Positions 1-38,903 of a stretch of DNA of 38,903 nt are shown piece after piece. A program made the position numbers and the translations under genes. The stretch is from Deltaproteobacteria bacterium. Lineage in GTDB: Bacteria > Myxococcota_A > Polyangia > HGW-17 > SLPX01. The notes under the pieces are model-generated. The model did not search any database, was not told where the DNA came from, and worked only from the letters and a program-made list of their open reading frames with translations. Location: assembly GCA_021162935.1 (NCBI GenBank), contig JAGGXR010000027.1:1-38903 (forward strand). The letters are read 5' to 3'. How positions within the stretch are numbered: the stretch's first letter is position 1; the number at the start of each line of letters is the position of its first letter.

Positions 1-259
1 AGGGCAGGCTTCCTGGCGTCGAGCCGCTCTTGGTTCCGTCTTTGCCGGCAAGCAGATTTCGCGTTAGCCCCATGTTGATCACTTGGAAGAAGGGGAATTG
101 GCCTAACGTTTGGAAATTACAAAAGAAAATGATATTCTAAAAAATTTTTGTAGATACAGCCCTTGTCGGGCATCTTGACAACATCCACGGGCTATGGGAA
201 AAACCAAAGCATGTGATATCAACTAATTACAACCGATTGTATCTACACACCTCTGCTAA
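1..259. other. Non-coding left edge, AT-rich patch
   Basis: I see no credible gene here. The first 100 bases have the GC content of the rest of the window, but about 104-150 is clearly AT-rich, with runs of A and T. An in-frame stop (TAA, 257-259) closes the frame of the repeat-protein fragment that begins immediately to the right. No convincing promoter pair, tRNA or terminator was found. Confidence 0.5.
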
Positions 260-778
260 GTTCGCAACATCACACACGTTTATATATCAGGTGGTCAAGA
301 TGGGGTTGACCTCACAGACAACATCAACCCCGATGGCCAGCCTGCGAATGCGCCTCAGGTGGCCATGGATGACAACGGCAATGCCATCATCGTCTGGCAA
401 CAATCAGATGGAAGCAGTCTCCAGATTTTCAAGGCCGAGTACCGCAATGGCCAATGGACCATCCCGGCAGACCTCACAGACAACATCGGCCCCGATGGTC
501 AAGACGCAGTGGGTCCCGAGGTGGCCATGGATGACAACGGCAATGCCATCATCGTCTGGGAACAATCAGATGGAAGCAATATCCAGATCTTCAAGTCTGA
601 ATATCGAGGCGGCCAATGGACCCTCCCGGCTGACCTCACAGACAACATCAGTCCCGACGGCCAAGACGCAGTGGGTCCCGAGGTGGCCATGGATGACAAC
701 GGCAACGCCATCATTGTTTGGTTCCAACAACCGGACGGTGGGGGCAGCTATCAGGTGTTCAAATCGGAGTACCGGTGA
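260..778 (+). pseudogene. 5'-truncated fragment of a 54-residue repeat protein
   Basis: The frame is open from just after a stop at 257-259 to a TGA at 776-778, with no good start codon at its left end (the first GTG is at 359). It encodes a partial unit plus two and a half copies of a 54-residue repeat. Each copy contains VAMDDNGNAIIVW, then an SDGS turn, QIFKxEYR, and a GQWTxPADLTDN block. Such repeats resemble the beta-strand-rich repeats of secreted bacterial propeller-like proteins; that is inference. The left junction at about 285-300 replaces part of the repeat. The right end stops at the point in the unit where the next Gly-Gly-Gln-Trp block should begin. I read this as a remnant of a longer secreted repeat protein that lost both ends. 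Confidence 0.6.
359..778 (+). repeat. 162-bp in-frame tandem repeat (2.6 units)
   Basis: The phrase GTGGCCATGGATGACAACGG starts at 359, 521 and 683, giving an exact 162-bp (54-codon) period. Units are highly similar at DNA level, which argues for recent amplification. The third unit is cut by the stop at 776-778. A diverged partial unit lies to the left, at about 293-358. Confidence 0.8.
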
Positions 779-1133
779 TCCGGCGGGGGAACGCTGGTAT
801 GGCGTGGTCTATGAGCCGGGCGAACTGCCTTCTGCGCAGTCCGACGAGATGGACAACCAGGGTCGCCTCGTCATGAGCACCGAGCAACGGCATTTGCTCG
901 TGGATGGAACCACCGAGCCTTTGAGCTTCTATTCTTTCCATTGCCAGCACACGGCGCCGCCCATGGACGCTTTGTGTGAGCTGAGAAATGCGGTCCATGT
1001 CTCCATCTACGGGATGAAGTACGAGATTGGCTTTGTGTCCGAGGAGATGAACCGCTCTCGTGGAGAGCAACCCTCCGATGAGTCTGGGAATTCGCAGGTT
1101 AGAATCCCAGCGATCGGAAGAGACCTCCCCTGA
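779..1133 (+). pseudogene. Orphan open frame, possible 3' remnant of a gene
   Basis: After the repeat fragment ends, a different plus-strand frame continues open to a TGA at 1131-1133. Its translation (beginning GDPAGERWYGVVYEPGE) has a balanced protein-like composition, and its third codon positions are GC-rich like real genes nearby. There is no start codon with a ribosome site at its left end, and I recognise no family. Two explanations fit. It may be the displaced C-terminal part of a gene joined to the repeat fragment by deletion or frameshift. It may also be a chance open frame. Its last 35 bases overlap the 3' end of the convergent tamB. Confidence 0.3.
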
Positions 1134-4100
1134 ATCGGAGACGGTAGCGGAGCTGGATTCTGCCCTGCAGCGGGTCTTCTTCTTCGAACACGTCTTCACC
1201 GGTGATTTGGCGTTTTCCCTTCAGATCGATGTAGACGCTGTCCTGTAACTGTCCTTCGAGCGCCCCTTCTTGGCGCTGGCGTCCCATGAGCCCGAATTCG
1301 GTTTCTCCCTTGAGTTTGAAGTAGCGGCCCAGGCGTTTTTCCACCCTCAACTGGAAGGTTTCGGTGCCGAATTCCAGGCGGAAGAGGTCGAGCCTGGTGA
1401 TGTTCTTGATCGGCTTGGAGACGAGGTCCGAGAGAAAATCGCCGGACACCTGTTTGATCATCGGGTCATAGATATCGAGTGGGTTGGCGGAACCGCTGCC
1501 GGTCGAGGCCGATCCGGAGCCCTTTGAATGAAACTGTTGGCGCAGTGCGTCTGTGGTTTTGCCCAGGGCCAGGAGGATCAGGATTTGGCTCTTTGGCAGG
1601 TTGGTGTCGCTGGAGAAATCGATTCGAATCTTGGACAGGAAGCCCTCCAGGGTCAAGGTGATGAGGTGCTCGACGTCTGCCGAGTCCCGGACCGAGGTTT
1701 CCCCGACGAGGGTCAGGTAGGCCTCCGTGCCTCGCGTGAAGTCCACGTTGCCGTTTCGGACCTGGTAGGTTCCTCGCAGGAAGGGGATCCGGAACGTGCC
1801 TTCTTCGACCTGAATCTGTCCACCGAGTTCCGGGTGCGCGAGCCGACCTCCCACGTACACACTGCCATCCAATCGGAGGTCCGCGATGTTGTTCTGAATG
1901 TAGATGTTGCCCGCCGTGGTCACCGAGACATTCAGTTCCGTGTTGGCCAGCAGTGGATAGCGTTTCCATGGCGGCTCGGTGGTTTCCTCGACACGCTTTT
2001 TCAGGAATGCTTGGCGGACCACGTCGAAATGCTGGATGTAGCGGGCGTCGAGAATGTCCACCCGACCACTCAACGTGTTCCCTTCGGCATCTCCCACGAG
2101 GCGGAGATTGGCGCTGACCTCGATGTTGTAGACACGAGGTTTGGACAGGGGGATGTTCTGTGCCCCGAGCTTCAGATCCATTTCCTGGACACGATTGTTG
2201 CGATAGACGACGGTTCCCGATGCGGACAGTTCGCCGTCGTCCACTTCGGCAAGGAAGGACGCGATTTTGATTTTTGGACCGGAAAAACTGATACGTCCGG
2301 ACTTGACCGTGATCGCCTGCCTCAGACCTCGCAGGGATAGGTCCATACGTCCCATGTCCACCGAGCCCCATGTGTTGTAGTCATCCGTGGTTCCGGCAAG
2401 CCACAGGTTTGCTCGCATTTTCCCCGTGGCGGAAGAGACAGATTCGGGCGCTGCCACCATGAGCGCGCGTGCCGAGATGTCGCCGGCGAGGTGGAGCCTG
2501 AATTCCGGACTGCCTTGTTGTGGGAGGGTCACCCTGCCGTCTGCAATGGCCTTTTGCCCGCCGATGGCGAGAACGAGGCGATGGAGCTGGACGGCAAGGT
2601 CCTTTTGACCGCTCAGTCGGAGTTCGCCCGAAGGGATGTGCACCTCTTCTGTTCGTCCTGACAGGGCAACCGAGATGTTCTTGAGGCTGACGGTTCCGCT
2701 GATGGCAGGTTTGGCGATGGGCCCATGGACCCGCACTCGGGTCTGCATGGTTCCCGTGAGGTCGGCGATTTCATATGTGTCGGGCAAGAAGGGGGGCAGA
2801 ACGGCCAACCCGATCCGTCCGGTGACCTGGAGCCTGCTGTCCGAACCGGCCAGCCAGCCCGCCAATTTGAAATCGCCTCCTGCGCCAGCCAGACGAACGT
2901 TGTCGAGCAGCACCCTCTTTCCGTCGAAGGAAATGCGCATGGCCCCGTGGTTGGTCAATTCCACGATGCGAGGAGGTTCAGTGGGATCGAGGCTCGGCGA
3001 GGAGAAACGAACACGCAGGCTGGTCAGAGCGAGTTCGGCGCGTTGCAGCCCTCCTGCGCCGATCACGAGAACCGCCGTGCCGGTCATGCTGCCCGTTGCA
3101 TTGCCTGCCTTTCTGATTTCTGGAGCGAGCTGTTCGATGGGGAAGTTCGTGAAACGCATTTTGAGCGTCACGGCGGGCTGTGGCTTGAGCGTGATGCGTC
3201 CGCCCACGGTGAACCGGTTGAACAGGTTTCCGGTGATGGTGCTTCCATTGGCTCCCGGGGCGATTTGAACCTGGGCGTCGCCCATGAACACATGTCGGAT
3301 GGTGGTTCGTGCCATGGTCAAACTGCCGGCCACAATGGGCCAGGAGCGGCTGCCTGACAGGGAAAGGTTCCCGGACAGTCGTCCAGAAACGACGCGAGGA
3401 GCGACGCGACCAACTCCGGGCAAGGCGGACAGAGGCAGGTTTCGAACTTGGGTGGTGAGGTTCACATCGCCATTGCGCAGGTAGGAACCCCAGGCGCGCA
3501 ACCGACCGTTCTGCGGCGTCTCGATGCCCAGGTACTCCAACACGATGTCGCCTTTTTGCAGGGCGAGTTCCAGGTCTGCATGATGGTATGGCTTGTGGTC
3601 CACGAGGATCGAATCGGATCGCAGCCACAGGGCGCCGGTGGGACGCTTGAGGCTGCCCGAAACGCGAAGTCCGCCTCGGAGTCTTCCTGCGAAGCGTGGG
3701 CCGAGCATGCGGGAGAGGACAATGTCTTCCAGGGTCAGACCTGCCTTGATGCGTGGCGTGCGATACGGGCGATCCAGGCGGCCCCGGTATAGGAGGACTC
3801 GCGCATTCCCCTGGGCCCATCCGCCGTAGAGCCAGCCCTTGATCCGGCGAAGACTCATTCGCCCATCCGACAGACGCACCTGTGCCGTGATATGGCCTCG
3901 TCGCGGATGGCGGTGCCCCACGTGCACGACCCGGAGATCGCCGGAAAATGACGGGTTGAGAAAGTGGCCCCTCAGGTCGCCGACGATGGTTGCGGCCTTT
4001 GCGAGGGCGGGTGCATGGAACTTCGCGAGGAGTTTGTCCAACTTTGCCGCTGAAAGGCGCAGGGCCAGAGCGAGTGTTCTGTTTCGTGCCAGGACTCGTC

Positions 4101-5565
4101 CCTGGGCGGCCAGTTCCATGCCGCCACCCGAAACGTTGAGGCGATGGACCTCGACGGTGTTGCTTCCTTGGAGTCGGGCACGGCCCGTGACGGTCAACGT
4201 CCTGGTGACTCCGGCGAGGGGATGTCTGAGCCGATACACCAGGTCGATGGCATCAGCCGAGGTCACACGACGCTTCAGGTTCCCGCTTGCCCGCACCGTG
4301 CCGCTCAGACGACCGGACAGAGCGCGATTCTTTTTTTTCAGGAATTCCTTGGTGTCCAGGCCCATGGCGACGGCCTTGGCCTGCCAACGAGATGTGTCCA
4401 GAGCCAGGGCACCGGTTGCCGTGACGGTACCTCGGAGCAAGTGGGCCTTGAGAGACTGCAACGCCACCGTCTTGTCGGCCATGGCGACGTGAGCCTCCAC
4501 TTGAGTCGCCGTGGCGGGCCCTGCTGAGATGCGCAGCCCGAAGACACTCAGGTTGGCAGCAAGATTTTTCGTGGGGCCCATGGTCTGGGCGGAGATCTGG
4601 ACGTTTCGGCCGCCCAGGCGTCCTTTGGTCAGGGATGCCAGGAGGGCGCCTGCATTTTGGAGCTTGATGGTGCCGTTGACATACCTCGGGCCGAAGTACA
4701 GGCCGGGAAGGGTCGCCTGCCCCACTAAGAGTGTGTCGCCGATGTGCGCGGACAGAGCCGCGTCCAGTTCGCCGGGTCTCGATCTGAGGGTCTTTGCCTT
4801 GGTGACGTTGAGGTCCGAAAGCAGCACTGTTTTGCCGTATAGACCGAAGACGGTCTTTGGGCTGGTCAGCTTTGCGTCGTAGAAGATATCGGTGTGGATG
4901 GTCCTGGTTCCCGATCGGGCGTAGATGCTGCCTGCCAGCTTCGCGTCGCGGACAACCATGTTGACGCTTTTGATTCCGAGTTCGAAACGCAGCCGGTGGA
5001 CCTTGACGTGATTGACCGAGATCACGAATCGATGTTTGGGCTTTCGCTTTCGACGTTGGAGCCGACGGAGTTTTTCGAAGGCGCCCACCAGGCCGAGTTC
5101 GTACCTGTTGCCTTTGATGTCCGGTCCATCGGGACGCCGGTAGCGCATCAGGGTCAGCAACAGGTCGGGTACCTCCGCATCGTCGATGATGAAGTCTCCA
5201 TATCGAAGGATGGGCCAAACCTTGGCCCGTGCCGTGACTTTCGGCGCGAACACTACGAGTTGTCCACGCGAGTCGTAGATGGCGAAGTGCGTCACTGTGA
5301 CCCGGTGGTAGCGGCCGGTCGCCAAGTCCAGCACGGCGCTAGGCGTCCAATGGACACGTCCCAGCACGAGCCGCCCACGATGCTTCTTGTTGTAGTTGTC
5401 CGACAGGTAGCGAGCCAGGGCCTCGTCGTTGAATCGGTACCATGCCACGAGAAACGTGACCGATCCGAGCAGAATGGCCAGGAAACTGAGTACGAGCGTG
5501 CCCAACACAATGCGTTTGAGCCATGTCGGCTTTGGGTGCGTCTTGTGGGTCTTTGGTTCGTCCAT
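1099..5565 (-). CDS. tamB: TamB-family translocation/assembly module protein (DUF490)
   Basis: This very large protein (1488 residues) is anchored by one N-terminal membrane segment (about residues 19-42) and continues as a long AsmA/TamB-like beta-repeat region. It ends in a TamB (DUF490) C-terminal domain that includes the typical [10 protein letters not shown] and DFTRG-type strands. The last residue is Phe, as in many proteins that contact outer-membrane barrels. Family knowledge: TamB spans the periplasm as a hydrophobic groove, and acts with TamA in barrel assembly or in phospholipid transport to the outer membrane. The start is the ATG at 5563-5565, preceded by a GGAG-type site. No tamA lies next to it; glpK is divergent. 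At 1488 residues it is somewhat longer than the E. coli protein. Confidence 0.88.
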
Positions 5566-5770
5566 CGAGTGCTCGTCGGGCTCCGTTCTGTTCTCTTTAC
5601 CAGGTTATGGGCAACATCCACAATGTATCATACGTTCTTTATTGCACCAGTATCCGGAATTCGTTATCAAAATTGCGGATGAAGGGGCTGATGGACGTGG
5701 ATGTGTCGATGTGCGAAGGGATGTAGGTGCTGGTCGGACAATGAGCCCGAGGATGCAAGAGGAGGCCGCA
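5566..5770. promoter_or_regulatory. Divergent intergenic region between tamB and glpK
   Basis: This 205-base stretch separates two divergent genes and must hold promoters for both. Its left half is AT-richer than the coding flanks. I see only weak matches to sigma-70 elements, for example TTTACC followed 17 nt later by CACAAT. No operator-like palindrome stands out. Confidence 0.3.
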
Positions 5771-7249
5771 ATGTCGAAGTACGTGATGGCGATTGACCAA
5801 GGGACCACGGGAAGCACTGTGGTCATCGTGGACGAGGAACTGGGGGTGCGTTCCAAGGTGAACCAAGAGTTCGCCCAGATCTATCCGCAGCCGGGTTGGG
5901 TCGAGCACGACCCAGAGGCGATTTGGTCCTCGGTGGGCCAGGCGGTGAAGCAGGCGCTCGACAAGGCTGGCATCGACGGGAGGGACGTGGCCGCCATCGG
6001 CATTACGAACCAACGGGAAACCACGGTCCTGTGGGATCGTGAATCAGGTCGGCCCATCCATAATGCCATTGTGTGGCAATGCCGACGTACCGCGGATATC
6101 TGTCGGGTCCTCAAGGAGAAGGGCGTCGAAGATGATGTGCAACGCCGCACCGGTCTGGTACTGGACCCGTATTTTTCTGGGACCAAGCTCAAGTGGATCC
6201 TCGACGAGGTTCCAGAGGCGCGCAAACGGGCCGAGGCTGGCAGATTGCTGTTCGGCACCATCGATACGTTTCTGGTTTGGCGTCTGACTGGCGGGGCAGC
6301 GCACGTCACGGACGTGTCGAACGCGTCCAGGACCCTGCTTTTCAACATCGAAGACCTTGCCTGGGACCCATGGTTGCTGGAGTTGTTGGACATTCCAAGC
6401 AAGGTGCTTCCCGAGGTCCGTTCCAACAGTGAGGTTTACGGATGCACCAAAGGGCTCGGTTTTTTGCCCGACGGCATCCCGATTGCCGGCATGGCGGGCG
6501 ACCAGCAGGCCGCTTTGTTCGGTCAGGCCTGTTTCGGCAAGGGGCAGGCCAAGTGCACCTACGGCACGGGCGCTTTTTTGATGCTGAACGTGGGGTCGAG
6601 TCCGGTCCATTCGTCGGGCGGCCTCCTCGCCACAGTGGGATGGAAGTTGGGCAACCAGGTGACCTACGCACTCGAAGGGAGCGTGTTCATCGCAGGCGCT
6701 GCCGTTCAGTGGTTGCGAGACGGGCTCAAGATCATCGAATCGGCGCCCGAGATCGAAGCGCTGGCACGATCCGTGCCCGACTCGGGCGGCGTGGTGTTCG
6801 TGCCGGCCCTGGCCGGGCTTGGCGCTCCCCATTGGAAGGCTGATGCCCGCGGAGCCATCACGGGATTGACTCGGGGCACCCAGCGGGCCCATTTGGCCCG
6901 TGCCACCCTCGAAGGCATCGCCCTGTCGGTTCACGACGTTTTGTCCCTCATGGAACGGGAGGCGAAGACGAAGCTATCGGGTCTGCGCGTGGACGGTGGG
7001 GCTGCTGCCAACAACTTTTTGGTGCAGCTCCAGGCCGATCTGCTCGGTTCGACCATCGTGCGCCCCACGGTTTTGGAGACCACAGCCTTGGGCGCCGCCA
7101 TGTTGGCAGGTTTGGCCGTGGGCGTCTGGTCGGGCCTCGAGGATGTCCAGCAACGATGGCGTGAGGAGCGATCCTTCGAGCCCGACCTGCCCGCCGACCA
7201 GGTCCAGTCTCTGTTGGACCGCTGGAGCGCCGCGATCGAACGTCTGTAG
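5771..7249 (+). CDS. glpK: Glycerol kinase
   Basis: This is a cytoplasmic FGGY-family kinase (492 residues) that phosphorylates glycerol to sn-glycerol-3-phosphate with ATP. Visible motifs are the N-terminal phosphate loop DQGTTGST (9-16), NQRE (80-83), the second FGGY region around [10 protein letters not shown], the catalytic-base segment [11 protein letters not shown] (Asp244, matching Asp245 of E. coli), and the C-terminal DGGAAANN adenosine motif. Length fits the family. The ATG at 5771 was chosen because it follows GAGGAGG and begins exactly where glycerol kinases begin, although the frame is open further upstream. No glpF or glpD lies next to it. The FAD dehydrogenase at 34-35 kb is a different subfamily and not an obvious partner. 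Confidence 0.95.
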
Positions 7250-7273
7250 TTTCATTTGCCGTGCCTGTTGCCC

Positions 7274-7283
7274 GGGGGGGGGG
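7274..7283 (+). repeat. Homopolymeric G10 tract
   Basis: Three C are followed by ten G in the 198-base gap after glpK. Such a tract is prone to slippage in replication and in sequencing. It lies outside any gene I can support, so phase variation of a protein is not implied. Confidence 0.7.
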
Positions 7284-7426
7284 ACGACCAGCGAAGGTCC
7301 AGGGACAGCCCTGTCTGTGGGCCGACGGCGCCTCAGGAGGCAGGTCAGAATAGATCTGCCGTTGTATCTGTTCCGATCGCAGGATGGTGGGTTTCGGAAC
7401 GAACTCGGCGATTGAAACAATGATAT

Positions 7427-7489
7427 AGATGACAGAATTATTGATCGGTGGCATCAAATAGAGATGACAGAATTATTGAGCGGTGGCAT
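7427..7489 (+). repeat. 28-bp direct repeat upstream of Cys-rich lipoprotein gene
   Basis: Two copies of a 28-base element (7427-7454 and 7462-7489, 35-bp period) differ at one position. The core reads ATGACAGAATTATTGA followed by CGGTGGCAT. The copies are AT-rich against a GC-rich background. They sit before, or at the annotated start of, the next gene. This would suit paired binding sites for a regulator or a recent duplication. The period is not a multiple of three, so the repeat was not built as protein. Confidence 0.75.
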
Positions 7490-9928
7490 AATGACCTCGT
7501 ATTGAGTGGAGTGACCACAGGGTTCGTCCCAGCAAAGAAAGGTGCATTTGTTTTGAGAGCAACAGAGCGATTTGGACACAACGCGTGGAGGCGTTTGCTG
7601 CGAGATTTGGGGTTTTTGTCATGGTTTGGCTTCATAGCACTGGCGTTTTGGGGAGGCTGTACCAAGAATGCGCCGGGCGGCGGTACGCTGCCCGACGGCG
7701 GTTTGGATGCCCAAGCGAAAGATGCGGGAGACGCAGGGGATACTCTGTGTGGCAATGGCATGGTCGATGAAGGAGAGACCTGCGATATCGGCATTGTTGC
7801 CGGCGACCCAGGGGCCTGTCCGACCACCTGCGATACGACAGAACCCTGTGAGACGGTGTTTTTGTCGGGCAGGGACTGTCAGGCCCATTGCGTGGTCGGT
7901 CATATCACGAACAACATCGATCACGATGGCTGCTGTCCTCCCGGCAGCGATCGGACCTTGGATTCGGATTGTGCCATTCAATGTGGAAATGGCGCCGTCG
8001 AGCCGGGCGAGACGTGTGACCCTCCGTCGAGTTGTCCCACGAGTTGCGATGACGACGATGCCTGTACCATCGATATGATGACGGGCAGCGCAGAGACCTG
8101 TGACGCGACCTGCACGCATGAACCGATAACGTCCTGCACGAATGGGGACGGCTGTTGTCCCGTCCGGTGCGACGCCGTGTCCGATTCGGACTGTTCAGCA
8201 GTGTGTCCCAATGGCGTGGTGGAGCAGGGAGAGACCTGTGACCCGCCATCGAGTTGCCCGACGAGCTGCGACGACGGAGACGTCTGCACCATGGATCGAA
8301 TGGCGGGCAGTGCCGAGACGTGCAGCGCCACCTGCATCAACCAGCCGATCACGACCTGCACGGATGGGGACGGCTGCTGTCCGAGCACGTGCAATTCGCT
8401 CAATGACGACGATTGTACCGCCGAATGCAGCAACGGCGTGGTCGAGCAGGGAGAGACGTGCGATCCGCCTTCGAGCTGTCCGACGGACTGCGACGACGGA
8501 GATGTGTGCACCGCAGACACGATGACCGGGAGTTCGCAGAACTGCAACGTGGCCTGCCAGCACCAGACGATCGCGACCTGTACCAATGGAGATGGCTGCT
8601 GTCCGAGCACGTGCAATTCGCTCAATGACACCGATTGTTCGCCTGATTGTGGAAACGGAGTCGTCGAGCAGGGAGAGACGTGCGATCCGCCTTCGAGCTG
8701 TCCGACGGACTGCGACGACGGAGATGTGTGTACCGCAGACACGATGACCGGGAGCTCGCAGAACTGCAACGTGGCCTGCCAGCACCAGCCGATCGCGACC
8801 TGTACCAATGGAGATGGCTGCTGTCCGAGCACGTGCAATTCGCTCAATGACGACGACTGCTCGCCTCATTGTGAAAACGGAGTCGTCGAGCAGGGAGAGA
8901 CGTGCGATCCGCCTTCGAGCTGTCCGACGGACTGCGACGACGGAGATGTGTGCACCACAGACACGATGACCGGGAGTGCGCAGAATTGTGACGTGGCCTG
9001 CCAGAACCAGGCGATCACGACCTGCACGAATGGGGACGGCTGTTGCCCGTCCGGATGCGATGCGGTTACGGATACCGACTGTTCATCTGTGTGCGGCAAT
9101 AACGTGGTCGAACCGGGCGAGCAGTGCGACGACGGAAACGTGACGCCCGGTGATGGGTGTGATGGGAATTGTCAGAACGAAGGGCCGGTGGTCACGGCGT
9201 TTCGGATCGACTGGATGGAGTTGCGTGATCCGCACATTTTTCTCCGCATTTTATTTAGCTGCTACGATGTGACGGATTCCGCTCCCTTCGGCCAGCAATC
9301 GGTCAATGAACAGCTCAACGACGACATACAAAACGACGTGGATGGCGACGGCTACCTGGAACTGAGCCTGCTGTTTCTCATCCGCCCGCTGGATCAGTCG
9401 TCCTCCTATTCGGGGCCGGTGGATATCGGCAACGCGTTGTGCACCTCGCCCATGTCCACGACGACTTGTGACGTGGACCCGACCGCCCCGATGGAGTCGA
9501 CGACCTATGCGAACCAGGGTTCTGGGACCTGCCTATCGCCGTATGCCGGGACCACGTCTGGGTATTCTCCTGGCATCACGGAGCCGACGGCACCTCCGGT
9601 CTGCTACATCACGGGAGGGACGACGATTACGTTGATGCTGGGTGGAACTCCGGTGACGTTTCACGATGCGAGACTTGCGGCGGTCTATTCGGGGGATCCT
9701 GCGACCTCGATGATCGATGGTGTCATAGCCGAATTCATCACGGAGACCGATGCACAGAATACGATGCTCGACCTCGGCGCACTCGGTACGAAGTCGCTGT
9801 CGGACCTGCTACAGCCTGATGCCTGTGGTGCCGGAGACGACATGGACGTCGGGTTGGATGGGTCGACTCCTGGTTGGTGGTTCTATTTGAACTTTACTGC
9901 TGTGCCAGTCACATGGGTGGGACAATAA
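7448..9928 (+). CDS. Cys-rich repeat lipoprotein with unknown C-terminal domain
   Basis: This is a predicted surface lipoprotein. A hydrophobic segment ends in FWGGC, a weak lipobox, followed by a Gly/Asp/Ala linker. Seven Cys-rich units follow, from about residue 100. Most begin like CSNGVVEQGETCDPPSSC and end in NGDGCCPS; the last is a classic Myxococcus-type repeat (CGNNVVEPGEQCDDGN). The last ~245 residues form a separate domain I do not recognise. The start is uncertain. The longest frame begins at GTG 7448 inside the 28-bp repeat, which would put ~50 residues before the signal segment. A TTG at about 7553 or a nearby codon is likelier to be used. The gene is probably cotranscribed with the hydrolase gene 1 nt downstream. 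Cys pairs probably form disulfides outside the cell. Confidence 0.8.
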   Translation: MASNRDDRIIERWHNDLVLSGVTTGFVPAKKGAFVLRATERFGHNAWRRLLRDLGFLSWFGFIALAFWGGCTKNAPGGGTLPDGGLDAQAKDAGDAGDTLCGNGMVDEGETCDIGIVAGDPGACPTTCDTTEPCETVFLSGRDCQAHCVVGHITNNIDHDGCCPPGSDRTLDSDCAIQCGNGAVEPGETCDPPSSCPTSCDDDDACTIDMMTGSAETCDATCTHEPITSCTNGDGCCPVRCDAVSDSDCSAVCPNGVVEQGETCDPPSSCPTSCDDGDVCTMDRMAGSAETCSATCINQPITTCTDGDGCCPSTCNSLNDDDCTAECSNGVVEQGETCDPPSSCPTDCDDGDVCTADTMTGSSQNCNVACQHQTIATCTNGDGCCPSTCNSLNDTDCSPDCGNGVVEQGETCDPPSSCPTDCDDGDVCTADTMTGSSQNCNVACQHQPIATCTNGDGCCPSTCNSLNDDDCSPHCENGVVEQGETCDPPSSCPTDCDDGDVCTTDTMTGSAQNCDVACQNQAITTCTNGDGCCPSGCDAVTDTDCSSVCGNNVVEPGEQCDDGNVTPGDGCDGNCQNEGPVVTAFRIDWMELRDPHIFLRILFSCYDVTDSAPFGQQSVNEQLNDDIQNDVDGDGYLELSLLFLIRPLDQSSSYSGPVDIGNALCTSPMSTTTCDVDPTAPMESTTYANQGSGTCLSPYAGTTSGYSPGITEPTAPPVCYITGGTTITLMLGGTPVTFHDARLAAVYSGDPATSMIDGVIAEFITETDAQNTMLDLGALGTKSLSDLLQPDACGAGDDMDVGLDGSTPGWWFYLNFTAVPVTWVGQ
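7982..9091 (+). repeat. 222-bp tandem repeats, five units, in coding sequence
   Basis: The first cysteine codon of each unit falls at 7982, 8204, 8426, 8648, 8870 and 9092, an exact 222-bp (74-codon) period for five full units. Units 3 to 5 are nearly identical at DNA level, including synonymous positions, which points to recent duplication or gene conversion. Copy number is likely to vary between strains. Confidence 0.9.
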
Positions 9929-9929
9929 T

Positions 9930-11663
9930 ATGACACATCGAATACACTTGATTGGTGGCACCTTCCTGTTGGCCTTGCTCATTGCTGTGGGAACCAGCGT
10001 CGTGGGAGCTTGTTCGGACGATGACAATGCGTCTGGGGTGGACGCCGGAACCGATGCCAGCGATGCACAGGCTCTTGTGGATGCGTCCCAGGGGGACGGA
10101 TCGGCGGGCGATGCCGGCGAGCCCATCGTGGTGACCTCGCAGTCTCGCTCGTATCCCGTACCTTTGTCCGAGCCGAATCCGGTGACTGGGCAGCAGGCTC
10201 CTTCGGAGACGGCTACCATCAGCGTGACGCGTTTTTGGGCTCGAAATGGCACGCGACCGACGCAGGCCATCGTCCTCGCATATCCAGGTGCGGCGCTTGG
10301 GGTGGGGAGCTATGCGGAGCTTGCCCAAAACCTGATCGTCCGGAGCAAGGGAGCCATCGAGCTGTGGGCTTATGAGCGGCGGAGCAACGTACTCGAAGAT
10401 CGAGTCGGCATCGATGCGGCCAAGCGTGGGGGAGACGTGAATATCGCCACCGGATACTACGCAGACGGGCAGGTGGTCGACGGGCATGTGTTTAGAGGCG
10501 TGATTGACCCCACGGAGCCCTCGTATATGTCGGAGTGGGGCCTGGCACAGGAAGTTCGAGACCTGTCCATGGTGCTCCATTTTGTCGACGAGGAGAAACG
10601 GAAGACGAACGTGATCCTCGTTGGATTTTCCCTCGGGGCACCCATCCTGTCCGACTTCGCCGCCTGGGATTTCGATGGCCAGAAGGGCAGCAATGATCTG
10701 GCCGGGATTGTGATGCTCGACGGAGGCGGTCTGCGTCAGTCTTTGACCGAGGACGAATATCACCACGAGGGCTGCGTCGGTTCGCTTGGTTTGAGCCTGG
10801 GGCTCGATGACCTGCGGGCGCATGGTCCCTATTACCAACAGCCGGGATTGGATGCTGGTTTTTGGCTTGCTTTGGAGATTGCGGGAATGAGGGCGTCTGG
10901 GTTGTATGGTGACCCAACCGTCGAGATTCAGGATCCGTTCATCAAGGACATGGTCAGTATCTCCGAGGATAAGGCAGGCCTTCGGTTCACTGCCCGCGCG
11001 GCCCTTGGGCTCATGGTCGATGAACAGTTTTCTCCTGCTCTGGTCATGCGGACGAGCGTGGGTACGGCGGTGGGTGGAGATCTCGAAGAATATTACAATC
11101 CATTTTCAGGTGAGGACCTCATGCGACCTGCGGACACAAACGTCGTCTACTCGTGGCAGGAGTATGACCAGACGGATCCTCCAGAGTTGACGTCGCTCGG
11201 TGATGTGGCTGGTGCAATTTTAGCTGGTCCCACAGGTGGCCTGGAGTGGTACCCGCCTGTGCGGCTGACCCTGGATCAATGCGCCGTCGATAGCCTGGAT
11301 GTCGTGGCCTCGGATGAGGACTATCGTTGGAAGCTTGGGCTTCGCGTGACGCACAATTCAGAAATGGACGCGCCGGTCTTCTTTTTCTTCGCAGAGTACG
11401 GCGAGATTTTCGACATGCAGTTCGTGGAGAACTATCGGTTGAGTCTGCCGCCCGTCGGGCCTGATAGGCCCAATGCCGGTGCAGCCCGCGATCCGAGCCT
11501 TCCTGCATACGAGTCCGGATTTGCCCTGATCGTGGCTCCCAAATTTCATCATTTGGACGCGATTCTGGCAGCGTCCGAGAAGGGTGAGACGTATCTCTAT
11601 GGTCCGCTCGTCGATTTCATTCTCGCCAATACCCAGGGCATCGTTTCGGGCGAGTTGCCCTGA
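9930..11663 (+). CDS. Alpha/beta-hydrolase-fold lipoprotein
   Basis: The N-terminus is a lipoprotein signal with the cleavage context VVGAC (lipid-attachment Cys28), followed by an Asp/Ala/Gly-rich linker to about residue 65. The catalytic-type domain carries a nucleophile elbow GFSLG with Ser234 in a strand-turn-helix context (NVILVGFSLGAP). A late FHHLD segment could supply the catalytic His. This is the pattern of alpha/beta hydrolases such as esterases, lipases or peptidases; the substrate cannot be told from sequence. At 577 residues it is long for the family, with inserted segments after the elbow. It starts 1 nt after the preceding stop, so the two lipoproteins form an operon and are probably co-localised on the cell surface. 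Confidence 0.75.
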   Translation: MTHRIHLIGGTFLLALLIAVGTSVVGACSDDDNASGVDAGTDASDAQALVDASQGDGSAGDAGEPIVVTSQSRSYPVPLSEPNPVTGQQAPSETATISVTRFWARNGTRPTQAIVLAYPGAALGVGSYAELAQNLIVRSKGAIELWAYERRSNVLEDRVGIDAAKRGGDVNIATGYYADGQVVDGHVFRGVIDPTEPSYMSEWGLAQEVRDLSMVLHFVDEEKRKTNVILVGFSLGAPILSDFAAWDFDGQKGSNDLAGIVMLDGGGLRQSLTEDEYHHEGCVGSLGLSLGLDDLRAHGPYYQQPGLDAGFWLALEIAGMRASGLYGDPTVEIQDPFIKDMVSISEDKAGLRFTARAALGLMVDEQFSPALVMRTSVGTAVGGDLEEYYNPFSGEDLMRPADTNVVYSWQEYDQTDPPELTSLGDVAGAILAGPTGGLEWYPPVRLTLDQCAVDSLDVVASDEDYRWKLGLRVTHNSEMDAPVFFFFAEYGEIFDMQFVENYRLSLPPVGPDRPNAGAARDPSLPAYESGFALIVAPKFHHLDAILAASEKGETYLYGPLVDFILANTQGIVSGELP

Positions 11664-11694
11664 CCAGACGCCCGCTCCACGAATCGGGAAGGAT

Positions 11695-13560
11695 CTACTG
11701 GCGCTCGAAGGCTCCCATGTCCACATAGGTCGGCGTTCCAGTCCCACTGTCCGCTGTCGCGTCGTCGTGCCGTGGCCGTCCGAGGATATCTGCCGAACTT
11801 GCTGCATCGCCGTCAGCCGCATCGATACAGGGAGAGCTTGGTGCCAATTGGAAGTCGTTGGAAGGACCGGCGAAGAGCGGATCGGCATCGATGTTGCCGG
11901 GCCCCAGTCCCGATATGTTTCGAACGTCGCTGTATCGCACGGACACCGATCCTGAGAGTTGGGTGACGTTCGACGGACCCCACAGGATGCTGTTGATCAC
12001 GGCAATGCGGCCCTGTCCTCCATTTCTGAAATTCGCAGTGACTGGCGTCTGTCCGCCCGGGGTGGCGGTGCAGTTGATGCAGGAGATTTGTGAGTCCGAG
12101 TCGCCGAGAGAGGCCACGCTGAAGCCGCTCACGTCGGCACTATTTCCGACGAGCAACACGTCTTGAAGGGTGACGTGGCTTTTGGAAAAGACGCACAAGC
12201 CTCCCCCGTTCTTGTCCGCGTGGTTGCGGGCAAGAATCGTCCTGATGATTTTCACGTCCGTGGGCCCGACTCCATCATTGTTCCAGGTCACGTAGACGCC
12301 GCCGCCGTTGTCGTGCGCCACGTTGTCTCGAATGATGCAGTTCGCCAAAACGATGTCCTGACCCTTGAGCCAGAGGCCTCCGCCATAGCCACTCCCTACT
12401 CCGGCCGTGACCTCGAATCCGTCCAGACGTGCGTCGACGACGAGGTAGGCTGTCACCACTGAATCTGCGCTGTTCTTGCCGTCCAGCATGGATGCATTGG
12501 CGGGAAGCGTCCGATCATCGTACCACCGGTCACCGCTTGCAAAGCCGCCGTACATGTGGACGTGGTCGGCCAAATTGATGCCCGAGGGGAGGTCGTACGT
12601 GCCTTGGACCACCCAGACGTCGCAGAAGGGCTCTCCATCTTGGACGAAGTTGGAAGCCCTGGCCACGGCGTCCGTGAGGTCGTCGTCGGCCGAACTCCAA
12701 GATTGGCCTTGGTCGGGGTTCGAGAGCGATTGATCGACGTACACGACGCAATGGCACTCGCTTGGATTATCGGGTGAGCAGCCGAAGAAATCTTCTATTC
12801 TGCAGGATGTGTTGCAGCCGTCATCTGCTGTGATATTCGCATCGTCGCACTGTTCACCGGCGGCCTGGTTGACGTGTCCATCGCCGCAGACGGGCAGGGT
12901 GCAGTCGGCATTGCAGTCAGATGTGTCCTGGCCGCTGCTGTCGCACTGTTCACCAGCAGCCTGGTTGACGTGTCCATCGCCGCAGACGGGCAGGGTGCAG
13001 TCGGCATTGCAGTCAGATGTGTCCTGGCCGCTGCTGTCGCACTGTTCACCGGCAGCCTGGTTGACGTGTCCATCGCCGCAGACGGGCAGGGTGCAGTCGG
13101 CGTCGCAGCCAGATGTGTCCTGGCCGCCGTCATCACAGGATTCGTGGTTTTCTCGGACCTGTCCATCGCCGCACGTGGCGGCGCGGCAGTTGTTTAGGCA
13201 TGCGTCTGTGTTGACGGCGTTTCCATCGTCGCATTCTTCGCCGGAATCGACGACGTTGTTTCCACAATTGGTACTCGTGCACTGAGAGGTGTCGAAGCGG
13301 CAGGATGACAGACAGCCCAGTTTACCTCCATCGAATCCTTGGGCAACGCTGATGCAGTCCTGACCGCCCAGATTTTGGCCGTCACAGTCTTCGCCTGGTG
13401 AGATGACGCCATCTCCACAATGCCGCGTATTGCTGTTTGTATTCGTGTTGTCGTTGTCGTTCGTATTCGGCGCGATGCCAGCTACTGGGTCAAAGACACA
13501 GGCTCCAAAGAGAAGGGCGCCGAGCACGCTGATGGCGACACGAGAACAAGGAATCATCAT
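11695..13560 (-). CDS. Cys-rich repeat / parallel beta-helix lipoprotein
   Basis: The 621-residue product starts MMIPCSR and has a short signal ending in LLFGAC (lipid Cys21). An Asn/Thr/Asp-rich linker follows. A series of Myxococcus-type Cys-rich repeats comes next (CGDGVISPGEDCDGQN, CGNNVVDSGEECDDGN, then three near-identical 32-residue units). The C-terminal half resembles right-handed parallel beta-helix proteins of the polymorphic outer-membrane or pectin-lyase-like type: NGGGVYV, NGGGLCVF, then an ADPLFAG...SPCIDA motif. The end, DMGAFERQ, is characteristic of that class. I chose the ATG at 13558-13560 because GGAGG precedes it by five bases; an ATG 12 bases upstream is also in frame. 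The role is probably surface adhesion or glycan binding. It converges on the hydrolase gene. Confidence 0.82.
   Translation of the reverse strand: MMIPCSRVAISVLGALLFGACVFDPVAGIAPNTNDNDNTNTNSNTRHCGDGVISPGEDCDGQNLGGQDCISVAQGFDGGKLGCLSSCRFDTSQCTSTNCGNNVVDSGEECDDGNAVNTDACLNNCRAATCGDGQVRENHESCDDGGQDTSGCDADCTLPVCGDGHVNQAAGEQCDSSGQDTSDCNADCTLPVCGDGHVNQAAGEQCDSSGQDTSDCNADCTLPVCGDGHVNQAAGEQCDDANITADDGCNTSCRIEDFFGCSPDNPSECHCVVYVDQSLSNPDQGQSWSSADDDLTDAVARASNFVQDGEPFCDVWVVQGTYDLPSGINLADHVHMYGGFASGDRWYDDRTLPANASMLDGKNSADSVVTAYLVVDARLDGFEVTAGVGSGYGGGLWLKGQDIVLANCIIRDNVAHDNGGGVYVTWNNDGVGPTDVKIIRTILARNHADKNGGGLCVFSKSHVTLQDVLLVGNSADVSGFSVASLGDSDSQISCINCTATPGGQTPVTANFRNGGQGRIAVINSILWGPSNVTQLSGSVSVRYSDVRNISGLGPGNIDADPLFAGPSNDFQLAPSSPCIDAADGDAASSADILGRPRHDDATADSGTGTPTYVDMGAFERQ
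12871..13158 (-). repeat. 96-bp tandem repeats (three units) in coding sequence
   Basis: The phrase GACGTGTCCATCGCCGCAGA recurs at 12871, 12967 and 13063, a 96-bp period encoding 32 residues with the core VCGDGHVNQAAGEQCD. Units differ at only a few bases. Diverged copies flank them on both sides. Confidence 0.88.
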
Positions 13561-13662
13561 GTGAGCCTCCAATCAATGCGACCAGCAACCAGAGGCTATG
13601 GTACCAAATTGCAAGGTGGCCGACGAGCGAAAAGACAGAAGGAGAGTCGAGGTCACGCGTCA

Positions 13663-13698
13663 GTCGATCGTGCGTAGAAAGGTCGATCGTGCGTAGAA
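13663..13698 (+). repeat. 17-bp direct repeat
   Basis: The sequence GTCGATCGTGCGTAGAA occurs at 13663-13679 and again at 13682-13698, two bases apart. Each copy contains the palindrome CGATCG. A related CGATCG lies near 13792. It could be a pair of protein-binding sites or a simple duplication. Confidence 0.6.
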
Positions 13699-13724
13699 GG
13701 ATGAGACATTTCGCAGTCCCGGAA

Positions 13725-13802
13725 TCAGGTGTCCGCCTTGGTGATGGTGAGGCTCCAATCGTTCAGGGTACCCACATCGGGTCGCAGACAGTCGATCGAT
13801 GA
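13725..13802 (-). pseudogene. Possible C-terminal remnant of a P-domain protein
   Basis: Read on the minus strand, the last ~25 codons before a TGA (13725-13727) give VGTLNDWSLTIT followed by KADT. This closely matches the closing strand of P/Homo-B domains in secreted proteases and related proteins, whose consensus tail is GTLNSWSL. The frame upstream, under the start of the next gene, shows no such similarity. It would therefore be a relic of a larger gene. The match is short and could be chance. Confidence 0.3.
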
Positions 13803-13971
13803 ATCGTTCCTATTTGGTTCCTGGTTTGGTTGCTGGCATCGTTTCCATGTCTGGAATCTGTGTGGATTCCTTCGCTGCGATGCGGTACAAACGGTCGTCG
13901 GCTGTCGAGTCGATTGGTTGGTCGAGAAACGTGTGAGGGCGATGATGACGGGGAGCAAGGGAGGTGCGAGC

Positions 13972-14979
13972 ATGATGACCAGACGGCAATGTGATCCTGG
14001 GGGCGTTCTGGCGGGATTGGGGATCTGGAACCGGGTCTGGGTGATGGGGCTGGTGTTGATGCTGTCAGGGGCCTGGATGGGTTGTTCCAAAAAACAATCA
14101 CAGGGTGCAGCCGCAAGTGGCGGGGCGTCGATGCCTGCAAAAGCGGCGATGGCGCCGTCTGGCGGTGACATGATGGCTCGGTTAGGCGCAATGTCTGCGA
14201 TGGCTGGGCCATCCGGCACGACCGCCGGCGTTCCGGACAACCGTCAGTCGGGGATGGCAGCCTCGCCTCGGCCCGGCGCGGGCGCTGCGACGACCGCCGG
14301 CATGCAGCCCGGCGGTCTCCCGGGACGCCCTGCCGCTGGGCATGCTGGTGGAGCGGCGGCTCAGCCGACCAAGGACGAGTCGGGCCTGGCCGTGCCCAAA
14401 AAGACACAAATCGGTCATTCGGCTTGTTTTTCGAGCTATCGAAGCGGATCCAAGTTCTATCGGGCCAAGCAATATGCGAACGCGGTCGAGGTGTTCGCCC
14501 AGTACCTGTCGGGAGGCTGCAACGGCCGCATGACGCCTGTAACGGATGCCTGGTTGGGGTATCGAGCCTTCCTGAGTGCCTGTGAGACACCGACGCACAA
14601 GTATCTCGATGCGTTCAAACGGGTTGTTCGGAGTGCCTGTGTCAAATATCGTGGCCATTCGCCCTGCGGCAAGGCATTGACCTGCCCGGGGGCGTCGTCC
14701 AAGGTGAGTGCGCGCCACTGCAAAGAACTGTACGACGCTGGCACCGCGGCGTTCAAGCAGCAGATTTGGGCCGATGCGCTGAAGCAGTTTGCCGAGTACG
14801 AGAGCACGGGGTGCTACGGGAAACTGACCCTGTCGACCGATCTGTGGGCTGCCTATCGAGGGGTCATGGCGGCCAGGAACACATCAGCATCGGAGGAGCC
14901 TCATCTGACCAGGCTCAAGCAGGCCTGCGCGAAGCGTTCGTCGGCTTGGGTCTGCACGAAGATTTTGGGGAATCATTGA
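13972..14979 (+). CDS. Small secreted lipoprotein with paired Cys/TPR-like units
   Basis: The predicted 335-residue exported protein has a hydrophobic segment (about 22-37) that ends in AWMGC, a weak lipobox at Cys38. A low-complexity Gly/Ala/Pro/Met linker follows. The C-terminal half holds two related helical units: SGSKFYRAKQYANAVEVFAQ and, later, AGTAAFKQQIWADALKQFAE. Each is followed by a GC-G-K/R-T...D-W-YR pattern with conserved cysteines, so the half is an internal duplication resembling TPR-type helical hairpins. The start ATG at 13972 follows GGAGG by seven bases; an in-frame ATG at 13942 is an alternative. I do not recognise the family. The 43-nt gap to the peptidase gene suggests joint transcription. 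Confidence 0.7.
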   Translation: MMTRRQCDPGGVLAGLGIWNRVWVMGLVLMLSGAWMGCSKKQSQGAAASGGASMPAKAAMAPSGGDMMARLGAMSAMAGPSGTTAGVPDNRQSGMAASPRPGAGAATTAGMQPGGLPGRPAAGHAGGAAAQPTKDESGLAVPKKTQIGHSACFSSYRSGSKFYRAKQYANAVEVFAQYLSGGCNGRMTPVTDAWLGYRAFLSACETPTHKYLDAFKRVVRSACVKYRGHSPCGKALTCPGASSKVSARHCKELYDAGTAAFKQQIWADALKQFAEYESTGCYGKLTLSTDLWAAYRGVMAARNTSASEEPHLTRLKQACAKRSSAWVCTKILGNH

Positions 14980-15022
14980 GTCATACGGACGATCATACCA
15001 GGGACCGACGGAGGAAAAAATC

Positions 15023-16123
15023 ATGAACGAGACGAAAATTGCGGTGAACGTGGAGCGGATGGCGGGGCAGTTTCAACAGATGGTTCGTATCGATTCCGAG
15101 TCCGGGAACGAGGCTGCCATGATGCAGTATTTGTTGGGCGCGATTCGCGAGGTGGGTGGCGAGGCGGAATTGGATTCTTATGGAAATCTCATTGCGCGTT
15201 TTCCATCCAAGGGCTGCCAGAGCGCTGCTCCCGTGCTGCTATCCTGCCACGCCGATACGGTCAAGCCTGGCGTGGGCATCGAGCCGGTGCTCGAAGATGG
15301 AGTGATCCATTCGGCCGGCGATACGATCTTGGGGGCCGATGACAAGGCCGGCATCGCCGAGGCACTCGAAGCCATGCGTATTGCGCCGGTCCATCCGCCC
15401 GTCGAATTTGCGGTGAGCCGCCAGGAGGAAGTGGGTCTGTTCGGGGTCAAGCACCTGGACTTCGACAAGATTTCGGCGCGTCGTGGTTTCCTGTTGGACA
15501 ACGATAGTCTGGAAACCATCGTCATCGGCGGTCCCTCATACTTCGCCATGGACGTGGAGGTGACGGGCAAGGCGGCCCATGCGGGCATGGAGCCGGAAAA
15601 GGGCGTCAACGCCATCCAGGCGGCGGCTCGGGCCATCGCGGCGCTCGAGTTGGGCCGTATCGACGAGCAGACCACTGCCAACGTCGGTGTGATTACGGGG
15701 GGACTCATCCGGAACGGCGTGCCCGATCACGTCACCTTCCTCGCCGAGTGCCGAAGCGCGGACCACGACAAGGGAGTCGCACTGGCGAAGAAGATGGAGC
15801 AGATCATCAAGGCCGAGGTGGAAGCAGCCGGCGCCTCTGTCCAAATCAAGATCGACAATCTGTGTAAGGCGGTTCGGATCCCCGAAGATGCCTGGACCGT
15901 GGTCACCGCGCAGAAGGCTCTATCGACCGTCGGGATCAGGGCAAAGCCTATTTTCATCACCGGCTTCACGGACGCTTCCATCTACAACAATCACGGTATC
16001 GAGATGGCGGTGGTGGGAGTCGGCGCGCAGAACGAGCATTCCACTGATGAACGGGTGGCGCTGGCGGACATGGAAAAGGCGGTCGTTGCGCTCGTGGAAA
16101 TGCTGCGCCTCAGTGCCGTGTGA
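15023..16123 (+). CDS. M20-family zinc aminopeptidase (PepT-like)
   Basis: A cytoplasmic metallopeptidase (366 residues). Metal-binding and catalytic positions are in place: His76 in SCHADTVKPG, Asp106 in LGADDKAG, the Glu135-Glu136 pair in SRQEEVG, Asp159 in FLLDND, and His339 in AQNEHS. A dimerisation-type insert carries GKAAHAGMEPEKGVNA. The order and length fit the peptidase T-like group of M20, which typically releases N-terminal residues from tripeptides. The exact substrate is not determinable here. The ATG at 15023 follows AGGAAAAAATC, an acceptable ribosome site. No signal peptide is present. Confidence 0.88.
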   Translation: MNETKIAVNVERMAGQFQQMVRIDSESGNEAAMMQYLLGAIREVGGEAELDSYGNLIARFPSKGCQSAAPVLLSCHADTVKPGVGIEPVLEDGVIHSAGDTILGADDKAGIAEALEAMRIAPVHPPVEFAVSRQEEVGLFGVKHLDFDKISARRGFLLDNDSLETIVIGGPSYFAMDVEVTGKAAHAGMEPEKGVNAIQAAARAIAALELGRIDEQTTANVGVITGGLIRNGVPDHVTFLAECRSADHDKGVALAKKMEQIIKAEVEAAGASVQIKIDNLCKAVRIPEDAWTVVTAQKALSTVGIRAKPIFITGFTDASIYNNHGIEMAVVGVGAQNEHSTDERVALADMEKAVVALVEMLRLSAV

Positions 16124-16184
16124 CATGGTTCTCGTGCCAATCTTGAGGATCATCCCTCCTTCTTGGTGATTGTCCATTGACCAT

Positions 16185-16201
16185 TGGGCCGTCTTGGCCC
16201 A
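16185..16201 (+). terminator. Hairpin after the M20 peptidase gene
   Basis: TGGGCC, a five-base loop, then GGCCCA form a perfect six-base stem 62 bases past the peptidase stop. There is no run of T after it, so intrinsic termination is uncertain. Confidence 0.3.
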
Positions 16202-16370
16202 TAACCCGCTGCGTGTCATTTTCCTTTATCGAAGAGCAGCGCGCTGGAGCGCAGCGCATGGAACCGGCAAGAACATGGAACCGACAGACGAACGACGATC
16301 AGTGACTCCAACGACCAGGAACCCAGATGCGAGTGATCCGAGTGGTGGTGTAGGGGGGCCGGGCGAAACG

Positions 16371-18251
16371 ATGGACCGGCCGTTGTCCCAGGCGAACGAC
16401 AATGCGGCCGCGACGGCCCAGGACCACATCCGAAACATTGCCGTGGTGGCTCACGTCGACCATGGCAAGACGACCCTCGTGGACGGGATGCTGCGCCAGA
16501 GTGGCCTTTTTCGGGAAGGCGCCGAGGTGGTCGACCGCGTGCTGGACAACAACGACCTGGAGCGGGAGCGCGGGATTACGATTTTGGCCAAGAATACGGC
16601 CATCGACTATGGAAATTACCGGATCAACATCCTCGATACGCCTGGCCACCACGATTTCGGGGGCGAGGTGGAGCGGACTCTGTTCATGGCCGACGGGGTT
16701 CTGTTACTCGTAGACGCCGCCGAGGGTCCCCTGCCGCAGACGCGGTTCGTGCTCCAGAAGGTCCTCGATTTGGGGCTGCCTTCCATCGTCGTGATTAATA
16801 AAATTGATCGGAAGGACGCGAGGCCGGAAGCGGTGCTCAACGAGGTCTATGACCTGTTTATTGATCTGGGGGCCTCGGACGAGGCCATCGAGTTTCCCGT
16901 GGTCTACACCGATGGTCGGTCGGGTATCGCTCATTGGGAACTTGGAGACGGTGCGACGAATCTGCGTGCCCTGTTCGAGGCCATCGCCGAATACGTGCCT
17001 GCACCTCAAGATCCGGTGGATGAGCCGCTGCAGCTCCACGTCAATAACCTGGGATGGGACGATTACGTGGGGCGGCTCATCATCGGCCGGGTGCGTGCCG
17101 GCAGCATCGCTGTGGGGCAGGACGTGTTCATTCGGGACGAGGCGGGCGCGGCTCGTCCCGGCCGCGTGATGCGGTTGTACGGGTTCAAAGGGCTGCAACG
17201 GATCGAGGTGCCCAAGGTGAGCGCAGGCGACATCGTGGCCATGGCCGGCATCGAAAACGTGCAGATCGGGGACACTGTGACCGCGGATCCGCAGACGCCG
17301 CCCCTTGAACGAGTTCGGGTGGACGAGCCCACGATGGTTATGAATTTTTGTGTGAACACGTCGCCCTTTGCGGGACAAGACGGGCGCTACGTGACGAGCC
17401 GCAACCTCAGGGAACGGCTCATGCGCGAGGCCAAGGCCAACGTGGCGATTCGGGTCGAAGAGACCGAGACTCCCGACGTCTTTCGCGTGATTGGCAGAGG
17501 TGAGTTGCAGTTCGGCGTTTTTGTGGAGACCATGCGGCGCGAGGGATACGAGGTTATGCTTTCGCGACCCGAGGTCGTCACCCACACCGATGAGAATGGC
17601 AAGCTTTTCGAGCCTCGTGAACGACTCTTCATCGACTGCCGTCAGGAAGTCATGGGAGCCATCAGCGAGCGTTTGGGGCCGAGAAAGGCGCAGCTCGTTG
17701 AGATGACCCCCGAAGGAGAGCGGGTTCGGATCGAGTACCTGATTCCCACCCGTGGGCTCATCGGATTCAACAGTGAGTTTTTGACCCTGACTCGGGGCGA
17801 GGGGATCATCGCCAGTGCGTTCGAAGATTGGATTCCCTGGCAGGGCCCGATTCCCGCGCGAAGGACCGGGGCTTTGGTTTCGGATCGGATTGGGCAGACG
17901 ACTCCCTATGCACTGTTTCATCTCCAGCCCAGGGGCACCCTCTTCGTCGGTCCCGGCACACGGGTCTACGATGGCATGGTGGTTGGCGAGAATTCCCGCC
18001 GGAACGACATCAATGTGAACGTCTGTCGTGAGAAACACCTGACGAATCACCGTGCAGCTCATCGTGACGAAAACGTCATCCTCACGCCTCCCAGAGTGCT
18101 ACCTCTGGAACAGGCCATGGAATTTATCGACGAGGATGAGTTCGTTGAGGTGACTCCCAAGGCGATTCGGATTCGCAAGCGCATTCTTGATTCGAAGCGG
18201 CGACCACAGCTTTGGAGAGAAGAGTCGGGTCGCCCTGCCACCGTTGCCTGA
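16371..18251 (+). CDS. typA: GTPase TypA/BipA
   Basis: This translational GTPase binds the ribosome and supports 50S assembly and growth under stress. It shows the P-loop [10 protein letters not shown] (27-36), the switch region with GITI, the G3 motif [12 protein letters not shown] and the G4 motif NKIDR. EF-G-like beta-barrel and C-terminal domains follow ([18 protein letters not shown] and the RTGALVSD region). Length from this start is 626 residues, slightly above the usual ~610. The frame is open upstream to 16170. I prefer the ATG at 16371 because the conserved domain begins about 20 residues later. An ATG at 16275 would add 32 polar residues and cannot be excluded. Confidence 0.93.
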
Positions 18252-18512
18252 CCATGGGTGACGTCCCACATCGTGAATGAACCGTCTGACCATGGATACG
18301 TCGTTCGGCCGATCGTTTTGGCGATCAATGCATTGCCTGAACAATGACCGTGCTGCCGCGTTTCTGTCCGACCTTGCTCTTTTGCCATCCGATCCGGTAC
18401 AAGCATCTGAGGTAGGACGCGATGCGAAAGCGTCGTGATGCAGGCCTGACACGGCAAAGACCGGAACGGTTTCTTCGACCGCAATGGATGCCAGCAGGGT
18501 TCGGAGGAGAGC

Positions 18513-20228
18513 ATGGGCCACGACCAGACAGTCAAATGTCCAGCCTGCGGGATGGACGTGAATATACGCACCGACCAGAGCATTGCCGTGTGTCTGTCTT
18601 GCGGCAAGGTGATGCGTATTCCCGACGACGTGGAGCCTGCGACTTCCGTTGGTGCGTCGGGGACGCCTGATGCCGCAAAAGCCACATTGGGATCCGACGG
18701 ACAGTCGTCATTGGCGTCCCAGTCGGAACCGGCAGGGGCGGCGATTTCGGAGACGGGTGCATCGGATGAGTCGACGAAGACGGGTGTTCCCTTTGAACCG
18801 CAGGGCGACGGGGATGGAACCGAATCCCGGTCGGATGCCGAAGAGACGAATCGGGTGGGCACGGGCCATGCGAGTCGCCTTGCGATGCCCGAGCCCGAAG
18901 GCGATGCGACGCGCCCATTGCGGACGGGGAAGACCCCGAAGGTGGTGCCGTTTGCCGGCACGCGTGACGACTCCCGTCCGGACGCGGCGTCCAAGTTGGA
19001 GGAGGCGGCGGACAACGAGCCTACCCAGGATTTTCCCACCGATGGGCGCACCTCGTCGAGGGTCGCTTCGGTGCTCACCGAAGAGTTGTCCGAGCCACAT
19101 CGAGACGACGAGCCCACCCAGGACTTCCATCCTGGGCGTGGAAGCGGATCGGCAGGCCCTGGGGTGTCTGAATTGGACCATGAGGCGGACGGTCTCGGTG
19201 GGGCTGACGTCGTGGTCCAGGATAACGTCGAACTGACCATGGACTGTCCCAATTGTGGGTCGTCGGTGGTGCTCCGCGGTCGGCAGGTCGTCGAAGGAGG
19301 CGTCTGCCCCTCCTGTCGTTCGGAAGTGCGTGTCCCGGCAGAAATGCTGGAAATACTCCTCGGTGCGGGGCCGAACGACCCGCTCAAAATGGCTGGTCTG
19401 GCTGCCGCTGGTTCCGGATCGAGTCTTGGGAAGGCGATCGCGGTTGCTTCTGTCCGCGAAGTGATCCTCGACTGTCCCGTGTGCGGCACCAAGGTGACGC
19501 TCCGTGACGACGTCATCGATCGTGGGGCCACTTGTCCCTCCTGCGGGGCCGAGATTCATGTCGATGGATCGGGTTCCCAGTGGGCCAAGCAAGGCGCGGA
19601 GGCGTCAGGAGCTGCGTCGGTCGCCGCTTCGTCGTCTTCGAATGTCTTGTCTCCATCCGCCACAGCGTCGAGTTCGAGCAACGCTTCGCTTCCATCGGGC
19701 CAGGACATCAAGCAGGTGCCGGTCGCGGTTCAGACCGTCCAGTCTGCCAAGCCGGCCCGAGTCGCCATGATCCTGATTGGGGTCATCAGTGTCCTAGGCG
19801 TTGGTGTGATGGCGTGGTTGTTGATGGTGCCCGGGACCGGTGGTCGGAAGGCCAGCAGGGTGGAGCGGAGTTTGGTCACCGGGCGACTCATTGCGGGAGG
19901 AAAACTGGGGCATTGGGCCATGACGCCCTCGAGGTGTCTGTCGGGCCAGGCCCACGGATACAACGGGGTCGAGTTGGGGAGTCGGACCGGAGGTCCCATC
20001 GTTCGGATCGTCAAGACTGCCGAGGGCTACGCGGTCATTTCCGCGGCCGGCCCCACGGACGAGGCGATCAAGTTCACCAATTGCGAGCTGTTCGACGTGG
20101 CCGTGGTTCGGACGCAGATTCGGGTCAACGGCGTGCAACTGCTGAACGGGCACGCTCGGCTCCTGTGCAAGGACAAGAACGGCGTCCCGCTCTTGCGGGG
20201 CTCGGTGACCTTCCAGCGCTGTCAGTGA
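18513..20228 (+). CDS. Triple zinc-ribbon single-pass membrane protein
   Basis: The 571-residue protein has three CxxC...CxxC zinc ribbons: Cys9/12/27/30, Cys245/248/265/268 and Cys321/324/341/344. The first is separated from the others by ~200 residues of Ser/Thr/Asp/Glu-rich, probably disordered sequence containing two EPTQDF motifs. A single membrane segment (about 417-438) and a C-terminal domain of ~130 residues of unknown type follow. The N-terminal ribbons would be cytoplasmic and the C-terminal domain periplasmic. Related MJ0042-type ribbon proteins are common in Myxococcota and often of unknown role. The repeated T-Q-D-F sites could be phosphorylated and read by FHA domains; that is a guess. 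GGAGGA precedes the ATG. Confidence 0.72.
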   Translation: MGHDQTVKCPACGMDVNIRTDQSIAVCLSCGKVMRIPDDVEPATSVGASGTPDAAKATLGSDGQSSLASQSEPAGAAISETGASDESTKTGVPFEPQGDGDGTESRSDAEETNRVGTGHASRLAMPEPEGDATRPLRTGKTPKVVPFAGTRDDSRPDAASKLEEAADNEPTQDFPTDGRTSSRVASVLTEELSEPHRDDEPTQDFHPGRGSGSAGPGVSELDHEADGLGGADVVVQDNVELTMDCPNCGSSVVLRGRQVVEGGVCPSCRSEVRVPAEMLEILLGAGPNDPLKMAGLAAAGSGSSLGKAIAVASVREVILDCPVCGTKVTLRDDVIDRGATCPSCGAEIHVDGSGSQWAKQGAEASGAASVAASSSSNVLSPSATASSSSNASLPSGQDIKQVPVAVQTVQSAKPARVAMILIGVISVLGVGVMAWLLMVPGTGGRKASRVERSLVTGRLIAGGKLGHWAMTPSRCLSGQAHGYNGVELGSRTGGPIVRIVKTAEGYAVISAAGPTDEAIKFTNCELFDVAVVRTQIRVNGVQLLNGHARLLCKDKNGVPLLRGSVTFQRCQ

Positions 20229-20259
20229 CCGCAAGGTACGGGGCGATGCTCTTTTCTTG

Positions 20260-20288
20260 TTGACCGTACTTGTCATATGAATTACAAA
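20260..20288 (+). promoter_or_regulatory. Candidate sigma-70-type promoter
   Basis: TTGACC (20260-20265) and TACAAA (20283-20288) are separated by 17 bases in the AT-rich part of the gap before the large Cys-repeat lipoprotein gene. Five of six and four of six positions match the consensus. It lies about 90 bases upstream of the start codon. Confidence 0.4.
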
Positions 20289-20377
20289 TCTCAATAGACA
20301 ATAGAGGGTCGGTGCAACGAGAGAGGGGGGACAGGAAGCGACAGAAACAACCGTCGGGTGACTGAGGAGGTGGACCA

Positions 20378-23300
20378 ATGGTGAGACAGAAAATTTGGCT
20401 GCTGTGTGGCGTGTTCGGTATGGCCGTGGCAACCTGGGCCTGCGGTGATTCGGGTAGTTCCGGTGGTGGCACGGGCGAATCGACGGCCACGGCCTGCCAG
20501 GACGCCCAGGACAACGACGGCGACGGCCAGACGGACTGCGACGATACGGATTGCCAGGGCTTCGTGTTCTGCGAGGCAGTTGCGGAAGACACGGCCACGG
20601 CCTGCCAGGACACCCAGGACAACGACGGCGATGGCCAGACGGACTGTGACGATACGGACTGCCAGGGCTTCGTGTTCTGCGCGACCGTGACGGAAGACAC
20701 GGCCATGGCGTGCCAGGACGGCCAGGACAACGACGACGACGGCGACACGGACTGCGACGATACGGACTGCCAGGGCTTCGTGTTTTGTCAGAGTCCGTCG
20801 GAGGCTACCTCAACGGCGTGTCAGGACGGTCAGGACAACGACAACGACGGCCAGACCGACTGTTCGGACCCGGACTGCCAGGGCTTCGTGTTTTGCCAGT
20901 CTGACGAGAGCACGTCGGCTCTCTGTCAGGATAGCCTGGACAACGACAACGACGGCTACACCGACTGCGCGGATCCAGACTGCCAGGGCTTCGTGTTTTG
21001 TTATTCGCTGGAAGAAACCACGGCGTTCACCTGTCAAGACGGTCAGGACAACGACAACGATGGGCTGACGGACTGCGACGACACGGATTGTCAGGGTTTC
21101 GTCTTTTGTCAGTCTGTGGAGTCCACGTCGGCTGCCTGTCAGGACGGTCAGGACAACGACAACGACGGCGACACGGATTGTGCCGACACGGATTGCCAGG
21201 GGTTTGTGTTCTGCCAGGCGGAGGAGTCGACCGCATCGGCCTGTCAGGATGGTCAGGACAATGACAGCGACGGTCAAACGGATTGCGACGACACGGATTG
21301 CCAGGGTTTCGTCTTCTGTCAGTCCGAGGAATCGACATCGGCAGCCTGTCAGGACGGCCAGGACAATGACAGCGACGGTCAAACGGATTGCGACGATCCG
21401 GATTGCCAGGGTTTCGTCTTCTGTTTGGCTGGTGGCGAGGATTCCTACTCGCTGTGCAAAGATGGTCGCGATAATGATAGCGACGGTCAAACCGACTGCG
21501 ACGACACCGATTGCTGGCACTGGTCCTACTGCCAGCATTACAACGGGTATCCGGTGGTGGATGCCTGGAACGAGACCTGGGACGGAATCGAGCGCGGCGC
21601 GGCAACCTGGGCCGAAGCCAAGGCCACATGCGAGGCGCTCGGAGGTCGGCTGCCCACCATTACGGAACTGTATCGCAACAATGCAACGACGGGCACGGGA
21701 AACCTGTCCGACAGTTCCGCGACGAACTATCTGTGGACCCTCATAGCCTGCCATTCGGCGAATGCCAGGACGACCGTGAGGCTGAGCAACGGGCAGGTCT
21801 CGTATACGGCTGAGACAGCATCGTTGCATTATCGATGCGTGTGGCCGGATTCAGAGGGGGCAGGGTTCGACGAGTACCGGTGCTATGGGGATCCCACCGA
21901 GCCCTGTTGGTCGTTTGGTCACGTGTGGAACTTGGATCAATGGGACCGGCCTGCCGTCACCTACGCGGCGGCCGTCAATGAGTGCGCGTTCTACGGAGCA
22001 AGCATCCCAGTGGTTGCGGAATGGGGCGATGTCATCCACAAGGGCGTGCCGCACACAACGAACAACTGGCTCTGGGCGGGCAACGCCATGTACTGGTACA
22101 ATGGTGGTTACGGTCAGGCGATTGTGCGTTGGACCGACCAGACGGCCGAGAACTGGTCGTATCGCTCTTCTACGTTTGGATCGCTTTCAGGGGGAACTTC
22201 GGCTCAGCGTTTTCGGTGCGTCGGATTGGCCGATCCGAGCAGTTTTCAGCCAACGAACTCGACCTGCACGGGTGGATGTTTCGCGGCGTCGGATCGCCGG
22301 TCTCCCATCGTGGCCGACTCACAGGATCGGGTGGCCACTCGCATGGCGGTTGCAGTCGAAGACTGCCGAGACGAGGACGGCGATCTGGCCAACGAAGCGG
22401 ATTTCACCGAGTTGGTCCACGAGGGCTGGCCCGGAGGCACGAATGCCTGGAATTGGCTGTCGGATCCCTTGTATTGGTACAGCAATGGCTACGGAAACGC
22501 CCTGGCTAAGTGGTCCTCGGCGGGAGTCGAATCCTGGTACTGGTCGTCTACGACCGGCGCCCGATCCGCAGCCTCTTCGAATCGGGCCTATCGGTGTATC
22601 TGGAGGGCGATGGGGCCGGCAGTTCCCACATGTAGCGCTACCAATATCGTGACCTGGACAGGAACCCTGTACGAGTGTTCATCTGGTGCTCCCGGTACTT
22701 CGAACAACCAGGCGAACGTGATCGAGATCGTTGATGATTGGGGCAATGCCTGGGATGGCATCCAGAGGGACCATCTTCCTTACGACGAGGCGAAGTCACA
22801 GTGCGAATCGCTGGGCGGTCGTCTGCCGACAGCCACGGAAATCTGGGCCGTTCGGTCGAGCAGCAATCCACACAATTCGATTGGCGACGTCACGTCCACG
22901 AGTTATCTGTGGACCAAGATGGCGACTGGAGATGCGGGACGCCGGGCGGTCGTGCGCATTTCCGACGGTGCTTCGACCAATTCTCAAACTTCGACCGCCC
23001 AATATTATCGATGCATCTGGCCGTCGCGTCGCGGTGACGTCCTGGCCAAGAACAACTGCTACGGACCTCCTGGAGACGAGTGTTTCAGAACCAGCGATGG
23101 TCTGATCGCCGACAGCTACGACCGCGTGGCCCTGGATGCGGCGACGGCCATCAGCGAATGCCTCGCCAGTGGCGGGCATTTGGCCGATCATCGAGAGGCC
23201 ATTCGTTTGATTCACAGTGGTTGGCCGAACGGTGAGAACCAGTGGCTGTGGCTGAACGAGCCGATGTATTGGTACAGCAACAACTACGGGTACCCGCTGA

Positions 23301-23407
23301 TGCGTTGGAGCGGCGACGGACCGGCCGACTGGGAGTACAGCACGGGCATGTCGAGCCCCACGAATCTGCGCCGCTTCCGTTGCGTCTACGACCAGCGACT
23401 GCGGTAG
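20378..23407 (+). CDS. Large surface lipoprotein: ten acidic Cys repeats plus five C-terminal modules
   Basis: The 1009-residue product starts with a signal whose lipobox-like end is ATWAC (Cys22), after a strong AGGAGGTG ribosome site. Residues ~40-385 are ten 35-36-residue units with the core CQDGQDNDNDGQTDCDD, followed by TDCQGFVFC. The Asp/Asn pattern resembles calcium-binding loops (thrombospondin type-3-like or dockerin-like). The C-terminal ~620 residues hold five modules of two kinds. Type A contains EALGGRLPTITEL, as in DUF1566/Lcl-type domains. Type B contains DRVAxxAAxxxC...WLW...YWY and ends with RFRCV. The order is A-B-B-A-B. Function is unknown; adhesion to a surface or prey cell is plausible. 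Confidence 0.8.
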   Translation: MVRQKIWLLCGVFGMAVATWACGDSGSSGGGTGESTATACQDAQDNDGDGQTDCDDTDCQGFVFCEAVAEDTATACQDTQDNDGDGQTDCDDTDCQGFVFCATVTEDTAMACQDGQDNDDDGDTDCDDTDCQGFVFCQSPSEATSTACQDGQDNDNDGQTDCSDPDCQGFVFCQSDESTSALCQDSLDNDNDGYTDCADPDCQGFVFCYSLEETTAFTCQDGQDNDNDGLTDCDDTDCQGFVFCQSVESTSAACQDGQDNDNDGDTDCADTDCQGFVFCQAEESTASACQDGQDNDSDGQTDCDDTDCQGFVFCQSEESTSAACQDGQDNDSDGQTDCDDPDCQGFVFCLAGGEDSYSLCKDGRDNDSDGQTDCDDTDCWHWSYCQHYNGYPVVDAWNETWDGIERGAATWAEAKATCEALGGRLPTITELYRNNATTGTGNLSDSSATNYLWTLIACHSANARTTVRLSNGQVSYTAETASLHYRCVWPDSEGAGFDEYRCYGDPTEPCWSFGHVWNLDQWDRPAVTYAAAVNECAFYGASIPVVAEWGDVIHKGVPHTTNNWLWAGNAMYWYNGGYGQAIVRWTDQTAENWSYRSSTFGSLSGGTSAQRFRCVGLADPSSFQPTNSTCTGGCFAASDRRSPIVADSQDRVATRMAVAVEDCRDEDGDLANEADFTELVHEGWPGGTNAWNWLSDPLYWYSNGYGNALAKWSSAGVESWYWSSTTGARSAASSNRAYRCIWRAMGPAVPTCSATNIVTWTGTLYECSSGAPGTSNNQANVIEIVDDWGNAWDGIQRDHLPYDEAKSQCESLGGRLPTATEIWAVRSSSNPHNSIGDVTSTSYLWTKMATGDAGRRAVVRISDGASTNSQTSTAQYYRCIWPSRRGDVLAKNNCYGPPGDECFRTSDGLIADSYDRVALDAATAISECLASGGHLADHREAIRLIHSGWPNGENQWLWLNEPMYWYSNNYGYPLMRWSGDGPADWEYSTGMSSPTNLRRFRCVYDQRLR
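20495..21540 (+). repeat. 105/108-bp tandem repeats, ten units, in coding sequence
   Basis: The unit-opening cysteine codon recurs at 20495, 20603, 20711, 20819, 20924, 21032, 21137, 21242, 21347 and 21455, alternating 108- and 105-bp steps. Neighbouring units share long identical stretches. The array is a candidate for copy-number variation without frame loss. Confidence 0.88.
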
Positions 23408-23480
23408 TGCCTCTCTTCGTCGTTCTTCGGGCGGCGGACCTCCATCAATTCATGGACGGCTTCCATCAACCCACTGCCGA

Positions 23481-23519
23481 CTGCCATCGCAAGGCGATGG
23501 CAGGACGGTCTATCCGTCC
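23481..23519. terminator. Paired hairpins between convergent genes
   Basis: CTGCCATCGC, loop AAG, GCGATGGCAG form a perfect ten-base stem (23481-23503). A second hairpin, GGACGG-TCTAT-CCGTCC (23503-23519), overlaps the mutS stop codon. Both lie where the lipoprotein gene and mutS converge, so a bidirectional terminator is likely. No long T run is present. Confidence 0.55.
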
Positions 23520-26413
23520 TCGTGGTCCTCGTCTGGTTTCTTCAGCATCGCCTTGAGGCGGTAGAGTGTGTCGATGGCCTGGCGTGGGGTGAGTGCGTCT
23601 GGGTCGATTGCTTCCAGGGTGCGAAAAATTTTCAACGACGTGACGTCGGTTCCATGGGTTCGTGATGGGGCGTCCTCGTTGTTGGAGGAAGATGCCTGGG
23701 GGTTGGAGGAAGATGCCTGGCCTGGTGTCATCCGGGCTGAGGGGCCCTTTTTCTTGGAGAGGGCAGGGGGCACGTCGGCGAACAGGCTGAGCTGCGCCGT
23801 GCGATCCACGGGCCCCTGGCTCTTTTCGAGCTTTTTGAGGATGGCTTCGGCCCGAGCAATGACCGGGGCCGGCACGCCAGCCAGCCTGGCGACCTGGATG
23901 CCGTAGGATCGGTTCACCCCGCCCGGTGCGAGTTTGTGCAGGAACACGACGTCGTGTTTCCATTCACGAACCAGGACCGTGTAGTTGCGGACCCTGGCCC
24001 TGACGTCGGCCAGGGCGCACAGTTCGTGATAGTGGGTGGCGAACATGGTTCTGGCCCCAATGGCGTCGTGGAGGTATTCAGCCACGGCCCAGGCCAGGGA
24101 CATGCCGTCGAAGGTCGAGGTGCCACGGCCGATTTCGTCTAGGATCACGAGGCTGCGTTTCGTGGCGTATCGCAGGATTTTGGCGGTTTCCTTCATTTCG
24201 ACCATGAAGGTGCTTTCGCCCCGAGCCAGGTTGTCCGAGGCTCCGACTCGCGTGAAGATCCGGTCCATGATGCCGATGGTGGCGGAGCGGGCCGGCACGA
24301 AACTACCCGTGTGCGCCAGCAGAGCGATGAGGGCCACCTGTCGGATGATGGTGGATTTGCCCGCCATGTTCGGACCGGTCACGATGAGGAGTTGCTGTCC
24401 GCCTGCGTCCAGGCTGGTGTCGTTGGGCACGAAGGATCCAGGGTCGAGGTACTGCTCCACGACTGGGTGGCGACCGTCACGGATGTCCAGGACCGGGTCC
24501 TCCGACATGTTGGGACGGACGTAATCGTCCAGAGCGGCCTGCTCGGCGAAGCCCGCCAGCAGATCCACGGTGGCCACTTTGGCCGCCAGGTTGGAGATGC
24601 GTTGGACATGGGCGGACAGGTCGTTGCGGAGGGCGTCGAACAGGGTCTGCTCCAGGAGGAGACGTTTTTCTTCGGCTTCCAAGACCCGGGTTTCGTGTTC
24701 TGCCAGCTCAGGAGTGGTGAACCGTTCTGCGTTCACCAGGGTCTGCTTGCGCGTGTAGTCATCCGGAACCTGGGCGAGGTTCGTTCTGGTGACTTCGATG
24801 TAGTAGCCGAAGACTTTGTTGTATTTGATCTTGAGAGAAGCAATGCCAGTGCGTGTTCGCTCGCGTTCCTCGATGGCCAGGATGCTGTCCTTGCCGCCCT
24901 GGCTCAGGGCGACTAGGCTGTCCAGTTTCACGTCGTAGCCGGGTCGGATGACGCCTCCATCCTTGAGGCTGGTGGGAGGCTCGTCCACCATGGCCTGGCC
25001 GATCTGGTCGGCGATGTCCTGGAGGATGTCCTGGCCGAGGTCTAGGAGGCTTTGGTCCCGGCCCAGTTTCTTCTCGCCGGGAGGAAGCAGGTCCTGCAGG
25101 AGGCGGGCCAGGTCGGGTATCAACTCCAGCGACCGTCTCAAGGCAGCCAGGTCTCGTGGTGTGGCGACGCCGTGCCCGATGCGTCTGGCCAGGCGTTCCA
25201 TGTCTGCAATGTGTTTGAGGTGCTTGCGTAGGTCCGTCCGCCGGGGACCTGCTTCGAGGAGTATTTCGACGGCATCGTGGCGACTTCGGATTTCAGTGAG
25301 GTCCTGCAGGGGATATGCCAGGGCTCGACGCAGCGCCCTGCCGCCCATGGGGGTCACGGTTTGGTCGATGGCCTTGAGCAGGCTGCCTGCTCGGCCTCCT
25401 TCCATGAGGGTGGCGAAGATTTCCAAATTGGCGAAGGTGGCTTCGTCCAGAGCCATGTAGTCGGACCGGACGTACGGCACGAGGCGCAATGGGGGCATGG
25501 AGGCAGCGGGGATGGTGTGGCGGATGTACCGCGCCACCATCAGAGCCGCGCCCAGCGCCTGACGAGGCAGGTGGTCCAGGGCGTCGCTGGTCTGTCCGGT
25601 CAGGGCGGCAAGTTCGCGTCGTCGGTCGCTGTCGCTCAGGAATTCGTCCTCGACCTCTTCTACCATGGGCGCCGCATGGGAGAGAAGATTCGAGATTTTG
25701 GCGGCATTGTGTTGCGACCATTGTCCTGGGGAGTCGCGTCGTTCCGGAGCCGGTTCTCCAGAGGATGCGTCTCGGTCCTTGTCGGTCCATGCCCCCCTGG
25801 GAACCACGATTTGTTTGGGCGCCAACCGTGCCAGTTCTCCCTCGAGATCTTCGAATCCATCGAGCACCGTGAGGCGAAATTCGCCTGTGGATACGTCGGC
25901 GAAGGCGAGGGCGAGACGATTGTCCTGTCGTTCGGCCTCGTTTTGGTCGCCGAAGGAGGCGGCCTTGCTGTGCGCCGTGGCGTTGCGGTCCGATTCGTCG
26001 CTCGGAACGGGCCGAACGGCCAGCAGGTAGTTCGGTCTGCGTGCTTCCAGGTGGTCCATGTCCAGGTTGACCCCTGGGGTGACCACGCGGGTCACGGCTC
26101 GCTTGACGATGCCCTTGGCCTGTTTCGCGTCTTCCATCTGGTCGCAGACCGCTACCTTGTGTCCCTGCTCGACGAGTTTGGCGAGGTACGAATCCAGGGT
26201 ATGGTACGGCACTCCGCACATGGGCACCGGGTTTTCCTTGTTCTTGTCCCGACTCGTGAGGGTGAGGTCGAGCGCCCGCGATACCACGATGGCGTCTTCG
26301 TAGAACATTTCGTAGAAATCGCCGAGCCGGAACATGAGTACGGCGTCGGGGTACTGGGACTTCCAGTCCAGGTATTGACGCATCACCGGCGTTTTGGCTT
26401 TTGAAGTTCCCAT
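23510..26413 (-). CDS. mutS: DNA mismatch repair ATPase MutS
   Basis: MutS recognises mismatches and starts repair with MutL. The mismatch-contacting Phe-x-Glu is at 33-35 (GDFYEMFYED), matching Phe36/Glu38 of E. coli. The connector domain (MCGVPYHTL), lever and clamp regions follow. The ATPase holds the Walker A GPNMAGKST (near residue 680), the Walker B region ILDEIGRGTSTFDG and the ATHYHEL motif. At 967 residues it is longer than the usual ~850-880. The excess is a polar insert after about residue 120 and a Ser/Asn-rich linker before the C-terminal helical tail. AAGGGA precedes the ATG at 26413. No mutL is in the window. Confidence 0.96.
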   Translation of the reverse strand: MGTSKAKTPVMRQYLDWKSQYPDAVLMFRLGDFYEMFYEDAIVVSRALDLTLTSRDKNKENPVPMCGVPYHTLDSYLAKLVEQGHKVAVCDQMEDAKQAKGIVKRAVTRVVTPGVNLDMDHLEARRPNYLLAVRPVPSDESDRNATAHSKAASFGDQNEAERQDNRLALAFADVSTGEFRLTVLDGFEDLEGELARLAPKQIVVPRGAWTDKDRDASSGEPAPERRDSPGQWSQHNAAKISNLLSHAAPMVEEVEDEFLSDSDRRRELAALTGQTSDALDHLPRQALGAALMVARYIRHTIPAASMPPLRLVPYVRSDYMALDEATFANLEIFATLMEGGRAGSLLKAIDQTVTPMGGRALRRALAYPLQDLTEIRSRHDAVEILLEAGPRRTDLRKHLKHIADMERLARRIGHGVATPRDLAALRRSLELIPDLARLLQDLLPPGEKKLGRDQSLLDLGQDILQDIADQIGQAMVDEPPTSLKDGGVIRPGYDVKLDSLVALSQGGKDSILAIEERERTRTGIASLKIKYNKVFGYYIEVTRTNLAQVPDDYTRKQTLVNAERFTTPELAEHETRVLEAEEKRLLLEQTLFDALRNDLSAHVQRISNLAAKVATVDLLAGFAEQAALDDYVRPNMSEDPVLDIRDGRHPVVEQYLDPGSFVPNDTSLDAGGQQLLIVTGPNMAGKSTIIRQVALIALLAHTGSFVPARSATIGIMDRIFTRVGASDNLARGESTFMVEMKETAKILRYATKRSLVILDEIGRGTSTFDGMSLAWAVAEYLHDAIGARTMFATHYHELCALADVRARVRNYTVLVREWKHDVVFLHKLAPGGVNRSYGIQVARLAGVPAPVIARAEAILKKLEKSQGPVDRTAQLSLFADVPPALSKKKGPSARMTPGQASSSNPQASSSNNEDAPSRTHGTDVTSLKIFRTLEAIDPDALTPRQAIDTLYRLKAMLKKPDEDHEDG

Positions 26414-26726
26414 AGTCCCTTGTTTTCGTTATAGTCCACACACGCAATGAAGTGTGTTTCAGCAAACAGGCTCTGTGAGTCAAGTCGACCGAATCGGCTT
26501 CGATTGCTTCGCTGACCCATGAGAATCGGAATCGAGGTCGTTGCTCCGCCTGTCGGCTGTTTGTTTTTTGCCTGCAACCCTGATGCAAGTCAAGGGACAC
26601 GGTCGATTCGATGCGACGGTGGCTTTCGAGATTGTGTTGAATGCGCTGTCGTGGCAGACGATGATGTGGTCTGAGTGTCACCTCGGCAAGCCTGTGGTGA
26701 TGCCGGCCCAAGACCAGGAGTGATGC
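26414..26726. other. Divergent intergenic region between mutS and the 718-residue gene
   Basis: The 313-base gap carries promoters for both directions. On the minus strand, TATAAC lies about 20 bases before the mutS start and could be a -10 element, but no good -35 was found. A hairpin with stem ACACAC/GTGTGT lies next to it (about 26430-26450). I see no gene: the only short open frame lacks a start with a ribosome site. Confidence 0.4.
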
Positions 26727-28883
26727 ATGCGTGACGGTGACGATTTCGTGACGGAAGGAACCCCGGATGTTCTGCCTGCGGAACGAGCGGCCGCGAGGTG
26801 GCGTCCCCAGCCGGACGGCGAAGAGTATTCTATGGCACGGGACCTTGGAGGGTATCGGATCACCCGCGGCATCGTGAGCGCCTCGGTTCCCTTGTCTGCA
26901 GACAGTCGCGGCGGCTCACACACCCAGGTGCTGGTCATGGACGCCCAACAACTCGCGGTCGTGCTGGGGGATTGGATTCGATTGGTGGGTCGAGACCCAG
27001 AAACCGAGGCGGAGCGGATCGAGACGTTCGCCCGTGAGGTGGCTGATCGTTTTTTGGTCAAGGTGGGCAACATCGATCTGTTCGTGATGCGTCTGGGAGG
27101 TAAGAGGGAGGCGGTTTTGCCGAGGTCCGACGTCTCGGAGGTGTTCGGGCCGATTGGATACAGCCTCTATCCCTCCTTCGACAAGGCGGTCCAGGATTCC
27201 ATGGAGGCCGGTCGAGAAATTCCCTATTTTGCGTATGGCGGGGCGGCGGACCAGTTCGCCGCATTCCTGCCGGATGTCTTTCGTGACTTCGTGGATGGGC
27301 GCATCGACCATCTGCCCGAAGGAGGCCCCGAAGGCCTCTTCTTGGTCTATGAGTTGGATGCTCGTCGCGAGCTGACTCTTTTTGAGATTCTCGACGAAGA
27401 TCCCTACTTCGAACGACGTATTGCCGATTTTGATGACCTTCGGGCCTTCCAGGAACGCGTGCGCAAAGACCCGTTGGATCGGGCCACCAGAGATCGTCTC
27501 GAAGACTTCTTCAATCGACCGGTGACGGTGGGTGTCCGTGACACGCTCCGCTGGTTCCGTGGATCCAGACACCCCTCCCTGAATTGGCAGCAGGCCAAGC
27601 CCATCATTGATGACTGTTTTGACAAGCATGACGCGGAGAATTTCCTTCTGCCCGAATCCACCGTGTACACCGCTGCTCCGAGGCTCTTGCCCGAGGAGGT
27701 GGAACGCATCGAAGAGGAGAATGCGAGGGTGAGCCGCGCGTTTGCTACGCGCTGTGCCCTCGATCTTCCCCTCTCAACGACCAGGAAACTTGGCATGGAC
27801 GTCGTTCACACGGTCTGCGAGCAGGTACTTCGAGACCATCATGGGTACCCCAGGTACCGGGTGGAGCCGTTCAGTGGGTTCCTGAGCTTGGGGAACGTGA
27901 CGTTTCTGGCGCGATTCACCTATTACTTTTTTAGTCAGGTGGCCAAATTCGAGTATCCGAGGCGGCACAACGTGGATATCGGGGCTGCTTTGTATCGACG
28001 CGGCCTGCTCGATGAGTTGGCCTCGCGTCTCGATGACGACGAGTTCGACACGTTTTTACGGGTGCTCACGCGACGGCTTTTCGAGTACATGCGGGCCGGA
28101 GGTATCGACATTGATGGGCAGCATGGTGTCTATCAGCAGATCTTGACCACGTTCTGTTCGTTTCAGCAGCGGGCTGATTGGCTGCCAGCCGGCGAGACCC
28201 TCCTGCATCGCGTGTCCCTCGAGGAGCTGGCGACGCCTCGATATCGGTATCTGCTCCATGAGGTGCCTGAAATTGCCGAGAAGCTCGTCGTTTTTTTCAC
28301 CGTGGTGCTGAGGTTTTATCTGGACACGGATTTTATTCCCGACTTGCGTCCCGACGAGGCCGGTATCAATATTTTCGTGCTCGGCATCTGGGGATCCATC
28401 ACCGAAAATGTCCTCGTGATCATCAGTGAGGACGAGGAGCACAGCAGGCACGTACGGATTCGATTCGTGGACAACAAGGATCATTTCAAGGCCTACCGTC
28501 GGGACAAGGACAGGGAGCATCCACTTGGACTCGCCAAACATGCGGCCCGGCTGGCCGGTCCCGTGATCGAACCGGCCATGCTTCGAGCCGTCGGTGAGTT
28601 CGTCGAGGTCGTGGCGGAGCACCGTCGGGTCGTGGGCGAGGGACAGGTGAAGAGCAAGGATACGTCTCAGCCGCCTGAGTTGGTGGACATGGTCGAGCAC
28701 ATGGTGGAAATGTCCAGCGAGATAGTACGCCAGGGGCTCGACGAGACGAGTGAGGGCATCAAGGTGATGCTGACGGACAGCATCGATGACACCACCAAAC
28801 TCGTCATGCGTCTGGTGCGAAAGACCCTCAAGAAGCCGGTTACGGGGAAACGACAGCGACGACACGACAGCAGTGATACATGA
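26727..28883 (+). CDS. Conserved-looking protein of unknown function, 718 residues
   Basis: I do not recognise this family. The protein is soluble-looking: no signal peptide and no membrane segment. It is rich in Arg, Asp and Glu, with a mixed alpha/beta middle region and a charged helical C-terminus that ends in a basic tail (TLKKPVTGKRQRR). A stretch near residues 525-560 (YLDTDFIPDLRPDEAG, then IFVLGIWGS) is Asp-rich and distantly reminiscent of the catalytic region of atypical kinase folds. I see no HxD or DFG motif, so this stays open. AGGAG lies a few bases before the ATG. moeA begins 18 nt after its stop, so it heads the molybdenum-cofactor-type operon. Codon use matches its neighbours. 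Confidence 0.7.
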   Translation: MRDGDDFVTEGTPDVLPAERAAARWRPQPDGEEYSMARDLGGYRITRGIVSASVPLSADSRGGSHTQVLVMDAQQLAVVLGDWIRLVGRDPETEAERIETFAREVADRFLVKVGNIDLFVMRLGGKREAVLPRSDVSEVFGPIGYSLYPSFDKAVQDSMEAGREIPYFAYGGAADQFAAFLPDVFRDFVDGRIDHLPEGGPEGLFLVYELDARRELTLFEILDEDPYFERRIADFDDLRAFQERVRKDPLDRATRDRLEDFFNRPVTVGVRDTLRWFRGSRHPSLNWQQAKPIIDDCFDKHDAENFLLPESTVYTAAPRLLPEEVERIEEENARVSRAFATRCALDLPLSTTRKLGMDVVHTVCEQVLRDHHGYPRYRVEPFSGFLSLGNVTFLARFTYYFFSQVAKFEYPRRHNVDIGAALYRRGLLDELASRLDDDEFDTFLRVLTRRLFEYMRAGGIDIDGQHGVYQQILTTFCSFQQRADWLPAGETLLHRVSLEELATPRYRYLLHEVPEIAEKLVVFFTVVLRFYLDTDFIPDLRPDEAGINIFVLGIWGSITENVLVIISEDEEHSRHVRIRFVDNKDHFKAYRRDKDREHPLGLAKHAARLAGPVIEPAMLRAVGEFVEVVAEHRRVVGEGQVKSKDTSQPPELVDMVEHMVEMSSEIVRQGLDETSEGIKVMLTDSIDDTTKLVMRLVRKTLKKPVTGKRQRRHDSSDT

Positions 28884-28901
28884 CGTGACTGGAGCAGTGA
28901 C

Positions 28902-30188
28902 ATGACCGAAGGGATCCAGGGCAATGAGTTCCTCAAACTCGTCCCCCCCCTGCAGGCGTTGAAGGTGCTGTCGGAATTCGGCGGACTGGAGCCGGAGGCC
29001 GCCGAGGTCGCTGACGCGGTGGGGCGGGTTCTGGCCGAATCGGTCGTGGTGCCTCATGACTATCCGCCCTTCGATCGGGCGACGGTGGACGGCTATGCCG
29101 TCCGGTCGCTGGACGTACAGGGAGCCAGCAACGGAGTTCCAGCGACGCTCGAGAGCATTGGCCGCATCGAGGCGGGGCGGGTCTTCGATGGCCGTGTGGG
29201 GCCGGGCCAAGCCTTGGCCGTGCCCACGGGCGGGGTCCTGCCTCGGGGCGCGGATGCCGTGGTCATGGTCGAGGACACGGCCGAGGTGGCGGGTGGACTG
29301 GTGGAGGTGTACCGAGCCGCCGGTGTGGGGCGCAACGTCCTGCATCGTGGCGAGGACGCTGGCGAGGGCCAGATTCTGCTCGTCGCGGGAACCAGGCTCA
29401 GGTCGCATCACATCGGGGCGCTCTGCGGGCTCGGAATCGGGACGGCCTCCGTGGTGCGCCGGCCCGTGGTCGGTGTTCTGGCCACGGGCAACGAAATCGT
29501 GTCTCCGGACCAGGAACCGGGTCCCGGCCAGATCCGCGACGTGAACCAACATGCCATGGCGGCTGCTGTGGAGAGCCGTGGTTGGCGCGCCATCCGTGGG
29601 GGTATCGTTCCCGATCGGCTGGATGAATTAACGGCGTCGGTCGCGGGGTTGCTCAGCGACTGTGACGTGGTGCTCTTGTCCGGGGGGAGTTCCGTGGGCG
29701 TGCGGGACCTGACGGCAACGGCCTTGGAGCGGCTCGGGGGTAGGATTTTGTTTCATGGGGTCGCGGTGAAGCCGGGGAGACCGACCATCTGCGCCATGGT
29801 CAATGGGAAGCCTGTGTTCGGCATGCCGGGACATCCCGTGTCGAGCGCCGTCTCGTTCGAGTTGTTCGTTGCGCCCTTGCTTCGGAGCATCGAGGGAGAA
29901 GTTTTTGGCCTCGGGGAGATGGACGTTCGCTCTTGGCCCGATGCCAGGATGTGGCCCACGAGGCAACGGGCCTTGTTGGCTCGGAGAGTGGCTTCGGTGC
30001 CAGGCAGAGACGAGTTCATCCGGGTGCGCCTGCGCCGGGATGCGCAGGATCGGTGGATGGCGGATCCCGTTCCCGGAGATTCGTCGGTGCTCACCTCCGT
30101 GGTGTCCGCCCATGGCTTGGTTCGACTTCCGGCCGGGCTCGAAGGTCTGGAGGCCGGATCGGAGGTCGAGGTGCTTACATATGGCTAG
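28902..30188 (+). CDS. moeA: Molybdopterin molybdotransferase MoeA
   Basis: MoeA inserts molybdate or tungstate into adenylylated molybdopterin to finish the cofactor. The 428-residue product has the family's four-domain layout. Visible pieces are PPFDRATVDGYAV (the usual form is P-FDNSAMDGYA), PTGGVLPRGADAVVMVED, ATGNEIV, LLSGGSSVGVRD and GMPGHPVSS near the C-terminal beta-barrel domain. The Ser/Met positions of the first motif are changed to Ala/Val, a mild oddity. It follows the 718-residue gene by 18 nt. Its stop codon overlaps the start of the substrate-binding lipoprotein gene by 8 nt, which implies translational coupling. Confidence 0.92.
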   Translation: MTEGIQGNEFLKLVPPLQALKVLSEFGGLEPEAAEVADAVGRVLAESVVVPHDYPPFDRATVDGYAVRSLDVQGASNGVPATLESIGRIEAGRVFDGRVGPGQALAVPTGGVLPRGADAVVMVEDTAEVAGGLVEVYRAAGVGRNVLHRGEDAGEGQILLVAGTRLRSHHIGALCGLGIGTASVVRRPVVGVLATGNEIVSPDQEPGPGQIRDVNQHAMAAAVESRGWRAIRGGIVPDRLDELTASVAGLLSDCDVVLLSGGSSVGVRDLTATALERLGGRILFHGVAVKPGRPTICAMVNGKPVFGMPGHPVSSAVSFELFVAPLLRSIEGEVFGLGEMDVRSWPDARMWPTRQRALLARRVASVPGRDEFIRVRLRRDAQDRWMADPVPGDSSVLTSVVSAHGLVRLPAGLEGLEAGSEVEVLTYG

Positions 30189-32019
30189 GCTCAGAAGCTT
30201 GAAACGTGCGTTCATTGTTCGGACCAAAGGACGATCGTCGAGCGCCATGTTGGTGTGGCTTGTTTCGATGCTGATGCTCTTGGCGGGCTGTCATCCCGGG
30301 GCGCGAGGCCAGAGGTTGCCACGGGCGCAGGTGGCTGCCGGCGGTCTTCTGCGGGTTCGGTTGGCCTGGGAGCCTCGACCCCTCAATCCGGTGTTCAACA
30401 GTGATATCCGCGCCTGGCGCATGTTCTTCCCGTCCGTGCTCGAACCACTCGTCGATTTGGAACCCGAGAACGGAAAGGTGCGGGGCCGGCTCGTGACCTC
30501 CTGGTCGGAGAAACGGACGAAGGGCGGCGGGCAGGTGTGGCGTCTGGAACTGCGGCGTGGGGTACATTGGCACGACGGTCGGCCCCTGACAGCCGAAGAC
30601 GTGAAATTCACGCTCGATCTCGCTGGTGGCAAGAGGCCGAGTAAGTGGCTCGTGGGCAGTGACATGGACTCGATTGGGTTGCCCGTCGGCGACGTGCGTG
30701 TCCTGGATCCTTTGGAGGTCGAGGTTCGCCTCGACAAGGCGGATCCGGATTTCCTGGCACGACTGGCCCGGTTCCCCGTGGTTTCCAAGCACCAACTGAT
30801 GGACTGTGGCGGCATTCGGTCCTGCACCCGTGTTTTGGACCAGCCGATCGGGACCGGGCCTCTCCGGTTGGTTCAGTGGTGGCCGGGCAAGAAAGTGCTT
30901 TTGGAGAGGAACAAGGCTTACTGGGGACCGGCTGCTACCATCGATGCCTTGGAGTATCGGTTCATCCCGAGCACGGCCGAGTCGATTGCCGCCCTCAAGC
31001 GGGGAGATGTGGACGTGGTCGCCGGCTGGAGCAGCAGGGACTGGATTCGTCTTGCTCCCGAGCTGCTGCGTGAGCGGGAGGGCTTCCGCAAGGTGTTGGC
31101 CCAGCCTCACGGCATGGTGCTCCTCGTCGTCTATGGGCCCATGGAGTCGGCAGCACGCCCGGTGAGACAGGCCATTGGACATCTCATCGACCGGCAGGTC
31201 CTGACCCAGATTTTTCCATGGGGAGCCGGGCCGTTCATTTCGGGCCCCGTCAGCCACGACAGTGCGCAGCAGCGTCAGTTTCGCCATGCGGTCTCCCATG
31301 ATGCAGCGTTGGCTGGTAGGCTTTTCGAGCAGGCAGGTTGGAAGATGACCCTTCGTGGGATCATGCGGGAATTTGGACGCGACCTGGTGGAGACCGTCTT
31401 GATCCCAGCCGGTTCCATGGGAGCCAGGTTGGCCTGGGAGAAAATGGTTCCTCTGTTCCGCAAAGCGGGCGTCAGGCTCAAGCTCGTCGAAGTGACCGCG
31501 GCCCAATATCGCTGGTCTGGGATCGTATCGAGCAGTTCCAGATCGTCGTATTCGAAGATCGTGCTGGTGTACGAGACGGCACCCTCGACCATTGGATTCG
31601 AATCCTTCTTGTCACCAAAGATGCTGGACGTGATCCGTAAAAAGTTGGGGCTTCCCGTGCAGGCCAGGACTGCAGTGCCGCGAAGGGGGCGTCGTGTCAT
31701 TCGGATCGCGCATCGTCACGTTTCAAGATTGGATGTCGTGGCAGCGGGCAAGGCGGCGATGGATGAGGGGGTCGTGGTTCCTTTGTTTGCTCCGACTTTG
31801 CCGGTAGTCGCCTCCTGCCGCGTCAGGTCCCTTCCTCGCGGGGGCCTGTGGTTTCGGTTCGACCGGGTTCGTCTCGTGGCCGGGTGTCCTCGGTCGAAGG
31901 CACATAAACGCGTGTATCGGCCTCGGCGGTCGATGGCTCGCAAGGCAATGATCAAGCCTCGACGGTCGAACGCACGAGAGCGAGTGAACGGAGCTCGACG
32001 GTCGAACGCACGAGAGTGA
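30181..32019 (+). CDS. Peptide-type ABC transporter substrate-binding lipoprotein
   Basis: Family 5 solute-binding protein (DppA/OppA-like), 612 residues. A signal ends in MLLAGC, a good lipobox. The conserved start of the mature domain (WEPRPLNPVF), the HWHDGRPLTAEDVKFTLDL segment, the GTGPLRLVQWWPG segment and the LKRGDVDVVAG segment are all family landmarks. The ligand is usually an oligopeptide or nickel/haem. No permease or ATPase genes are in the window, so it may serve a transporter elsewhere or act alone. The ATG at 30181 overlaps the moeA stop by 8 nt; an internal ATG at 30247 is possible. The C-terminus is an odd basic tail made by the 36-bp repeat (RRSNARERVNGA). Confidence 0.85.
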   Translation: MARLRSLKRAFIVRTKGRSSSAMLVWLVSMLMLLAGCHPGARGQRLPRAQVAAGGLLRVRLAWEPRPLNPVFNSDIRAWRMFFPSVLEPLVDLEPENGKVRGRLVTSWSEKRTKGGGQVWRLELRRGVHWHDGRPLTAEDVKFTLDLAGGKRPSKWLVGSDMDSIGLPVGDVRVLDPLEVEVRLDKADPDFLARLARFPVVSKHQLMDCGGIRSCTRVLDQPIGTGPLRLVQWWPGKKVLLERNKAYWGPAATIDALEYRFIPSTAESIAALKRGDVDVVAGWSSRDWIRLAPELLREREGFRKVLAQPHGMVLLVVYGPMESAARPVRQAIGHLIDRQVLTQIFPWGAGPFISGPVSHDSAQQRQFRHAVSHDAALAGRLFEQAGWKMTLRGIMREFGRDLVETVLIPAGSMGARLAWEKMVPLFRKAGVRLKLVEVTAAQYRWSGIVSSSSRSSYSKIVLVYETAPSTIGFESFLSPKMLDVIRKKLGLPVQARTAVPRRGRRVIRIAHRHVSRLDVVAAGKAAMDEGVVVPLFAPTLPVVASCRVRSLPRGGLWFRFDRVRLVAGCPRSKAHKRVYRPRRSMARKAMIKPRRSNARERVNGARRSNARE

Positions 32020-32045
32020 GTGAACGGAACTCGACGGTCGAACGC
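31958..32045 (+). repeat. 36-bp tandem repeat spanning a stop codon and the next gene's leader
   Basis: The unit CTCGACGGTCGAACGCACGA starts at 31958 and 31994, and a partial copy starts at 32030, giving a 36-bp period. It encodes the last residues of the substrate-binding protein. In the second unit GCGAGTGA became GTGAGTGA, which creates both the stop (TGA 32017-32019) and an overlapping GTG start (32016). Confidence 0.8.
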
Positions 32046-32090
32046 TCGATAGCGGGCGGACGGGCCGTGACGAGGCGGATGAGGTTCGCC

Positions 32091-34010
32091 ATGGCGAAAC
32101 GGAAGGCATATCTGGACATGACCACGGTGGCCGAGGCGCTCGAACGCCTCTGGTCGGCCCTAGGCGACGGACGCAGCGGCGAAGAAAGGGTTTCTGTGAC
32201 CGAGGCGCTTGGGCGGGTCACGAGCAGACCAGTGCTGGCGGTAACGAGCAGCCCGTCCTATCGGGCGGCTGCGATGGATGGGGTTGCCGTTCGGGCAGCG
32301 GATACGGATGGAGCGAGCGAGCTGCGGCCCGTGACGCTTCGGGTCGGAGAGCAGGCCATTGACGTGGACACGGGCGACGTGGTCCCTGACGGTTTCGATG
32401 CGGTGATCATGGCCGAAGACGTCTGGCCGGGAGAGGATGACACCACGGTCGTCGCTTCTGCTCCTGTGAGCCGATGGCAGCACGTGCGCCAGGTGGGAGA
32501 GGACGTGGTCCAGGGCGAGATGGTTTTGTCCTCGGCGCTCAGACTCGAACCGAGGCATCTGGCCGTGGCCCTCGCCGCGGGTCATCTGGACCTGTGGGTC
32601 CGGGTCCATCCCTGCCTGGGCATCATCCCGACGGGGGACGAGTTGGTGGAGCCGGGGCCGAACGTACGCCCGGGCGAGGTGGCTGAGTTCAACTCCAAGA
32701 TGCTCGCCGCCATGCTCGAACAGTGGGGCGGTAGGCCGGTCGTCTATGCCTCGGTTCCCGACGATCGGGGGCGCATCCAGGCGGCCGTGGAACGGGCACT
32801 TGCAGAATGCGACGCGGCGCTCGTGCTGGCCGGTTCGTCGGCTGGTCGCGAGGACTACACGGCCTCGGTCCTCTCGACCCTCGGGAAGCTCCTGGTCCAC
32901 GGGGTGAACATCATGCCGGGCAAGCCCACGGCTTTGGCCGTGGTGGCGGGAAAGCCCGTGTTCGGCATCCCAGGGTATCCGGTGTCTGCATCCGTATCCG
33001 CTGACACGTTCGTCGGTCCCTGGATAGCGAAGCGTCTCGGCCTGGCCGCTTCAAAGCGACCGAAGTTGACCGCGCGCCTGGCCCGGAAGGTTCCGTCCAA
33101 GGCTGGCCATCGCGAGGTGGTGCGCGTCGTGGCGGCTCAGGTCGGCCAGGACATCGTGGCGCTTCCCCTCGCCCGGGGGGCAGGCGTCATTTCGTCATTG
33201 AGTCGTGCGACTGGGCTTGTGACCTTCGACGAGCACGACGAGGGGGCCCCTGCCGGCGAATCCGTCGTCGTGGAACTGCTCGTGACCAGGGACCAGGTGG
33301 CGCGGACCCTGCTCCACGTGGGCAGCCACGATCTCGCCCTGGACCTGGTGGCCGAGCTGCTGCGTCGTCTCCACCCAGGCTGGGACATGGTATCGGCAAG
33401 CGTGGGCAGCATGGCGGGCCTTGCCGCCCTGGCCGGGCACAGCGCCCACTTGGCAGGGACTCACCTGTTGGACGCCCCGACCGGAACCTACAACGTGGCC
33501 GCCCTGCGTCGTGTCCTGCCCGACAGACCCACGCTGCTCGTTCGCCTCGCCCTGCGTGAGCAGGGGCTCTACCTGCCTAAGAAAAACCCCAAGCGCATCG
33601 GCTCGATTGCGGACCTGGCTCGGGACGACGTGACCATTGCGAATCGTCAGCCGGGGTCTGGGACCCGGGTCCTGCTCGACCATCTCCTGGCCGGCGAGCA
33701 CATCGATCCGGCCTCCGTGGCTGGCTACGACCGGATCGAATCCACCCACAGCGCTTCGGCCGAGGCGGTCCGCAGCGGCGCCGTGGATACGGCTCTCGGG
33801 ATACGACTTGCCGCTACGGCTCTTGGCCTGGACTTCGTGCCCCTGGCCGAGGAGCCCTATGAATTGGCCATTCCGTTGGACCTGCTCGACGACCCGGCGG
33901 TGACCCGGTTCCTGACGGCGTTGCGCCACAAGGACCTTCGGGGCCAACTCGATCGGCTGGACGGCTATCGTCCCGAGCGGACAGGAGAGGAAATTGCTCG
34001 GGTCGAATAG
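32091..34010 (+). CDS. MoeA fused to a periplasmic-binding-protein-like domain
   Basis: A second, diverged MoeA (639 residues from this start). The MoeA half carries SYRAAAMDGVAV, VPDGFDAVIMAEDVW, PTGDELVEPG, LVLAGSSAGREDYT and GIPGYPVSAS. From about residue 400 a domain of the PBP-like class found at the end of archaeal and some bacterial MoeA proteins follows. Its landmarks are GSHDLALDLVAELL, GSMAGLAAL, GTYNVAALR, ANRQPGSGTR and the final LIxxxxFVPLAEEPYELAIP-type ending. The domain may sense or deliver the metal oxyanion. I chose the ATG at 32091, preceded by GAGG six bases away; GTG 32016, in the repeat, would add 25 basic residues. Two MoeA paralogues could divide Mo and W insertion, which is inference. 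Confidence 0.88.
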   Translation: MAKRKAYLDMTTVAEALERLWSALGDGRSGEERVSVTEALGRVTSRPVLAVTSSPSYRAAAMDGVAVRAADTDGASELRPVTLRVGEQAIDVDTGDVVPDGFDAVIMAEDVWPGEDDTTVVASAPVSRWQHVRQVGEDVVQGEMVLSSALRLEPRHLAVALAAGHLDLWVRVHPCLGIIPTGDELVEPGPNVRPGEVAEFNSKMLAAMLEQWGGRPVVYASVPDDRGRIQAAVERALAECDAALVLAGSSAGREDYTASVLSTLGKLLVHGVNIMPGKPTALAVVAGKPVFGIPGYPVSASVSADTFVGPWIAKRLGLAASKRPKLTARLARKVPSKAGHREVVRVVAAQVGQDIVALPLARGAGVISSLSRATGLVTFDEHDEGAPAGESVVVELLVTRDQVARTLLHVGSHDLALDLVAELLRRLHPGWDMVSASVGSMAGLAALAGHSAHLAGTHLLDAPTGTYNVAALRRVLPDRPTLLVRLALREQGLYLPKKNPKRIGSIADLARDDVTIANRQPGSGTRVLLDHLLAGEHIDPASVAGYDRIESTHSASAEAVRSGAVDTALGIRLAATALGLDFVPLAEEPYELAIPLDLLDDPAVTRFLTALRHKDLRGQLDRLDGYRPERTGEEIARVE

Positions 34011-34066
34011 CCAGCGCGACGATTGCGGCTCCTTTCGGACGGGGCGGATCACCGTGAGGATGCGTC

Positions 34067-35209
34067 ATGGCTGACGTGGACGTGACCGTGGTGGGCGCAG
34101 GAGTCGTGGGCCTCGCCGTTGCTCGGGAGCTTGTCTCGTCGGGTCGCAGTGTCTTCCTGGTGGAGCAGCACGATCGGGTGGGGCAGGAGACCTCGTCCCG
34201 CAACAGTGAGGTCATCCACGCCGGGCTCTACTACGAACCTGGCAGCCTCAAGGCAACCCTCTGCGTGGAGGGCTCCCGCCTCATCTTGGCCTTCTGCCGT
34301 GATCGATCAATCCCATACAGACAGGTGGGCAAGCTCGTGGTGGCCACCGAGTCGAGCCAGGTGGACCATTTGGAATGGCTCTACCGCAACGCAACTGACT
34401 GCGGGGCGACGAATTTGGAGATGCTCGACGCTGAAGGTATCCGCAAGCTGGAGCCTGCCGTGGCTGGTTTGACGGCCCTTCATTCCCCGCTCAGTGCCGT
34501 GGTGGACACCTGGGAACTCATGCAGGCCTACAAGACCGAGTTTTTTGCCCAGGGCGGCCACCTCGTGCTTCGGGCCCGGGTGACCGACCTGGACGGCGAC
34601 GACCCGGATGGCTGGCGTGTCGTGGTGACGCGGCCCGACGGCCAACAGGAGTCCTTCACCTCGACGCTCTTGGTCAATTCGGCGGGGTTGGCGGCCGACC
34701 GGATCCTGGAATTGGCAGGCTTGGGTCCCGATGCCTTGGGCCTTCGTCTCCATTTTTGGAAGGGGCGGTACTTTGCCGTGCGTCCCTCGTTCGCCCGTCG
34801 CATCAATGGCCTGTTGTACCCGGTCCCCGGCAACCTGTCGGGCGGGCTCGGGGTGCACTTCACCCCGGACGTCACCGGTAGGGTGCGCCTGGGCCCCGAT
34901 GCCGTGTACGTGGGGCAGGCCTATCCTCCCGACTACGATGTCGGAGACGACCCGGACCTGCACGACGCCTTCTGGAAATCGGGCAGGAGTCTTGTAGCCG
35001 ACCTGGAGCGAAGCGACATCCAACCGGACAGCTCGGGCATTCGTGCCCGCCTCTACGCTCCAGGTGACTCGGTCCGCGACTTCGAGATTCGAATCCAGAC
35101 CCGGGCGCGATCTGCAGCCGTACATCTGTTGGGAATCGAATCCCCAGGTCTGACCGCCAGCCCGGCCATCGCCAGGCAGGTGCGACGGAGCCTCGACGAC
35201 CTTGCGTGA
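34067..35209 (+). CDS. FAD-dependent oxidoreductase, L-2-hydroxyglutarate dehydrogenase-like
   Basis: DAO-superfamily flavoprotein (380 residues). The FAD-binding GAGVVGLAVARELV is at the N-terminus. The group's signature SSRNSEVIHAGLYY, with PGSLKA, follows. The C-terminal RDFEIRIQ and LLGIESPGLTASPAIA segments are typical of L-2-hydroxyglutarate oxidase/dehydrogenase (LhgO/L2HGDH) and its relatives. The enzyme would oxidise an L-2-hydroxyacid and pass electrons to quinone or oxygen; the precise substrate is not shown. It begins 56 nt after the MoeA-fusion gene, so it may belong to the same transcript. The link to molybdenum cofactor is not obvious. Confidence 0.85.
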   Translation: MADVDVTVVGAGVVGLAVARELVSSGRSVFLVEQHDRVGQETSSRNSEVIHAGLYYEPGSLKATLCVEGSRLILAFCRDRSIPYRQVGKLVVATESSQVDHLEWLYRNATDCGATNLEMLDAEGIRKLEPAVAGLTALHSPLSAVVDTWELMQAYKTEFFAQGGHLVLRARVTDLDGDDPDGWRVVVTRPDGQQESFTSTLLVNSAGLAADRILELAGLGPDALGLRLHFWKGRYFAVRPSFARRINGLLYPVPGNLSGGLGVHFTPDVTGRVRLGPDAVYVGQAYPPDYDVGDDPDLHDAFWKSGRSLVADLERSDIQPDSSGIRARLYAPGDSVRDFEIRIQTRARSAAVHLLGIESPGLTASPAIARQVRRSLDDLA

Positions 35210-35405
35210 ACGGAATATGCATGGTGATCGCATCCCGCAATGGTTTGAGCAGGTGGCGTAGGTTTCGTACCAGTCACAGACGTTGTTTCCACGGACGATG
35301 CCTACCGCCTTGACCAGGGTCCATGTCACACGATAGCATCCGCTTGGTCTATCGATAGGAAGAGCGCTGTTTTTGTAGGAAGGCATGGGCATGAGGACCG
35401 TTTGG

Positions 35406-35450
35406 GACACGAGGACCTTGGACACGAAAACCTTGGACACGAGGACCCAG
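35406..35450 (+). repeat. 15-bp tandem repeat, three units, before rmuC
   Basis: GACACGAGGACCTTG, GACACGAAAACCTTG and GACACGAGGACCCAG follow each other without gaps (35406-35450), ending 7 bases before the rmuC start. The copy number may affect the leader and its translation. The rest of the 248-base gap (35210-35457) shows no gene. Confidence 0.75.
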
Positions 35451-35457
35451 GAAGGGG

Positions 35458-36798
35458 ATGCATGACATGCTGCTTTGGGCGACGCTGCTGACAGGCCTTG
35501 TGGCCATTGTCCTGCTGGTCGTGTTCCTGCTTCGGTCTTCGAACGGTTTGCAGGAAGCCGGCAAGGATTTGCGTAAGGATTTGCGCGAGGAATTGCAGTC
35601 GAGCCGCCGGGAGAGCCAGGAGGCTGCCGGTGCCCTCCGCCAGGAGGTGGCTGCAAGCCTCAAGGCTGCGAACGATACGGTCGGCAAGACGATCGAGTCC
35701 ATGGCGACGGTCCAGCAGAACCAACTCCAGGCCATGACGGCCCAACTGGCACAGGTTGCCGAATCCAACCGGGAGGCGCTTGAGCGCATTCGAGCCACGT
35801 TCGACATGCGGTTCAAGGAGATGCAAGAGGGCAACGAGAAGAAGCTCGAAGAGATGCGCCGAACAGTGGATGAAAAGCTCCAGAGCACACTCGAGAGGCG
35901 GCTGGGAGAGTCCTTCAAACTCGTCAGTGATCGATTGGATGCGGTGCACAAGGGTCTTGGTGAGATGCAGACCCTTGCCTCCGGTGTCGGCGAATTGAAG
36001 CGGGTCCTGACGAACGTCAAGGCACGCGGCACCTGGGCCGAGGTGCAGCTCGGGGCCATCTTGGAGCAGGTGCTCACCCCGGCGCAGTACGACAAGAACG
36101 TGCACGTCAAGCCGCGGTCGTCTCAGGTGGTGGAGTATGCGGTGCGCCTGCCGGGATCCAAGGAGGATCCGAACTCGTTCGTGTGGCTGCCCATCGATTC
36201 CAAGTTCCCCCAGGAGGACTACCTGCGTCTTCAGGACGCGGCGGACATGGCCGATGCCGATGGAGTCCAATCGGCTCTCAAGGCGTTGATCCGGGCTGTC
36301 CGAACGGCTGCTAAGGATATCCACGACAAGTACGTGGTGCCTCCCCACACCACGGATTTCGGGATCATGTTTCTGGCCACCGAAGGGCTCTATGCGGAGG
36401 TGTTGCGTCAGCCTGCCCTGGTCGAGGCGCTCCTTTCCGAATATCGGGTTGTGGTTGCCGGACCCACGACGTTGTCGGCGATTTTGAGCAGTCTGCGTAT
36501 AGGGTTTCAGACCCTGGCCATCGAGGAGCGTGCCTCCGAGGTGTGGAAGGTGCTCGGCGCCGTCAAGACCGAGTTCGGCAAGTTTGGTGACGTGCTCGCC
36601 AAGGTGCAGCGGCAGCTCGAAACGGCGAGTCACACCATCCAAGAAACCGGCGTGCGGACGCGTGCCATGGCCAAACGGCTTCGGGCCGTGGAGAAGGCAC
36701 CCGACGAGGAAGTATCCAAGATTTTGCGCTTGGATGAGAAGGTGGGTGCGGACACTGTATCGTCCGATGACGACGGACCAGGGGGGGGCGGCGCATAA
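35458..36798 (+). CDS. rmuC: DNA recombination protein RmuC
   Basis: RmuC-family protein (446 residues), a predicted nuclease-fold factor that limits recombination at inverted repeats. An N-terminal membrane helix (about 4-26) is followed by a long heptad-rich coiled coil (about 30-170). The RmuC core carries GTWAEVQLGAILEQVL, VWLPIDSKFPQEDY and DFGIMFLATEGLYAEV, all diagnostic. The ATG at 35458 directly follows AGGAAGGGG; an ATG three codons later has better spacing. The gene ends in an eight-G run coding for the terminal Gly residues, a slippage-prone sequence that could alter the C-terminus. Confidence 0.93.
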   Translation: MHDMLLWATLLTGLVAIVLLVVFLLRSSNGLQEAGKDLRKDLREELQSSRRESQEAAGALRQEVAASLKAANDTVGKTIESMATVQQNQLQAMTAQLAQVAESNREALERIRATFDMRFKEMQEGNEKKLEEMRRTVDEKLQSTLERRLGESFKLVSDRLDAVHKGLGEMQTLASGVGELKRVLTNVKARGTWAEVQLGAILEQVLTPAQYDKNVHVKPRSSQVVEYAVRLPGSKEDPNSFVWLPIDSKFPQEDYLRLQDAADMADADGVQSALKALIRAVRTAAKDIHDKYVVPPHTTDFGIMFLATEGLYAEVLRQPALVEALLSEYRVVVAGPTTLSAILSSLRIGFQTLAIEERASEVWKVLGAVKTEFGKFGDVLAKVQRQLETASHTIQETGVRTRAMAKRLRAVEKAPDEEVSKILRLDEKVGADTVSSDDDGPGGGGA

Positions 36799-36881
36799 CT
36801 CGGTCCACATCGCGCCCGTTCGATTCTTTCCTTATCTTTTCGCTCGCCTCATTTTCGACCGCCTGGTACCATGACCTTGGT

Positions 36882-38360
36882 ATGTCGTTGACCAATGGGA
36901 GCATGAAAATGACATCGACCAATGGGGGCATGAAAATGACATCGAACAACGGACAGGGACTCAAGGAACTCACCCTTACGGTGACCGAATCCTGCAACCA
37001 GCGGTGCAAGTATTGCTACGTTCCGTTGAATCGCGGCCGTCAGATGGACTTCGATGTGGCTCGGGCCGCCGTGGATCTGTTTTTCGAGCATGCTCGGTCT
37101 GAGGGTACGTTGACCATCGCCTTTTTCGGGGGCGAGCCGTTTCTCGCCGTGGACTTGATGCGACGGGTCGCGGAGTACGCGCTGAGCGTCGCGTCTGACC
37201 CCGGTCGGATCCAATTTGCCGTGACCACGAACGGGACGGCCATCGACGACGCAGGCTGGGCGTTCATCGACGAGTTCGACATGCGCGTGGCGGTGAGCTA
37301 CGACGGCGACCGGGGCCAGGCGTTTCGGCCGCTGGCCCAGGGAGGCAGTTCGAGACATCGGTTCAACCGGAACCTTCCGAAACTGCTGACCGCTTCGGCG
37401 GGAAAGCAAGACGGTCGCTCCTTGGCCCGCATGACGGTCACGCCGGACAACGTGGCTCATCTGGCGGATAACGTTCGGTCCACGTTCCGGGCCGGCTTCG
37501 AGCGGATTCTTTTCCTTCCCGACATCGAGGTGGATTGGGATCCTGCCGCCCTGCGTCAGTGGCGGCGTCAGCAGGAGCGACTCCTGACCTGGTTCGTGGG
37601 GCGGCAGGGCGCTGGCAGGCCAATCCCAGATTTGATGGCCTGGACCGGGGTGCTGTCTCGATTGAGCGGTGCACGGCGCGGCCATTGCGGAGCGGGCGTG
37701 AGTCAGGTGGCCGCATCGCCTGATGGAACGTTTTACGCGTGTTACCGCGCCGTCTATGACCCTCACGACGAGGATATCCAACTGGGCAACGTGACGGAAG
37801 GGTTTACCCATCCGGAGCGATGGGCACGGTACGCTGAGTTGGACCCGAACCGGGTGCGACCAGAGACTGGAGATTGTGCGACCTGTTCGGCGAGAGACGG
37901 CTGCGGCTTTTTCTGCCCGGCTCAAGGGCATTTGGCCACCGGCGATCTGGCGTCGGTCCCGGCCGTTGTCTGTGAGTTGACCAGGATTCAGGTGGATGTG
38001 TGTCGTCGTCTCGTCCGCAGTGCCAAACCAACAAAGCGTCGGTCTCGGTTCGCCGTTGCTGCTGCGGCCGCCGCAGCCGTTCTCGGAACCAGCCTGGCCG
38101 TTGGAGCCGGCTGCGACCGAGGGGTGGGCACGGGCGGCAATCAGGACGCCGGACCAGACGGATCGGCTGCCGGGCTGTGCCCTGTTTTCGTCGATGGAGG
38201 CCACGACGGAACTGTGGATGGGGAGGTGGACAGCGGATACCTGCCGGGGCTCTGCGCCATCTATCCCGACGCAGACGTGGACAGCGGATACAGCCCAGGT
38301 CTTTGCCCGCAGCCGATGGACGGCGGCGAGCCGGATGGACCACCGCCAGGCTTGTGCTAG
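36882..38360 (+). CDS. Radical SAM/SPASM peptide-maturase-like protein with fused GLC-repeat tail
   Basis: The 492-residue frame starts with a radical SAM core whose cluster ligands are Cys38, Cys42 and Cys45 (CNQRCKYCY), followed by FFGGEPF and TTNG. A SPASM domain with auxiliary-cluster cysteines at 269, 287, 332, 335, 341, 345 and 364 follows. This is the layout of anaerobic sulfatase-maturase and peptide-modifying enzymes. After KPTKRRSR the chain enters an Ala-rich hydrophobic segment (389-410) ending in GAGC, like a lipoprotein signal, then an acidic Gly/Pro/Asp tail. Four Gly-Leu-Cys motifs lie at 431, 456, 473 and 490, the last at the C-terminus; the final three are 17 residues apart. 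I infer a maturase fused to a substrate-like peptide. The start is ambiguous (ATG 36882, 36903 or 36930). Confidence 0.82.
   Translation: MSLTNGSMKMTSTNGGMKMTSNNGQGLKELTLTVTESCNQRCKYCYVPLNRGRQMDFDVARAAVDLFFEHARSEGTLTIAFFGGEPFLAVDLMRRVAEYALSVASDPGRIQFAVTTNGTAIDDAGWAFIDEFDMRVAVSYDGDRGQAFRPLAQGGSSRHRFNRNLPKLLTASAGKQDGRSLARMTVTPDNVAHLADNVRSTFRAGFERILFLPDIEVDWDPAALRQWRRQQERLLTWFVGRQGAGRPIPDLMAWTGVLSRLSGARRGHCGAGVSQVAASPDGTFYACYRAVYDPHDEDIQLGNVTEGFTHPERWARYAELDPNRVRPETGDCATCSARDGCGFFCPAQGHLATGDLASVPAVVCELTRIQVDVCRRLVRSAKPTKRRSRFAVAAAAAAAVLGTSLAVGAGCDRGVGTGGNQDAGPDGSAAGLCPVFVDGGHDGTVDGEVDSGYLPGLCAIYPDADVDSGYSPGLCPQPMDGGEPDGPPPGLC
36891..36944 (+). repeat. 27-bp direct repeat duplicating ribosome site and start codon
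   Basis: Two 27-base units (36891-36917 and 36918-36944) each contain a GGGAGC or GGGGGC stretch just before ATGAAAATG. Read in frame they give SMKMTSTNG and GMKMTSNNG. The duplication offers several start sites for the radical SAM protein; the downstream one (36930) keeps the whole conserved domain. Confidence 0.7.
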
Positions 38361-38418
38361 CCAATCTGCCGTTCGATTTGGATCGCCGTACCGGCGTAGC
38401 ATTCATGGAGAAGCTCGG

Positions 38419-38574
38419 TTGCTAACCGTGGCTCTGACCCTGGCGCTGACCGTGGCAGTGACTGTCTCGCTGATGGTCGCCGGTCCAGGGTCCTCGCCGT
38501 GGGTTCAGGCGGACGGCTCGCACGAACACGGCCTACGGCCGGCGTTCACCGTCGCCTCGACCGAGACACCTTGA
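38419..38574 (+). CDS. Possible small secreted peptide
   Basis: A TTG at 38419, eight bases after GGAG, opens a 51-codon frame. The translation begins with a strongly hydrophobic stretch (TVALTLALTVAVTVSLMVAG), then a small-residue region, and ends in a short mature part (VQADGSHEHGLRPAFT). It looks like a signal peptide with a ~25-residue product. The mature part lies in the tandem repeat and is preserved in the second copy with conservative changes, though that copy lacks a signal. It follows the radical SAM gene by 58 nt. The start codon is weak, so the call is tentative. Confidence 0.3.
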   Translation: MLTVALTLALTVAVTVSLMVAGPGSSPWVQADGSHEHGLRPAFTVASTETP

Positions 38575-38903
38575 GCAGGCCGAAGCGGCCTGCAGCGGCG
38601 CTCGGACGCCTTCTTCACACCACGGCCTCGGACCCTGGACCGGCGATGGGTGGCAAGGGGCGATGGGTGGCAAGGGGCGACGCCAGTGTGTCAGGGCCTT
38701 GCCAGGGTCCTCGCCGTGGGTTCAGGCGGACGGCTCGCACGAACACGGCCTACGGCCGGCGTTCACCATCGCCTCGACCGAGATGCCTTGAGCATGCCGA
38801 AGCGGCCTGCAGCGGCGCTCGGACGCCTTCTTCACACCACGGCCTCGGACCCTGGACCGGCGATGGGTGGCAAGGGGCGACGCCAGTGTGTCAGGGCCTT
38901 GCC
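38485..38903 (+). repeat. ~200-bp tandem repeat array running off the window end
   Basis: Unit 1 is 38485-38701 (217 bp), unit 2 is 38702-38901 (200 bp), and the last two bases begin what looks like a third unit. The 17-bp size difference is an internal duplication in unit 1 (38644-38660 and 38661-38677). Aside from this the units differ at about four positions. Each has an imperfect hairpin around GGCC-TAC-GGCC. I see no other gene between 38575 and 38903. Confidence 0.85.

Follow-up and report, generated by a model that had tools for sequence, protein, structure and literature searches.

The precursor in a radical SAM RiPP pathway is as a rule a peptide of its own, recognised through a leader and an RRE, and the substrate of QhpD, the maturase of quinohemoprotein amine dehydrogenase, is likewise a separate subunit that is modified in trans. 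Among the SPASM enzymes closest to the one described here, PapB acts on CX3D, joining its Cys to the Asp beta carbon, tolerates CXnD with n = 0–6 but not Asp placed before Cys, and has been suggested to be able to cross-link virtually any leader-tethered Cys…Asp sequence (PMC9413430). QhpD forms Cys-Asp and Cys-Glu thioethers inside a protein (PMC8326336), and Tte1186 joins Cys32 to Thr37 (PMC8172795).

The gene that we analysed lies near the end of the window, by which we mean the whole 38,903-nt stretch of DNA, and is arranged differently. A preliminary description of this DNA had claimed that one frame joins a complete radical SAM core and SPASM domain to a tail, and this was borne out: a single ATG…TAG frame of 492 codons runs without interruption (Table 1), CX3CX2C is present in the radical SAM core together with GGEP at residues 83–86, and the SPASM pattern is complete (Cys269, 287, 332, 335, 341, 345 and 364). 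The tail proved, as described, to be acidic (D+E = 14, K+R = 1 over residues 411–492), about 80 residues long and furnished with four GLC motifs (at 431, 456, 473 and 490, spacings 25, 17 and 17), the last of which is the C-terminus. In the AlphaFold2 model (mean pLDDT 77.5) the enzyme domain is predicted with confidence, residues 385–406 form a helix and the tail is disordered, and structure comparison of this model placed CteB (5WHY, E 2.3e-24) as the nearest solved fold. At the extreme 5' end of the gene, a 27-bp tandem repeat (36890-36949) encodes TNGSMKMTS and supplies several in-frame ATGs; since the orthologues lack this repeat, the true start may lie further downstream.

Table 1 Coordinates of the fused gene, its parts and the associated features (positions in the window unless a contig is named)
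Feature	Position	Strand	Evidence
Proposed maturase-precursor fusion gene, 492 aa	36882..38360	+	Open frame; orthologues in 7 further genomes, 39-47% identity
Radical SAM core, residues 27-200	36960..37481	+	Pfam PF04055 E 6e-12; AF2 pLDDT mostly >90
CX3CX2C of radical SAM core, Cys38/42/45	36993-37016	+	
SPASM domain, residues 269-364, 7/7 Cys	37686..37973	+	Weak Pfam SPASM (E 0.04); Cys kept in 54-sequence alignment
Basic n-region KRRSR, residues 385-389	38034..38048	+	Basic residues before hydrophobic segment in 8/8 orthologues
Signal-anchor-like hydrophobic segment, residues 390-410, and lipobox-like Cys411	38049..38114	+	Segment closes with Cys, -1 = G/A/S, in 8/8 orthologues; AF2 helix 385-406
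Precursor-like acidic tail, residues 411-492, predicted disordered	38112..38357	+	pLDDT <50 for 405-492
Core motif 1, CPVFVD, C433-D438, predicted thioether	38178..38195	+	CX4D conserved; chemistry by analogy with PapB
Core motif 2, CAIYPD, C458-D463, predicted thioether	38253..38270	+	CX4D conserved; chemistry by analogy with PapB
Core motif 3, CPQPMD, C475-D480, predicted thioether	38304..38321	+	CX4D conserved; chemistry by analogy with PapB
Terminal GLC, truncated repeat, Cys is last residue	38349..38357	+	C-terminal G[LI]C in 8/8 fused orthologues
217-bp tandem repeat at contig end	38485..38880	.	TRF
Methyltransferase orthologue of the same genome	C80:355-1095	minus	Profile match

The same fused architecture was detected in seven more genomes (loci L022–L028), giving eight of the 318 genomes searched in the same myxobacterial class, and in none of a 379-genome sample of the wider phylum outside the class. 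Fused members score at least 398 bits against the family profile and everything else at most 227; one fused member is split across two overlapping contigs, which score 399 and 252 bits. The fused orthologues form one clade (SH-aLRT 99, seven of the eight placed in the tree), mostly in draft assemblies, and the matches on viral contigs are distant unfused relatives only. An artefact of annotation or assembly, in which a missed stop or frameshift joins two genes, had been named as what could undo the preliminary description, and the gene does sit near the edge of its contig, in a draft assembly with 168 contigs, but the in-frame fusion recurs in seven independent assemblies, which rules such an artefact out and leaves it a next to negligible probability. 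Production of the tail from an internal start was likewise rejected, as no start codon shortly before the hydrophobic segment is common to the orthologues. One fused orthologue (L072, G213:C64, 9053-10558 (+)) lacks the second auxiliary-cluster half of SPASM, the loss is in frame, and the missing stretch was not found in the other two reading frames.

Comparison of the eight orthologous tails showed that GLC, which had been taken as the motif, is present as repeats but belongs to a longer conserved unit, [PG]-G-[LVI]-C-P-x-x-x-D, which replaces GLC as the sole motif. After the lipobox Cys, Gly occupies position -2 at 40/40 tail Cys, with P, G or A at -3. Among the 30 internal Cys with enough downstream sequence, Asp stands at +5 in 25 and at +4 in five (two of these also at +5, three at +4 only), so that 28 conform to CX4D or CX3D; the remaining two are CPAEMPxD units, both in genome G013, with CX6D-like spacing. 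The 25 CX4D compare with 4.6 expected, and 25 was reached in 0 of 20,000 within-tail shuffles; the three CX4D of the 492-aa protein's tail alone give a shuffle p of 0.002. All eight proteins terminate in G[LI]C, whilst the number of repeats differs between tails. The homologous tails are thus far from random sequence, and the suggestion of a precursor fused to its maturase stands insofar as a repeat-bearing, precursor-like tail is truly fused and conserved in eight genomes, though the conserved unit is not GLC alone.

PapB was the top NCBIfam model for the 492-aa protein and for the three orthologues tested (174–206 bits), with 188 bits for the 492-aa protein, below the curated cut-off of 340, and QhpD was among the top five models for each of these four proteins. 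As a positive control, the unfused PapB-like genes of Paenibacillus ottowii and Corallococcus carmarthensis adjoin small ORFs with CxxCD (CX3D). Because the relatives PapB and QhpD join Cys to Asp, C433-D438, C458-D463 and C475-D480 are the predicted links, whilst Cys492, which has no Asp downstream, is probably free, making a role for the terminal GLC as cross-link donor unlikely. Against the overall reading proposed below count the PapB score below cut-off, a spacing of CX4D and not the CX3D of PapA, and the tail of G013, whose units are all CX6D-like. The SPASM enzyme might instead modify the tail by other chemistry, forming an alpha-carbon sactionine or a link to Pro, Tyr or another residue: SPASM maturases are chemically diverse, other SPASM families also score on the fused proteins, and Pro follows the tail Cys at +1 in 23/32 cases. 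We think this quite improbable, since Asp is the sole near-invariant residue at a fixed downstream distance and both PapB and QhpD join Cys to Asp. Modification by the SPASM enzyme of its own fused tail is the most economical reading of these sequences, because eight genomes keep both the tail fusion and the motif, and the nearest characterised relatives make Cys-Asp thioethers. Two other loci with PapB-like radical SAM genes were seen: on an IMG/VR contig (L177, 4515-5005 (+)) two overlapping CxxC-rich ORFs precede such a gene, and in a Lachnospiraceae genome (L137, 4008-4851 (+)) a protein of 281 aa lies near one, its CSGxC repeats holding dozens of Cys.

The hydrophobic segment between enzyme and tail (residues 390–411) ends in G-A-G-C411. 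A charged n-region, a hydrophobic h-region and a Cys with a small -1 residue are found in all eight orthologues, but -3 is not Leu, Val or Ile in any of them, at which point the segment departs from a lipoprotein signal, and the signal is internal, beginning at residue 390, not N-terminal as in bacterial lipoproteins. The earlier wording of a lipobox-like segment therefore holds for the segment and Cys411, and not for position -3, where Gly makes the lipobox a loose one. A tail that is acidic, Cys-bearing and placed behind a signal-anchor-like segment could also be an unmodified membrane anchor or surface domain, its Cys/Asp repeats disulfide-bonded (the internal Cys could pair in the periplasm) or metal-binding, with the enzyme acting on some other substrate. 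This we judge unlikely: the fixed Cys-to-Asp register with Gly at -2 matches the targets of the enzyme's relatives, the repeat number varies among orthologues as in a RiPP core, the neighbourhoods of the fused genes yielded no second small ORF with repeated GxC-X3-4-D, and the tail is made in the cytoplasm, the compartment that a radical SAM enzyme requires.

The check for a split form that the preliminary description had proposed gave two matches. The first is a 216-aa substrate-only paralogue (G214:C46) in a genome that also holds a full fused gene; its CX3CX2C core and SPASM domain are lost in frame, residues matching ~182–251 and the hydrophobic segment are kept, and its tail carries CPVLID, CAEVPD and GGLCK, with the CX4D motifs in frame. 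Its pairwise dN/dS (0.34 in the retained scaffold, 0.10 in the signal) disfavours free decay, and the paralogue may be a substrate modified in trans. In the second case (G263:C105), the enzyme is an unfused relative, and the ORF after it, which runs off the contig, encodes a leader of ~50 residues, then a hydrophobic stretch that closes with VVAGC, then CADDPCA repeats. This ORF is a predicted precursor of its own, with a lipoprotein-like signal lying inside it. A tail-profile search of the class for separate tails returned only the fused genes, the G214 paralogue, one ambiguous ORF (G030) and chance-level matches, whilst a search with the G263 leader returned only G263 itself, the remainder being chance. 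The ambiguous G030 ORF (L289, G030:C32, 6856-7174 (-)) is short, with GICPV.., GGGICPVMLVTPDA, GGGICAVAAPD and a terminal GGICY; it overlaps another reading frame, and a radical SAM gene is absent from the 8.7 kb examined.

A class I methyltransferase gene (Methyltransf_25) lies directly downstream of the fused gene in seven of seven orthologues; the two genes converge in six of these and are co-directional in the seventh, and the orthologue neighbourhoods compared have no other shared neighbours. Its orthologue is confined to exactly the eight fused-gene genomes among the 318 (at least 327 bits vs 195 for the next best). The best NCBIfam model is daptide methyltransferase (77 bits vs a cut-off of 175) and the top match among solved structures is 9ri2, whose name is uninformative. 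In the present genome the orthologue is on a different contig, C80, at whose start stands a sequence related to the 217-bp repeat at the end of the fused gene's contig; it is the best match to that repeat outside the window. Because of this, the two genes are probably adjacent here too, split by the repeat, a dispersed element that probably breaks the assembly. Related copies of it were seen elsewhere in the genome, on six or more further contigs (among them C80, C51, C69, C154, C35 and C104). An anti-phage role was considered and set aside, the PADLOC matches being generic (viperin core, Mad2 methyltransferase region). Elsewhere in the window we noted a secreted-looking 1009-aa protein (20378-23407 (+)), whose N-terminal part has ~10 repeats of a unit like ATACQDGQDNDGDGQTDCDDTDCQGFVFC, an 826-aa lipoprotein-like protein (7448-9928 (+)) with Cys-rich repeats (NGVVEQGETCDPPSSCPTxCDDGDVCT...), and two nearby MoeA-like genes (28902-30188 and 32016-34010 (+)), the second with, by eye, a C-terminal substrate-binding-like extension.

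We consider it likely, from these comparisons and by analogy with characterised relatives, that the gene encodes a ranthipeptide-like RiPP system that modifies itself, a single polypeptide serving as both maturase and precursor, whose tail is cross-linked and then exported. Starting from what is directly supported, namely the architecture, motif conservation, family kinship, single clade and methyltransferase linkage, we infer the chemistry, step order, export, cleavage, lipidation and biological role. The enzyme would be synthesised with its substrate attached, needing no leader or RRE, and in the cytoplasm its radical SAM/SPASM domain would link every internal Cys of the tail with the Asp at +5, acting in cis or between the partners of a dimer, and so yield three S-Cbeta thioethers at the predicted sites (-2 Da each). 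Segment 390–411 could then act as an internal signal-anchor or lipoprotein-like signal, N-in/C-out, such that the modified tail crosses the inner membrane, and a cut in front of Cys411 would detach it from the enzyme, leaving a peptide held by a lipid anchor. A further modification probably comes from the dedicated methyltransferase, with Asp or the C-terminal Cys as possible sites. Counting against this reading are also the absence of Leu at -3, the half-SPASM of G213, the disordered tail of the AlphaFold2 model and the need to pass an already cross-linked tail through Sec. The fullest version, in which an auto-modifying fusion cross-links its own tail and releases it at the internal lipoprotein signal, the product being a methylated lipopeptide with thioether rings that is anchored at the surface, would give the fused borosins their first counterpart among radical SAM enzymes; it is a possibility that we put forward tentatively and would not bet on.

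The preliminary description knew of no described system with this architecture, and the open-access literature searched yielded no radical SAM enzyme fused to its precursor, although one may be described elsewhere. Genome mining for separate small precursors overlooks such fused systems. With a tethered substrate, no RRE-sized region and a core behind an internal signal, recognition, action in cis versus trans and export of a cross-linked peptide become testable in one polypeptide, and the fusion offers a tethered scaffold for cyclic peptide production.

The closest family, PapB/PapA (freyrasin), shares with the fusion repeated Cys-Xn-Asp sites and a SPASM maturase with two auxiliary cluster sites, but PapA, a small peptide with its own leader, is separate from the enzyme, whereas here the putative precursor is the C-terminus of the enzyme, with X4 spacing and an internal signal before the core. 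A Paenibacillus PapB-like protein has ~80 extra N-terminal residues, whereas the fused orthologues have only ~18–37 residues N-terminal of CX3CX2C and no RRE-sized region; unfused myxobacterial relatives also lack one, so its absence is not unique to the fusion. Measured against ranthipeptides, the tail has the repeated Cys-Xn-Asp sites of such a precursor (28/30 internal Cys), and a separate precursor gene with an RRE-bound leader is replaced by the fusion. QhpD is a related SPASM enzyme that also makes its Cys-Asp/Glu thioethers inside a protein, but is without a tail. The SCIFF maturases CteB and Tte1186 provide the closest solved fold (5WGG/5WHY), CteB forms thioethers and Tte1186 also has X4 spacing, yet these enzymes differ in an N-terminal RRE, a separate precursor and a Thr acceptor. 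In the fused borosins (OphMA, types I-III), the modifying enzyme bears and modifies its own C-terminal core (PMC8429565; PMC11285071), and the present protein matches them in architecture, with the tail as its presumed core. They differ in being alpha-N-methyltransferases and not radical SAM/SPASM enzymes, in having no membrane signal and in their fungal prototype, and the likeness is an analogy in the logic of the architecture, without homology.
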